Shown: in pieces, positions 1-64,000 of the stretch
Layout: each line of letters starts with the position of its first letter
Numbering within the stretch: position 1 is the first letter of the stretch
Origin: Branchiostoma floridae
Lineage: Eukaryota; Chordata; Leptocardii; Amphioxiformes; Branchiostomatidae
Direction of reading: 5' to 3'
Length of the DNA: 64,000 nucleotides
NCBI RefSeq assembly: GCF_000003815.2
Contig: NC_049996.1
Location: 14,009,929 to 14,073,928, forward strand
The notes under the pieces: model-generated
The model's input: only the letters and a program-made list of their open reading frames with translations
Databases searched by the model: none
What the model was told of the DNA's origin: nothing
Program-made: the position numbers and the translations under genes

Positions 1-9
1 AATTCATAC

Positions 10-275
10 ATGCATGTGTCAAGATGTATTCAAGAGAGTATAGGCAAAATACACCTCTTGTAATTTCATAAACATAGGTATGGTGTTCATGATTGCCTTT
101 AGGGATACTATAAGTGCGTTATTATCTTTTATTTAGTGAATGAATGCATAAATGTGTCATAGTCTATTCAAAAGAGAGTAGGCAATATACTCCTCTTGTA
201 ATTTCTTAAACATAGACCTTTACAATCGTAACTTCAAGGAGGATGTAAGTACGTTATTATCTTTTCAGCAAATGG
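10..275. repeat. Two-copy tandem duplication, ~138-bp unit
   Basis: Two adjacent diverged copies share a block starting near position 18 and again near 154, including the string CTCTTGTAATTTC at 55 and 193 (offset 138). The copies carry small substitutions throughout, so the duplication is not recent. No coding potential is visible. Confidence 0.75.
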
Positions 276-1019
276 GAATCAAAGCGTTCACCAATTTGTG
301 GAAAATGTGAGTAGGTATATATCTTTTATTCCACTATATTGTTATAAATATTCCGAGCCCGTATACCTTTCAAACATTGCCGGATATGCCCATTGGCAGT
401 ATGCCTATGCCATTTCCAGCAAAATATTGCGAACTTTGGAAACAATCCCAGTAACAAAGCGATGAGTTGGAAAAAGAAAAACTTGTCCCTTTGCCAACAG
501 AGTAGTTAGGGTGCAGCTATAAAACATGAAGCTTAGACCAGGGTTCCGGATGATTCCTATAATTGTGAACCGGACTATTCAGGATCCAGCAGGGTAATGC
601 AATGTGGCGATATTTCGCGTGAAAGCGTCACTGAGGGGTGCCATTCGACCTTCTAATGTCGTCCGGGAGCTTTCTAAATCTAGACGCTGACGACCGGACA
701 CGTCAAGTTTGTGATATATACGGCAGACAGAATGGCCACTCACGTCGGGATGATATTCTCTGTGACAATACTAGGACTAAGAGTTCTATTAGTTAGCTCC
801 GTGATGGAGGTCAGGGACGTCCAACGGTTTGTCTGGCTTTGCGTGTCGGCACCTACACTGTTAACTCAAGACCCTTCAATTGATGTGTTGGACATTTGGC
901 ATGAGGACCAAATGATTCAGGACGACCGTAGCTGTATATTCAGCTATATACACAACTGATTACCTACTCTCCAAGTAGAGGTTAGGCCACTGGCTTGATT
1001 AAGGTGATCTCACTGCACT
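276..1019. other. Gene-free stretch, nothing recognised
   Basis: No open frame here resembles a known protein. The longest ATG frame, 711-959 on the plus strand (82 codons), has no recognisable domain and no convincing splice context. I see no repeat or RNA gene. Confidence 0.5.
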
Positions 1020-1139
1020 TTTTTCTTATTCATCAACAAAGTACAATACAGGACAGAGAGGTGATGCACTCTAGCAGTATGCTAATAACTAGCCCTCGGG
1101 CAAGAACTTTGCAATAAACATATTATTATTATTATTAAC
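1020..1139 (+). repeat. 3' tail of a dispersed retroelement with (ATT)n end
   Basis: The stretch ends in AGCCCTCGGGCAAGAACTTT, then an AATAAA-containing segment and an ATT microsatellite. The same wording occurs on the minus strand at about 36,741-36,890 and 37,980-38,145, so it is the 3' end of a dispersed family, probably a LINE or SINE with a short microsatellite tail. The family is not named because only the tail is present. Confidence 0.55.
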
Positions 1140-1141
1140 AT

Positions 1142-1391
1142 CACTCACTGCACTTAGGGCACCAGTGCGGCACTGCTGAGTTCGAAAGGTTACTCAACGA
1201 ATTTCAGAGATAAAGAACGAATTTTCTTACGTTCTGTGTATTTTGTTGTCTTCTATGTTTACGTATTATACAATATCTAAATTATTTTAAAAATCGGCGA
1301 AAATAAAATGTTAATTGCAAGTGACAAAAAATGACTGAACAAATCCCGCAGTGCCGCACCGGCGCACCAAGTGAAGTGAGATACCACCTTA
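1142..1391. mobile_element. MITE-like element, family A, copy 1
   Basis: About 250 bp with long imperfect terminal inverted repeats: the left end reads CTCACTGCACTTAGGGCACC and the right end is its diverged reverse complement ending GTGAAGTGAGATACCACC. The interior holds a block (about 1198-1230) that recurs in copies at 26,270 and 26,652. There is no coding capacity. It is a non-autonomous DNA transposon by structure; the superfamily is not determined because target duplications are unclear. Confidence 0.65.
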
Positions 1392-3153
1392 ACTAACTAG
1401 ACATAATGGAAACAGGCCCAGAATAACCTGTTGTTCCTGTTAAAGAGTGTAACCAATTAGCTTTAATTAGCTCAAACGACAAACACCATAACTACTCTGC
1501 AGAGGTTTGTGTTGTACCTACATTCCATTGGCACGTAGTAATGTTTTATTTGATGGTGCACACCCCAGGTTATTTGGGTCTCAATTCGAGGCTGCGCACC
1601 CTCACGTAGAGAGGCTGTCTTTTCCAGGAAATAGATCTGAAGCAGAAAAGCCATATATGAGAATGAATGGTATCTCTCCAGCTTCAGTTGCTTCACTTTT
1701 CGCTTTATTTGATTTTGATGATTCCTGGAAACGGTTGGCAAAAACTGCTTTTTGTGATACTTTTCGTTGAAGACTACTCTGCAGTCTTTTCTACCAGTCT
1801 ATCAGATATCAGACTGTCAGATAAATCCGCATGCCACTAGTTATCAATACATGTATGTAATCTTCATGGCTACCTTCTCCACCCAACGACCTGGAGGTCA
1901 ATGGACTAGGTAGGTAGGTAGATATGTAATATTACCAGTATATGGTTGATTTCCGTAAATTTCTCACGTCTCAGGCTAGGTAAAGAAGCGGTTATCACCG
2001 TTTGAAAATATTAGGGAACGGGAGTTCCTAAATCCTTCGTAATGAAACTTCTCCACGCCTTCACCTTTAAGCTGAAGGAGCATGTTTGATAAAATACAAC
2101 CTTTTTGCAGTTCTTTCATTACAGTCTGGCGCAATCTTTTGGGGGTTAGCCAGTGACTTTGCTCAATTTGGTGGCATGCAATTTGTCTGATCACGCAGCT
2201 GTAGATATAACACTGAGAAAATATAGAGGCCCACATATATTACATACTTTGCCGCCCAAGCAGTTGAGTAATATCTCATACGCAGACATTCTGAAATGGT
2301 TGACATTGTTCGAATCCCATCAATAAAATCGTCAGCAATTAGGTGAGGAATATTACAGTTAATGCACCAATCAGCGATGCATTCCGTCTATAAATATCAT
2401 TCTAATAACCCTTCGACAAAAACGCCCAAGCTCATATTCTTCATTAACAGCTACAGGAGACACTATTTTTACTATTCCGAGAAATGAAAGATGATTGGAC
2501 GTAACACTACAGAGACTTACGGCATCAAGACAATTAGGTTGAGTTTTAAGTCCTTGTCTAGACAGAATAAGAGCGTCATTATTACTTAAGTCCCCATAAA
2601 TCGACGGTGTTTTCTCTTTGTTACAAATTTCCCCCGGTACTTGCGTGGATTGGATGCTCCACCACGGAGACGTAACGTATTAAGTAATAATAAAGGCAAA
2701 TTACACCGGAGCAACTCTGACAATATCAGAAGGTCGAGGGTGTTGGAATCCTCTGAGTTCCACAGTGCATTTAGGATCCTAGGAACGCTCTGATGAAAGA
2801 TGAAACTATGCTCTAGCGGAAAAGGACAATGGCATTATTCTCGATCAAGCAGCACCAGGATTCAACAACCCAACGCTTATACATTTGAAATCTTTATTGA
2901 CAGGCAAAAGTACGATGACTTTCGTAAGGTCTACATGTATAATAACTACTTACAGTACAATTTAACAGACATATATAGATATCTATAGGTATGAATAAAG
3001 CATGGAGTAAGCATGTCATTTATAGTATGAGGTGACTCCGTGCACATAAAAACGTACGCTGTGGATCATAAGTTGCATGGAGTCTATGGCTCCTCATGTG
3101 TCTGGCAAGGGATGGTTGACTAATCATAAGTGCAATTTCCTGTCGGAATTATA
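1392..3153. other. Gene-free stretch, nothing recognised
   Basis: Short overlapping frames on both strands at 1472-1770 (89 and 87 codons) look like chance openness; neither resembles a known family. A sequence matching a tRNA B-box sits near 2309-2319, but no tRNA can be folded around it. Confidence 0.45.
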
Positions 3154-3162
3154 GTCTAAACC

Positions 3163-3286
3163 TAGCCTGGAGTCCAGCCTTAGTGTACTTTTAGTCGCTT
3201 CCCGAAGGTATGCTTCCGCTTTGGCTTTGGCGAAAGCGTATCTTCGGGGATCGACTAAAAGCACAACAAGGCTGGACTCCGGGCTA
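3163..3286. mobile_element. 124-bp fold-back element with 9-bp target duplication
   Basis: Nearly the whole element is one inverted repeat: the two 62-base arms begin TAGCCTGGAGTCCAGCC and TAGCCCGGAGTCCAGCC and stay alignable to the centre. It is flanked by GTCTAAACC (3154-3162) and GTTTAAACC (3287-3295), an 8/9 match, exactly where the arms end. A 9-bp duplication is typical of Mutator-like elements, so a MULE-derived MITE is a fair guess. No coding capacity. Confidence 0.75.
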
Positions 3287-3295
3287 GTTTAAACC

Positions 3296-6200
3296 TACTT
3301 CAGTCTGAATTCTGCCAACACAGCTGAACAAGCCTCTTTCAGATGCAGATAGACTTTTAGTGGTCGCATTACTGCAATACCCTTTGCCTTTATTTTAAAG
3401 TTATCGTTGAAGTACAAGTACGGCAATGAATAGGAAAATCGGAAAATTTAATTCTTTCCTTTTATTTCATTTTATGAACATCATGCTGAAAGAAATAAAC
3501 TTAACTGGCGTTTTCTTCACCAGGGATTATTAACTAGATGGATATCGTTATCAGGTCTCTTCATGTGGCATGTAACTGACCATCAGAAGTATAGCTTTTA
3601 AGAGATAGTATGTCATACAATGAGTATGTAGTCTTTTGCAGCTGATCATTTCACACTTCAGCCGAGTCCAAGCACTAGATCGTATACTACTAGTTACTGG
3701 GGAAGGGACTACCACATAGTCTTTTCTATGCCTAACATGGTTACGACATGCAAACACCATCACTTCAGAACACATTAATTTACCTACATTTCAAACCCCG
3801 AATCTTTATCCCATTGCAATGCTGGATTGGTCAGGCGTTTTAACGAGCTGCATCCGAATAAATGAAATGACATGATTTCACCCACTGTACTAATGGGACA
3901 GTCCAAGCAATGACGTCCAGATTTTGAAAAAGCATACATGCTACTTTCCTGGTAACAAAACAAACTTGACCTTTTTGATAAAAAATTGCACAGTAAAAAA
4001 AATTATTGAAAAAAATGAATATTCAGGCTACGCAAGATACACTCGACTGCGCAACTCCAACCCCTAGTCACTCCCCACTAAGCTGTTGTTGGCTGACAGC
4101 CATTTTGTCAGTGGAAGATGAATACACCAATCGAACATCACTCTTTCTTGTTGATGGAGCTGGTCCCTATTGGCTATCAGGCTACATCGGTAGTCTTTGA
4201 ACTTGTCCTTGATAGATGAAGTAACTGAAGAGAAGATGGCTCGAGCTTGGTCCCATGTGTGCGTATCAAATCTTCCTGCACGAAAGGACAGCGAATTCTG
4301 AAGGAGATAAATGCCTGCGGTGTCCATTCATTCTCAGCGGTCAATATAAATATGTTGCTTGGGTTTCAGGATGCTTTCCTCTTTGGCAATTTTCCATTCC
4401 CTGACGAGGTTTTCATGTCAGATTTGTCTCCATTTTGCCAAGAACAATGAAACGTAATCCCCAAGTTCTATTGAACAATTTTTATTATTTTATTTTCATT
4501 TCTTTCAACATTTTATTAGTTTTCACATTTCGGACCCAACTGACTAACACAGGAAAAACTGAGCCTTCATCAACAACGAAGCTCATTGTAATGCAATGCA
4601 ATTGGTTGGTATTGCTGAGAATGTCATCAATACCTGTGTGGGAGGTGTTAACACAACTTGCAAAGGTGCTTTGCACTACATGTCGCATCGTGATGACTTC
4701 GAGTATAATGAAATAAAGTAAAAGATATCAAAACGTTTTTGATGCGTCAGAGTACAACACAGAGTATACGGTGATGCATGATTATGAAATCATGTCGCGT
4801 TTCCTCGCCATAAACTCCAAACGTAATTACGCCTAACAGATGCGGGTCTGTCTTCCGTGCCATGAACGTCATTAGTGAAAGATTGAGTGAGCATGAAGTA
4901 TCTTAGCAAGGTGACGGCCATGCTTAAAGGACGTTAATACGTAGACTTCATTTTCCTTTCAGATTAAGGATGAAAAAAATCACTGCCGTATTCTGAGTGT
5001 CGCGTCTGTACAGAGCCCAAGAGGCAGCGTCATACCAAGTGATAACATGGTTATGATTGAAACGCTTGCATTTTGATGCTTTTATTCCCCTCATGAATGA
5101 CGTATTTCAGGACGTTTTCAAATTTACATCGCTCTTGTATTTTCTTCATTTCAGATTAGTTCAATTAACGTGCCACAAACTGTTGGATATTGTCAATGGA
5201 TATTGTCTCGGTCATGGTACTCTGACTTAAGAGTAACTGTTCCAGGAAAAAACATAAGACAGTTGCTGACTGAAGAGCGTATTTATGCAGAATTGTACCC
5301 TGTGTGGTTCTCTCGCTGGGGCTGAGTGGGCTCTCTGCCTTCTAGGGACTTGATGGATGGAAGCTTAAGTGCGATTTATTCAAGCTATGTAGGATCGTAC
5401 GTCAATCTAACTCTTGCCACAAACGTTGAACTTCCCATCAACTAGTTTGCGTTATATGGTATCTATGCCAACCGCCGTGCTTGACGTATAGACTACTAAC
5501 ACATATTTGAAATTGGCCGGTGCCCATTTTTGCAGACGCAATCTTAGTAGGAGCCATTATAGCTATTGGAATCATTTATTCATACGTTTTAAATTGCCCA
5601 AAAGTTTATACCAATATCGACTGGTAGGTAACTGGTTCCAAGTTATTCTCAGATATTTTTCAGGCAGCCAAATGGCCATTACGTCAGGCCAGCCGAAAGT
5701 GCTTGCTGAGGGAAGACGTAAAATCATCAAAGCCTATACCAAAGCTTTGTCATTCATTTTTAATCTATAGATGATCAACATGCATACGTAGAAAACTGTA
5801 CTGTGGCGATGGAATCTATCAAGCTGATACTATTAGCATCACCACTGGAAAATCAAAACAGACAATGGAAAATACATCTACAGCACATCATGTTGGTTGG
5901 TCAAAAACTTGAATTGCAAGTTTCACATTGAAGGATTTATACGTAGGGAAGTTAAGTCAAGTGTAACGAATTTGCTATCGGCAATACATGTAAAAAGGAA
6001 AAAAGGCTGCCATATTTTTGCAACAGTAAAGGTGAACTCCTGAGTAGCAAGTTTTTTGATAAATGTTACGATATGGAAAACCCCAGACTGAAGTGCATTA
6101 CGCCCCCATAAATGACATATCTTGGATCACAGTAGAGAGAAACCCTGCTAAGCATATCGGATGTCAATTTACGTAACGGCGAGACGTTTTAAGTGCGCCA

Positions 6201-6530
6201 TACGGATCCTATCACCGTCCTTCATGGTGCACTTCTGTTGACGTTTCCCCAAGATTTCCGGGAAATTCTCCTCAGGGCAACCTTCACCCACACTTCAGCA
6301 GCGGAGGACCTCATTGGAAAACTTCAATATCAAAACTTGTACCTCCACATGAAAAGTACGTCAGCAATTGGTTTCTGTACTCCTGAGTTTATTTTTTTTT
6401 TGCTTCAAGCTTGCTTGTGAAAGGTTTGATAACTGTGTCAGGTTATATTTCAGTAAATGTCAAGTTAGCGGCAAATACAGAACTTCAGCATGAAAGGGAA
6501 CAGTGTGGCAGTGGACAGGATCGTTACGGT
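3296..6530. other. Gene-free stretch, nothing recognised
   Basis: Only short frames (up to 93 codons at 4435-4716) with no recognisable domain and with overlapping antisense frames. I see no repeat structure, RNA gene or exon-like GC-rich block. Confidence 0.45.
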
Positions 6531-6539
6531 CTGCTTCAC

Positions 6540-6885
6540 GGTGTGCATGTGGGAACTTCGGTCATCATTTCATTCTACTGAACCATGTGGACATAGTGGC
6601 ACAGAGGAGGCCACGATGTCTATCGTCTTTGCAATTTTGAGTCAATGTCTGGCCTCCTAGCAATCGTAGTTTAGAATACTCTGACCATTTACGGAACCAT
6701 AGACATTTATATGTGTGCGAACTTCTGTCGTCTTTCATTCCATGGAACCATATAGACAGAGTGGCGCAGACTACACTACTATATCTATCGTCTTTGCAAT
6801 TCTAAGTCAATGGCTGACTTCCTCAAAGCAATCCTGGTATAAAATAGCCTCAACATTTAAGGAACCGTAGAGGCACGGTTATATG
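6540..6885. repeat. Two-copy tandem duplication, ~165-bp unit
   Basis: The string TATCGTCTTTGCAATT occurs at about 6621 and 6786 in matching surroundings that share phrases such as GAACTTC..GTC and GGAACCATA. The copies are diverged by roughly a quarter by eye. No coding potential. Confidence 0.65.
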
Positions 6886-8445
6886 GGTGGCTTTCTACGG
6901 CAATATTTAACGGCTTTGGTCTTGCTTTATCGTTTATTTCCCCAGGCTGCATTTATTAGTGGCATGGATGGGCCCCTTGCCATTGAGTAATCTTTGATAA
7001 AAAGCCACGTAGCAATGAAGGATATGCAACGCTGAATTAAGTATTCATGCCAAAATTACAATGGCTTTATCGTAAGTTTGTGTAACCAAATCTACTTGAC
7101 TGTATAGTATGTGGAGAAGGCCAACCTCAAGCCAACCGTTCACACTTACGCCACATCTTCAGAAAAGACGCAGACTGTGCAAGAAAGTCGTCTAAAATTT
7201 GGAAGCAGCTTTTACTACACTCATTTCGTTTTCTTCTTCTTTGCTACTTTGAATTACAGATTGCTGTAAAATTGATAGGATAGATAGGTAAAAAGGTTAT
7301 CAAAGAAAGTCGCTCCTCAAATCCCATATAACCATACATTTTGCACGACCTTTGCTATACATTATCCGTCGTCAAACTAACATAACTCTGAAAACTCCAC
7401 AGATGATTTTAACGATATATATATATATACATGGAGGCTATCAACGCAGTTGTCGAAATTGCTTCCCCAGTGCGAATACATCACACTGATCATTATAGCA
7501 CAGAACACAAGCGGGTGTACCCCCATCTCTCAACTTGTCAACCATCACGGAACTGGTGATTATTAGAGATAACACGAAAATCTCCATTCCAGGCGCTATG
7601 AATATAAAGAGCATTCAACAAGAGTAACCTAGGAGCGCGAGTGGATTTAGCTTGAATAAACGTATTTGCCTCGGGGACCATATTTGAAATCCGCGAGTAT
7701 CTTGTGGATTTACTGAAATGTCATCCAGAACGGGCAGCGTGTCTCGTCTGGTTCTGGGAAGGTTTTCGTTTTTGGATGGAACATCGTAGTGCTTCTGGCT
7801 GCATGTTTTAATGATTATGAATTCGTTGCTGTGAATATATTGCAAGAAAAAAGACAATGATTTGTCTTATATCAATTAGCTGGCAAATACGTTTTTTGTA
7901 ATAATGTTAAAATATGACATCATGTGGTGTAGTTTACATTTTCTTTAAAGTACGCCTCTGACGCAATGTAGTTTGATTACAAGTTTCGTCACTAAGATTA
8001 GATTTTTTGTTCTTAGTTACATCGGCAATATATAGTATTTCATATTCTTCAACTTGTTGGTGCTACAACTCATCAAAATATGGCATTTGCAAAGTGAAGT
8101 CATTTGCAAGTATCAGTTCACTTAACGATGTACCACTTTATGCAATGTTCTTTTAATGTCTAAACTATTTAAGTACAGTAAATCTTAACAAAGTGACGAT
8201 TGTTACATATAGGGTTGGATAGGACAGGTATCTATGACATGAAGTGGATCACGAGTACCGTATCAATCACCTTCGTGATAACAAATAGCCTCTGGACCCT
8301 TTTTTTAGAGTAAAGTATTTCCAATCATGCTTTGAGATACGTGTGCTTACCTTTAATAACCGTCACTGATTGATGAAAGACTGTGAACATATGTGACTAA
8401 TTAATCTCTTCAACAATTATACTTTATTGTTAAACCTTCTTCCAC
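6886..8445. other. Gene-free stretch, nothing recognised
   Basis: AT-rich sequence with a short TA run near 7420. The 80-codon minus-strand frame at 7615-7857 matches nothing I recognise. Confidence 0.4.
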
Positions 8446-8772
8446 AGAGCCACTCAGTTATGGAACAATCTTCCAATCGAAACCCAACAGCTACTACATT
8501 ATCATCCTTCAAAACCAAAGCCTGGCGCTCCCTCGGAAATCCATTCTCTGTGAACGAATGTGATTATTCCATGTGTAGAGATTGTATATATATGTATACA
8601 ATGTAAGTTAATGCTGTTTATGATTCTGTGTTTATTGCATCCATTTGTATCTATATTAAGTAACATGTATGTATTCTTCTCTCACAGGGTTAGCCCTTGG
8701 CAATAGCCTATGGCTAGTTGGGCAGCCCTGGCTGTACGTATACAGCTGAACTAATAGATAGAATAAATAAAC
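8446..8772 (+). mobile_element. 5'-truncated non-LTR retrotransposon, ORF2 C-terminus and 3' UTR
   Basis: Translation from about 8446 gives FHRATQLWNNLPIE, then after a one-base frame change TLSSFKTKAWRSL. This is the characteristic C-terminal end of reverse-transcriptase ORFs in CR1/L2/Jockey-like elements. A 3' UTR follows and ends in an AATAAATAAA-type tail near 8765. The copy is 5'-truncated and frameshifted, hence dead. Confidence 0.7.
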
Positions 8773-8921
8773 CTCTGAAGTGATAGACGTCAGTACTTAT
8801 ACCGTTTATGAATTGAAATCTAGATAAGTGAACAGTCTGTGATCAGTCAAGAGATATATTGCTGTTTAACTTGGCGTATAGCTCGTAATGACAAAAATGA
8901 CACGGAAGCGTCAAACAGCAG

Positions 8922-9000
8922 TCACTCAAACAACTGGATATGATTTCCTCCAGCGACTGGATATGATTTAAGCCATATCCAGTTGCTTGAGTAACTGCCA
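8922..9000. repeat. Small imperfect inverted repeat
   Basis: The phrase CAACTGGATATG near 8932 pairs with CATATCCAGTTG near 8980, and the arms extend outward through CACTCAA / TTGAGTAA. A third partial copy (GACTGGATATGATTT) sits in the loop. It could be a tiny MITE or a local inverted duplication. Confidence 0.6.
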
Positions 9001-10070
9001 TTCGGTGTGTCTTATCACCTGGATGCCTCACCTTCATGGACACATCATCCACTATGTATGAAAGATAGCAACATTACACACTACGGATCCAATAAGTAAC
9101 TTTAAGGCCAGGGATGCAACTATTCATCCATGGATATTTGTAAATTGACAAGAATAGACCACGGCCAGTAAATTGCATGGGTGGGATCGGTGTATGCATT
9201 GATTTCTAACTAATTTTGGAAAAGGTAAACATTTTTTTTTTCATTCAAATTTCTCTCCGGAGATGGTCAATATGTCAAGAAAGTATAAAAATCTTTTAAA
9301 ATGTCGTTTTGTAGGTTTGATTATACATGTATTTTTTTAAAGCGACAGTAGTGTGATAGCTACACTTTTAAACTCTATCTCCGTACACAAAACTAAAGCG
9401 CTTACCAACAAGCTTTCGATCAGTCCTCTGATCCTTCTCAAGTTGAAATGACCCAGAGCCTATGTCACACATCAGGAACGGAAGTGTGACATCAGCAAAG
9501 GGTCAAAGGCGCTTGGGGAGGAAACTCCGTGGATTTCGACAAGGTGAAGATACTGGATTCCGAACAGGATTACTTTCTCATGGGAGTGAAATAGGCCATT
9601 TACATCAGAGCCCATCAACCTTCCCTCAACGGAGACGGTCGCAAGCAAACCACACTAGTGTCACGTTGTCCACTTCTTAAATACAGGCTTGTTGACTGTA
9701 CCATTTTCTTGTCTTCACTACTTGTTACACCGTTAGTGGTCTCTATTTTAAAATGCGTGGTAACTTTTTAAAAGTTGTCTTTCACACTGAATTTGGAGTC
9801 TGCAAAGAATCCATAGAATTGACCTGCTGTGGTCGTATGAAATATACATACACCCTGCAACGATGTAAAATGTGTAAGAAGGATACATCTATCTTCCTCT
9901 CTCTGACATAACGCCGCAGGGCGTATTGACACTTTGCTGTGTTATGATGAATATCTTGCATATACAAAGATTATTGGAGCCATATGTCATGCTTCGCAAT
10001 GTCCAAACACGCCTACAGGACCTATGTGTGTACAGTGATGTGTGTACATTGATTAATGATAAGGAGACTG
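9001..10070. other. Gene-free stretch; possible dispersed element at 9390-9680
   Basis: Nothing coding is recognised. The segment 9395-9500 contains, on the minus strand, a phrase around GATCAGAGGACTGATCGAAA and a short inverted motif around GTGTGACAT; such wording resembles tails of Penelope-like or related retroelements, but I cannot confirm a family. The 72-codon frame at 9462-9680 has no recognisable domain. Confidence 0.3.
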
Positions 10071-10074
10071 CAAC

Positions 10075-10560
10075 CAATGATGCCATCAGTATATCATTTA
10101 CTTTATCTTTATATTTTCTTCAAATTCAAACGCTTTGATCATGATATGCTATTGCTGGCAAATGTGGATTGGGAATATATCTTCTTTCCTTTTTGTATAT
10201 ATGCATCGTATTTGTCAATCCTAAGACCAAAGCTCTATCAATATTACAGCTTACGCACGAGCCTAAAACTTCTTGGACCTTTTGATTAATTATTAGGGAA
10301 CTGCAGCCTAGAATACCATCCGTATAGCCTTTACAATATCTTGATATTATTTGATGTAATAAGACCTTCCCAATCAAGAACTTCAATCATGATGTGTTAT
10401 TGCTGTTAAATTTTGATTGGGAATACTTATTCTGTAGGTATTTCTTCCTATTTTGAAGCACTATCGATACCGTACTTAGTTACCGTACCGTTAGCCCTTA
10501 GGTGAAAGCTCTTTCAATATTATACAACTTATGTGCAACCAGACATAATCTACACGGGTA
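10075..10560. repeat. Two-copy tandem duplication, ~247-bp unit
   Basis: A block starting ATCATGATATGCTATTGCTG near 10,138 recurs, diverged, near 10,385 (ATCATGATGTGTTATTGCTG), followed in both by GATTGGGAATA and later by AAAGCTCT..TCAATATTA. The copies are old and carry indels. No coding potential. Confidence 0.6.
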
Positions 10561-13500
10561 TAAAACAATCTACGAAAGTGCTCACCCTTTTAAAGAAATA
10601 ATACGAAAGGAAAAACACATTAAGACTAAGTGACATGAAGGTTAATAGGGGTATATGTTTTTCTCATGAGGTTGTTAGGAACAAACTACCTGTGGACTTC
10701 GGCTAATGGCTTTATGTATTTATAGCCGTAAGGTGGACATGGTGTCATTTAGCTTCCGGAAGAACTTGTTCATTACATTTTGGAAAAATTCCAACTGTCT
10801 AAAGTTGTAGAGCTCATAAGTACAATTATCCTACCTTGGTTTAGCTCGCAACTGTTTTGTTATAACTATCACCGAGACGGGGGGCGCCATGAACTTTTTG
10901 TAACTTTTGAGTCACGTTTTCCAAGTTATGGCATTATATCTTCTTATCGTGTTGGCAAATTACAGTTTGATTCTGTTACACACGTTGTAAACATTGGTCA
11001 ATCTCTACCATTTCTTTGATATTTTATACATTGATTCGCACAATGTGATGTTAATAAATAATTATAAGATAGACTCAACTCAAACATTAAGTAAAACATT
11101 ATGGTTGAAGAAACAAAACGAAAGATTCATTCCATGAAACCCTTGGATCCTTTGTAATGTTGATCCAAACGAAACTTTAAAGCATCCATTCAATATTCTT
11201 TCATGGTCAGTTGAAGAACATGGGACCCGCCCTGTTTTGAAAAAGAGAAACATGGCCTATGGGGATGCTTTCTTTTACAATAATTGACCCGGAGTAATGC
11301 ACTTACTTAAGAGCTACCACGGTCGGATGAGCCCCATCCAGTTCAGTTAAGGCCGACCGTTGGATACTTTCACAGAATTACAATGGCTCGTACATCTAAA
11401 GATCGCTCAAGATACGATTCCTAGAAACAGAAAGTGCCCGAACTCATAACAGACCCTGAGGTGCCACAACACATGGCATGTAGAATCCCCTGGACATTCC
11501 ATCTCAATGGTAATAAAGTACCAATCTTGGACCCAGAACCAAACTATTTTGTTCGAGGATTAAAGCATGTGGTCTACAACCAGCCATCAACCATCAGAGA
11601 CTGGGCGTCATTAGATTCTGGCAACCTTTGATCCATATAGCTTCTAACCTAGTCTCGTATTCTGCAATCAAGTAATGGCATAGAAGCCATGGAGAGATCG
11701 TTTCTCGACAATATGTAATTGACCACCAGAAGTAAAGCTTTTGACTTGAAAAAGCGTCTCACAATCAGTATGATACTAGTAGTCCTTTTACATAGATCGA
11801 CTCACACTTTCTCTGCGCCCAAGTACTAGATCATACTTGGGGAGGGACTACCAATACAAATAGACTTTTATTATGTGCCTTACTTGGTGAAGCTATAATT
11901 CAGCCCATGCTGAACATCGCGATTCAGCGCTACCCAAACTAATGAACCAAACTGCCCCAGAAGTCTGCAAATGAGGCTAGTACAGTCGATCGAAACTTTT
12001 AGTCCCATGTTCATGTTTGAAAGTTATTTTTCTAATCCTGCTTCAAATGGCTGCAATTTTAATCAAACAGACTGCCTGATCCCAACGTTGATAAACCCAA
12101 TCCGTAAATGATGGGTTCTCGCCGTCCTTTTTGTACATTTTACGTGCGCTGCTCGTGTTCGTAATGACCTGACTGATTGCTCGTGAGAGGTCATTTACTC
12201 CGTGTCGTTTGTTGATGAATGGACGCGAAGATGAGGCACCGTAGAGACGGTCTCAGACGGTTCGTGATATCGACTTGTGCAACCTTGGTTCTCCCCATGG
12301 TACTGCGATGATCCATGGTCCGAGCTTCGGGGAGCCGTGCCAATTTTGCAAGTAATCGTGCGAGTAGAAAAGCTTGAAATTCATCATTTCCCGACAGTAA
12401 CTTTAATCACACGGCCTCCACACGACGGTCCCGGCTGCATTCTTGGATGAGACTCAAAAGCTGATGAGTTTCTCGAATTGAATGTTAACTTTATTGAGTT
12501 TGAGTTTTTGATAATAGTTAACTCAATTAATTTATTATTGAGCTCGAATATATATTGTCAGTTGATGTAAGCGTTAGTCAAGGCCATGTCTACATCAGTA
12601 CCCATCAGCCTTCATCGAACCGGTACGGGGGTCGATACCAACTTCCAATGACCTTTGACCCGCTGATCATGTTCACGTTCACACAACCGGAAGGTTACGT
12701 GTTCTGAGCACGTATAAACGAGTGAACAGCTTTGTGTTCGAGCGTGGCTGTTATAGAATTTTATTCGATTAGTTGGACCAGTATGCAGAACAGCACACCG
12801 TGTATCACACTGCATTCAATGACCGTAAGAAGTACATCCTTAGTTCTTTCAGGGGAGCTGGCCTAAGTCTGCCTACCGACCCCTTCCACATCAATTGTCA
12901 AATATGAAGGAACATTAAAGCTAAAAGCCTGGGGTCATTGCACTTCTCTCGTGATGTATAGCCATGCTTTGAGACTTAATGAAGACCTTGACATCCGTTA
13001 CAAGGTTAGCGCGGGATGATAACCATGTTAGTTGGAATTTCGCTGAACTTGACTTCAGACGATATTGATTTCTTTGTCGGGTCGGTAAATCACCAGGTAT
13101 CAAAGGTCTTTGTACAGAACCAAGAACAATTACCTGCCGGAGTTAAGGTACCCCCTCTGCTAGCCCCCTCGGGGCAATGGTTAATATCTCAGCTAACTTC
13201 GATGTAATAGAATAACTCTGTATATTCGTTTACACCTGTTTTAAGAAGAGGGAAGAAGCATGTAAAACGTAGATATAATTAGAACATAGCATAGCTTATC
13301 ATTTTCTCTGTAAGTAACTCACTGCATTTAGCCCTAATGGAACATGAATATGCAATAAGCTTAATTTTCATTGTCAATATCCAGACAATATCCAGACAAT
13401 ATAGGAAGTTCCCACGGCTGTAAATGCGGAAATGGTAGACGATGATAAATCTGGCTAGAGCTCAGTGGGATTACTTTGACCATCCATATACTAATAGGGC

Positions 13501-14269
13501 ATGCTAATAGCGTTAGATATAACGATGCACTAAATCTTAATCAGAAAACTATAACACAGTGCTGTCAGACTAGTACATAGCAATATAAAGGGCATCTTGT
13601 GAGTTTTCTTGATTAAGAGTTTTTTTCAAATTCAAAGCACTACTCTGTATGCTGGAAAAATTGCTTTACCTCCCTTGTCGTCTGGATCTGATAGAAAGGC
13701 ATTTTCGTCTTCGTCATTTACACATGAAGCGAGCGTTATTGTCATTGGATAAGAAGGCAAGTAAAACACAAGTCACGAGTGCGAAGAAATCTTTCTAGTT
13801 CAGCGACACTTCAACTAGTAGCAGCGCGTAAAATAACTACCTCTACCATCTATGAACATTACTTTCTGTCACTCCGACAAGTCTGTCCTCTTCGGTAATA
13901 AAAGCACTGAAAACAAACACACCGTACACTGACTCTATTGCACTTGTTATATCTAATATTGCACAGAATTGGCAAATACAACCAATGAAATACCACGATT
14001 TCATGTGAGTAGAGTAGCTACTATACATTCGTGTTGATGAACTCTTTTCATCGTAGGAGCTCGAGGTAGGTACACTTATCTGCGGTTGCATCTCCGACGC
14101 CATGCATACAGAATCAGGTTCTATTGCCAAGGGTGTCTCACCACGCAATTATTCACTCATGATCCATATCATAAAGAACTTGATACCCTTAAGGTCACAG
14201 TTCGTAGCACTTTTCCCCTATATACTTAACGATGTCTGTCACGTATAGACATTGAAGAACGCATAAGAT
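10561..14269. other. Gene-free stretch, nothing recognised
   Basis: Several 60-100 codon frames (for example 13,843-14,148 minus, 101 codons) show no recognisable domain. Near 13,378-13,402 the phrase ATCCAGACAAT is repeated in tandem. No RNA gene or transposon ends were identified. Confidence 0.4.
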
Positions 14270-14284
14270 GCATGCAAACTTTCG

Positions 14285-14594
14285 ACCTGCATCTACCAAA
14301 GACATCTATCAACAATCTAATGACCAAACAGATACTGATATATTCGGCACAGTTCCATTATTAAATATGCATACATTGCCTTAATGAATACATTCGGCGT
14401 TAGAATACGTTTGCATAACGACATAAATTTGCATGTCTGACCTGCACCTACCAAAGACATCTATCAACAATCTAATGACCAAATAGATACTGATATCTTC
14501 GGCAGAGTTTACAGAATATGCATACATTGACTTCATGAATACTCTGACATTAGAATAAGTTCGCATAGCTGCATACATTTGCATAAATTGATCT
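14285..14594. repeat. Two-copy tandem duplication, 155-bp unit
   Basis: CTACCAAAGACATCTATCAA occurs at 14,293 and 14,448 in otherwise well-matched surroundings, both followed by a block ending in TTTGCAT. The copies differ by scattered substitutions. Confidence 0.8.
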
Positions 14595-14659
14595 GGACTT
14601 TTGTTGATCACTACTCAATGGTAACTAAATCTACAAAAAGACCAAGTCAATGGTTAATT

Positions 14660-15870
14660 GACAAAGGTAATGGTTTATTGGTAAGACCTTTCCTGGTAAG
14701 CTGCACAATGTACCCTTCGATAGAATGTTAAGTACTCAACCTTAACTTCACGAGTAATCAATTCCCATTCACCGATGGAGGAAGTAAGCTTACTGAAGCG
14801 AGAAGAATCCAAATGGGCCGCCCATGTGCGTGCCGTTGCCAACCGACCTTGTATTGTTTCTACATTAGTACATTTATCAACACTAAAGAGGCATCTTCTT
14901 TGTTAATCCACCCGATTAATTCGGTAGTTGAACAGATATAAGAAAATTTTTTGCACTTTTTAAATGCTATCCGTAGAATAACTCATCTTATTCATCCAGA
15001 ACTGGAACAAATTGACAGATTGTCTTGGAAAAGGCCCGATTAATATCATTCAAAATAAAGCTGATTGAAAATGCGTCTTCACATCTTTTGAAAACTCAGG
15101 TGATATTCGTATCCTAATGCTTAGGTGTGTTTGGTCGTATTTATCAAGAAGTTATAATATAATTCAATATAAATATATAATTTTCTTTACTTGATAGTTG
15201 TTATTACCTGTTATTCACAATTCGCGTGATACTGTGAACCTAAGATGCCACAAGCATACCTTTTCAAAAGGACCCAGGACAATGGTTTATTGGTAAGATC
15301 TTTCCTGGTTAGCTACAAAAAATGTATCTTGGATAAGAACTCTTCTTAAGTACTCAATCCAAACTTTGCGAGGAATCAATTCCCATTCACCGATGGACTA
15401 GTAGGTTTCTTGAAGCGAGGAAAGTCCAAATGGGCTGTACCTGTGCAATCGACCCTGAATTGCTTCTACATTGCTCAATTTATCAACATGAATTAAGTGC
15501 CTTCTTTGCATGTTAAACCGTAAGATTCAGTCGATAGTTGAAATAGATCGTAATAAGTGAATATAACATTACGAGGTCTTATTCTTAGCCGCAGAATAAC
15601 GCCTTGTAATACTTCCTAACTGAAACAAATGAACAGGATATTCTTATACTGCTGTTGTGTTACGCCGAACGGCGGTAATACCGGCTATATAGATACAGAT
15701 ACAGATATAGATATACATATGAAACGTGTCTTCATGTATCTTAATTGAAAACTGAAATGATATTTATATTTCTAATGGGAAGGTAGTCACTATGGACATC
15801 TGATTTTTCTTTACTTAATACTTGTCATTACCTATTGAATGCTCTGCATGATTTTTGCCATACTGTATTT
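14660..15870. repeat. Two-copy tandem duplication, ~612-bp unit
   Basis: GGTTTATTGGTAAGA occurs at 14,672 and 15,284, and a long series of matching phrases follows in the same order, including CAATTCCCATTCACCGATGG and, near the ends, TTTTCTTTACTT. The second copy has a local simple-sequence expansion near 15,690-15,715. No frame is conserved, so this is non-coding segmental duplication. Confidence 0.75.
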
Positions 15871-16939
15871 TTTTTACATATCGCTGCTACTATAGCTAGT
15901 AAATCTAAAATTATATGATCTGTTGGATATGAGTTGAGTTTATTGGGATGCCCTTTAGCTCAGAATTAAGAATGCCTAATACACTTTATGGGCAAGTATT
16001 TGTGATCTTTGGATAACCGTTTTAGTATAGTTGTCACGTACTTTTGGCATTTGTCACAGGACGTTACGCTTCTGACGACGTTTCCTGTCATCTACGTCTA
16101 TAAAACGAGCTGCAACAAACCGTGTCGGTCCACGTCGATATCAAAGTCATTCTGCACACCCACGTCGGACCATTACCTCCCCCTATAGACATTCAGGATA
16201 GCGGAAATACACTTGGGTTTCCAACCACACATCTTTGAATGTCCTGATTCTATAGGACTCAACAAAGAATTCTTGACGTCTTCTATCAAATGTCCTACTT
16301 CTCTATAATTTTCTATTTCTGAAGACTTCTTAGGATCCCTTGAAGTCTTTGAGTTCCCAACTTGCCAAAAAATGAATCCTAACTGATACTGTCTAGACGT
16401 TAAAGTGTTCCTGCAACATGAATAGCATAAACAGGAGTGAACTCTGAAGAGCTGTAGAGTTGTATTTTCTGTGACCTATCTAGACCTCGAAAATTGCTGG
16501 CTTGCCTTATAATAAACTTTAACGAAATATAATGGTTTTGCTGTCAATCTTACGAAGTCATCTTGACAAAGAGTAAACTATAAAGTTCTGACGAGTTTTT
16601 CTGTTGCCAAGACCTTGAAGAACTACAAAAACAGTCAGCATTAGTATTACATGCTTGTTATGATGCCCTAGTTCTGAAGAACTGAAAGGTTTTGGTATAT
16701 ATTGCTCAGACCTTGAAGGCTTTCAGGATAGGCACCTTGTTTATCATTGTGAAAATGATTTGCTTTTATCTTAAGTAGGCCAGGGTTTTCTCGTGTCTGT
16801 CTTTTGAACAACCCCCAAAGTGAAGTTTTGAGGCATAATGTTTTTTTCATGTAGCTAGTTGTCATGCTTCCTGAAACCTTACTAACCACTGGGTACAGAA
16901 GAGGATTGAGTGAGTGAGTTGTCATGCAATGCAGCATCG
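15871..16939. other. Gene-free stretch, nothing recognised
   Basis: The minus-strand frame 16,668-16,964 contains NPLLY, reminiscent of GPCR TM7, but was rejected as an exon (see rejected items). Otherwise no gene, RNA or repeat is visible. Confidence 0.4.
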
Positions 16940-17064
16940 CTACAGTTAAATGTTTTCCACCCATATTATGTACCAGATCCTATTCTACAACTAATTGCCA
17001 GCTACAGCTAAATGATTTCCACCCGCACTTTTGTACCAGTTGTTATTCTACTACTAATTGTCAG
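16940..17064. repeat. Two-copy tandem repeat, 62-bp unit
   Basis: CTACAGTTAAATG at 16,940 and CTACAGCTAAATG at 17,002 start two aligned copies that both contain TTTCCACCC and a GTACCAG phrase and end in TAATTGYCAG. Confidence 0.8.
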
Positions 17065-17190
17065 TCATGCTCAATTCACCGATTCTGTGACTGCCATGGT
17101 TTGATTGTGATTTTCAAGTGAACCACCCATCCTTCTCTAAAAGTGCGTAACGGAAAACGTACTAGTAATAACTAGAGTTCAGCGACCTCA

Positions 17191-18234
17191 TACCTCCATG
17201 AAAATTTAGAGCTTTCATAAATTTCATGCAATTGACTAACACATTAACATAATTTATGCATGGTGTTGTTCATCATTGACTAACGTACACATGTCACAAT
17301 TATAAAATTCCCACTATTAATCATAAAGCGGTTTTGCAATTTTTACATAAATTATGCAAATAAGTTCCTCATTACCATATTAGGTATCTGCTTATATTCT
17401 ACCTATCATAATTAACATGTGTTACATTTATTGAAGTCCAGTTATTGAAAACAATGGAATTATACCATTTCCTCATTAATTATGCAAATTAAGCTCTCAT
17501 TTGCATAACATGTATATCATTATGAACATCTTTGCCTAAGGTACCCGCATGTCTAATATGATGCCAATCCGTCAATCCTTTCTGCAGTTATCCTCATTGG
17601 AATGTCTTGACAAAAACGCCCCTGCAGTTCTCAAATTAAATGTAAGGGGGCTGAAACTTGCCCCAATTTGTCATGACACTGACAGCTATCTACCACCCAA
17701 ATGTCAAGACCATATCACGTCAGGGACAAGAGATACATAGAAAAAACTGCTATGATAGAATATTCTCATTAATTGTGCAAATGTAATATAATTTTGCATA
17801 ATTAGTATTTCATTTTGTACAACATTGTCTGAGGTACCTACATACCAAAAATCATGAAAATCCGCTGTTCCTTTCTTGAGTTATTGTCTTCAGAAGTTTT
17901 TGACAAAAATGCCCCTGCTATCCCAAAACTAGACGCTAGGCGGCCCAAACTTATGTCACTTATTCCTGAGCGCAAGAGCTATCTAACACCCAAAAATTGG
18001 GACCATAGCTTGTTCAGAACACGAGATAGCAAAACCGGAAGTTGCGCTGCAGTACCAAGGGAAGCCGCTAGGGGGCCCAAAATCTAATCACTTCCAGCTT
18101 TCATCACACCCTACCAACACACCAAGTATGAAACCAATCCATCCAGCCGTTCTTGAGTTATCTTGTTGACAGACAGACAGACACACACACAAACGCAGGG
18201 TAAAATATAACCTCCATGAAATTTCATGGAGGTA
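17191..18234. mobile_element. ~1.04-kb non-autonomous element with CCTCCATGAAA ends
   Basis: The left end begins TACCTCCATGAAAATTT. The right end is a perfect 22-base palindrome at 18,211-18,232 built from CCTCCATGAAA and its complement, preceded by a CAGACAGACA/ACAC simple repeat. The interior has two diverged copies (about 17,540-17,740 and 17,840-18,080) of a block that translates around DKNAPA. Open frames inside are repeats, not a gene. The terminal wording recurs in inverted orientation, so a DNA transposon derivative is likely; the superfamily is unknown. Confidence 0.6.
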
Positions 18235-18293
18235 ATAATGTCATAGAATATTCCAAGGTCAAAGAAGATGTGAAAGAACAAAAATGTAAGACT

Positions 18294-18411
18294 CGCATTA
18301 CACTATATCTAAATTATTTTTAAAAAAATCGGCGAAAATAACACAACAGCGAGGCAGTGAACGAATCCCTCAGTGCCGCACCGGTGCCCTAAGTGCAGTG
18401 AGATACCACCT
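18294..18411. mobile_element. MITE-like element, family A, copy 2 (partial)
   Basis: Matches the right half of the copy at 1142-1391, from the ATATCTAAATTATTTT block through GCAGTGCCGCACCGG-type wording to AGTGCAGTGAGATACCACCT. The left half is missing, so this is a fragment. Confidence 0.65.
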
Positions 18412-18667
18412 CTACGTCCTAGTTCAGGACAGCCCCCGTCGCAATTAGAGGTTTAGTCCATTCTAATTGCCATTATTGGAATAGTTTGTATGAGACATAC
18501 TGTGGCCTAGGATCAGACTATTGCCCATTGTTAGTTTTAAATGCCGTAGAAACTGCTGAATTGCTGCTATTGTGTTACCAGATGTCATATCGTAAAAAAG
18601 CTCCATTTCCCACTGAGACCACTAAAGTCCAATATAACAGTACCCGGCTAATGGTCAGGGTAGATGG

Positions 18668-19116
18668 GTCGTTACTAGGGCTGGGTATCGGTACAGCGTA
18701 CCGGTACAAAACCGGTTTTTCTTATTGGACCGGTCCAGAAAAACCGGACCTGAAAAAAATAGGTGGACCGAATGCTGGACCGATTAGAAAATTAACATAT
18801 TATTTTATTAGGCATTCACACGTTTTGGCGCTTGCAGTTGGAAGAAAATGATAAGAGTGAAGTAGAGTAGAGTTTATAGTAATTTCTACCAAGGTTTACA
18901 ATCAATCGTACAGGTGCAGTTAGCGTTGTAGGATTTTAAAACGCCAGTGTAAGTCTAATACTCCACCAAACAGATTTCTTTGTAGTGAAATGGACCATTG
19001 GTATGAGTCATACTGAATCAGGTCCAGGTTCAGGTCCGGACCTGGACCTGATCCTTTGGACCTGAACCGGACCTGGACCTGAATCTTCTGTACCGGTACC
19101 CAGCCCTAGTCGTTAC
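18668..19116 (+). mobile_element. hAT-like MITE with 8-bp target duplication, copy 1
   Basis: The element spans 18,676-19,108 (433 bp), starts TAGGGCTGGGTATCGGTAC and ends with the inverted complement GTACCGGTACCCAGCCCTA. The exact 8-bp direct repeat GTCGTTAC flanks it (18,668-18,675 and 19,109-19,116). A TAGGG end with an 8-bp duplication is the hAT signature. Inner parts contain further inverted GGTCCGGACC-type motifs. The open frame at 18,486-18,851 runs into the element and is not a gene. Confidence 0.85.
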
Positions 19117-20643
19117 TTATGGTGTAGGTCAGTAAAGTAAGTCCTTTTACAGCTGCCTGTAAAGAGTGTTTTACTCGTCTGCAGATACTCTCATTTTATG
19201 TCTTAGTTACTTTTTATCCAGTAAACCCTACTTGGAGCTTTTAGGTAAACCGTCCCACGTAAAAGCCACAGGCTTGTTAGGCAGCAGAGGCTGTACGCTC
19301 TGAACAACCTAACCAGTAATAGAGAAGTAAACATACCGACTTAATGTGCATAAACGCTTAGATCAATATATTTTTTGTGAATGAAATATCACATATGCCT
19401 ATAATCACATACTTTATTTATCTATTCCACTTCTCAGATTGTGTACAATCTGGGGGGAGTCGGCAACAGAAATCAAGTTCCTCTACGAGGCCGACTCCCC
19501 CAAAGATATACAGACTTAGGATAAAAACAAGCCTAACATTAAATACTGAAAGTAATACATACAATAAAAATGAGAGAATAGCAAGGCATAACAGGACAAA
19601 GGGAGATCAAACTATGTCGCTATGCATAATGAGCATACTGTTCAATCAAGGAAATTTTGTTGCATTTCCTGTTAGAAGGATAATCTTTACAAGTTACAGA
19701 TCTTAGCGTCTCTACTATTTTGCTTTTTTTTGGAAAATTAGTATTTGACCTTAGACATGATAGAAAACCATACTCCATCATACCAATATGAAGAGAAAAG
19801 TGTGCTGTCGTTTCCTTGTATGTAAATTAATATATTATTTATATTTTCCCAAACATTGCTCACTCTTGTAAACAGCAGTTCAGTGATCCCTTAAAACAAG
19901 CATTTGAGAATTCGGTCTCGTATGGCATTTCCATTTGCCACCATTACTACCAAAGTGCGTACAATAGCATGTAGAAACTACTTCATTTCAAATAGCTGTA
20001 GGCCAAGGCTCTACCCGGCTGTTATGGTCACCCTAATAAGCGGTGGTTACTGCGATGCACAGAACAGTTTTCTTGTCCTTGCCTTGTTTTTCGCACTTTA
20101 ATTTGGTACCATGCCAAATATTCATGAAAGATCCCGTTTAGTCATTGACTGTCTTTTCTGTCATTACAGCCCAATATCGGCTGTATGTGTCTTGAATATG
20201 AAATGATGACGATTCTATGAACATTGGTGGGCATATGTAAATACTTTTGTGTTTTCCATTGGGAAACTCAACGGCTAAAACTACTTTTTTCATGTATTGG
20301 AATACACTGAATTATCGGTATAGCTCGCTCATTGATCCCGCATTGGACCTCATTGTGCAAATGATTCTCCATTACTAGAATTGCTTTGAAGGTTTTGGAT
20401 ATTGCTTATCATCAGTAGTCAAATAAGTTATGTATCTGTTTGTCTGTAAATGATCAAAACGCATCAGGTACCAAATGTAAATAGATATTTCCCTTATATA
20501 TATGCATATCAATGTAAAGATATCTACCAAATGTGTTCAGTGTTTCATAGGTTTTAAAGAGTTTTAGCAGAAGAATTTATGACTGCTTAAATGTGACGTA
20601 AAGATTACAAATATCTTTAAGCATACTTTTATCCGATTTCGTA
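19117..20643. other. Gene-free stretch, nothing recognised apart from one hairpin
   Basis: A 109-codon frame (19,377-19,706 plus) overlaps a hairpin and has no recognisable domain. The remainder is AT-rich with no detectable gene. Confidence 0.4.
19451..19502. repeat. Hairpin with 13-bp G-rich stem
   Basis: TGGGGGGAGTCGGC at 19,451-19,464 pairs with GCCGACTCCCCCA at 19,490-19,502 apart from one bulged G; the loop is about 25 bases. No flanking duplication was identified. Confidence 0.7.
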
Positions 20644-20745
20644 TTCAGTTTCAGTTTATTTATTTATCCAGGAAAATACATCGCCTTTTGGCGTTTTTCA
20701 ATACCTCCTGGGGGGCCGGGAGACCCCAACATAAATTAACACAAA
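20644..20745 (-). mobile_element. 3' tail of a non-LTR retrotransposon
   Basis: Read on the minus strand, the stretch runs through GGGGTCTCCCGGCCCCCC and CGCCAAAAGGCG and ends in AATAAATAAACTGAAACTGAA-type simple sequence. A 3' UTR followed by a short A-rich microsatellite is typical for L2/CR1-like elements. No ORF sequence is preserved. Confidence 0.5.
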
Positions 20746-21099
20746 ATCACAACAACTGAATCAAAATTGAAATCAAAGGTCAAACTTAAATAACTAAACG
20801 TCAGGTGTCAACTATTTACAATACAAATAACTCAGGATAACTTAATATAAGTAGTATATATAGTATAGTATGCTACTTGTTAGGGATGGAAATATTTCCT
20901 TTATTGGTTGTGTTTGTTTTTGTCTTTTATACCGCATGCGCACCTTGTTCAAACCTAGCCCATCATCTAACTCACAGTTGACAATATACTTTCATCATCA
21001 TCGTACATCCGGTTTACACTGGTAAGGTATAATGCATAAAGTTTTGTCAGTATGATCTATCATTATCAATACTTTGAACACAGAAAAAAATGTACAAAC
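20746..21099. other. Stretch 3' of the receptor exon 4
   Basis: This lies just downstream of receptor exon 4 in the minus direction. I searched for a TM7 exon (NPxxY preceded by a small-residue segment) and did not see one. Confidence 0.4.
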
Positions 21100-21514
21100 C
21101 TTCAAATGGTGCGTTGAGATCGAAGACTGCCCACAACTGCATGATGAAGAAAGGTGACCAGCACAGGATGTAGGCGATGACGATGACCAGCGTCATCTGC
21201 ACTGTGCGGATCTTCGTGGCCCGGAAATCCCCGCCCACGCGGTGCGTACGGGGCCGGAACTTTCCCGAGCGGATCGGGACGTCGAAGCGACTTGCCCGGC
21301 GGTACTGCAGCTGTCCTGGGGACTTCTCCTCCCGGTACACCCTCCAGACCTCGATGGAGATGTGGGTGTAGGCCGTGGCGATGATGAGGCAGGGGATGAA
21401 GAAGAGAGAGAGGCTGCACCAGATGACGTAGGCGGTCTGTCCCCAGGGGTGGATGAAGAGACCCCAACAGTCGGGGTACCCGTGAGGACCGTCCCGTAGG
21501 CCGAAGATCTGGAT
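21100..21514 (-). CDS. Receptor exon 4: ECL2, TM5, ICL3, TM6
   Basis: 415 bases from a GTTTAG acceptor to a GAAG|GTTTGT donor, ending in phase 1. It encodes ECL2 with the disulphide Cys, TM5, an ICL3 rich in Arg, and TM6 with CWSPFF, followed by FDLNAPFE. The following exon must supply TM7. Confidence 0.88.
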
Positions 21515-24500
21515 CTAAACGGACAGAGACATATACCTTATGTTGGGATATAGGCAATTTCCGTTTCTATCTAACAATGTAAAATTTAAACTTGCAATCT
21601 AAACAGCAACATGGGCATGTAATCTTTAATTTATGAAAAGTTTAGACATACATGTATGCATTGTATAAACAAATATTATTGTATTCTATCCACTTACCGA
21701 TTTCAGTCATTTAAATGTTTAAGAAGATGACATCTTAAACTTTCTCTAACTTAAGACCTTGAGACCTATATCATTTTATTACCTCAAACAAATTTGTTTT
21801 GAAAACTTCTCCTGATTTGTTAATTATGCAAATTTAACAGAAATGCCGAATACAGTATGCCGTGCGTCCAAGTGAAAGGTTCCAATAAATGTCATTCGTG
21901 TACGAATCCATCTAACTTTTCCTATGCAGAACACTGCACTCCAAAATAGATGTAATAATGTGTCGCTGTAATCCATAATTATGTAGCATTGTAATCTTTA
22001 ATTATGTATCATTGTAACCCTTAATTATGTATACTGAAATCTTGGTATTCAGGGAGAGGATTTGTAAAATGAGTAGCATTCAGGAAAACACATATTCACG
22101 TCATAAGTTTTAATATAGAACGGGTTGCTCTATCCTCTATCGTTCTGACTGTGCCGGAAAGGTTCTAAATTAGTTTTGCTATTACCGCCCTGGGTGTTGC
22201 GAGTCTCTAGCTCCCGGAATGTGCCCAGGCGATGGCGATATCTGAAGAAAGGCGACAAATTCGCTTTTAGCTACTGCCAGGCCATTAGGAGTGCATGGTG
22301 CCGAATCGATTTTTCTGTACCCTAGACTGGTATATAAATTACACTCATCAATCCCTTACAGCAATGGTTGTACTTGTTCCGTGTTAAAATAACAGCTGTT
22401 CGCTGGCGAGTGTTGATAAACTAATCTTAAAAGATTGTAAACTCCCTATGGGGACTTTTTCGGTATCTTGGCGGTAACGTGTGGTTTGTCGTTTGGAACT
22501 GCGAAGGTATCCTCGGGTGTACCCACACAAACCTATTACCGAAAAGGGAAATTGAACGATCTTTCGTTTGTCCAACAGCTCAACAATACGTCATGGCTAC
22601 GCATAGAGTTGGGAATGAAAATTGGGTGGGGGAAGTACAAGGCGAAGTCAAAAACTAGTGTCATTTTCTATACCAGCCTCATATTTTATGAATTGAAATT
22701 TAGCACAAAGGTAAAATGTCTCAATTTATTGTTCAGATTTTTATGAGCAACTGAGTTGATTCGAGATGAACATGAGTTGGCATTGCTTTAGACTCCCAAC
22801 TTAAGAAACTTCTGAGTTCCTGAACGATATTTAGTCGGCGTACCGAAAACAATCGTTAATTTTCCCAACAGCTCACAACCATGCGTAGATTTTTGTTGGG
22901 AAGAGGGTGTGATATACTTCGCAACTTTGTGAGTCTCAAATTGGTTTAAGATGCCACAGGCCAGGCATTACCATACGATGAGGAATAACTCTGCAGCTCA
23001 TTACAATCTTCGGTTTTCACCTTACCTCACCCCACCTGCCATGAACATTCAGAATGTATATATTTAGGTAACAGTGGCATTATGTCATCAAAGTATTTAG
23101 TTATCTTTAAGACAAGCACATTGGCACGACCAAGGTAAATGAATTGTGGTTGACAGAGTATCAGTGTGAGGTATTCATTCTATTGACATTTTCAATTTGA
23201 TTAAGATCTAGTTGACGCGCAACTTGATATGGATACGTGCTCAATTAGAGAGCCCTCATACTTAATAAACGTTATCATGGAATGGATCCGAAGGCCAAGG
23301 ACAGGGTGACGTGGCTAATCAGTCATTGCTTTACAGACATTTGTTTTAACGTTCGCAATTGCGATTGGTCTGTGATTATGTGGTCCTACCAGAACATTGA
23401 TACGCGGAGTACGTGTCTACGAATCACTTTTTCCATTTTTCAACATTTCCGTTAGATCGCTGTCGGCCATGCCTACCTGGGGCACTATACTTGCGCGAGA
23501 CTATCAGTCTGGCTGATGAACCGTCTGTGTTTATCAATAATTAGTGGCAACATCATATGTCAACAATAACTAAACACATTATAAAATTTTATCACTTTTC
23601 GGCCTGGCCCCCTCAACTGCTATGTTTGATCAGACATGTACAGGATCTAGGAGTTGTTGCCATGTTGTTAGAATCAGCACAGTTTCTGTTGGATGTTTGG
23701 CTAAGTTATACGTTACATCAGAATTCAGTCGACTGCATACGATTTCTTTTCCACCACAACTAGATGCAAACAATACACGATGCCATTGGACATGTATAGG
23801 ATTTTACAATGGTCATTACTGACCGAAGGGGAATATATAGTATACGTGAACACTGCCCTATACGTGCGTCGTTCTGAGTGCGCGCTGCATACCTGTGGAA
23901 CTCCGAAGACGACCGAGAACGACCAGCAGAGCAGGAGGACCCGTTTGGGTTTGTACACGGTCCTGGTGACGGCCGACATGGGGTGGCAGATGGCCGTGTA
24001 ACGGTCCAGAGCCGAGCCGACAAGGACGAACGACGAGGCGTACAGACTGGTCAGCTGGAGATACTGGGGAGACAGATTCCATGGATTTTGTGAAAGCATT
24101 ATGAAATGTGAATTTAAGAATTTTATAAGAATATATTTGTCAATTTTGATTATATTTCCGTCTCTTTAAAACATCGCCGCGAAGGAGTTTTTTTTTTCAA
24201 ATCTACGAAAATGTACTTACAAAAGTAGTTACTGGAAACAGATGCCGGAAACATTGTGAGGCGTAACTACTCCGCAGATCTCAAATGTATTGGCTGGCCA
24301 TGGTGGCAAATTTATTACGTAAGCATTTCATGGGTAATCAACCTCTACTATTCACATTCCGTAGAACATCAATCTCTAAGAAAACATTTCTAGGCAATAC
24401 GAATTTTGCTCTTGAAGTAGAAAAAGTATTCTTAGTGTAGGAACAGCAATCTTAGAAGTAACACAGCATTCCGTAACAATAAAAAATGTTCTTCAAATGA

Positions 24501-27500
24501 CAACACAAAGCGAACAAGGCAGGGGAAAAAGTACCGAATGTTGATTACAAAACTATATTGAGACTGGACAAACTAGAAGATAACATGGTTCGCTACAGAT
24601 TCCCGGAAAGACAAGTCCTCACCTTGACGACCCTGCAGAGGAAGTCCCCTGCCAGGAAACGGTCGGTGGCGTCCCAGATGAGCTGGGGGAGGATGTTGAA
24701 CAACGCCACGGTCAGATCCGCGATGCTGTGGGTTAAACAACGGAGAAAATGTCATCATAGTGCTAAATGGAAGAAGCATCAAATATGAGGGACAATGGTT
24801 TGCACAACTCACGTCAAAAATCGCTGGGGACGCTATTGGACAAAAGTGATAAGTTTTTGTGGGTCTTATAGTATGATGTTATGTATATACAATATTCTGT
24901 GTTTACTATGGGCCATTTCGTGCCTGTAATAAAGAATCAATTAACTGAAAGATTAAACAATTTAGAAGAATGTCGTCACAGTGCTAAACGGAAGAAGCAT
25001 AAATAAGGCTACAGTCACTGCATGAAAAGTGGGACATACCAATAGCAGTAAATGCCAGATATGGCTCTTCCTATATTGAAGCGACCGCTATCGTGATGTT
25101 TGATGTTGTTTCCTTTTTGGCAAACATTACCGGACATGCCTGACATTTACCGCTATTGGTAAATGCCACTTTTCGTGTAATGTACAGGGCAACATGCTGC
25201 AGGCGGTGGGGAAAATATGGACCGGGGCCGACATCATTTCCTGCCACATTTCTTAGACCTTTCTGGCACCTTTGAGCTACTTTCCTGTTTGCGTCCCGAC
25301 GTACTATATAGCATTCAAATGCCAAATTGCGAAACTGCGAAACATAGCATTCAAATGCCAAATTGCGAAACTGCGAAACAACTGATTACAATACCTCCGT
25401 TGTTGTCACTGGGGCAATGAAGTAAACGACATATCTAAACAATTAAGTGTTCAAATAAAAAAAAAACGAAAGAAAACTTAAGTTTCTCTAGATATAGAAC
25501 TGAATTCTAACATCACATCGATTATACTTGGACTTATCTACAGCCTTTAGCTTAACAATTCAACATTTAGCGTTTACAATTAAACGTACCTTGCGACAAT
25601 AGAAAAGAAAAAATAAACCAAAACACACAGGAATTAGACATGTTTAGTCATGGTTATGGTGTAAAAATAAACCAAAACACACAGGAATTAGACATGTTTA
25701 GTCATGGTTATGGTGTGATGTCCTTTGGAAGAATACAGATAAAGAACGCCATACACTACATGGACTCCAGATCTAACTGGAGATCTAACTCATATCACTC
25801 TCAGAACAGTAATCTGCCATGTAAAAAGTATCTGTGAATGATGCTTCCAACCTAATAGGATGTACAAGTGAATTCTGCCCAGTCCAGTAAAGCGTAATGA
25901 TTGTGAATACATGGACTCCAGATCTACTACATGGACTTACTCTTATCATTTGCAAAACAGTAGAAAGTATTTGTGAATGATGCTTCCAACCTAATAGGAT
26001 ATACAAGTGAATTCTGCCCAGTGAAGCGCAATGATTGTGAATGCAGGGCTTTGATGAAACGTGAGACCGAGATCTGTTGAAGGCTAAACAAGATAGATTT
26101 CCTCCGACATGCCCAAATCCAGGTATAACTCACACAGGCGATGTGTTTGCCGGAGTGGAAGGCTATCGACAGCTCAGCCTCGCCGCGGCTTCGTGCGTGA
26201 TTTTAACCATGTTTCTCATTCACCGTGAGGGGGGGGGGCATGTAGGAGCATCTAATGTATTTCTTAATTGTATTTCACTGCACTTGAGGCACCGTTACGG
26301 CACTGCGGGCTTCGAAAGATACTCAACGAATTTCAGAGATAAAGAACGAATTTTCTTCTAAGTCATATCTTATGTATTACATTTTAATTATGAGATAGGA
26401 GAAAATAACAAAACAGTGCCGCAGTGAACGAAACCCGCGGTGCCGCACGGGTGCCCCAAGTGCAGTGAGATACTACCTTTACTGCGCGTTGTAACTCAGT
26501 ATCGGCTATCGCTCGTGACCGAGCATTAGATGATGATATTTGATTGCATTACCTGCCTACATAGACTACTTATTTGATAGTGTTACGTGGCTATGGATAC
26601 GTAAGGCTAATTCCATGTAGTGTAGAAGTGAATTCATGTCAGTTCAGGCCTCAGTAAAGGCCCCCTTTCACTTGACGTGCGGCACGCTTGCGGCATTGCT
26701 GCGTTCGGAAGATGCTCAACGAATTTCAGAGATAAAGAACGAATTTTCTTACTTGTTGTGTATTTTGTGGTCTTCTATGTCACACTTTTACGTATTGCGC
26801 AATATCTGAATTATAACAAATCTGAGAAAATAACAAAACAGTACCGCAGTGACCGAACGCTGCTATGCCGCTTGCGTGCCGCACGTCAGGTGAAAGGGGG
26901 CCTTTACTGTTCGGGGGTGACGATGTGGCATCTCATCCCCAGAGTAGAACGGAAGAGTCGGGGTCACTACCTTGCATTCTATCTCATAAGCCTTGGCTTC
27001 AATATGGAAAAAAATTTGTCATGTTTCTGTAGAAAAAAAGTATGATTTTCCCTTTTACTTGTTTTCCATGCAAGACAAACGTAACGAAGTCTATAAGACT
27101 TTAGTATAACTGCCATGTAACATCGACGCGTGACATCTAGAAAGATGCACTCTTAATGTATTTTTGTATAAACAGGAATAAGTGTTTCTTGTTGCACAGA
27201 TGGTGTACTAGCACACCCAGGCTCACCATCAAAATGTCACAAACAACGTATGACTTCTCGTGCTAGTTTTCAAATGTCAAAGCGTGTACTGATACATGTA
27301 AACGTTGCAGCATCATTCATTCCCATTGTATATCCCATGTCCATTCTAATATCACGGTCACACTGTGATACGTTTTACAATACGTTTCTATGTAATCAAT
27401 GATGATTCTCAAGACTAATAGTTGAGTAAACAATGGTCGTAGAAATTTTTCAAACTAAACTTAAAGTTTTTATATCGAATTCTGATGTGGTTTTCAATAC

Positions 27501-30500
27501 TGTCATCAAAAAAGCACGGGCAATGACTTGCACAGCTCACGTCAAAAACATCTGGGGACGCCATTACACAGAAGTACTATTTTTGCACAAGTGATATGTT
27601 TCTGTGCATATGTCTAATAATATGCTGTTATGAATATTCAGTAGTCTATTTTTACTATGGGCCAGTCAGTGCCTGCAATAAAGAATTAATTGACTGAAAC
27701 ACTATTCAATATATTTTCTAAGCAAGTAGAAGCTTGAAGAGTAGAAGAATTTTTACGCCTTTTATTTCGTAAAGCCGTTTTAGATAACGTTTTTGCTATA
27801 ATTTTGATGTTGCAGAAATCCAGGCTCTTAAACCCTCAGCTTTTCCCAGCTGGGCGTATTTTTCTACACTTATCTTAAGAGGACAGCTGGAATATTAATT
27901 CTCGGGGATTCATACACTGGATCGGTCCAACACTGTTTGAATTTACATGGCATTAGAATGACTTCTTTTCACGACGCAACGCTGTTAACCTGAACACACA
28001 CACACATCGGGTACTGTCTTAGTCTAAAATTTTGTTTGGATTGTGATATTTGTGCATGCTTATTCGCAGAAAACATCAGCAATGGGCAATAGACACAATT
28101 TGGACATTTATGCATACTGAGGTTTGCTTTCACTACCAAATTGATAAAAGGTAATTTTATCTTTTGTGAAAACATATTGACGCCGTTGGTACTGTAATAG
28201 ATTTAATTTTCATGGCATTTCAAGAAGTACGTGTGATATCTACAAACCCAGACTCCTCCTAGCCTTATACAATTTGGTTTGCCGAATATCCGTCTTAGGA
28301 TTATATGTAACTGCTCTAAGGAAGGTTGCTTTAAGCATGGTTTTACTTAAGATAAAGTAACCCTGTCCTAATAACGCTCGGTCCTTGGGTAATTTTCGCA
28401 ATACTACTACTCCCTAAATACTACTCTTCTCTTTTCACACTGATAAACGTTATCCCAAAGGAAGCCTGCGTGGTGTCTAAATCAAACCTGAGTCTTTCGT
28501 GAAACTAAATTTCCCATCATTATATACCAATCACTGAAAACCACGTTGAAGTGTCAACGACAGATACCCTAGCGTTCCCAATATCCGCCTCTTCATATCT
28601 CATAATTACTCCCTTGTATGTATTCATAACCACAATTTCTGTATCAAAGCTATATGTGGGATTCTCGTTTCCTGTCTTCAATTTCCTGCCACATGCTTGT
28701 CTCTTGCCTTGTGGGAGTCTATGGGAAGATGCAAAGAGGGAATCGTCGAAAAATCACGATAATAAGGAAAAAAACAGGAAATTCATTTCCCCCAAAAAAT
28801 ATTTCACGGACGGATGAAATCTTCGGATGAAATCTTCGGTTTCCTGTTATTGTTAGCCTCATTAATTACATCACTGATCCAGGAAGACTTGACCAATCAG
28901 AGACGAGGACCCCGACCATTCTAGGGCTATGACCTCGGGCAACACTGAAATGAAACGCTAGTCCATGTCTTGCCGTTACAGTCTGATTAAATGTGCGTAT
29001 CAAAATGCTATCGCATGATCGCACCCTTAGGTGCGCAATAAATGGAATCAATCTGTCAGGCTCCTTAGCAACGGCTGTAAAGATACGTTTTCATCAGCGT
29101 TGTTCGGAGACTCATATACCGACGTGTTTACTTAATCAGCGTCTGTTTGCTGTGTTTATCTTCTTAGAACAACTGATGTATTAGTTCCCCTGGAGTTATA
29201 CGCTGAAGCAGCAGTAACTTTGAACGAGCCCCGCTGTAACATATCAAAGACTGCTAAAGAGCTTTTCACATTCATGGAGCCCAAGCATGTGATATCTAAG
29301 CAGACGTTTTGACACTTCTCTGTACTATGAACAATTTATTTTGTTTGGAGAGATAGAAAGAGTGAAGAGTAATAAGGAAAGGAACAGGGAAGGTATGAAT
29401 GGAGGAAGAAACGAAGGAAAGATGAAGGGATAGATCTGACTAAGTGAGCCGTGTAAAGCAAGACCGAATGACTTATTCTGTAATATATTTGTTCTGGTGT
29501 GTGACAAACCAATTCGCGTAAAGGCTGCGGCATCAGGTGCTGATTAATTTTGTTCCCTTAATCATCGTGCCTGGTAAGAAGTATAGATGTCGTGACAACT
29601 CCTACATGGAATAGAATAGCTCATGTCACGGCCATTAAACCCTGTCGTGGTTAGGAGCGGAGCATTGATCTGGGGTAAAAAGTACATCATAACAATTAGT
29701 GACGGTCTGTTAATCCGTGGTAAAGGATACATGTTAAACACAGCACAGTCGTTTTACACACGGCTTCTTAACATGAATGTGATTGTTAAGGACATACAAC
29801 TAATGGATTGTTTCCTCTAAATTAATCGCTTTGTCTTGGGAAAATGTTATTGTTTACTCTTCGTTTAGAATCTGCGAGTTAGAAAATATAGTTTAGACTA
29901 TATTGTACCGAATGTCCCTGAAATATTCTGATCCAAAATGTAAAGGAAAGGAGACAAATCATTTCCAAGTTATTGATTAAGCAATGAAAAAGAGAGGATA
30001 TCTTAAATCTATGGGGAAAAGTACATGATAACAATTAGGGACGGTCTGTTAATCCATAGAAAAGGATAAATATTAAACACAGCACGGTCGTTTTATGCAC
30101 GGCTTCTGAACGTGAATGTGGATGATAAGGTTTTAAGGTTGGCTAAATTGCCATTTTGACCTTCCATTGTGTTCTCAAAGAATAGAGCCGTAACGAATAT
30201 TGATAGATGGGCATGGAAGAATACTAAATCTGATTTTGGGGGGCCATATGGATGACATCATTAAGTTTTATTGCCCCGAATATTATATTTTATGAGAAAA
30301 CACAGCACTTTGGTACATACCACTGCAATGTTTCCCCCATGTGTATAACAAACTCGCGTTCGCGCAGCTTGATATCTTCTGATGATCTGCGATTATTAGA
30401 AAATCCTTTTTTTTAATTAGAATAATGGATTTTTTGTACTGAACTGATCGCTTTGTCTTGGTTATATTGTACGAATTTATTGATTACTCTTCATTTAAGG

Positions 30501-32412
30501 TCTAAGTTAGAAAATATAGAAAAGACTTTATTCTGTCAGATGTGCCTGATATATTTTGATCCAAAATGCAAAGAAAAGAAAAGAAAACAATTTCCACGTT
30601 ATTGATCAAGCAATAAAAAAAGAGAATGTTGTTAATCTTGGCTAGACACATTCATTATGGAAGACTCCATATGCTGTGTTTGCGGTCGATACAATCCTTT
30701 ATTCCTTTCTGCGCGGTTCATGAAGTAATAATAACATTGGTGAAAAGACATACGAGTACTAACAGCTGCTGAATGGGAGGGACATGCTTGAGTTGGCTGA
30801 CTTTCTAACGGATGGTTATAGCTATAGCCTGTCAAGTAACAACTGTGTTTCAAAACGACCAGCCAACCAACTCGCTCTTTGATTGACTAGTTTTGATGGC
30901 CTTGATTTCTCTATCAAAACAAGTAGCAAACCAGCAAGCTCGTTGGTTGGTAAATTGATTTTCATACTGTTTCATTCCTATAACAAAAGAACAAGCCTGT
31001 TGTTTCGATTGATAGCTTACTTGTTTGTTTCGTATTTTTTGGTCCCTTGCCCGTACATACTTTTGACCACACACCAGTACCTAGAACACTCTATATCTAA
31101 TAGTCTCTTCTTTGTTGATGTTCTTCAGTAGTTCCAGCGCCGCTACGTTTTCGGTGATTTTTTTAAAATTTCTCAATCGGCAAACAAGTTGTAGCTTGCT
31201 TGAGGCAAAATGTGAGGTAGCAGGTATGCATTACAAGGTATGCACTGGTACGTAGAGACCATCATACGTTGTAAATGAAACGCTTAGGCTTGGATTATAT
31301 CACGCCCAGAGATCAGAATATTATAGGAGGTATTGGCTTTCGCATCCATGCCTATCATTACTGTAATATGAAGTTCAACGAGTGAGTGAAGATCCCAGAA
31401 CTTCACCTTTGTATACCCCTCTTAGAGGGAAGCTAATGGTAATCATTCCCAAGGACTGGGGCATACAGGGGGCATCAGATATGCGAGACAAGCGAATTGA
31501 TTTTAGATATTTTATGAGATGAAAAATGTATCATCCCATGCCAGGTTTATCCCGCACAGCAGGCTAAATCTAAATGAACTGTCTCTGTGATTGAACTGCG
31601 AGGCGTGACAGAAATGAAGCGAACCCACTGCACTGTCGAGACTTATCTCTTACAAAGCAGGGTGCAGGGGGGATTTTGAAAATCCCTATGCTTTGAAACT
31701 TTTGAGAAGTCATTCCAAGAAGAAATCTTGGAAAGGATTCCATGGCAAAGCTTCCGGTCTACAGTAGCGTGGAGTAGCAATCGTTTTAGAAGGACGAGCG
31801 TGTCGTCAGTAGATCTTACAAGCGTGAAGACAGTCTGTGATAATAAAAGCAGTCGGTTGCGTAGAACCAACCCAAACGTCCTTCCTGTTTGTAAACATTG
31901 TCTATAAAGTGCACAATGTTTACGGCTCATTTTTTTTTCACGTAAAGATTAACATGTAAAGCAAGGGGGAGGTGATAGTTTTAACTATCACTTTAAAAGG
32001 TACCAAGGCAAATCGCCCACCAAATAAAATATTACAAGAAAAAAGGAATTTTGAAACGGCCTCATTCATTTCTTTTAACAGCCTACATCATGACTACGAT
32101 AGTAATCACAAAACAAAAATAAATAGTTTAAGAATAATTTTGTATCATCCAACGTTACCAGAGGTTTGCCAGGAACAGATGCATCCTCCTGTGGTGGGTC
32201 CGACTCCGGTAGATATCGGCGAGAACATAACTGTTCCCCGTCAGGGCCAGGAAGAACAGTGCGCCGAGAACACCCACCTCCACCGCCGCTAGCGTCTCAT
32301 CCCGCTCTCCGGGTCTGGTGAGCAACGGCAACGTCTCATTAGTGGCATTGCCGGAATAATTGAAGGTGATGGGCTCCCATGGGGGGCTGATGTCCAAGTC
32401 TTCGTCACCCAT
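21100..32412 (-). CDS. Vasopressin/oxytocin (vasotocin)-type GPCR, TM1-TM6, 3' incomplete
   Basis: Four exons (32,412-32,159; 24,725-24,623; 24,063-23,893; 21,514-21,100) join with GT-AG introns and matching phases into 314 codons. The start ATG at 32,412 has an in-frame TGA two codons upstream. The N-terminus has three N-glycosylation sequons (N18, N22, N25). TM1 contains GNS, TM2 [19 protein letters not shown]3 CRVVKYLQ, then DRY at about 139-141. ECL2 contains [11 protein letters not shown] and ICL3/TM6 contains [14 protein letters not shown]. Gln99, Lys119 and Gln122 match residues known to contact the peptide in vasopressin/oxytocin receptors, and the DCW..F..PWG loop separates this group from NPS/CCAP receptors. 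The last exon stops between TM6 and TM7, the same place as the intron in vertebrate receptor genes. The TM7/tail exon is missing or lies outside. Expected role: Gq-type plasma-membrane receptor for a vasotocin-like peptide. Confidence 0.85.
21515..23892 (-). other. Receptor intron 3
   Basis: 2.4 kb of AT-rich intron. Near 21,975-22,025 the phrase TTAATTATGTA is repeated about three times in tandem. No other feature was recognised. Confidence 0.5.
23893..24063 (-). CDS. Receptor exon 3: TM3, DRY, TM4
   Basis: 171 bases, phase 0 on both sides, acceptor CTCCCCAG and donor CAG|GTATGC. It encodes [25 protein letters not shown] and TM4 ending FGVPQ. Confidence 0.88.
24623..24725 (-). CDS. Receptor exon 2: TM2 to start of TM3
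   Basis: 103 bases between a CCCACAG acceptor and an AAG|GTGAGG donor; it completes codon 85 and ends in phase 0. It contains the conserved Asp88 of TM2, the LPQ motif, and the extracellular Cys before RVVK. Confidence 0.88.
24788..24965 (+). repeat. Dispersed repeat with AATAAAGAAT end, copy 1
   Basis: Shares with 27,518-27,715 the ordered phrases CTCACGTCAAAAA, TGGGGACGC, TTTACTATGGGCCA, GTGCCTG and AATAAAGAATYAATT. It looks like the 3' end of a retroelement or a processed transcript tail. It lies in receptor intron 1. Confidence 0.6.
25308..25379. repeat. Two perfect 36-bp tandem repeats
   Basis: The 36-base unit starting ATAGCATTCAAATGCC is repeated exactly at 25,308 and 25,344; identity suggests a very recent duplication. 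Confidence 0.9.
25611..25718. repeat. Two 54-bp tandem repeats, near-perfect
   Basis: The unit containing GGAATTAGACATGTTTAGTC and AAATAAACCAAAACACACA is present twice at an offset of 54 with essentially no difference; a recent duplication. Confidence 0.9.
25757..26050. repeat. Two-copy tandem duplication, ~140-bp unit
   Basis: ATGCTTCCAACCTAATAGGA occurs at 25,841 and 25,980, and the surrounding GAATTCTGCCCAGT and AATGATTGTGAAT phrases match in order. The copies contain small indels. Confidence 0.85.
26270..26484. mobile_element. MITE-like element, family A, copy 3
   Basis: Starts TATTTCACTGCACTTGAGGC and ends with an imperfect inverted complement through CAAGTGCAGTGAGATACTAC. It shares the CGAATTTCAGAGATAAAG interior block with copies 1 and 4. 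No coding capacity. Confidence 0.7.
26652..26909. mobile_element. MITE-like element, family A, copy 4, intact ends
   Basis: 258 bp with a perfect 20-bp terminal inverted repeat CAGTAAAGGCCCCCTTTCAC that continues with one mismatch to about 36 bp. The interior block CGAATTTCAGAGATAAAG links it to copies 1 and 3. The outermost bases differ from copies 1-3, so it may be a subfamily. No clear target duplication outside the CAG ends; a TA duplication inside them is possible. Confidence 0.75.
27518..27715 (+). repeat. Dispersed repeat with AATAAAGAAT end, copy 2
   Basis: Diverged second copy of the repeat at 24,788-24,965, same orientation, also in receptor intron 1. The two copies end in the same polyadenylation-like wording. 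Confidence 0.6.
27716..29660 (-). other. Receptor intron 1, middle part, nothing recognised
   Basis: No exon-like GC-rich block, transposon ends or RNA gene were seen. Frames of 60-88 codons show no recognisable domains. Confidence 0.45.
29665..30640. repeat. Tandem duplication (~339-bp unit), second copy carrying a ~290-bp insertion
   Basis: GGTCTGTTAATCC occurs at 29,704 and 30,043 (offset 339), whereas the later shared phrase GATCCAAAATG lies at 29,929 and 30,558 (offset 629). The difference of about 290 bases is extra sequence between about 30,130 and 30,410 in the second copy. Its ends show no obvious inverted repeat. The location is receptor intron 1. Confidence 0.75.
30641..32158 (-). 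other. Receptor intron 1, part next to exon 1
   Basis: Nothing recognised. A 95-codon minus frame at 31,643-31,930 has no domain I know. Confidence 0.4.
32159..32412 (-). CDS. Receptor exon 1: N-terminus, TM1, ICL1
   Basis: 254 coding bases from the ATG to a CTG|GTAACG donor, phase 2. It encodes the glycosylated N-terminus, TM1 with the GN motif, and the [10 protein letters not shown] run that leads into TM2. Confidence 0.85.
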
Positions 32413-32620
32413 GTCTCAGGTTGCCTTTTCTCTGTCCCCTGCTGCTCTGTGGGAATGTTTTCTGAGGTCGCGAAGCTCGTGACAAGCGAGGAGAACTTGC
32501 ACTAGGCCTACACCAGCCGAGAAGCTGTTTAACTGGCTGGAGGTGCTTGGCGGATCCGTGCGGAGGACCAATCACGGAGCCGGGTACCATCCATTCATGG
32601 TGTACGGCATAAAACGTGAC
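32413..32620 (-). promoter_or_regulatory. Receptor 5' UTR and possible proximal promoter
   Basis: GC-rich sequence directly upstream of the receptor ATG. On the minus strand it carries a CCAAT-type box (ATTGG near 32,567-32,572) and a weak TATA-like TTTTATG near 32,607-32,613. There is no experimental start site, so the assignment is tentative; the start could also lie further upstream. Confidence 0.25.
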
Positions 32621-34930
32621 AAGCTTAGAAAAAACCCTATTAAGAAGGCGACGTCTTTGCTGGAGACCGTAGTTCCGTGTACGTCAGTCCTTACGCAACC
32701 AGTCGGCAAGTAAGACAGGTAGAATGTGAGCAATTGTTTTTACTGATGTCAATTCCATCTTTTTTTTTTCATTCACGCTTGTTGGCAACGTGTGTACACA
32801 ACCATCACTGCGGCGCCCCAACCATCATTGAATTATGGATAAACCTAAAACGATGTCTGGACCGACTACCTCTGTCAGAATGTTGGGATGAACTAGCCCT
32901 GAGTGACGCACAGCCAACTGATCGCCTTTCCTATAACAAAATCGTTAAGCCATAAAGGCGTGAAGAATTATCATTATTCTCATTTTTTACTCTCCTATCT
33001 TTATACCCTTCACATCTGACATGTGGGGATTGAATTATCAAAGTGTTATCGTGTCACAAGAGAATCTTAACCTTAAGCCTTGCTTTTGTTAATGTCCATA
33101 AATGACGCACGCCTGTATGTATTACTGGGCTTAGTAAAGGAAATGACAATGAACCTGATCTTCTTAATACGTTTTTTGACCTGCTGACCGGAAACATTTA
33201 TCTTCAACAATTAACGAGAGCTGAAATGCGTGCATGTAAAACCAGGAAAGATTATTTGAAGTTTGAAACCATCTTAAAAATGTGTAGGGGTGTTGTCTAC
33301 TGTCCGGGCTATTTGGTCAGTAACATCCAAAATGTTTTCAGTTTCCTGTATTGTTCAGCAACCGGTAAGGGCCATTCTATGTAAACATGTGAAGCTAATA
33401 TATACTACATTACATTTGTAATCTACTACTTTAAGAATACTGAATTAAGAATTTTTGCTTGCGCATTTAATGTATTTAACCAGACAAGGAGTAGTTCATC
33501 ATTTGATGCAAGCAGAAATAAACGAAAGCACAACGAAAAAAGTTTGGGAAAACTTTACAACTCTAAGTAGTAGTCTCCATAAGTACGTATACAGACGCAC
33601 TTGCTAGACATTATTATTCAAAACTACCGGACTTGAATGTCTCTCGTGTCAATGTTAGGTGGAGAGATGATTACCTCAATTTCCGCAGCGTGCCCAATCG
33701 TATCATTAAGTGTCATTAGCGTCAGTGCGAAAACACCGTCTAACAACCAGCTGGATATAAATATATACAACCTAGGGCGGCACGCAGGGCGGCACTAGCA
33801 AGATAGGTACTAAGGTTTGCTTAATTAATCTTCAAACTGAATCGTAACTGACGGGGCTGACAGCATCTGCCTCACGGACGTGGAAGAACAGATCTAAACC
33901 GACAGTCACGATTTCACACTCGGGAGATCTGCTGGAGATTAGACCTTAATCACTTCCGGGTTTCACTGAGAAATCATTCATTTACACGATAAAATTCAGC
34001 TGTTTAAGTTCCAGGAACGTCCTGCATCTACGTACGTGGTCATTGAAAAGCGTTGAGTTGTTTTCCTCGCATTGCCGCCTAGGCGTCGCCGAATGTACTC
34101 GTTCATCGTCTGAACGTCTGGCCATGCTCTCCACCAGATCTCTTTTGGTTGATGAAATATAATCAAATATTGATCAAATGAAGGGGATAATTTACATGTC
34201 TTTCTGTAATATTCATGTGACCTACAAGGTTATATGCAAATGACATCCAAGGCATTTCAGTGGTCTTCTCCATGGATGATGTCTGGGGTTTCCTTATGAT
34301 CTTTGAATGATCTCCAATGTCTTTAAATCATCTTTAAATGGCCTTCACGGTATTCTTGTGATGTTTCTGTGGTATCTTAGGTCTTCGAATGATCTCCTAT
34401 CAATGATGTCAACGACCAATATTACTTTTTGGTCGCTTACAAGTGTTACCCAACGGTCTCTTTCCTGTGGAAAAGTCATTTAGAAAACAGACTTTGTGTA
34501 ATATTTTAATATACAACGGAGTTCTTACAACCCTAAATGTGACTTCTTTATCAAAGTTATCATAGTCTTCTCTGTCTATTTCAACAATTTGATTGCAATG
34601 GCATGTGTTGTACCCGTTTAGTCGATGAATTATGCAGTTTTAATCTCCGTTCAAAGCTCAACTCTACCCAGTCAAGCTGCAGTAGCAAGTCGGAGTAATA
34701 CTTACCGTTTTCCAATTTTAGCCAGCGATCCTTGATGTTGCCGACTAAAGACACCAAATACAGCTGCCCCAAGTCCAAGTACTTAGAGGTTGTTAATAAA
34801 ATATAAGCCAATTAGTCCCCGTTCTAGTCTTTGAGTGGAGTTTTCCATTGCGACTGAACAAATATCGATCTGTTCAATAAACAACACCTTCAACTCAGAG
34901 ACTTTAGGTTTAACAAGGATGACCACGGCG
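32621..34930. other. Intergenic stretch, nothing recognised
   Basis: Contains AT-rich sequence, a duplicated GGGCGGCAC motif at about 33,775-33,798, and a run of similar phrases around ATGATCTCC and GATCTTTGAATG at 34,270-34,400. No gene is visible. Confidence 0.4.
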
Positions 34931-35335
34931 GGGAGGGGGGGGGGGATCTTTTGAGGCCCACGTTTGAAACTCCTATAACACCTAAACGGCTTATTATAAG
35001 GCCACCAAATGTTCAGAGAATGATGTAAAAGGGGATAATAAGGTTGTTAAACTTGATCTAGTGATATGGTCCGCCATATTGGAATTCGTAATTAAATCAG
35101 CATAATTTATGCATATTTTATTAAGATATAGCACGAAAGCCTGAAAAACACTTTATTACAACCGAAAAGAGCAATTTTTGTCAAGATTCCTGTTAACTGG
35201 TTCCCATGGCAACACGAAAAAACTATGTAAAATTCACCAAATTTAAAAAAAAAAAATCACCAAATTCGGTGGCTCTAGCGTAAGCCGTTCAGGCGTTATG
35301 CGAGATGAGAGTCGGTGCGGCCTCCCCCCCCCCTC
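34931..35335. mobile_element. ~405-bp element with homopolymer G/C ends
   Basis: An 11-base G run (34,935-34,945) near the left end faces a 10-base C run (35,324-35,333) at the right. Behind them lie diverged inverted repeats, for example AACACCTAAACGGCTTA on the left against the complement of TAAGCCGTTCAGGCGTT on the right, then GCCACCAAAT against ATTCGGTGGC. It is a non-autonomous DNA-transposon-like unit with no ORF. Confidence 0.6.
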
Positions 35336-36469
35336 GTCTGATTAGTATCGTAAAAAAAAGGAGGATCTTAACGTGTACCAACATGCGCGTAAACATACTC
35401 CGTTTTCTCCTTCTGCATTTTTCCCGTCATAAAAATCTGATTGATTGATACATGTAGATGTAAGAAGCTCTTGATTTTGATACTCAGATGTGCAAAACGT
35501 TTCTTAGACAGTCAATAGACCATCTATCGATTACTCATTCAGTCAATGTCCTTTCTCCCCTGCCTAAATCAATTGCACTGAATGCAAAAGAATATAAAAT
35601 GATCTAATAATTCATCAAGGAGATTGTCATTACGTTGCGCGGGATAGATTTGCACACGTTTAAAGTCAATAGTTCTGAAAACCAAAGTGCATTTGTAAAA
35701 TTCATTTATGTTACCGTTACGAAAAAAAAAACAGCCACCGTGGGTGTCAACTGCAATTCCTTCAAATCACCATCATAGCTTCTATGATTCAAGGTGTGAG
35801 CTCCATGTAATGCCTGATGCACTTTTACCTTGGCACTGGGGTACCGGTCATTGAACTGTCGATACGTTACGTAGGTTGCCTACGAGATTAAATGACATTA
35901 AGTACCAGTTCGAAAGTAGCCGTCATTCAAAAAGGCTTTTAGAACAACGTGCATTGGTTCGTTGACAAACACCATTTCATACCATTGGAGTGGGGAAGTT
36001 TACCTTCTACACAAAACTTCACACTCAGTCTCTCTCTCTCTCGCTCGTTCGTTCGTTCGCTCGCTTGCCCTCATTGACTGTCATGTACTCAGCAAAAATA
36101 CACAAGTTTTATTACCACTTTTCATTATGCATTATAGATTACCCTGATTACAATGACCTTCAAAGTTTGGCCCTTCCCGCTAATACAATAATGCCATGAG
36201 TCGAAACAGATTGACTCAAATCTGTTGTTATAGGTTAGAAATGGTTAATGGACTTTCCGGGAGAAACACGATTTCCTGTTTTTCCGCTATTACTAAAGAG
36301 ACCGTATAGCACGTTGGATTACTTGCTAATGAGGGAATTAAACAGCTTTAGCTGAATACCACTTAAGGACCTGCATGAACTACTCTATGTGCGTTTGGCC
36401 TTCGTTAAATGTTGTTGTTCTGTTGTTGTTTCACAGTAGGAATGCGTGTAAACTGAAAAGTGTCAACGG
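35336..36469. other. Intergenic stretch, nothing recognised
   Basis: Contains a short TCTCTCTC/GTTC simple repeat near 36,030-36,062. No gene or transposon ends. Confidence 0.4.
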
Positions 36470-36475
36470 CCATGT

Positions 36476-36740
36476 TGCTACGGCCGCGTGGCGCGTTGGT
36501 ACACCCGGTTCCTCGATCTCGGAAGTTAAGCAACGCGCGGTCCAGACAGTGCTTGGATGGGGGACCAACCAAGGACGTCCGGATTGCTTTAGCCTCACGA
36601 AGCTTTCCAGGAAATCGTCATCCAAGAGGGACGTAAAACGGGGGTCCCGTGCTCGAGGAGGTGCCTCGACCACGTTAAACAGCCTCATTACCCTCACTTT
36701 GGGTACCTACTGGCTGCAAAATACACCCGGTATTATCATT
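36476..36740 (+). mobile_element. 5S-rRNA-derived SINE (SINE3-like) or 5S pseudogene with tail
   Basis: The stretch contains the internal 5S promoter parts in the right order: A-box-like GGAAGTTAAGCAACGCG at 36,521-36,537 and C-box-like GCTTGGATGGGGGACC at 36,551-36,566. The 5' head (GGCCATGTTGCTACGGCC) is rearranged relative to 5S. A unique body follows, ending in an ATT-rich microsatellite at about 36,733-36,752. A 5S head plus unrelated body and short repeat tail is the SINE3 layout. It is not a functional 5S gene. Confidence 0.65.
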
Positions 36741-36890
36741 ATTATTATTATAACTGATATGTTTATGGCAAGTTCATGCCCGAGGGCTAATTGGAAATAC
36801 AAACAACACGTATAGCAAGGAATGTACAATGACTATATTATGCTACTTAAGTGTAAACGATACTAGTTTTGTTGGGTTTGACTTCTTCTT
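36741..36890 (-). repeat. 3' end of dispersed retroelement (same family as 1020-1139)
   Basis: On the minus strand it ends AGCCCTCGGGCATGAACTTG, CCATAAACAT and an ATT microsatellite, matching 1020-1139. The upstream part also aligns with 37,980-38,145, including GAAGTCAAACCCA. Its microsatellite tail abuts that of the 5S-like SINE on the other strand, so the two elements meet tail to tail. Confidence 0.55.
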
Positions 36891-37485
36891 TTCAGGCAGA
36901 GGAAGACGAAATATCTATAAACTTGTTATATAAACTCATACAGTTCATTTCGAAATGCGAGTTTCAGAGCTACAGTTACCACCAGATACGTTTTTCTGTG
37001 TTATCTTTCACATTCAATGGCGTCTTCTTCATGGTGATCGCTGGTTTCTTCCAGGCTTCGGAAAATGGTATTCGTTTGTTATATTTATTCTATGGTGCAT
37101 GTGTATCTCTCTATGGTTCCACCTTTTTGGTTGTTTTGCTAAAAAATGGATCTGTACCAAAAATCGCTATTGTTATTGTCCAAGTAAACCGATATTCAAC
37201 CCAACCATATCGACCATACCATATCCAGGAGAAAAATGAAGCCTGTTATGGTTTTGGGGACGAGTCCATGTTCGGCCAAATCCAGACATGACAACCTCAT
37301 CACTGGAGGAACACACGATCGATATGCAATTCCCTGAGAATGCCCCAGTTCACGATGCAGGAGACCTTGATTTAGAGTACCGTCTGGTGTGTATGGCCTT
37401 GGATCCGGATCGAAAACACACGCTAATGGTGTGCCACTTTATCCAACAATCCGGCCCCAATACGCGGAAATGCAAGTCTTCTCTA
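36891..37485. other. Intergenic stretch with an unassigned open frame
   Basis: A plus-strand frame of 140 codons (36,869-37,291) includes a hydrophobic stretch around FNGVFFMVIAGFF, but overlaps the retroelement tail at its start and matches nothing I know. A second overlapping frame of 94 codons shares the same bases. I do not call a gene. Confidence 0.3.
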
Positions 37486-37592
37486 GGTGTATGTAATGTT
37501 AGCTGTGTACTGAAGGACACAAAAGAATTAGGAGAGTAATTTCTAGCCTGCAAATGTCCACCACCTGTGTGCTCATTAAACCCACCATGTGT
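37486..37592 (+). mobile_element. Solo 3' tail of the LINE present at 38,890-39,740
   Basis: About 105 bases (AGCTGTGTACTGAAGGACAC through CTCATTAAACCCACCA) match 39,640-39,736 almost base for base. Severe 5' truncation of a second insertion of the same LINE explains this. Confidence 0.7.
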
Positions 37593-37979
37593 CGCCTGTA
37601 GGTACTCTTGTTCACCTCGGGCATTAGTCAAGCGTGACTATATAGAATACATGTTGTGATTCAATGGACACCAATTATAACAAAAATAGAGACAAGACAA
37701 ATTCTAGATACATGACAGACTCTACTTTTTAATAGGGCCTTCACATTGAAACCGAATCTGAAGGAATCAAGCAGAACCAACAGGAATGAAGAATTTTCAA
37801 AATTCATGCCGCATTCGGACGAGAATTCCAAATGGACCAGTCTCGAGCCAGATTGTTTGATTTTCCGCCTCCACATCCATTCTTAATGGCTTGGGACTCT
37901 TGGGCGGTAACTATGTTTTCTCCAACCAAGGACGTTATATAGCGTCTAATAGTGCCACACATCATGATACAGTAAAAAT

Positions 37980-38145
37980 CATATATAGAAGTTTATTTGC
38001 AAGTATATGCCCGAGCTAGGGCTGATTGTAAGCGCATGGTATGAACATAGGAGATGTACAAGTGACAATGAACAGTACTTATAAACAATATTCTACTCTA
38101 ATACTAGTGTTGGCTATTTCCAAACAGGTTGGGTTTGACTTCTTT
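37980..38145 (-). repeat. Dispersed retroelement 3' end, third copy
   Basis: On the minus strand, AGCCCTAGCTCGGGCATATA and CTTGCAAATAAAC match the tail wording at 1020-1139 and 36,741-36,890. The shared part extends upstream to GAAGTCAAACCCA. Confidence 0.5.
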
Positions 38146-38462
38146 TTCATAACTGTATCATACATTGCCGTTATATAACGTCCTTGCTCCAACTCTTATG
38201 CCACAACCCTTCACCGTCTCCCCACCCACGCTATGCCCTGATGCCCCTCTAACGTCGTGCCGAAACGTGGAAAATGAATGTTCAGTTCATTACCACGTGT
38301 CAGCCGGGAGGGGAACAGACCAGGTGTCGTGGGGAATCAATAACAGCAAGCAGCGGAGGGCGTCATTTTTACTTTCCCTCATGAATCTTTTTATGCTCCT
38401 TACTGTGCGAGTGTTTCTGAAACTCTCGTGTGTGCGTGCGTTGTATATACATGTACGCGATG

Positions 38463-38690
38463 ATGTGTGTGTGTGTGTGTGCGTGTGTGTGCGTGTGCGT
38501 GCGTGTGTGTGTGTGTGTGTGTGTGTATGCGCGCGAGTATGTGTGTGTACGTGTGCGTGTGTGTTTTGCATCGTGCGCGATTATGTGTGTGTGTGCGTGC
38601 TTGTGTGTTTGTGTGTGTGTGCGTGCGTGCGTGCGTGCGTACGCGTGCGTGTGGGGGTGTATGTGTGTGTGTGGGGGGGGGGGGTGCGTG
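38463..38690. repeat. GT/GC-alternating microsatellite, ~230 bp
   Basis: Long run of GTGTGTG and GCGTGC dinucleotide steps with a G run at about 38,672-38,683. It generates overlapping long spurious frames (Cys/Val or Thr/His rich) on both strands. Alternating purine-pyrimidine of this type can adopt Z-DNA. Confidence 0.95.
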
Positions 38691-38889
38691 TATACATGTA
38701 CGCGATTTATGTTTGTGTACACGATTTATGTTAACGAAATTTTATCGAATTTTAGACGCTAATAATCCTCAGTCCATCCGATTGAGATTGGAGATCTTGT
38801 CGCTTTTAATTTACCAAAGAGAACAGCGTTTTGCTTTGCTATTTTCACTTCCAAATGTTATTGAATAGCTTTCGCATACATATATACAT

Positions 38890-39740
38890 ATATGATTTTG
38901 GACGAATCTGACGGATGGAAGCAACATTTGACTCTCTGTTCTCTTCTGTCCCCACCACTACAACTAGACCTCGGGGGACAACAGTTAGAGCAGGTGCCAA
39001 CCGCAAAGCTACTAAGAGTACATGTGGTTCAGTACCTGACTTGGGACGATCACATCACTAACATAGTGAAGAAGTGTAACTCAAGTATGTGTCAACTGAA
39101 CAGGATAAGAAACAAACTACCTCCTAGGATAAGGAAGGACCTGGCACAAACCCTGGTACTCTCTCACTTGAATTATTGTTCTCCACTGTGGGGAAACACA
39201 GCAGCTAAGAACATCAAACGCCTCCAAGTGGTGCAAAACAGAGCAGCAAGGTTTGCCCTTGGATGGGATAACAAGACGGACAGTGCAACAAGGTTACACA
39301 TCTTGGGGTGGTCACCAGCAAAGGAAAGAATACAACAATTTGAAAGAAGTTTTGCCAACACTGTACAACCAACTCACACTCCAGTCAACTAACAGTACGT
39401 ACCAAACTAACACGGTCAACAACAACAAACTGCATCAAACTGTCAAAACCTATATATATATATATACTAGTAGCTAGGACCAATGCAGAAAAGAAGCGCT
39501 TCCTCTACCGAATGGCTTGCCACTGGACCACAGTTACTAAATGAACTTGTATTTTCTCTCGGCTGTATAGCTTGTAATGTACATATTATGTTATGTATGT
39601 ATATAATGTTGTGCGTGTATTGATGTATTTTATATGGTGTATTTAATGTCAGCTGTGTACTGAAGGACACAAAAGAACTAGGAGATTAATTTCTAGCCTG
39701 CAAATGTCCACCACCTGTGTGCTCATTAAACCCACCAATG
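38890..39740 (+). mobile_element. 5'-truncated non-LTR retrotransposon, RT C-terminal part
   Basis: Frame 38,892-39,392 reads KLLRVHVVQYLTWDDHI, then LPPRIRKDLAQTLVLSHLNY and KNIKRLQVVQNRAARF. This is the C-terminal region of reverse transcriptase in CR1/L2/Jockey-type LINEs. A frame change near 39,340 is followed by LPTLYNQLTLQS and, in another frame from 39,476, RTNAEKKRFLYRMACHWTTV with a stop at 39,541-39,543. The 3' UTR runs to about 39,736. It lacks the catalytic RT core and endonuclease and is frameshifted, so it is dead. Confidence 0.8.
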
Positions 39741-40975
39741 GACCACTGGAAGAATAGCTGGCAACATAATGTTGTTAGCTAGAGTCCATTCCAAGACACC
39801 ATGAGGGTTTTTATGTGATATTTGTAATAAGTCTGAATTATTTTCAATAAAAGAATATCTAAGCCACAATAATTAATTTTTTTTTTAAATTGACTAAGAA
39901 AATACACATCTATTTGAATTCCTTTGAATATTTCAGAAACATTTTGAAAGTAACTGTACAAAAATATCTTTATTTAGAATAATTGTGAAACCTCTGTGTG
40001 ATTCTTTGACATTTATAAATATTTACAAATATTTGTAAACTTTGCCAAATGGTAAAATTAGTTTATTGCCCCCGTAAAAGTAAGCCATATTGTAGCCCCT
40101 GTATATTTTTATATTTCACAGCTGGGCACTGGTGGATCCTTTGTGGTGGGCCATTGTTGCATGGCACCCAACCATACTTTGCAAGGATGTGTGAATTGCT
40201 ATCTTCCCAGCCCCCTGACCCATTTACAAAAAATGGTAGAAAATGGTAAATAACTGTAGAATGCTGTTATCATTATTTAGAAACCATTAGAAGTATCCAA
40301 TTCCACACCATGAATATTTCCAAAGTTTTACAGGACCAGGGAAATATTTATAGAGTTGAAACAGTGTTAGAAATTTTTCTGAAGTATCAAATGTCCTCGA
40401 CATATAATTACAAAACTTTAAAATCAGCTCTAAACAATGGCAACAAACATCCGCACGGTGTCTTGGAATGGACTCTAAAAGTGGATGTAAATAAAGTCAA
40501 AGTCAACGTCTGTACACATCACAAAACGCTTCGCGCATTGACATGCACATTGGTGCGTCGGGAATCTAGCGTCTGTATGAAGAGCATCTCTAGTTCTGAA
40601 GAACATCGGCCCGTCTGATTAAAGAAGCTGCCTTCTTCATCACGTCTTGTACTTCCGCCGGAGGTCACGTGTAGCAATCTGTAGAAGTGTCACTCAAAGA
40701 CCCTACCTCCGGTCCTCCCATTAGGAACGTCATTGCTTCAAAGCCGCGCTCATCATGTCGTGAATGACAAGAACTGAGGGAAGCTCAACGATGTCTTCTG
40801 TGTTTGATTGGAATTACTACATCCCTACTTCCCTCTTGTTGATCATGCCTTAAGAGCAATCGCTGTGGTATTGAGAAGAAAGGGACTCTCGAGGGGTTAC
40901 TTCAAAGTCATACCGCCACCTACGTTATAGTATAGCAAGCTGGTGAAAGGCAGTAAGGGAGAGAGAAGGAGATAG
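39741..40975. other. Intergenic stretch, nothing recognised
   Basis: AT-rich DNA with an imperfect ATTTRYAAATAT repetition near 40,013-40,040. A 102-codon frame at 40,310-40,618 has no recognisable domain. Confidence 0.4.
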
Positions 40976-41035
40976 GGAGGGAGAGAGAGAGAGAGAGAGG
41001 GAGAAAGAGAGGAAGAGAGAGAGAGAAATGTGGAA
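40976..41035. repeat. Purine tract (GA)n
   Basis: About 60 bases of almost pure GA/GGGA on the plus strand; a potential triplex-forming mirror repeat. Confidence 0.9.
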
Positions 41036-41659
41036 GGAAAGAGATCACGTCACCTATGTTAAGTTGGCTTTAATGTGTTGTATTGGTTAGACTGCCCCCT
41101 TTATGTTAAGTCGTTATCGATGTTGTTCGACTCATACAATACAAGTCAGTCATGTTGAAAGCAAGCTCCTCGTGTTTGTTGCATTCAAGACGCTTCCGTG
41201 ACGCTCCATTTAGCGGTCTTACTACTGAACTGGCGTACACGTTAATGTATGGTACTGTGTGTGACTGGAGTCCGGTAGGAAGACTCCATACCGCTTTATT
41301 ACAACTTGTCTCTAGACAACTCACATGGGATTGTCACGCACTCAATTCTGTATACTTCAGAAGAGCAGATTCTAGCTGGAAGACAATTGCTGTTAGATGC
41401 CGCGTTCTCAACTAAACCCTTTACCCTCAAATTAATTTCAGTCTGTGCAACAAAAGTGATGTATGCGCTTGCAATTGTGTGTTACACATTGCCGTATGAT
41501 TAGAATCCAGTGGGAAGATAAATACTGTTGTTTGATTAGAACTTGTACATGAATTCGTTTCTCTTGTTGAATGAAGTTCAGTGGTGATCTAGAGAAGATG
41601 TGGACTTTTTTATCATACACATTACTGTCTATCAGATGACGAAACGAGTAAGGAGATAC
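41036..41659. other. Intergenic stretch, nothing recognised
   Basis: Frames of 65-87 codons on both strands overlap each other and match nothing I know. Confidence 0.4.
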
Positions 41660-42131
41660 CTTCTGTTTTGGGGTGGGTACCTGTACAGAAAATTCAGGTA
41701 CAGGTACGATCCAGGTCCAGAGGATCAGGTCCGGATCCGGACCTGAACCTAAACCTAATTGTCTGTGAAAATTGAATGGGTGATACTCAATTTCCATTTC
41801 GCTACAAAGGAATCCGTCTGGTAGAGTATCCAACTCCCACTGGTGTTTTGAAGCCCTATCATCATGTAAACAACAGTAACTGACTGTGTTAACTTGCACC
41901 AAGTTTGACTGTAGAAACTTGGTAGAAATGACTATTAACTCCTCTATGCCTCACTATTGTTGTCTTGCTGGATCGGTAAGCCACAAAAACACGCAAATGC
42001 CTACTAGTATAATTTGTTCATTTTTCTAATCGGTCCAAAATTCGGTCTACCGATACTTTTCAGGTCCGCTTTCATCAGATCGGTCCAAGAAAAACACGTT
42101 TAGTGCCGATACACCCAACCCTACTTCAGTT
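41660..42131 (-). mobile_element. hAT-like MITE with 8-bp target duplication, copy 3 (old)
   Basis: Inverted relative to the copies at 18,676 and 54,683. The element spans 41,668-42,123 (456 bp), with ends TTGGGGTGGGTACC and the complement of TAGGGTTGGGTGTATCGG. Flanks CTTCTGTT (41,660-41,667) and CTTCAGTT (42,124-42,131) match 7/8. The inner AGGTCCGGA-type motifs are shared. The greater divergence marks it as the oldest of the three copies. Confidence 0.78.
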
Positions 42132-43332
42132 GTTTGATGGTGCGTGCGACAAGAGGGAAGGACTAAGTACGAGTTTTAATGAGCCATTAGGACACGTACT
42201 TGGTTGGTACTTCCCTCTTGTGGGCGTCTGAAGCCGAGTCATTAATTGTGCAGTAGAGAAAGTAACAAACACTTGATGTGGTGTGCCACACAGGAGATAT
42301 ACCTTCACCTTCCACTGATTCTGATTAAAAGTACAGTACTAAGACATGGTTATGGCTTACATGTAAGCACCATCTCTTCCAAAATCCCACCAGATATCAT
42401 TTTATCTTACAAATAAACTAAAGGAAGGCTTAGCTTCTCAGAGTGTGACAGGGCTATATAGAAGGCATCTAATGCAACTGTGTTAGACTCTTCCATTACT
42501 GACCTTCTGTGCCACAGGTCGTCCACTCTAGCCCATTTTCTCTTTACTGCCGCCCTACTTTTCAAATTGGCGCTGTTTTAGCCTGCTAGAACATCGACAC
42601 CAAGTACACATTAAAGATTGGTATCACTAAGTGGGTCTAAAAAGCATGCTAGCTGAAATGTCGAGACCTTGACAAGTGAGGTTTGTGTGTAGGAGTGCAT
42701 GCCTTGCCTTTCTCGCCAGTTTAGATGGGGGGGGGGGGGTATCAGAGGTTAAAAAAGAGTATAGGGGGGGAGGTTACCAGAGGTCAAAAGAGAAGCTCTC
42801 GCTCGTCTGTTTTGACAAGTTGGTACTAAAGGCCAGGACAGATACTAAGTATCTTTAATATCAACAGTTCCGGCGTCACTTTAACTGTCTAAAACAATGT
42901 ATGCGACACGTTATGTAATTCTGTCAGAGTAACTGAAGAAGTAGTTGCATCATGTTCCGATAAAATAAAAGTGAACACTGCGGTACAGGACTTGTTGTCC
43001 GAAAGTCTGCTTGCGAAAGCATCTATAAGACATAAACCTATACATACATATAAACATCTTTCCATGTTTTGCTGATATGAAGCCAATGGGGCCGCGGGAA
43101 CAGTGTGACAAAGTCTCACTTTATTGCTATTCATCGAATAAATGTTCATCGCCCTCTCGTAATTCGCAATGGAAATTCCATCTGACTTCTAAGCGTCATG
43201 GATGGCCAATGATATCACGGCCTCGTAATCAGTACCAAATATGGGTTCCTCGTGAACAAAAAGGCAGGGTAAAGTGATGACAGCCTGACAGGTTTCTCAC
43301 TGGCTATATTATAATCTGACAGACCTGTTACT
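42132..43332. other. Intergenic stretch 3' of PM20D1
   Basis: Contains a 13-base G run near 42,727-42,740 followed by a tandem echo (GGTATCAGAGGTTAAAA / GGTTACCAGAGGTCAAAA) at about 42,738-42,788. No gene recognised. Confidence 0.4.
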
Positions 43333-43415
43333 ACACAAAGAAGCGTTTGATAATACGGCTTTATTCAGTTACAGCTTTTCTATAGCTCGTCCTCATGACC
43401 TTGTCTTTTTACTAT
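43333..43415 (-). repeat. Duplicate of the PM20D1 coding end
   Basis: CTATAGCTCGTCCTCATG at 43,380 repeats the sequence at 43,595 that contains the PM20D1 stop codon. The match extends on both sides through ACAAAGAAGCGTTT and TTGTCTTTTTAC (offset 215). It lies downstream of the gene in the minus direction and is a tandem partial copy, not a second gene. Confidence 0.75.
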
Positions 43416-43472
43416 CGGTTCCTCATTCAACGCCACTTATCTACACTCTGATTTAAAAAACATAGATAGAAC

Positions 43473-43478
43473 TTTATT
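43473..43478 (-). terminator. Candidate PM20D1 polyadenylation signal
   Basis: AATAAA on the minus strand, 117 bases past the PM20D1 stop codon. Another AATAAA occurs near 43,362 inside the duplicated end. Which one is used cannot be decided from sequence. Confidence 0.4.
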
Positions 43479-43594
43479 GCTCGACATTTGTACATGGTAC
43501 AAAGTATGGCAACGACTGTTACAAAAAAAAAAAAACTGTCACTTCACTGGCACAAAGAAACGTTTAGATAGGCTTTATACAGTTGTACATGTAA

Positions 43595-43852
43595 CTATAG
43601 CTCGTCCTCATGTCCGTGTCTTTTTACTTCCAAAGGTTTATCCATATTCACGATGAGGTGATAGTAAAAGTTCATGACCCTCTCGTAGTTCCTCACAGAG
43701 ATCCTCTCGTTCAGCCCGTGGAATCTCGGGAGATCGGACGGTGTCATGACGTATGGGTTGAACCGGTAGATGGCGCTGCTCAGGTTCCAGTAGTGCCGTG
43801 TGTCCGTGTTGGCAACCATGAAGGTGGGGGTCACCAGGGCATCTGGGAAGAT
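43595..43852 (-). CDS. PM20D1: PM20D1 exon 4: C-terminal catalytic part
   Basis: 258 bases from an ACACTCAG acceptor to TAG. It encodes NTDTRHYWNL and the final metal-ligand region FHGLNERIS, then a charged tail ending HEDEL. The HEDEL end resembles an ER-retrieval K/HDEL signal, which is odd for an enzyme secreted in mammals. Confidence 0.9.
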   Translation of the reverse strand: MFPDALVTPTFMVANTDTRHYWNLSSAIYRFNPYVMTPSDLPRFHGLNERISVRNYERVMNFYYHLIVNMDKPLEVKRHGHEDEL

Positions 43853-43998
43853 CTGAGTGTGTGTGAAGGAAATGAAATTAAACACCCAACCCCATCATAC
43901 CGTTTCAACATTTTATAGAAAACCATTTCTTGCAAATTGGCTAACATCGCTCAAAAGCACTAGGAACCATATAGAAACAGAATGTACCTCTAAACAGG

Positions 43999-44060
<62 letters not shown>

Positions 44061-46454
44061 ATCTTAAGGCTGGTATGGTGGCCTGGCCGTGTGATCAGGG
44101 TTGACTCAACACCTGGAGGTACGAGTTTGAATCCCTAACGGTCGCGCCAGATCTTGTGCCCTACGGAAAGGCACCAATTTCCTCACACGATTAAGGTGTA
44201 GAGGGGTATCTAGCTTATTTTGAGGAGAGCAACAGCTCAAGCATGTTAAAAAGGCCACTACAGTTATTGATAAAAGTATGGGTCAATCCCAGCGCAAGTG
44301 GATCAAATAAATCTGGTAGGATATGCAGTTTGCACTCTTCCAGTACAAACATGGTGTGTAAGAAGTTTTGAAACATTCTGACAGATCTATTATTGTGAAA
44401 AGATTGTTTCGAAAAATCCCAAGATTGTCAAAAAAAATCTTCAGATTTACAACAAAATCTCGATTTTTTTTTTTTTTTCATTTTCAATGAGGCTCACCCT
44501 CGCTGGGATCTTATTGTGTCGCCTGAAAATATCAGTATCATATGAACTTTTAAGCTGTAAACGATGAAAAGCATTCGTTAGAAGTGCTCCGCTATGTCCA
44601 ATGATAATCTGCTCATTGTTAGCAGCATTCTACGTGAACGCACCTGCTGAATGGTCTCCTGTAATACGGTATACGTTGGAGAGTCCTTTCCATGAGGTGA
44701 TACGGGTGAAGGTGGTAAACTTCCCTTCACTTCCAGCATAACCCTAGCATCATCGATGACCTTTCTATCGAATTCCAGAACCTCCTCAACAGTCTGCATG
44801 GGATGTATCCGATGGTCCACCACAGCTTCCGCTTCCGGTGCTATGACGTTGTCCTTGACCCCTGCGGTGAAGGATGTCAGAGCGGTCGTCGTCCGAGCGA
44901 ACGCGTTGGTCTGTGGCTTTTTTGCGTACACCCAGGCGACCAATGGGGAGAAGAGCCACAGGTTAGAGGCCAACATCCGGTAAGGTAAGGTCATCTCCGT
45001 GGCAACGTACTCCAACATCCGGGCCTCCGGACCGGTGCCGAACATGCTAGGGTGCGGGTTGTCCTCAAGTTTCTGTACCGCTCTGGCCAATATCCCTGTC
45101 GTAAAAAAAGATATCATATAAATGGGGTTATCTGTACGGTTATCTGTCTTATCATTGGCTTGAACCGGCGCGGCGGCAGATATGGACAAGTTTTTTGACG
45201 TCACACATCAGGAAGATTAGTGCGCCTGAAGATTTTAGATCAAGTTCGCTACAACCGACAGGTGTCCATGAAAACTTGCTGCCAAATGTGCCTTACGGCA
45301 AAAGAGGATCTAGAGCTTAATCTCCAAAAGATATTACCTAAAGCTAGGGCTAAAGATGCAGCTTGTGTACTTTTTGACTATTTTCATTATTATTAGCAGT
45401 AACATCATGGTCTTACCGATGGCAGACTTCCTGGCGGGCATAGAGCCATGGCCTCCCTCTGCTTGAACCTTCAGTTTCACGTCCACAATGCCTTTCTCGG
45501 AAACACTGACCATGGCCACTGGTTTGGACACACCTTGTGTGAAACATCAACATAACAGCAATACACAAATATGAAAAACAATTCTACGGCAAAAATATAC
45601 TAATAAGATAGCAACGAATTTGACAACTGAGAAAATTGTTACCAGGGAAAAATCACCATGGTGCCCTCGTCAAGAATAAACATTATTTTCACCCGATGTT
45701 GCTGTAAATGTTTGCTGATGAACTTTGCACATAGATGCTCACCTGGCATTAGACCATCTCCTACCGGAGTTCCCTCATCCAGGATGAATGCTATTTTCTC
45801 TCCCCTTTCAGTCAACACGTCACCGATGACTTTTGCCCCGAAATGGCCTCCTGTCTCCTCGTCGTGTCCAAAGGCGAGGTACAAAGTACGTTTGGGCTGA
45901 TGTCCTCTCGATAGGAGAAACTCCACAGCCTCTAGACTTCCCATCAGGCTATGTTTGGCGTCTATCGTCCCCCTCCCGTAGATGTACCCGTCTCGGACCT
46001 GTCCCGAAAATGGCGGCGCCTCCCAGCTCGCTTCCTGTGTGATGGGCACTACGTCTAGGTGAGATGCCAACATGTAGGGTTCTAGCGAGCCGTCCGACCC
46101 TTCCACTCGGTACAACAAGCTGTAGTTCCCGACCACTTCCCTCCGGACTAACGGTGAGCTGTGGATCGTCGGGAAACTCTCCTGGATGAACCGGACGAAC
46201 TTGAGTAACTCCTGTGGTGTCCCCACGCCGCGTTCATAAGACACGGTTTGGAACTGGATGGCTGAGGTGAAACGGGCCAGTCTCTCCTCATCGGCAGGGA
46301 TGAAGTCAGGGTCGGTGGTCTTACACTCCGGTGGGGAGGTTTGGTAGGACGGGAAGGTCAAAGTTCTTATGACAACAACTGTCGTAAGCACGGCCAAAGT
46401 CAAGGCGAACCCTCGAACGACTAAGGTCAAAACACGTGGAAGATTTGTCCACAT
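43595..46454 (-). CDS. PM20D1: PM20D1-like M20 peptidase / N-fatty-acyl-amino acid synthase-hydrolase, complete
   Basis: Four exons (46,454-45,743; 45,533-45,417; 45,095-44,644; 43,852-43,595) join in phase (1, 1, 0) to 512 codons plus stop, close to the human length of about 500. The N-terminus has a hydrophobic signal/anchor segment at about residues 8-29. All metal and catalytic positions of the M20 fold are visible: H132 in SHLDVVP, D165 in GRGTIDAKHS, E199-E200 in GHDEETGG, D226 in FILDEG, and H472 in FHGLNERIS. In mammals PM20D1 is a secreted enzyme that condenses or hydrolyses N-fatty-acyl amino acids. The start has an in-frame TAA just upstream and a good AAAATG context. A closely related M20 amino-acylase of the same subfamily is the only alternative. 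Confidence 0.9.
44001..44057. repeat. (AT)n microsatellite
   Basis: Uninterrupted alternating AT of about 57 bases in PM20D1 intron 3, directly followed by a SINE. Confidence 0.95.
44066..44265 (+). mobile_element. tRNA-derived SINE
   Basis: The head carries A-box-like GTGGCCTGGCC and a B-box-like GAGTTTGAATCCC at about 44,124-44,136. A conserved-style body (CCCTACGGAAAGGCACCAAT, then TTCCTCACACGATT) follows. The tRNA moiety is too diverged to be a functional tRNA. It lies in PM20D1 intron 3, opposite to the gene. Confidence 0.65.
44266..44643 (-). other. PM20D1 intron 3, remainder
   Basis: AT-rich with a T run near 44,466-44,478; nothing else recognised. Confidence 0.4.
44644..45095 (-). 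CDS. PM20D1: PM20D1 exon 3: lid domain
   Basis: 452 bases from a TACGACAG acceptor to a CAGCAG|GTGCGT donor, ending phase 0. It encodes the dimerisation domain with RTTTALTSFTAGVKDNV and the returning VDHRIHPMQT strand. Confidence 0.9.
45417..45533 (-). CDS. PM20D1: PM20D1 exon 2: start of lid domain
   Basis: 117 bases, phase 1 on both sides, acceptor CACAAG and donor ATCG|GTAAGA. It encodes SKPVAMVSVSEKG and GGHGSMPARKSAIG, the characteristic start of the M20 dimerisation/lid domain. Confidence 0.9.
45653..45693 (-). pseudogene. Diverged copy of PM20D1 exon 1 end inside intron 1
   Basis: The minus strand reads VKIMFILDEGTMV, matching EKIAFILDEGTPV of exon 1, about 117 bases further into the intron. 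Over the FILDEGT core the codons differ almost only at third positions (ATT CTT GAC GAG GGC ACC against ATC CTG GAT GAG GGA ACT). An acceptor-like TTTACAG lies just upstream at about 45,702-45,708. The next donor-like GTAACA would give phase 2, which does not fit exon 2 (phase 1), so it is probably a non-functional duplicate exon piece. Confidence 0.6.
45743..46454 (-). CDS. PM20D1: PM20D1 exon 1 (coding): signal segment and metal-site half
   Basis: 712 bases from the ATG to a CCAG|GTGAGC donor, phase 1. It holds the signal segment, HLDVVP, GRGTID, HDEETGG and LDEG motifs. Only 27 bases of the ARMC4-facing side of its intron separate it from the diverged copy of its own 3' end. Confidence 0.9.
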
Positions 46455-46571
46455 TTTGGTAGAGTTGGAGTGTTACTATCTTTGTAATTGCAGCACGTAT
46501 TATTCTGTCAACTCTACCGTAGACATTCTGTTTTGTTTCTTCACGTTCCAACAAAAGTCCCGGACTTTCCT
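46455..46571 (-). promoter_or_regulatory. PM20D1 5' UTR (part in first coding exon) with short uORF
   Basis: A strong acceptor (T-run then ACAG) precedes 46,571 on the minus strand, so the coding exon probably starts here. It contains an upstream ATG at 46,526 that opens an 8-codon uORF ending TAA at 46,500. Confidence 0.45.
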
Positions 46572-47163
46572 GTAAAAAAAAACATCCGTAAGAAAAGTTT
46601 CTGACGTAAGCTAGCACATGCTGTCTGCAATGTCTAACCATTTACAAAACTTATCCAGTTGTTTGAGTAACGTTTATATTGTGTAGCTTTTATGTCCAGC
46701 CTTCATCGACGCATATATAATGACATATAAATAAAAAGTCATTACTAAATGTGCCGTGCCATAGATGTTGATCGATTGGTGTAGGATCAAGCGCAGTCCC
46801 TTTACACCACTACCAGGCGCCATATTTTGTACATTTTCAATGCGCACTTTTGCTCAACGTTTCATCTGAATATTTTATCTACATATTTGTTCTTGAACTA
46901 GACACTAGTATTAACGTTATGCAACGATTTTGCCTGTCATGGTGATTGTAACGTCCCCTGTTACAGTTATTTATTGTGCTTGACTAAAATGTCCAGTGCA
47001 AAAACTTATGTGTTTTTTATTATGGCTTACCCTCCTATGCCCTCCGCTCCCCTCTTTTGGGCAGCTTCTGTTCAAGTTTAGTGGATGTAACCTTCCCTGC
47101 CCGGCCCCCTACCTTTTCTCATTCTATTGCTCTCATCATGACCGATATGTATTCACGACCTAC

Positions 47164-47340
47164 CTTTCATAAAATAAGACGTTCTAGGGTCCATCCTATA
47201 GCTGTAGCACACACAACAGGCAGTTTACGCCTTTCTTCTTCAGTCCAGAAGGACGCCAAACATGTTTCATGGGCATCGTCGTCCTCTACTTCCGGGTGTG
47301 TGGTTACCAGGTGACCCCTGGTGACCCGTGTGAAAGGACG
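47164..47340 (-). other. Probable PM20D1 5' untranslated exon
   Basis: On the minus strand a donor-like AAAG|GTAGGT ends the stretch at 47,164, matching the acceptor at 46,571. The upstream border is a guess. An open frame without ATG crosses the stretch but stops before the donor, so it is most likely non-coding. Confidence 0.3.
47312..47327. promoter_or_regulatory. DR4-type nuclear receptor element
   Basis: TGACCC CTGG TGACCC; on the minus strand two identical GGGTCA half-sites in direct repeat with a 4-base spacer. DR4 is the classical spacing for TR/LXR heterodimers with RXR. It lies at the presumed PM20D1 5' end. Function is inference. Confidence 0.35.
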
Positions 47341-47804
47341 CTCGGTAGCGCCACCTTGTGATTTAGTTAAGAAATGCAGAAAAGGGGTTCGGACTGTCGT
47401 TCAGAATCTCTGTAGCAAGTAGTATACGATGATGAGGTTTTGATGAGGACGTAGCAACAGTAAGGTTGAATAAGAGTTTAAGTCCAGAAGTTAGAAAGTG
47501 CATGTACGTTAGCTCCTGCAAAACTGCTACTTCGAGGGGAAAAGACTGTGACGGCTTTACGGAGAGTCATGATGATTGATTTTGAGCCGTAAAAATCAAG
47601 CATTTCTTTAAAACAAACTAGGCAAACTACATACCTTTGCTGACACAAAATGCCATATACATAATTAACTTGGCTTATTCATTACAATGGTAGCAATTAT
47701 ATTGCGTAAATACTGACATTTTTATCGAGTTTTGTTTGATTTCTTGCTTTCAAATCTTCTGTGTATCGTATGGTCATTCCTGTCATTAACGGAACTCTCG
47801 TTTG

Positions 47805-47845
47805 TCTCGCGAGAGTTGCTAAGGGACGAATGGCGCCCTAGCAAC
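47805..47845 (+). promoter_or_regulatory. ARMC4 promoter: TCTCGCGAGA element and RFX X-box
   Basis: The palindrome TCTCGCGAGA (47,805-47,814) is a known vertebrate promoter element. Right after it, GTTGCTAAGGG (47,815-47,825) and CCCTAGCAAC (47,836-47,845) form an inverted pair of RFX half-sites. GGCGCCCTAGCAAC (47,832-47,845) fits the X-box consensus GTNRCC-N-RGYAAC apart from one base. X-boxes control motile-cilia genes, which fits the gene that starts here. Confidence 0.6.
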
Positions 47846-47929
47846 AGGAATCAAAATAGACTGGAGCGGTGTCTGGAGCGACTTGTCCGCAGTTTTAGCT
47901 CTGCTTTTGCTGTATATTTCGTAATTTTG
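47846..47929 (+). other. ODAD2: Probable ARMC4 5' untranslated exon
   Basis: A strong donor TTTTG|GTAAGTCC ends the stretch at 47,929, and the first coding exon has an acceptor at 48,469. A short non-coding first exon starting just 3' of the promoter motifs is therefore likely; its 5' end cannot be fixed by sequence. The 136-codon frame over this region is ignored for that reason. Confidence 0.4.
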
Positions 47930-48488
47930 GTAAGTCCAAAGGTATCACACAAAGATTCTACATTTAGTGTTGCTATAAGCGAGAAATATTCGATAGTCGC
48001 CGTTGTTTTAACCGTGTTATTCGCTAGTTTCTGCGTCGTGAAAAAGGCGAGAAAGATGATCAAAATTTTTGATGGCCCCGAAACTTTTCGTTGTGATAGG
48101 TATAGAGTAATACCTGAATTATTTTACCTTCTTAAGCGATAACATAAACCAGAACACGACTAAGTTAAAGTTTATATCCCTTTAGACCATTGCCAATCAC
48201 TAAAAGACTTTTATAACGAGTTTTGCGGTGACATAGCAGAACTCTTCAGAAGGGGGAGGGGGGCGATCTCTAGAGTCGAATTTTTATGAGCTAGACCAGT
48301 TTATAACATTCGCTTGCACTGTGCTGTGTTCTGTTTTTACATTTTTCCACTCGTTAAAGTTAGAATTCAAATAAGGCTTGTACCAATATTTTATATGTTA
48401 CAGACTATTAGTTGTGCTGCATGTGTTCAAATGAATCTCATTTTGATGTTCTTTTTTCGTGATTTTTAGAAAGAGATCACAGACTATA

Positions 48489-48715
48489 ATGGGTCAGACC
48501 CTCACCCGTGCGGCCCAGTGGACGTCCGTCAGCGAGGGGGGTCAGGGGAAGCTGGAGTTCACCCCCCTCAATGAGGCGCTGCTTAACGAGATCATCAAGT
48601 TTGCAGAGGGGTTCGCGTCCAAACACCAGCAGGAGGCACAGACCGTGTTCCGCTCACCGCTAGCGTGGGAGACTCAGATTGCGCCCTCCGCATTTTCAGG
48701 GGCGTATGAAGTCAG
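48489..48715 (+). CDS. ODAD2: ARMC4 coding exon 1
   Basis: 227 bases from the ATG to a GTCAG|GTAAGC donor, phase 2. The exon itself begins at 48,470 after a T-rich TTTTTAG acceptor. The ATG at 48,459 lies upstream of that acceptor, so 48,489 is the start, matching the vertebrate MG.. start. Confidence 0.9.
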
Positions 48716-51700
48716 GTAAGCTATATCTATGTTTAGCCTCGCCCCTACTAAGAGTACATCAACTGTGAGGGGACATTCAGCAATGCCATCTCATAAACAT
48801 CTAAACAGAACAATTTTAACACTCCCCCTTCCATTTTACGTCATAGCTGATACAAACCTGATGCAAAAGGGCATCCCAGTAGAGAGAAGGTTAAACAAGT
48901 TTACAAAGTCAGTCAATTGCAGGTGTATGTTGTTGTAGCAAGTACCTGGTAATGCAATTTGTTCGTAGAATTATTTTGGTTACCTTTTCATTTGGTCCAA
49001 TATTTCATTGTTCTATGAGTATAAATCAAACTATTATTGATGGATATCAGCTGATAGATATCATAGATCAGATGCAAATATAACAATCCTACCTGAAGCA
49101 TCCTCAATCACGGGATGGATGGCTTTATGTCTCCATCCAAAGGGATGAATATAACATGTATCTGGTCTGTATCTGACTGGGTCCCTTACTGCTTAATTAG
49201 CCATTATGACAGAAGGTGTCGGAAGTTTAGAATTTAGAATATTTATCAATCCTTGTTTTGAACGTCTCTGCAGTGACAACAAGGCTGTATCGGAGGCGAA
49301 GGCCCCAGATGGACAGCCTTTACTGGTGCTGGAGGCTGCCGGGGGGAAAAACACGGTCAGCGTCAGCTCGTTCGACCAGCTGTCCGCAATCCTGAAGTAC
49401 TCCGGGGACAAGATGAGGGAGGCCAGGGCCTGCTTGGAAGGTGGGAGGCATTTAAAAGACATATTGTATTTCTTTCTTTAAACCTCATCAAATAAAGAGA
49501 CTCTTCTTACAACAACTGCTCTATATTTCCACTGATATTCCGATGACCGTCTGTCACCTTCCTCAATAAGATCAATTTCTTTTTAAAAAGTATTTTAGAA
49601 TGGTATGGTAATAAAATCACAATTGACTTCTATTGTAGCACTCTAGGTCTGTTATTAGTAGAAGCAGCGACTCACCACATTATTCTTCCCTCGGAGAGGG
49701 TAGATTAGCTACTTGAATACACCATGGTGTCTTCACTGATTAAAACTGTGCTCCTAGCTATAGTGGCTGGCCCTACTGGGGGTGAGAGATTGTATAAACA
49801 TAGGATATGTAATTCATATCTGATTGAGTGAAATGTTTTGTAAATTTTTAGCCAATCGGGATCCGGCAGCCAAGATTCTCGGGGATGGCTACGCAACGAT
49901 TGAGGGAGAAGACAACTCCATGCTGCGGCTGTTGGAGAAAGTGAAGAAGGAGGATGGACAGGAGGAGGGGGAAACTCTGCAGGCCACCATGCGGCTCCTG
50001 GTCATACTGCAGCAGTTTGATATGCAGCTGCTCAACATGTCCCTGCAGCACATCTCAAAGTAAGGGTTATATAAGGGCTGCTGTTGTAGGGGGAGGGGGG
50101 TTGGGGATGGTAACAGGAGGAGGGCGAGACTCTGCAGGCCACCATACGGCTCCTGGTCATACTGCAGCAGTTCGACATGCAGCTGCTTAAAGGGGCATTC
50201 CACTCCACACGGGAGTGTTATTTTCCGATAGATATTCATTTCAGGAAGTGATAACTGCATCCGACTTCACATTTTACGATAAAGTACCCAGTTGCTCCAC
50301 ATGCCTCAAAAGCATTCAGTCTTCTACTAAACTCCCCAAGTACCCTCTAATTGAATTAATACTATGGCTGAATACAATGCAGAACTTTTAGGTAAGGTTA
50401 CCAAGCTAATTTCAGGTTCGCTAAGAAATTTCGTCTTGTTCTTGTATTCTTTGCTATCTTATGAGCAATTTGCCTTCTCAGTGTGCTCAGCGTACCTCAT
50501 TTATTCCGAAAATATGTACGATAAACAAAGTGTCTATGCGTATAGGGAATGCATGGGTAGGGTCTACATGGGTTTAGTGAGTGTCATTATTGTTTTATAA
50601 AGCACACATCACGTAATTCATCCCAAGGTGAGTTCTACAAAATTCGGCTGATTATGTATTCATTGACACATTATTTATTGGAAAACAAGACTCCCTTCTG
50701 GAGTGGAATGCCCCTTTAACATGTCCCTGCAGCACATCTCAAAGTAAGGAAGGGTTAGGAATCAAGGAAATTAAACTACATGTAATACTCACGACTGATG
50801 TTTGCTATGAGATTAGCTTTTACCTGGCATCTGCCATGGTTTCTTCAGCTTTGATGGGTCACGTGACCGGGGGGGTTGGAGCTCACTCTCTCTCAGGTCA
50901 CCTGACTGGACGAGTGTGTTATAGATGGGAGGAGTCTCTGCAGAGTCGGTGGTATTTCACACATTTTTCCAAACCCCAGAGGGTCCTCCTAGTTTTTCAC
51001 TTGATTGTCAAGGCATGCATTTTCTTCTGTGCTCTTCAGTTGACCTCAATACAACATGATTCCTCAGATTTGAGCATATTTCAACACACTTAGTCTAAGT
51101 CTTGAAGATTTATAATTTTCTCATCCTTCAGACATGCTCTAATTTATTTCATACATCAGCCATGGAATATTTCAAACCATCTTTATTCCAACATCCCTTA
51201 CCACCTGTAAAAATTTTTCTATTATTAGGTGTTGAAGGGTTAATGTAACTGTTTGTGTATCATAGAAATATTTTAAAGACTACTTTTTTTTGGTGTTGAA
51301 GGGTTAACCTAACTAACTGTTTGTGTCCCACAGGGAAGTTCGGCTGACCCCAGCAGCAGTCAACAGTGAGGTGAAACTGCTGCAGTCCTTCTCTGGTGAT
51401 GACAGGGACAAGACAGTGCTCAAGTCCATTCAGTACACTTCAGGTAAGAATGAAACTCCTTCTGGACTTCAAACAGCCAATTCTTAATCTAAGGCCTAGG
51501 AAAAATCTGTCATTTTTCCAGTTACCCAACCTACCCTAGCAAAAATCTGCTTAACATAATAGGATTGCTAGTAGAGCAATCGTATAGAGTTTCACTGAAG
51601 CGACATCCGCCGTCTGAGTCGACCGGGCTCACCTTTCACTTATCATTTCATCCAAGAGTTTCCGGATTTTAGTTCTCATCAAGAGCTTCTACCCAGCGTG

Positions 51701-54700
51701 TCTTAACAACTGAGACACACGATTCTGCCAGTAAACGATGTCTAGCTTATTTCGGTCAACCGCTAGCCAATGCAAGGGATGCAGACAAAATATTGACCCA
51801 CATAAGTTCCTTACCTTACCTCATAACTACCCTTGGACTATGAGTTTAACTACGACATTACTGACAGACCCCATACCTACCTTCCACAGACTATAAGTTT
51901 AACAATGGTACTGACTGACCCCATACCTACCCTCTTCAGACTATGAGTTTAACAATGGTACTGATTGACCCCATACCTACCCTCCTCAGACTATGAGTTT
52001 AACAACATTACTGACTGACCCCATATCTACCCTCCACAGACTATGAGTTTAACAATGGTTGCCGGGCGCCGCCATGGCGACAGGTCCATGGGGACATCTG
52101 CTACGTGGTCATCAAACCTCACGACACTGACCTGCTGTCTGTGAGCGCCAGCACCGCCGGAGTCTACATCAACGGGGTAAGGGCTTTCTGTTCAGTGCTT
52201 TACAGAGTTTGTGTTAAAGTTCAAACTTGTAATTTTGGAATTTAAACAACAGTGACAAAATACTGCAAAGTACAATAGAAATTGTCCCTGCTGTCTGTGT
52301 GTGAGAGCACTGGCAGAGTCTGTATCAAAGGCTTTCTGTTCAATGCTTTTAGAGTTTGTGTTAAAGTTCAAACTTGTTATTTTTTAGGATTGAAACAACT
52401 GTGACCAAATACTGTTACAGTTTAATGGAAATTGTCCTAGCTTTCTGAAATGAAAATGGCCTTCAATTGAAATTATGAAACAGACAGATTATGTGGTGAA
52501 CATTTGATGTAACTTGAAAATATTGTACAAAGTCTCTCAATTCACTTACATGATGAACCTATTGGCAGTTCTTTCACTATAGAAAGCTGCAGTTTTAGCT
52601 ATCATGCAGTGTACTGGTTCTTGGTCTTTTTTTAATGTGGAAAACCATTATAACATCAGTGTCCCGAGAGAAAGTGTCTGTAGACTGGGTCTTTAGTCAC
52701 AATTATCAATAGATCAACCACCATGTAAAATATTCATGGTGCAGCATTGAGTGGCTTGTGGTCTGTCTGCTTTGTTGAACAGTCCTGATCTGGTGTCAGC
52801 TTTAAATGTTTGTTTGGGCAATAGGGCTAAAGACAATTTAATTAGAATTAGAATTCCAAATGATTGCTTTAATGCGGTTAGTACGTACAAAATATAAAGG
52901 ATATATGAAAACGCTTAAGTGTAAACTTTTAAAAGAAATCTTACAAAAATATTAGGTCAAATGGTTATTTCTTAATGAATGAAGATAGAATTATGATCAC
53001 AATGACTAATGCTGTTAAGTTAGTTTAGTACTTAAAAAGGCATAGAAATTGCATTATTTTAGCACATGAAGGATTTATGAAGTTTTCTAGTGTTTTCCGA
53101 AGGAAAGAGGATAGAATTATAATGTTGATGATTAATGCTGAAATACTTTAAAGTTTATATAGTAGTCCAAAATACAATATTGAAATTTTATTCTTTTAGC
53201 ACAAGGATTTATGGAGTTTTCTTGTGTTTTCGTAGGGCTTTGAGAAGGAGAATTTCTCGGACTTGAAGCACGACAGAGAGGGTGAAATCTACAAGGACCT
53301 GGTGACACTCCTGAAGGAGAAGTCTGCCGTGTTTGCTGAGAACATCGCAAAACAGGTAAAGACTGAGAAGTTTTGAGCATTGCCTTGGGGGCGGAGGCAT
53401 ATTTGTTGCTTTTTTTTCATCTTAATCTTTAATGATTCACTTTACACATGTGGATATCACACCACTGGTTTATGAAATGTGTCCTAACTTTGAAGATGCT
53501 AGTTAAACATGCAATAATAGAAATACTACCTGGTATACATTTGGATATCACATATCTGATGGAGGTGTATCTTGTATTCTATCCCTTAGTAATAGCTTAC
53601 AGATACTAGTAGTTGAGCAACCTTGGCAGTATTGTACAGCAAAACAAACGAATAAGTAATGAACTTATGTCACCCCAAATGACCTTTGACAGGACTATTG
53701 GATATAGGAAAATTCTTTTACACAGTCAACCAATTAGCCCTCAATTTGTTTACATTTCAATGTCTCTCAGAAACCTTCCTCATCGAAACGTGAGCAAAGT
53801 CAGTAGAAATTGGTTGTGTAGAAGAATTCTCCTATATTCTACCAACCTGATGAAATCATTTTTGGAAACGTTGACAGGATTGCAAGTTGGGTTACCTTGG
53901 CCGTATTGTACAGCAAAACAAATAAATAAACAAATGAACTTTCCTGTATCAGAATCTAAGGGAACACCTTTCTAATCAAAATGTAAGCAAAGTGATTACA
54001 AACTGTTTGTGTAAAAGAATTCTCCAACATCCTATATTCTACCAAGTTGAACCTGATGAAATTATTTTCTGACACTCTGACAGGACTTCACCCTTCGTGA
54101 GGACGAGACCACAGGAAATCAATACGACATCATGGACAGCGGAGACGAGGGAGATGGCGACAACACACACCGCACCAACGAGGACGCCAAGAAGGACAGC
54201 AAGGAGCCACAGAAGGCGGACAAACAGAAGAGCAACTTGAAGAAAACCGGAAAGGACCGGACCCCGCGGAAACAGCCGCAGCCGTCGCTGAAGTGGAAGA
54301 ACCTGGGACTGGGGGAGGAGGCTGACGAGAAAAAGTGGGTAGACCGTAGAGGTCATTTGAAAGTCATTAGAATAGAATTCCAGATATTGTGGTTTTAATT
54401 CATTGAATTTAGCTGTAATAAAGATTGGGAGTTTCTTGTAAACAACTTGATAGTTCTCTACATTGTTCAGAATAATTCCAATTCTTTTGTCCATCTATCC
54501 ATTATTTCATTTATTCGTTCATTGATTTATTCATTCTGTTGCAGAGAGGAGAAAGACCAGATCAGGGAAGGAAGTGCAGGAAAGAAGGAGAAGAAGAAGG
54601 TTACAGTCCAGGAGTCCAAGGGGCGAGTACAGTAAGTCCTACATCCTCCTTGCGTATTTGGCACACAAACCTCACATACTACTAGCGCTGGGTATCGGTA

Positions 54701-57700
54701 CAGCGTACCGGTACAAAACCGGTTTTTCTTATTGGATCGGTCCAGAAAAACCGGACCTTAAAAAATTAGGTGGACCAGATGTTGGACCGATTAGAAAATT
54801 AATATATCATTTTATCAGGTATTCACACGTTTTGGCGCTTGCAGTTGGAAGAAAATGACAAGAGTGAAGTAGAGTAGACTTTATAGTAATTTCAACAAAG
54901 TTTTACAGCCAATCGTACAGGTGCAGTGAGTTAGCGTTGTAGGATTTTAAAACGCCAGTGTGAGTCTAATACTCCACCAAACAGATTTCTTTGTAGTGAA
55001 ATGGACCATTGGTATGCGTCATACTGAATCAGGTTCAGGTCCGGACCTGGACCTGATCCTTTGGACCTGAACCGGACCTGGACCTGAATTTTCTGTACCG
55101 GTACCCAGCCCTACATACTACTAATCGCATGGACGATGCCTATAGTATATAGTATATAGCCAAACCATGATAATTGTATTATAACATTTTTGAGTCAATG
55201 TGAAAACATTACTTTGTCCTGTTTGTGAGTCGTGTATTGATCTTAGGGCTGAAAGTCAGGTACTTTTCTTAACATTTAAAATTGTTCTTGAATTTACTGA
55301 CCAACGTCACAAAGAAACCTCTTATTTTGATTTCCCATACTGTAAGACAGTGTAACTCATAGTGAAAGCCGTCTTATTCACATAATTAGTAGCGAGGTGA
55401 CCAAATTTTGTGTAATTGCCCTCCTTGATTTTATCATAGTGAGTGGTTCTTCTGAATTCCTTGTAAAATGTTGTCAGCATCTGCCATGCAGACTGGCCCT
55501 CTTTAGAGTCTGATTCATTCAATGCATCAAGATGAATCATTGTTTTTCCCTCCGACAGTCCTGTAATTAAGGGTCGTAAGTCGAAGACACCAGCTCAGGA
55601 CCAGGAGGACACGTTCAGCGAGAGTTCCACAGAGAGCATCATGACATCAACATTATCCTTGTTTCTCCCTCACACAGTCCTGTAATTAAGGGTCGCAAGT
55701 CAAAGACACCAGCCCAGGACCAGGAGGACACGTTCAGCGAGAGTTCCACAGAGAGTGAGGAGGAAGAGGAGAGCCCCGACCGGCGCCAGGAGGCGAACTC
55801 TGACCTCCCCTCCGAGTACTGGCAGATCCAGAAACTCGTCAAGTACCTCAAGGTACAGATAGAGATAAAATACGGTGTTCACCTGAGGTACCAGCCCTTC
55901 TGTGGGTAGGATTGGCCAAAGGCCAAGACCCACAGGAGGGCTGGGACTGAGGGTGATACGAGATACACTGTGTTGTATTTTATTCATGTCATACTGGCAG
56001 ATCCAGAGACTGGTACCTGAAGGTACAGACAAAGATTCAAAGTTCTACTGCCTGAAAATCCTAGGCTTTAGGTTTTGAACCACTCATACCGGGAAGGACC
56101 CCTACTCTTTTCAATACGTGTGGTGGGTTCTTAAACGAGAGGTGTGGCTCTCCTCAAACACTGGACCATTAAGAGTCCTATCCTAGGAATGGCCCTAGCC
56201 AAAGCTTGGTGAGATTGGGACAGGTTTGAAAATAGTAGGACCTAAAACATAGTACTCAAAACAACTACAGTTGGAAAATGAATCTGGATGTTGTTTAACT
56301 GTTACCTAAGGAAAGACTTCTAAACTGCTGCTGCATGTATCAATATTCCTCAGTGTTCTTTTGACAAAGCATACTCGCCGCTGTTATAAAACAACACAAG
56401 TAATCCTTTTACTTTTCCCACAGGGAGGGAACCAGACGGCCACCATCATTGCTCTGTGCTCAATGCGAGACTTTAACCTGACCCAGGAGACGTGTCAGCT
56501 GGCGATCCGAGATGTCGGGGGGCTGGAGGTTCTCATCAACCTGCTGGACACAGAGGAGATCAAGTGCAAGGTGGGAAAAGGCCAGGAGGAATTATGGGAA
56601 TGGCAATGCCTTGATTTCTATGGATAATAATTCGGGTGTTACGATGGAATGACTGGGTAACTAGCTTCACCCACGTATAAAAAAATTAAAAGTAGACTAG
56701 CATGAAATTTTCTTTTTCATAAGGAACAATTGGTAAATGGTAACATCAAGCAAGGAGCTCTCATACTCTCATCAACTGTCATACTTCCACTAGGTGCCAT
56801 ATCAAAAAACATTGTTATAGAGGCCTTCGCAAGATTGTCTTGAATATTTGAAGTGTATATACCTTAGGACTACTGATGCTGCATTTTTATGTCCCTTTCA
56901 GTGACTTTGAATTGTTTTCTTATGTGGTGGCTTATTATGGCATCCATTGAAAGTTTGAGAGTGGATGTACATGTACCTTGGTATAAAATGTCTAATACAA
57001 TGTATCTTATTTTCAAACTGTTTTACAGATTGGATCCCTGAAGATCCTGAAAGAGATCAGTCACAACGCACAGATCCGGCGTGCGATCGCGGATCTCGGG
57101 GGTCTGCAGACCATGGTGAAGATCCTGAAGTCACCTGACAAGGACCTGAAGTGCCTCGCAGCGGAAACCATCGCTAACGTGGCCAAGTTCCGTCGCGCCC
57201 GCCGTACGGTCAGACAACATGGCGGCATCAAGAAACTGGTGAGTACTGGAAAATTGTGGGGATTTAATGTTGGGATAAAATGGAGTGTTTAAGTTTGCAG
57301 TTAGAACAAGCAGACAGGCTGTCAGAAGACAGAACGGTCTAGCATTTTCATGGTGAAGAGGTTACAGCAAAAACCAGGAACAGTTAGAATTTCAACATTT
57401 ACAGTAGTTTCAAGTTTTGAATCCCCAATATGCCAGGCCCTGTGAATGATCGATCAGTTGCTCCTTCTATCATTTGAGTAAAGTACTGCATGTAGACTAT
57501 CATAGATCGTTGCATAATTATATAGCAACTCCTCTTATAGAAACAAAGTCAAGTTGCAGTTTTTCAGATAACTACAAATTCTGTGCTGATAAAATTAAGA
57601 GGTGCAATGCTTCACTTAACTGCTAGGTGTCTCTGTCAGCCTTAGTACACAGGCAGACAAACAACACTTTAAATGTTTAAGCTTGATGATCTCTTTTTCC

Positions 57701-60700
57701 ATTGTGTTCCTCATGCGCTTGAGCTTGATGTTCATAACAAAATGTGGTATTTTTCAAAGTTACGTCAGCTACATTAGTCCTGACAGCAGCCTGATAAGCA
57801 AACAATTACAGGTCAGGTCCACTTTGAAGTTTGGAAATCATTGGGTGCGCGCCAACGCAGGAAACAAGTAGCCCTGTCCTGTTTTCCCAAACACTCAGGA
57901 ACTGAATATGTTTGCCAGCTGTAACGTATTAACATGTAGAGAATGGAGATAACATTGAACTTTGATTCAGTTTTAGATTTGTTTTTCATTTTCATTCAAG
58001 TTCATATTACCATAGGCCTTACATATAGTCCCTCCCTCTGATGTATTGGCTGGCAAATGAATCTCTCTGTTTCTTTTTTCTGTTAGTTCCCTTTCTTCCT
58101 TCATTGTTTTGAAACTGAGAAAACATTACAGGACAAAGAAATAATATCAAGACGTAGAAAACAAAAACAAGGATACTCAGAAGAATGAGCTTTGTAATTC
58201 TTCTGACAACTTCCTAAACATAAGATACATTGAAACTCAGGCCCTGAGGGTTCTCATTTGACAGCTGTGCCCTTGGTAGTGACCTTGTGATGTGGAAGTG
58301 ACCTTGAGATTCAAAACAAACTTTTACCTAACAGAAAACACCATTTAGTCAGGAAGGATGGTAAACAAATAGCTGTGTTTAGGTGTCCTTCACAATTATA
58401 TTAATGAGCGCACACAAAAGTCCTTCACTGTCACCTTAATCATGACCTTGTGGTGACCTTGGTGCAAGATCGTTTGACCTCATCTAGGTTGATTTGATTT
58501 CTTAGTTTGATTTTCTTGTAAACGCTTTCAACTTTTGATTTACCATTCCAAACACTTTGAATACAGTGTCATAAAAGGAACAACCTGTCAAAAGATCCCA
58601 AATTATGTTCCGCTTATGTTCGTCATAATTTTTTTTTTTTTTTGTTCAACTGATGTCATTTGACATCATGTCCAAAGATTGATTCTGAGCAGGGCTGTCT
58701 CACTCATTGTTGGGGAGCCCATGCTGTTGATTTTTCTAGTTGAACTAATCATATAACGTCCTCGAACTAATGAAAATAGATCTTCAACAGTTTCATGTCA
58801 TGAAGTGTTTTTGGGTGGATGGTGTCCCAACAAGCAAAGAACTAGCCTGATTAGATCTCGCTTATAGCAGTCCCCAACATAGGGAAGGGGCCAGTTTATA
58901 TAATATAGCCCCAGACAGCAGAGTTTGTGTTACACAGACTAGGAAGGAACAGGTCTTAGGGACAGTCCTGATCCCAACTGAAGTCAGCAGATAATTCGCA
59001 AACAGAAACTTTCCAAAGGTTGAAACAACAGCACATGTTGTCCTGCACTTGTCAGGTGGGAAAACCTTCTGTCAACAGTGGCAAAAGTTAATGGGGTACA
59101 AAAATCCCGCTGGGTACACCCAGATTACCTCCTGGTGAAAACAGATTAGGAAAGCAGGCCAGGATTACACAGGAGATATGTTAATCCTGTCAGAAATTAA
59201 TCCCCTTAAGGTTTGAAGTACAAGAAAACAAGTCAGTAGTTCTTTCAACACAAGCATGGATTGTCCTGATCAACATGTTGAACAAGAACTGTAAACAAGA
59301 TCGGTGTCCAACTGGACATTTATCATGCAACAGAATCCCAAAAGGCTGGAGTTCAAGGTAGTCTGCCTTCCTCTTAAACAGTCATGTAAGTTTCCATAGA
59401 GTTGAAATCATTGTGCATTTGTTGCTAGCATTATCATAAACATATACATGTGATGAAATGATAAAAAGCAAAATAGGAAAATTCTTGAAATAGAAAATCC
59501 TTTTTTAAATGTTTGGACATTGCAAAAAGTGAGCAATCTGCAATACCTAGAAAAAAGTTTCTTAAACAATATATATTGGAGGCCCTTTCAAAGATTATTC
59601 TTCTGTACCTTTCTGTACTACTTTAGTGGACATACATTTGTACATTGTGTTCCTTTCCCTAATCTGTAGCGGAAGGAAGAGGCAACGAGGCATTCTAACA
59701 TGTTTAACCTCAAATTACCGGACTGTAAAGTGGACTGGTCAGATCTCTCATACCTATCTTCAGAACAAGTCAGGGGAGACAAGAATCATAGCTAAAAAGA
59801 TGCTCATAAGTCATGTTTTCTCAATGTGGTTCCTTTCAAGTTGAAACGTTTTCAATGACAAAAATGTGAAATAAAAATAAAACCATGCTAATTTCTTTAA
59901 GCATCTTAGGCTTTCTACATTTTGTTCAATTTTATAAAACTTTCATTTTTATTGCACTACTAATACTACTTACGTTACATGTACTACTAGTATGTTTCCA
60001 ATGCTTATGTTCAACCGTCAAGCTCAACTACATGTATTAGCAAAAACAAAGTGACTAAAAAGTGTATATGAGCCCCTTCCCCAACTTGTCAACTGATTTA
60101 CCCCCAAGTCCTGACCAGTAAATCCCCTCCCCCTAACAGTAAATGATCTACCGTGACTAATCGTGATGGTGACGCCGCTACCCTACCCCACATATCGTGT
60201 CTGTGCTATCTGTGAGTAGACAGGAAATGGAGTTCTCTTCGGAACTTGTGGAGAAGAGAACTACCGTGACTAATGGCATGTTTAGGCAGACAGGGGATAC
60301 TTCTTGCTTGAGGCCACTAATTAACCAGGAATGAACCACAATTACAAACCGCTGTCTGCTGGTTCTAGTTGATTTATCTCACAGATTAACAGGAGTGATC
60401 AAGTAATGATTGTCTGTACTTCTGTACTGGGTGGGGGCACTTTCTTTTCAATTCAAAATGAGAACATATAATATTCTGATTATTACCTTCAGTAACACTT
60501 GAATGTTTTTGGTAGCAGTTCTTTGTATGTACATTATATGTATGTTTGTATGTGGTTTATCAGCATAACTAAGAAGTTATTGACGGAATGTCATGAAATT
60601 TTACATGTGGTTACATGTAGGTCATGTCCTATCAAAGAAAATGATCAGATTTTGGGCCCCCCAGTGGCTTTCCTTGGTACTGAAGCAGAGCGTCCAGTTT

Positions 60701-61911
60701 TGATCTGACTGTGTTTAACCATCTTTTTTTCTGTGGAAGTTTGTGTTGCATATTTTGTAACTCCAGAAATAAGTGTTTTTGTTGTTTTTATATGAGTAAA
60801 GTGACTCTTTGCAGTTTTGAAACAAAGCTAGAATTATCTGTGCATTTGATAATTTGGTGTATTTTTCTTAAAGCAAAAATTTCCCCACTTTTCACCACAG
60901 GTTGGTTTGCTGGACTGTGGCCCTCTCGGCTCCGTCCCGATGACCCCTGAGGTCGAGAAGGACATCGAGGTTGCCCGCTGCGGAGCGCTGGCTCTCTGGA
61001 GCTGCAGTAAGAGCACTAAGAACAAGCAGGCCATCCGTAAGGCTGGGGGCATCCCACTGCTGGCACGGCTACTCAAGTCTTCACACGAGAACATGCTCAT
61101 ACCGGTCGTGGGGACTCTACAGGAGTGTGCCTCTGAGGTAAGGGGTGAAAAAAAGTTCTGAAGTAGTTATAGGAACTTTTCTAACTTTCCAGACCTGTAG
61201 AATATAAACTTGGAAACACTTATAATCTACATGCGCTGATACCGGTCGTGGGGACTCTGAGGTACGGGTAGAAAAAAGTTCTGAAGTAGTTATAGGAACT
61301 TTCCTAATAAGACCTGTGTGTTTGTAAAATATAAACTTGGAAACACTTTTAATCTACGTGCTTATACCGGTCGTGGGGACTCCACAGAATGAGGTTCGTC
61401 TTTGTACCAACAGTTTTTTAAGAGAGAGTACTGAAAACATTTTATTCTCCTGAAAGGTCTATGCTCTAGGCTGGCTAATAAACGCTTCACAAGTCTCTTC
61501 AATGTCTCTTCCAGTTATAATTTATATGCAATGTACAATGTATATCATATGCCCATATCATATGGTCTTCATTATACAGTGAACTGTACGATACTTTGTC
61601 GATTTCTTTGCTCCAAAATTTGGACATTTCTTTGCATTAGCAGGATTCAATAAATAATGTTCTTTATTTAAGACTTTTAAAGCATATTTCTCCTCAAGAC
61701 GCCTGTGGTCATTTCATGTTTCAAACCATGAAAAATATGTATCATCAAATTAAAGTTTACCATGATTGTGCATATGAATATTCTGATATTGCCTTCACAG
61801 CAAAGTTACCGGCTGGCCATCCGGACAGAAGGAATGATAGAGGACCTGGTGACCAACCTGCGTAGTGAGAACCAGGTGCTCCAGATGCACTGTGCCTCCG
61901 CCATCTTCAAG
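48489..61911 (+). CDS. ODAD2: ARMC4 / ODAD2, outer dynein arm docking complex subunit, 3' incomplete
   Basis: Thirteen exons with GT-AG introns and fully consistent phases give 729 codons; the human protein has about 1040, so the last ARM repeats lie beyond the window. Residues 1-320 form the conserved N-terminal region (start [35 protein letters not shown]). Residues 324-480 are a charged, disordered linker, more variable than in vertebrates, ending in the acidic [12 protein letters not shown] stretch. From about 480 on come armadillo repeats, nearly identical to vertebrates ([49 protein letters not shown]). In vertebrates ARMC4 docks outer dynein arms on axonemal doublets of motile cilia, and loss causes primary ciliary dyskinesia. 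An X-box lies at the 5' end. Many exon edges are tandemly duplicated (listed separately). Confidence 0.93.
49274..49440 (+). CDS. ODAD2: ARMC4 exon 2
   Basis: 167 bases between a CTCTGCAG acceptor and a GAAG|GTGGGA donor, phase 2 to 1. It encodes [20 protein letters not shown] and [17 protein letters not shown]. Confidence 0.9.
49852..50059 (+). CDS. ODAD2: ARMC4 exon 3
   Basis: 208 bases, TTTTTAG acceptor, CAAA|GTAAGG donor, phase 1 to 2. It encodes [16 protein letters not shown] and [10 protein letters not shown]. Its 3' half is duplicated downstream. Confidence 0.92.
50105..50750 (+). pseudogene. Partial copy of ARMC4 exon 3 split by a transposon
   Basis: 50,105-50,190 and 50,716-50,750 together repeat the 3' part of exon 3 including the donor (CAAA|GTAAGG). 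Against exon 3 I count five synonymous changes and one conservative change (Met to Ile), so the reading frame would be open without the insertion. There is no acceptor, and a 525-bp element sits in the middle. It is a tandem duplicate, now broken, or a misplaced haplotype fragment. Confidence 0.8.
50191..50715. mobile_element. 525-bp MITE with TTAA target duplication
   Basis: Terminal inverted repeats start AGGGGCATTCCACTCCA at both ends and extend to about 35 bases with about 4 mismatches. TTAA flanks it at 50,187-50,190 and 50,716-50,719. The uninterrupted exon sequence (CTGCTCAACATG in exon 3) shows the pre-insertion state, so the boundaries are exact. TTAA duplications are typical of piggyBac-type elements. 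There is no transposase; the small frame at 50,364-50,600 is not recognisable. Confidence 0.85.
51228..51333 (+). repeat. Tandem duplication of the exon 4 acceptor region
   Basis: GGTGTTGAAGGGTTAA occurs at 51,228 and 51,292 (offset 64). Both copies run into an acceptor-like end, GTGTATCATAG then GTGTCCCACAG. Only the second is followed by exon 4. Confidence 0.75.
51334..51443 (+). CDS. ODAD2: ARMC4 exon 4
   Basis: 110 bases, CCCACAG acceptor, TTCAG|GTAAGA donor, phase 2 to 1. It encodes [19 protein letters not shown] and [11 protein letters not shown]. Confidence 0.9.
51837..52058 (+). repeat. Exon 5 acceptor array: 50-bp minisatellite with decoy splice sites
   Basis: The first bases of exon 5 (ACTATGAGTTTAACAATGG) and the acceptor before them are repeated at 51,890, 51,940, 51,990 and, as the real exon, 52,040, exactly 50 bases apart. 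A diverged first unit at 51,837 lacks AG. Each upstream unit has CTTCCACAG, CTCTTCAG or CTCCTCAG, and if used would read DYEFNNGTD or similar and then TGA (for example 51,916-51,918). Confidence 0.9.
52040..52176 (+). CDS. ODAD2: ARMC4 exon 5
   Basis: 137 bases, CTCCACAG acceptor, CGGG|GTAAGG donor, phase 1 to 0. It encodes [19 protein letters not shown] and the GVYING end. Both edges are tandemly duplicated. Confidence 0.93.
52132..52435 (+). repeat. Duplication of exon 5 end and donor side of intron 5
   Basis: CTGCTGTCTGTG occurs at 52,132 (exon) and 52,288 (intron), offset 156. The shared part continues through GGCTTTCTGTTCA and AGAGTTTGTGTTAAAGTTCA. In the second copy the donor GGGGTAAGG has decayed to a form without GTAAG. 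Confidence 0.8.
52436..52975 (+). other. ARMC4 intron 5, remainder
   Basis: Nothing recognised; AT-rich intron. Confidence 0.4.
52984..53235 (+). repeat. Duplication in front of exon 6
   Basis: Two diverged copies, each with an ATAGAATTAT..AATGCTG block (52,984 and about 53,110) and a later TTTTAGCACA..AAGGATTTAT..AGTTTTCT block. The second copy ends at the exon 6 acceptor; the first has TTTTCCGAAGG at that place and no AG. Confidence 0.65.
53236..53355 (+). CDS. ODAD2: ARMC4 exon 6
   Basis: 120 bases, TTCGTAG acceptor, ACAG|GTAAAG donor, phase 0 both sides. It encodes [20 protein letters not shown] and NIAKQ. Confidence 0.9.
53624..54083 (+). repeat. Duplication including the exon 7 acceptor
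   Basis: GTATTGTACAGCAAAACAAA occurs at about 53,630 and 53,905. Both copies end in a CTACCAA..GATGAAAT..TGACAG acceptor, first at about 53,878 (followed by GATTGCAAG) and second at 54,083 (followed by exon 7). The first acceptor thus is a potential decoy. Confidence 0.75.
54084..54334 (+). CDS. ODAD2: ARMC4 exon 7 (charged linker)
   Basis: 251 bases, CTGACAG acceptor, AAAAA|GTGGGT donor, phase 0 to 2. Lys/Glu/Asp-rich sequence such as [15 protein letters not shown], ending [11 protein letters not shown]. It corresponds to the variable linker of vertebrate ARMC4. Confidence 0.88.
54545..54631 (+). CDS. ODAD2: ARMC4 exon 8 (charged linker)
   Basis: 87 bases, GTTGCAG acceptor, TACA|GTAAGT donor, phase 2 on both sides. 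It encodes EEKDQIREG and a lysine-rich segment. Confidence 0.85.
54675..55121 (+). mobile_element. hAT-like MITE with 8-bp target duplication, copy 2
   Basis: 431-bp element (54,683-55,113) nearly identical to the copy at 18,676, starting TAGCGCTGGGTATCGGTAC and ending GTACCGGTACCCAGCCCTA. The exact repeat CATACTAC flanks it (54,675-54,682 and 55,114-55,121). It sits in ARMC4 intron 8, only 43 bases after the exon 8 donor. Confidence 0.88.
55122..55556 (+). other. ARMC4 intron 8, remainder
   Basis: Contains a 72-codon minus-strand frame (55,322-55,540) of protein-like composition but no recognised domain. Otherwise nothing. Confidence 0.35.
55559..55757 (+). repeat. Duplicated start of exon 9 (119-bp unit)
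   Basis: The acceptor plus about 77 bases of exon 9 are present at 55,559 and again at 55,678. The exonic parts differ at three positions, all synonymous (CGT/CGC, TCG/TCA, GCT/GCC). The 119-base offset is not a multiple of three: use of the first acceptor with read-through gives a stop at 55,683-55,685. Confidence 0.88.
55678..55852 (+). CDS. ODAD2: ARMC4 exon 9 (acidic linker to first ARM)
   Basis: 175 bases, CTCACACAG acceptor, CAAG|GTACAG donor, phase 2 to 0. It encodes the Ser/Glu-rich stretch and [16 protein letters not shown], which is almost invariant in vertebrates. The second of two tandem acceptors is taken as the productive one because it keeps the frame. Confidence 0.9.
55818..56036 (+). 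repeat. Duplicated exon 9 end with donor
   Basis: ACTGGCAGATCCAGA occurs at 55,818 in exon 9 and at 55,993 in intron 9. The second copy has a small deletion but keeps GAAGGTACAGA, a second donor-like site. Confidence 0.75.
55865..55983. mobile_element. ~119-bp fold-back element in intron 9
   Basis: The ends are ATAAAATAC and GTATTTTAT. A strong inner stem pairs CCAGCCCTTCTGTGGGT with ACCCACAGGAGGGCTGG around GGCCAAAGGCC. It lies between exon 9 and the duplicated exon 9 end, so it may have been inserted after or during the duplication. Confidence 0.55.
56424..56570 (+). CDS. ODAD2: ARMC4 exon 10 (ARM)
   Basis: 147 bases, TCCCACAG acceptor, CAAG|GTGGGA donor, phase 0 both sides. It encodes [19 protein letters not shown] and [14 protein letters not shown], an armadillo repeat. 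Confidence 0.93.
57029..57238 (+). CDS. ODAD2: ARMC4 exon 11 (ARM)
   Basis: 210 bases, TTTTACAG acceptor, ACTG|GTGAGT donor, phase 0 both sides. It encodes [27 protein letters not shown] and [13 protein letters not shown]; about one and a half ARM repeats. Confidence 0.93.
57239..60900 (+). other. ARMC4 intron 11 (3.7 kb)
   Basis: The longest complete intron of the gene in this window. A poly-T run lies near 58,630. The short motif CTACCGTGACTAAT recurs at about 60,150 and 60,261. No further exon fits: exons 11 and 12 are contiguous in the protein. Confidence 0.6.
60901..61137 (+). CDS. ODAD2: ARMC4 exon 12 (ARM)
   Basis: 237 bases, CACCACAG acceptor, TGAG|GTAAGG donor, phase 0 both sides. 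It encodes [20 protein letters not shown] and [19 protein letters not shown], almost identical to vertebrates. Confidence 0.93.
61101..61400 (+). repeat. Three copies of exon 12 end plus donor-side intron
   Basis: ACCGGTCGTGGGGACTC occurs at 61,101 (exon 12), 61,241 and 61,366. Copies 1 and 2 continue through AAAAAAGTTCTGAAGTAGTT and AATATAAACTTGGAAACACT. The second copy lost 16 exonic bases but kept GAG|GTACGG; the third keeps GAG|GTTCGT. Confidence 0.88.
61801..61911 (+). CDS. ODAD2: ARMC4 exon 13 (ARM)
   Basis: 111 bases, CTTCACAG acceptor, CAAG|GTAAGA donor, phase 0 both sides. It encodes [19 protein letters not shown] and MHCASAIFK; the protein continues in later exons outside the window. 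Confidence 0.92.
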
Positions 61912-64000
61912 GTAAGAAAGAATCTTAGATCCTTAGTTGCCTCAAATGGTCCAGTGGCTAGAACAGCCTTCAATTTTAGGTATTTCTGGCTAGATGTTGA
62001 ATCCCAAGAAAACGTTCTTCACACATACACAGCATTTTTTGCTCTGGCGTAAATAGACATTTGGTTGGAGAGATAAAAGGCAGTGGAAGGAGAGGGATCC
62101 AGGATTCGGCCTTGTAATATTGTGCTCTAGACAACATTACTTACTGCCCAAACAGCCTCAAAATGGCCTTTTAATATTATGCATACAAATAGCTTGTTGA
62201 GTGAATGTGGCCACATACAGATCATGACATTGTTGTATCCATTGTTCTTTAGATCATGACATTGTTCTTTGGTGTTAATCTTAAAGACAAAATGTACATG
62301 GACATCTACCATTCCATGCATGACAACACCTGTTCTCTTATTGCACCTGGATAGCAAATGAAAAACAAAGGCAGTTGTCACCTGTTGACTTATACCTAAA
62401 GCTAATGCACGCATGTTCTTCCCATGACATGTCTGTTTTGTGTTGTGTGTTTTGGACATGCCACATCCATGTAGTCATAGACACGCTTATAACAGCCATG
62501 ATGGCACATTCCATCCTCCCCCCCCCTCTTCATCGCATGATATGGTCTGCATGTTGGAGTGGCCCAAAGGCAACAACAGAGAAGAGTACTTCAAGCACCG
62601 TAGACGACTCTGTCTCTGAAAACACAATGTTAACTGCTGCGTTCTGTTGTGTGAGTCGTCCCAAGTGGATGACAGAATGGTCTGTTTGCTTTCGTGGGAA
62701 AGCGGCGCTTCACAGTGACTCGAGAGTCATTGTTTTCCCCTCGGAACGGCAGCTTTTGGTAGGGATGTCTCCTCTCCTGTTGTGAGGGATTCCCTGTTCA
62801 AGGATCTTGACACCTCACTTGGGATTTGTGCTCCTCCCATAGTGTTAGTGCAATGACACTCATGATACAAGTGGTGCACAGTGTGGCTGTTGTTAAGCGG
62901 ACAGGTCTAACCATTGAACTGTCTCTCAGGCAAAGACCAATGTCCAAATTTACAGTCTGTCTTTCTGTTACCTTACACAAAAAGTCAAACAGGCTTACGT
63001 ACTTTCCCCTGTGTCATAATGGGTCTGACAATGCCGGTGTTAGACATTCAAGTACAACAGGACAATACAAAATGAATCAAGCCAATGGATAAAGTTCTGT
63101 GTTACTGTATATCATGTTAATTCTGCAATAAAAAAGAAATGAAAGGAAAGGAAAGTCCCATCCCCAACAGCATTATTTGATTGGGTATTATTATATCATC
63201 TGCATCTTCACAGCGAGCTTCGCTATACAATGAAAATGTGTTCATATACATCAAATCTTTAACCTTTTTTACACTTACATGTAGTTTGCCAACATACCTG
63301 AACAAAATTGAATTACATAGCAACAGTTTTTGATTACTGAAGGTTGAATGAAATAAACATGAAGATCAAGTTCAAAGTGATATCCCCCTTCACACCCCGT
63401 CAACTCTATTGGACAAGCCCTTTCATCCAAATGAAGGGATTCCTTCAATTTCAAGTTCAAAGCTGCCTGGGTGTTTTCGGGTCATTTCCACAAAACTATG
63501 AGGAAGCAAAACCTTCCTCAGACATCTGAAGAACCATCTGTGTTCAATAAGTACCATGTTTAAAATATGGATATTAAAAAACTTTTAAAAACTTTCCAGT
63601 TTAGTTCATTACCAACTATTTGTTGCCTCAAAAGTTTTGTTAAAAATTAGCCACCATAATGGAAAGGATAAACTATTGAATGGTCAAAATTTCCTTGAAT
63701 GGACTTGAATAAGAAGGAGCTGAAATTCTATCATATAAGAAGGAGCTGAAATTCTATCATATAATCATATTTCAGACAGTTACATCTAATAGTGATAAAA
63801 AAAGTTGTATTTGGTTCATTCTTAATTTCTTCTGATAAAACAACATGTTTTCAAATATGGAAGATGTTTTTCGAGTTCACGCCTTTATTTGATATTTCCA
63901 TTGCATGACTTGGAGTTCATCCAAACCTCTGTTAGCCAGGCCTGGGCCTCATCTTTGCCACAGTGTGTGTGTGCGTATAATTACCCGCCTTTTACACAGC
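61912..64000 (+). other. ARMC4 intron 13, running off the window
   Basis: I searched for the next ARM exon and saw none, so the intron is longer than 2.0 kb. Short frames up to 136 codons (62,375-62,785) match nothing. A 27-base tandem echo (ATCATGACATTGTTSTWT) lies at about 62,220-62,270. Confidence 0.5.
63711..63762. repeat. Two perfect 26-bp tandem repeats
   Basis: The unit AAGAAGGAGCTGAAATTCTA plus TCATAT is present twice without change at an offset of 26. Confidence 0.9.

Follow-up and report, generated by a model that had tools for sequence, protein, structure and literature searches.

The ARMC4 (ODAD2) gene of Branchiostoma floridae holds nine tandem duplications at the edges of its exons, most of which carry the splice junction itself. 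After comparing ARMC4 with dynein heavy-chain genes found elsewhere in the genome, we favour, at a probability of roughly 0.6, the explanation that these copies arise from a general process of tandem duplication that is densest in the distal parts of the chromosomes and whose products are filtered by selection on exons. Judged from its sequence, ARMC4 can be added to the amphioxus genes known to carry ‘mirages’, as such boundary repeats have been called, and is unusually rich in them.

Duplicated exon edges in ARMC4

The window, by which we mean the whole stretch of 64,000 nucleotides that was analysed, covers 14.01–14.07 Mb on an 18.55-Mb contig (genome 513.4 Mb, 431 contigs) and places ARMC4 about 4.5 Mb from the contig end. 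Exons 3–13 were positioned by means of splice sites and reading frame. When joined they give an open frame of 597 codons with zero stops, the product of which matched the solved ODAD2/ARMC4 chains 9cpc, 7rro and 8j07 with E values below 1e-200 and almost the full length aligned. For exons 1 and 2, the bounds used in the tests were 48489-48716 and 49225-49441, those set by eye being 48489-48715 and 49274-49440; no duplication event lies nearby. The initial annotation had claimed nine exon-edge duplications in this gene, and self-comparison together with local alignment recovered all nine. Seven of them span the junction (exon 3 donor, exon 5 acceptor and donor, exon 7 acceptor, exon 9 acceptor and donor, exon 12 donor), and the other two, at exons 4 and 6, only abut it, ending 8 bp and 5 bp before the exon, respectively. 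The features are as follows.

49852..50059, + strand: exon 3, the 3' 108 bp of which, with the donor, are the master copy (splice sites, open frame, ODAD2 match)
50105..50749, + strand: copy of the 3' end and donor of exon 3, in two halves (50105-50190 and 50718-50749) with a transposon between them (alignment; decoy donor leads to a stop)
50187..50719, no strand assigned: MITE-like element at 50191-50715 (525 bp) within the exon 3 copy, carrying long inverted repeats (~44 nt) and flanked at either end by TTAA (sequence comparison)
51219..51326, + strand: 64-bp tandem duplication before the exon 4 acceptor (alignment)
51851..52059, + strand: exon 5 acceptor array, a 50-bp unit present four times and made up of intron end, AG and the first ~19 bp of exon 5 (alignment)
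52040..52176, + strand: exon 5 (open frame, ODAD2 match)
52131..52435, + strand: ~150-bp tandem duplication over the exon 5 donor, 78% identity, the copy being without a donor (alignment)
52968..53231, + strand: ~126-bp tandem duplication before exon 6 (alignment)
53236-53355, + strand: exon 6 (splice sites, frame)
53611..53941, + strand: duplication in the interior of intron 6 (53611/53885), touching no exon (alignment)
53773..54085, + strand: ~193-206-bp duplication with the exon 7 acceptor, 75% identity (alignment, decoy test)
54084-54334, + strand: exon 7 (splice sites, frame)
55525..55755, + strand: 119-120-bp tandem duplication with the exon 9 acceptor and the first 78 bp of exon 9, 91% identity; the decoy acceptor leads to a stop (alignment, decoy test)
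55678..55852, + strand: exon 9 (open frame, ODAD2 match)
55817..56036, + strand: duplicated donor end of exon 9, copy at 55992-56036, 80% identity (alignment)
60901..61137, + strand: exon 12 (open frame, ODAD2 match)
61090..61387, + strand: three ~124-140-bp copies over the exon 12 donor, the two decoy donors each giving a stop (alignment, decoy test)

The copies are 9–28% diverged and most events consist of two copies only, an array of many head-to-tail units being found at the exon 5 acceptor and, in part, with three copies, at exon 12. The master in the exon 5 acceptor array is its final copy, and each of the three decoy acceptors upstream of it leads to a stop. AG/GT splice signals were located by script in the copies at exons 3, 4, 5 (acceptor), 7, 9 (both ends) and 12, and use of any of the 10 decoy splice sites tested at these places gave a premature stop, as none of the master edges did. 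These results suggest that the copies are dead intronic decoys, which the mature mRNA is predicted to ignore. The donor copy of exon 3 is 91% identical to its master over 86 columns and 100% identical in a 32-bp tail. Since the 525-bp element splits this copy, the copy must predate the insertion and a coding role for it is hardly possible. The TTAA target of the element is presumably that of a piggyBac-like transposon.

At the threshold used, the duplication finder returned 52 segments in the window and none in either of two Markov shuffles. We measured placement against random positions that spare whole exons. In the set of events passed to this test the exon 9 donor copy was left out, being below threshold, and the event in the interior of intron 6 was included. 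Seven of the nine merged events touched an exon edge (within 10 bp) compared with 2.4 expected (P=0.0018); with a tolerance of 3 bp the count was five of nine (P=0.034) and with 20 bp eight of nine (P=0.0004). The view that the events in ARMC4 exceed random placement at exon edges is thus borne out, with a P value that carries the selection of this gene for its striking appearance.

The initial annotation had also pointed to earlier reports of junction-spanning minisatellites in amphioxus genes, and correctly, the class having been published under the name of mirages (PMC3087553, PMC3902484). Mirages are described as minisatellite-like tandem repeats over exon–intron boundaries in two globin genes (Gb6 and Gb9), with Adh3 cited as well (PMC3087553), and further mirage genes are PGBD5 and troponin C (PMC3902484). 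The globin paper reports two haplotypes of one gene, of six and of three units, one of them rebuilt from trace reads, gives RT-PCR results suggestive of regular splicing, and calls the mechanism of origin unclear (PMC3087553). The ARMC4 duplications resemble mirages in that tandem copies lie over an acceptor or a donor, at either exon end, with units of 10–160 bp and with AG/GT intact or lost (PMC3087553, PMC3902484). They differ in number, there being nine in ARMC4 and one or two per gene in what these papers describe for the globins and PGBD5, and also in that the events are mostly two-copy and as diverged as stated above. Literature searches for mirages and for duplications at exon boundaries found no genome-wide count of these structures. 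A suggested role of mirages is that of a source from which new introns are made (PMC3087553), and in intron gain by internal tandem duplication it is likewise the duplicated stretch holding splice signals that is the proposed raw material (PMC3087553, PMC4974935); ARMC4 differs in showing no new intron and in that the ten decoys tested all lead to a stop.

Exon edges in dynein heavy-chain genes

The initial annotation had proposed a wider test for clustering at splice junctions, a version of which we ran on a set of dynein heavy-chain genes taken from this genome. These were found by a Pfam search that gave 110 AAA_6 matches, 104 of which were used, the other six lying outside the stretches taken; coding intervals were marked through open-frame comparison among paralogues. 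The resulting set comprises 19 genes in 20 stretches, 195 kb in all (11.5 kb of it N), with 221 coding intervals and 59 duplication events, and edge copies are therefore not peculiar to ARMC4. Long arrays at exon edges are found here too, for instance in stretch L034, where a ~153-bp unit is repeated about eight times. In the gene L043 (C1:213500-223400), which is situated ~0.2 Mb from its contig end, local duplications make up 41% of the bases, and eight of the nine events lie at exon edges.

Our strictest null forbids spans that swallow exons and omits three of the 59 events, either because the span swallows a coding interval or because the event could not be placed. Under this null, 25 of 56 events touched an exon edge compared with 18.3 expected (P=0.03), an excess of 1.37-fold that fell to 18 of 48 compared with 14.2 (P=0.14) when L043 was left out, and to 25 of 56 compared with 20.5 (P=0.12) at a tolerance of 20 bp. 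Two cruder nulls gave no significant edge excess in the dynein genes, the 28 of 59 events at edges comparing with 27.7 (P=0.52) and 23.9 (P=0.14) expected. When ARMC4 and the dynein genes were pooled, 32 of 65 events lay at edges compared with 20.6 expected (P=0.0013). The idea of nucleosome-sized units was considered and dropped; the smallest period was 110–210 bp in 16 of 35 edge events and in 9 of 34 other events. Edge events per coding interval were highly uneven between the dynein stretches (P=1.5e-5), 10 of the 20 stretches having none. Close to exon edges duplicated bases were scarcer than deep within introns (ratio 0.36, bootstrap 0.18–0.54), in a measure that long arrays bias, and we gave no weight to such base-level coverage profiles because arrays push bases off the edges.

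A preference for junctions as a general rule was rejected, since two of the three nulls showed no significant excess and the third, in which exon-swallowing spans are forbidden, only a weak one. The description of exon-edge duplication as ‘systematic’ carries over poorly from ARMC4 to the 19 dynein genes, where the clustering test yields the weak excess given above, not significant without L043 or with the wider tolerance. The proposed mechanism tied to splice junctions is not well supported, and the statement that duplications are rare in intron interiors does not extend to the dynein genes, in which deep-intron duplications are common. Outside ARMC4 the events are placed nearly at random, and any targeting of junctions is no more than a minor influence.

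Distance to the contig end

The fraction of duplicated bases in the 19 dynein genes rose towards the contig end (Spearman rho -0.81, P=2.6e-5), and edge events in the dynein stretches did the same (rho -0.84). The stretch L050 was excluded from the correlations because it belongs to the same gene as L051. Leaving out the most distal gene gave a rho of -0.78, as did restriction to the 14 stretches free of N; noncoding bases by themselves gave -0.79, and the four detection settings tried gave values from -0.78 to -0.81. Up to 6 Mb from the contig end there were 25 edge events per 82 coding intervals, compared with 3 per 139 beyond (Fisher P=1.4e-9, uncorrected for the cut, which was chosen on the same data). 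GC content was tried as a driver of the gradient and rejected, its own correlation with distance being non-significant (rho -0.26, P=0.28). In ARMC4 and the dynein stretches taken together there were 69 local direct events and 20 local inverted ones, and the inverted pairs listed (at most four per stretch) leaned towards the contig ends as well, more weakly (rho -0.42, P=0.08). We regard the gradient as a strong, unreplicated lead, since the hypothesis, prompted by a pattern seen by eye, and the 6-Mb cut come from the same data, since one gene family was used and since contig ends are presumed to be chromosome ends.

Position leaves part of the excess in ARMC4 unexplained. Five dynein stretches at 3.0–5.6 Mb from their contig ends predict 2.75 edge events for 13 exons, compared with the seven observed (P=0.02).

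A gradient of this kind has a counterpart in human, where GC-rich VNTRs whose units exceed 15 bp show a 21-fold enrichment in the 5 Mb next to chromosome ends (PMC7608644). The likeness lies in long-unit tandem repeats, VNTRs and minisatellites, being concentrated near chromosome ends; the difference is that the human repeats are GC-rich and polymorphic (PMC7608644), whereas the amphioxus gradient has no significant link to GC and was seen in one assembly. For B. floridae itself, two results sections of a recombination study report correlations of crossovers with transposable element density and gene density, and no chromosome-end effect appears in those sections (PMC12500494); the terms ‘telomer’, ‘distal’ and ‘chromosome end’ do not occur in the main text of that paper. 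The same study places amphioxus non-crossover tracts mostly under 200 bp (PMC12500494), a length similar to that of the majority of units in ARMC4. Chromosome position is a candidate predictor of mirages that can be tested, for instance by comparison with the recombination map available for B. floridae (PMC12500494).

Origin of the copies

The differences between copies and masters were assigned to codon positions. The two least diverged copies in ARMC4, that of exon 3 and that of the exon 9 acceptor, have all nine of their exonic substitutions at codon position 3 (six of six over 110 exonic bp and three of three over 78 bp, respectively), a pattern that has a P of 0.0009 to 0.002 under plain drift of a dead copy. 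For the dynein genes we took one best copy per event, giving 26 events, in which third positions accounted for 84 of 147 differences (P=0.004 against 46% expected, P=0.05 against 50%). A matched analysis was carried out on the 12 of these 26 with at least 20 intronic sites. Here codon positions 1 and 2 showed 24 differences, compared with 27.7 expected if the copy alone drifts and 55.4 if both do, and third positions showed 32 compared with 23.7 expected (P=0.06). Codon positions 1 and 2 therefore diverge about half as fast as the intronic parts, so that edge copies should stay detectable for longer than copies within introns, which may account for part of the weak edge excess.

A predominance of third-position changes, as in the two ARMC4 copies and, less sharply, in the dynein share, is what would be seen if the copies came from the other haplotype, with exchange or conversion between diverged alleles inserting an allelic exon edge that differs at synonymous sites. 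Gene conversion at a heterozygous site in B. floridae is indeed reported to be orders of magnitude likelier than new mutation (PMC12862219). We nevertheless consider such an origin improbable: published synonymous diversity is 0.0397 (PMC12862219) and the exon 3 and exon 9 copies, by our estimate, imply several times more; more diverged copies differ at all codon positions (2, 3 and 4 differences at positions 1, 2 and 3 in the exon 5 donor copy); and positions 1 and 2 of the matched dynein events fit ordinary drift of the copy. Synonymous differences such as those of the exon 3 and exon 9 copies would also result from an assembly artefact, a possibility named in the initial annotation, in which alleles of a very heterozygous genome were set side by side. 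This is highly improbable in view of units of about 50–200 bp, several of them beginning within exons, of the 9–28% divergence, and of the TTAA-flanked 525-bp element in the exon 3 copy, which is hardly possible in a working allele; moreover, a genome search with exon 3 matched only its own place and the adjacent copy, and the six- and three-unit globin haplotypes include one obtained from trace reads (PMC3087553). The retention of codons in two copies might be taken to mean that copies act as functional alternative exon edges, but with an early stop from 10 of 10 decoys and one copy split by a transposon we find this scarcely credible.

It is also conceivable that a process directed at junctions, such as splicing, R-loops or transcription-coupled repair, would duplicate DNA preferentially at exon edges. 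The edge counts in ARMC4 (7 of 9 compared with 2.4) and in the pooled set (32 of 65 compared with 20.6, P=0.0013) argue for it, as do exons 5 and 9, each with an event at either end, and the excess of ARMC4 over dynein genes at a like distance from the contig end (7 compared with 2.75, P=0.02). Set against these are the choice of ARMC4 for its striking look, the dynein excess of just 1.37-fold that hinges on one gene and on the tolerance, the cruder nulls (28 of 59 compared with 27.7 and 23.9), the scarcity of duplicated bases near edges (ratio 0.36, a measure biased by long arrays) and the half of the dynein stretches without an edge event. On balance we judge a junction-directed process to be unlikely.

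Under the preferred explanation, that of general tandem duplication filtered by selection, short head-to-tail duplications would be produced by a genome-wide process, be it slippage during replication, unequal exchange or template-switching repair, that would be strongest in the distal parts of chromosomes, recombination or repair being the presumed cause. Duplications within exons would be removed by selection. Where a duplication covers one exon edge, it would be tolerated thanks to the edge that is left intact, and the surplus copy would persist in the intron as a dead decoy. Edge copies are probably slightly over-represented because their conserved exonic arm keeps them recognisable for longer. 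The dynein comparison indicates that mirages may need no mechanism specific to splice sites. Tentatively, chromosome position might set the rate at which genes gain copies that span splice sites, distal genes continuing to acquire them through recombination-linked duplication; position would then govern exposure to new splice sites and possibly the gain of introns.

Several further features were seen in the window. At 45800-45650 on the reverse strand, intron 1 of a gene with a Peptidase_M20 domain, which we take to be PM20D1-like, holds a copy of the end of exon 1, 108 bp away. The copy reads KIMFILDEG, compared with KIAFILDEG in the exon, and codon position 3 accounts for 9 of the 16 differences over 42 bp. 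A paralogous origin of this codon-preserving copy was considered and rejected, since the copied peptide matched its own genomic place only (E up to 0.001). In a rhodopsin-type receptor gene (7tm_1) at 24733-25005, also on the reverse strand, a duplicated stretch reaches just short of an exon acceptor. An open frame at 38865-39392 resembles, by eye, a fragment of a retrotransposon reverse transcriptase, with no Pfam match at E up to 0.001. Finally, a dispersed element of ~440 bp occurs three times, at 18673-19108, 54680-55113 and 41670-42112, two of the copies being 93% identical and the third inverted and about 70% identical.
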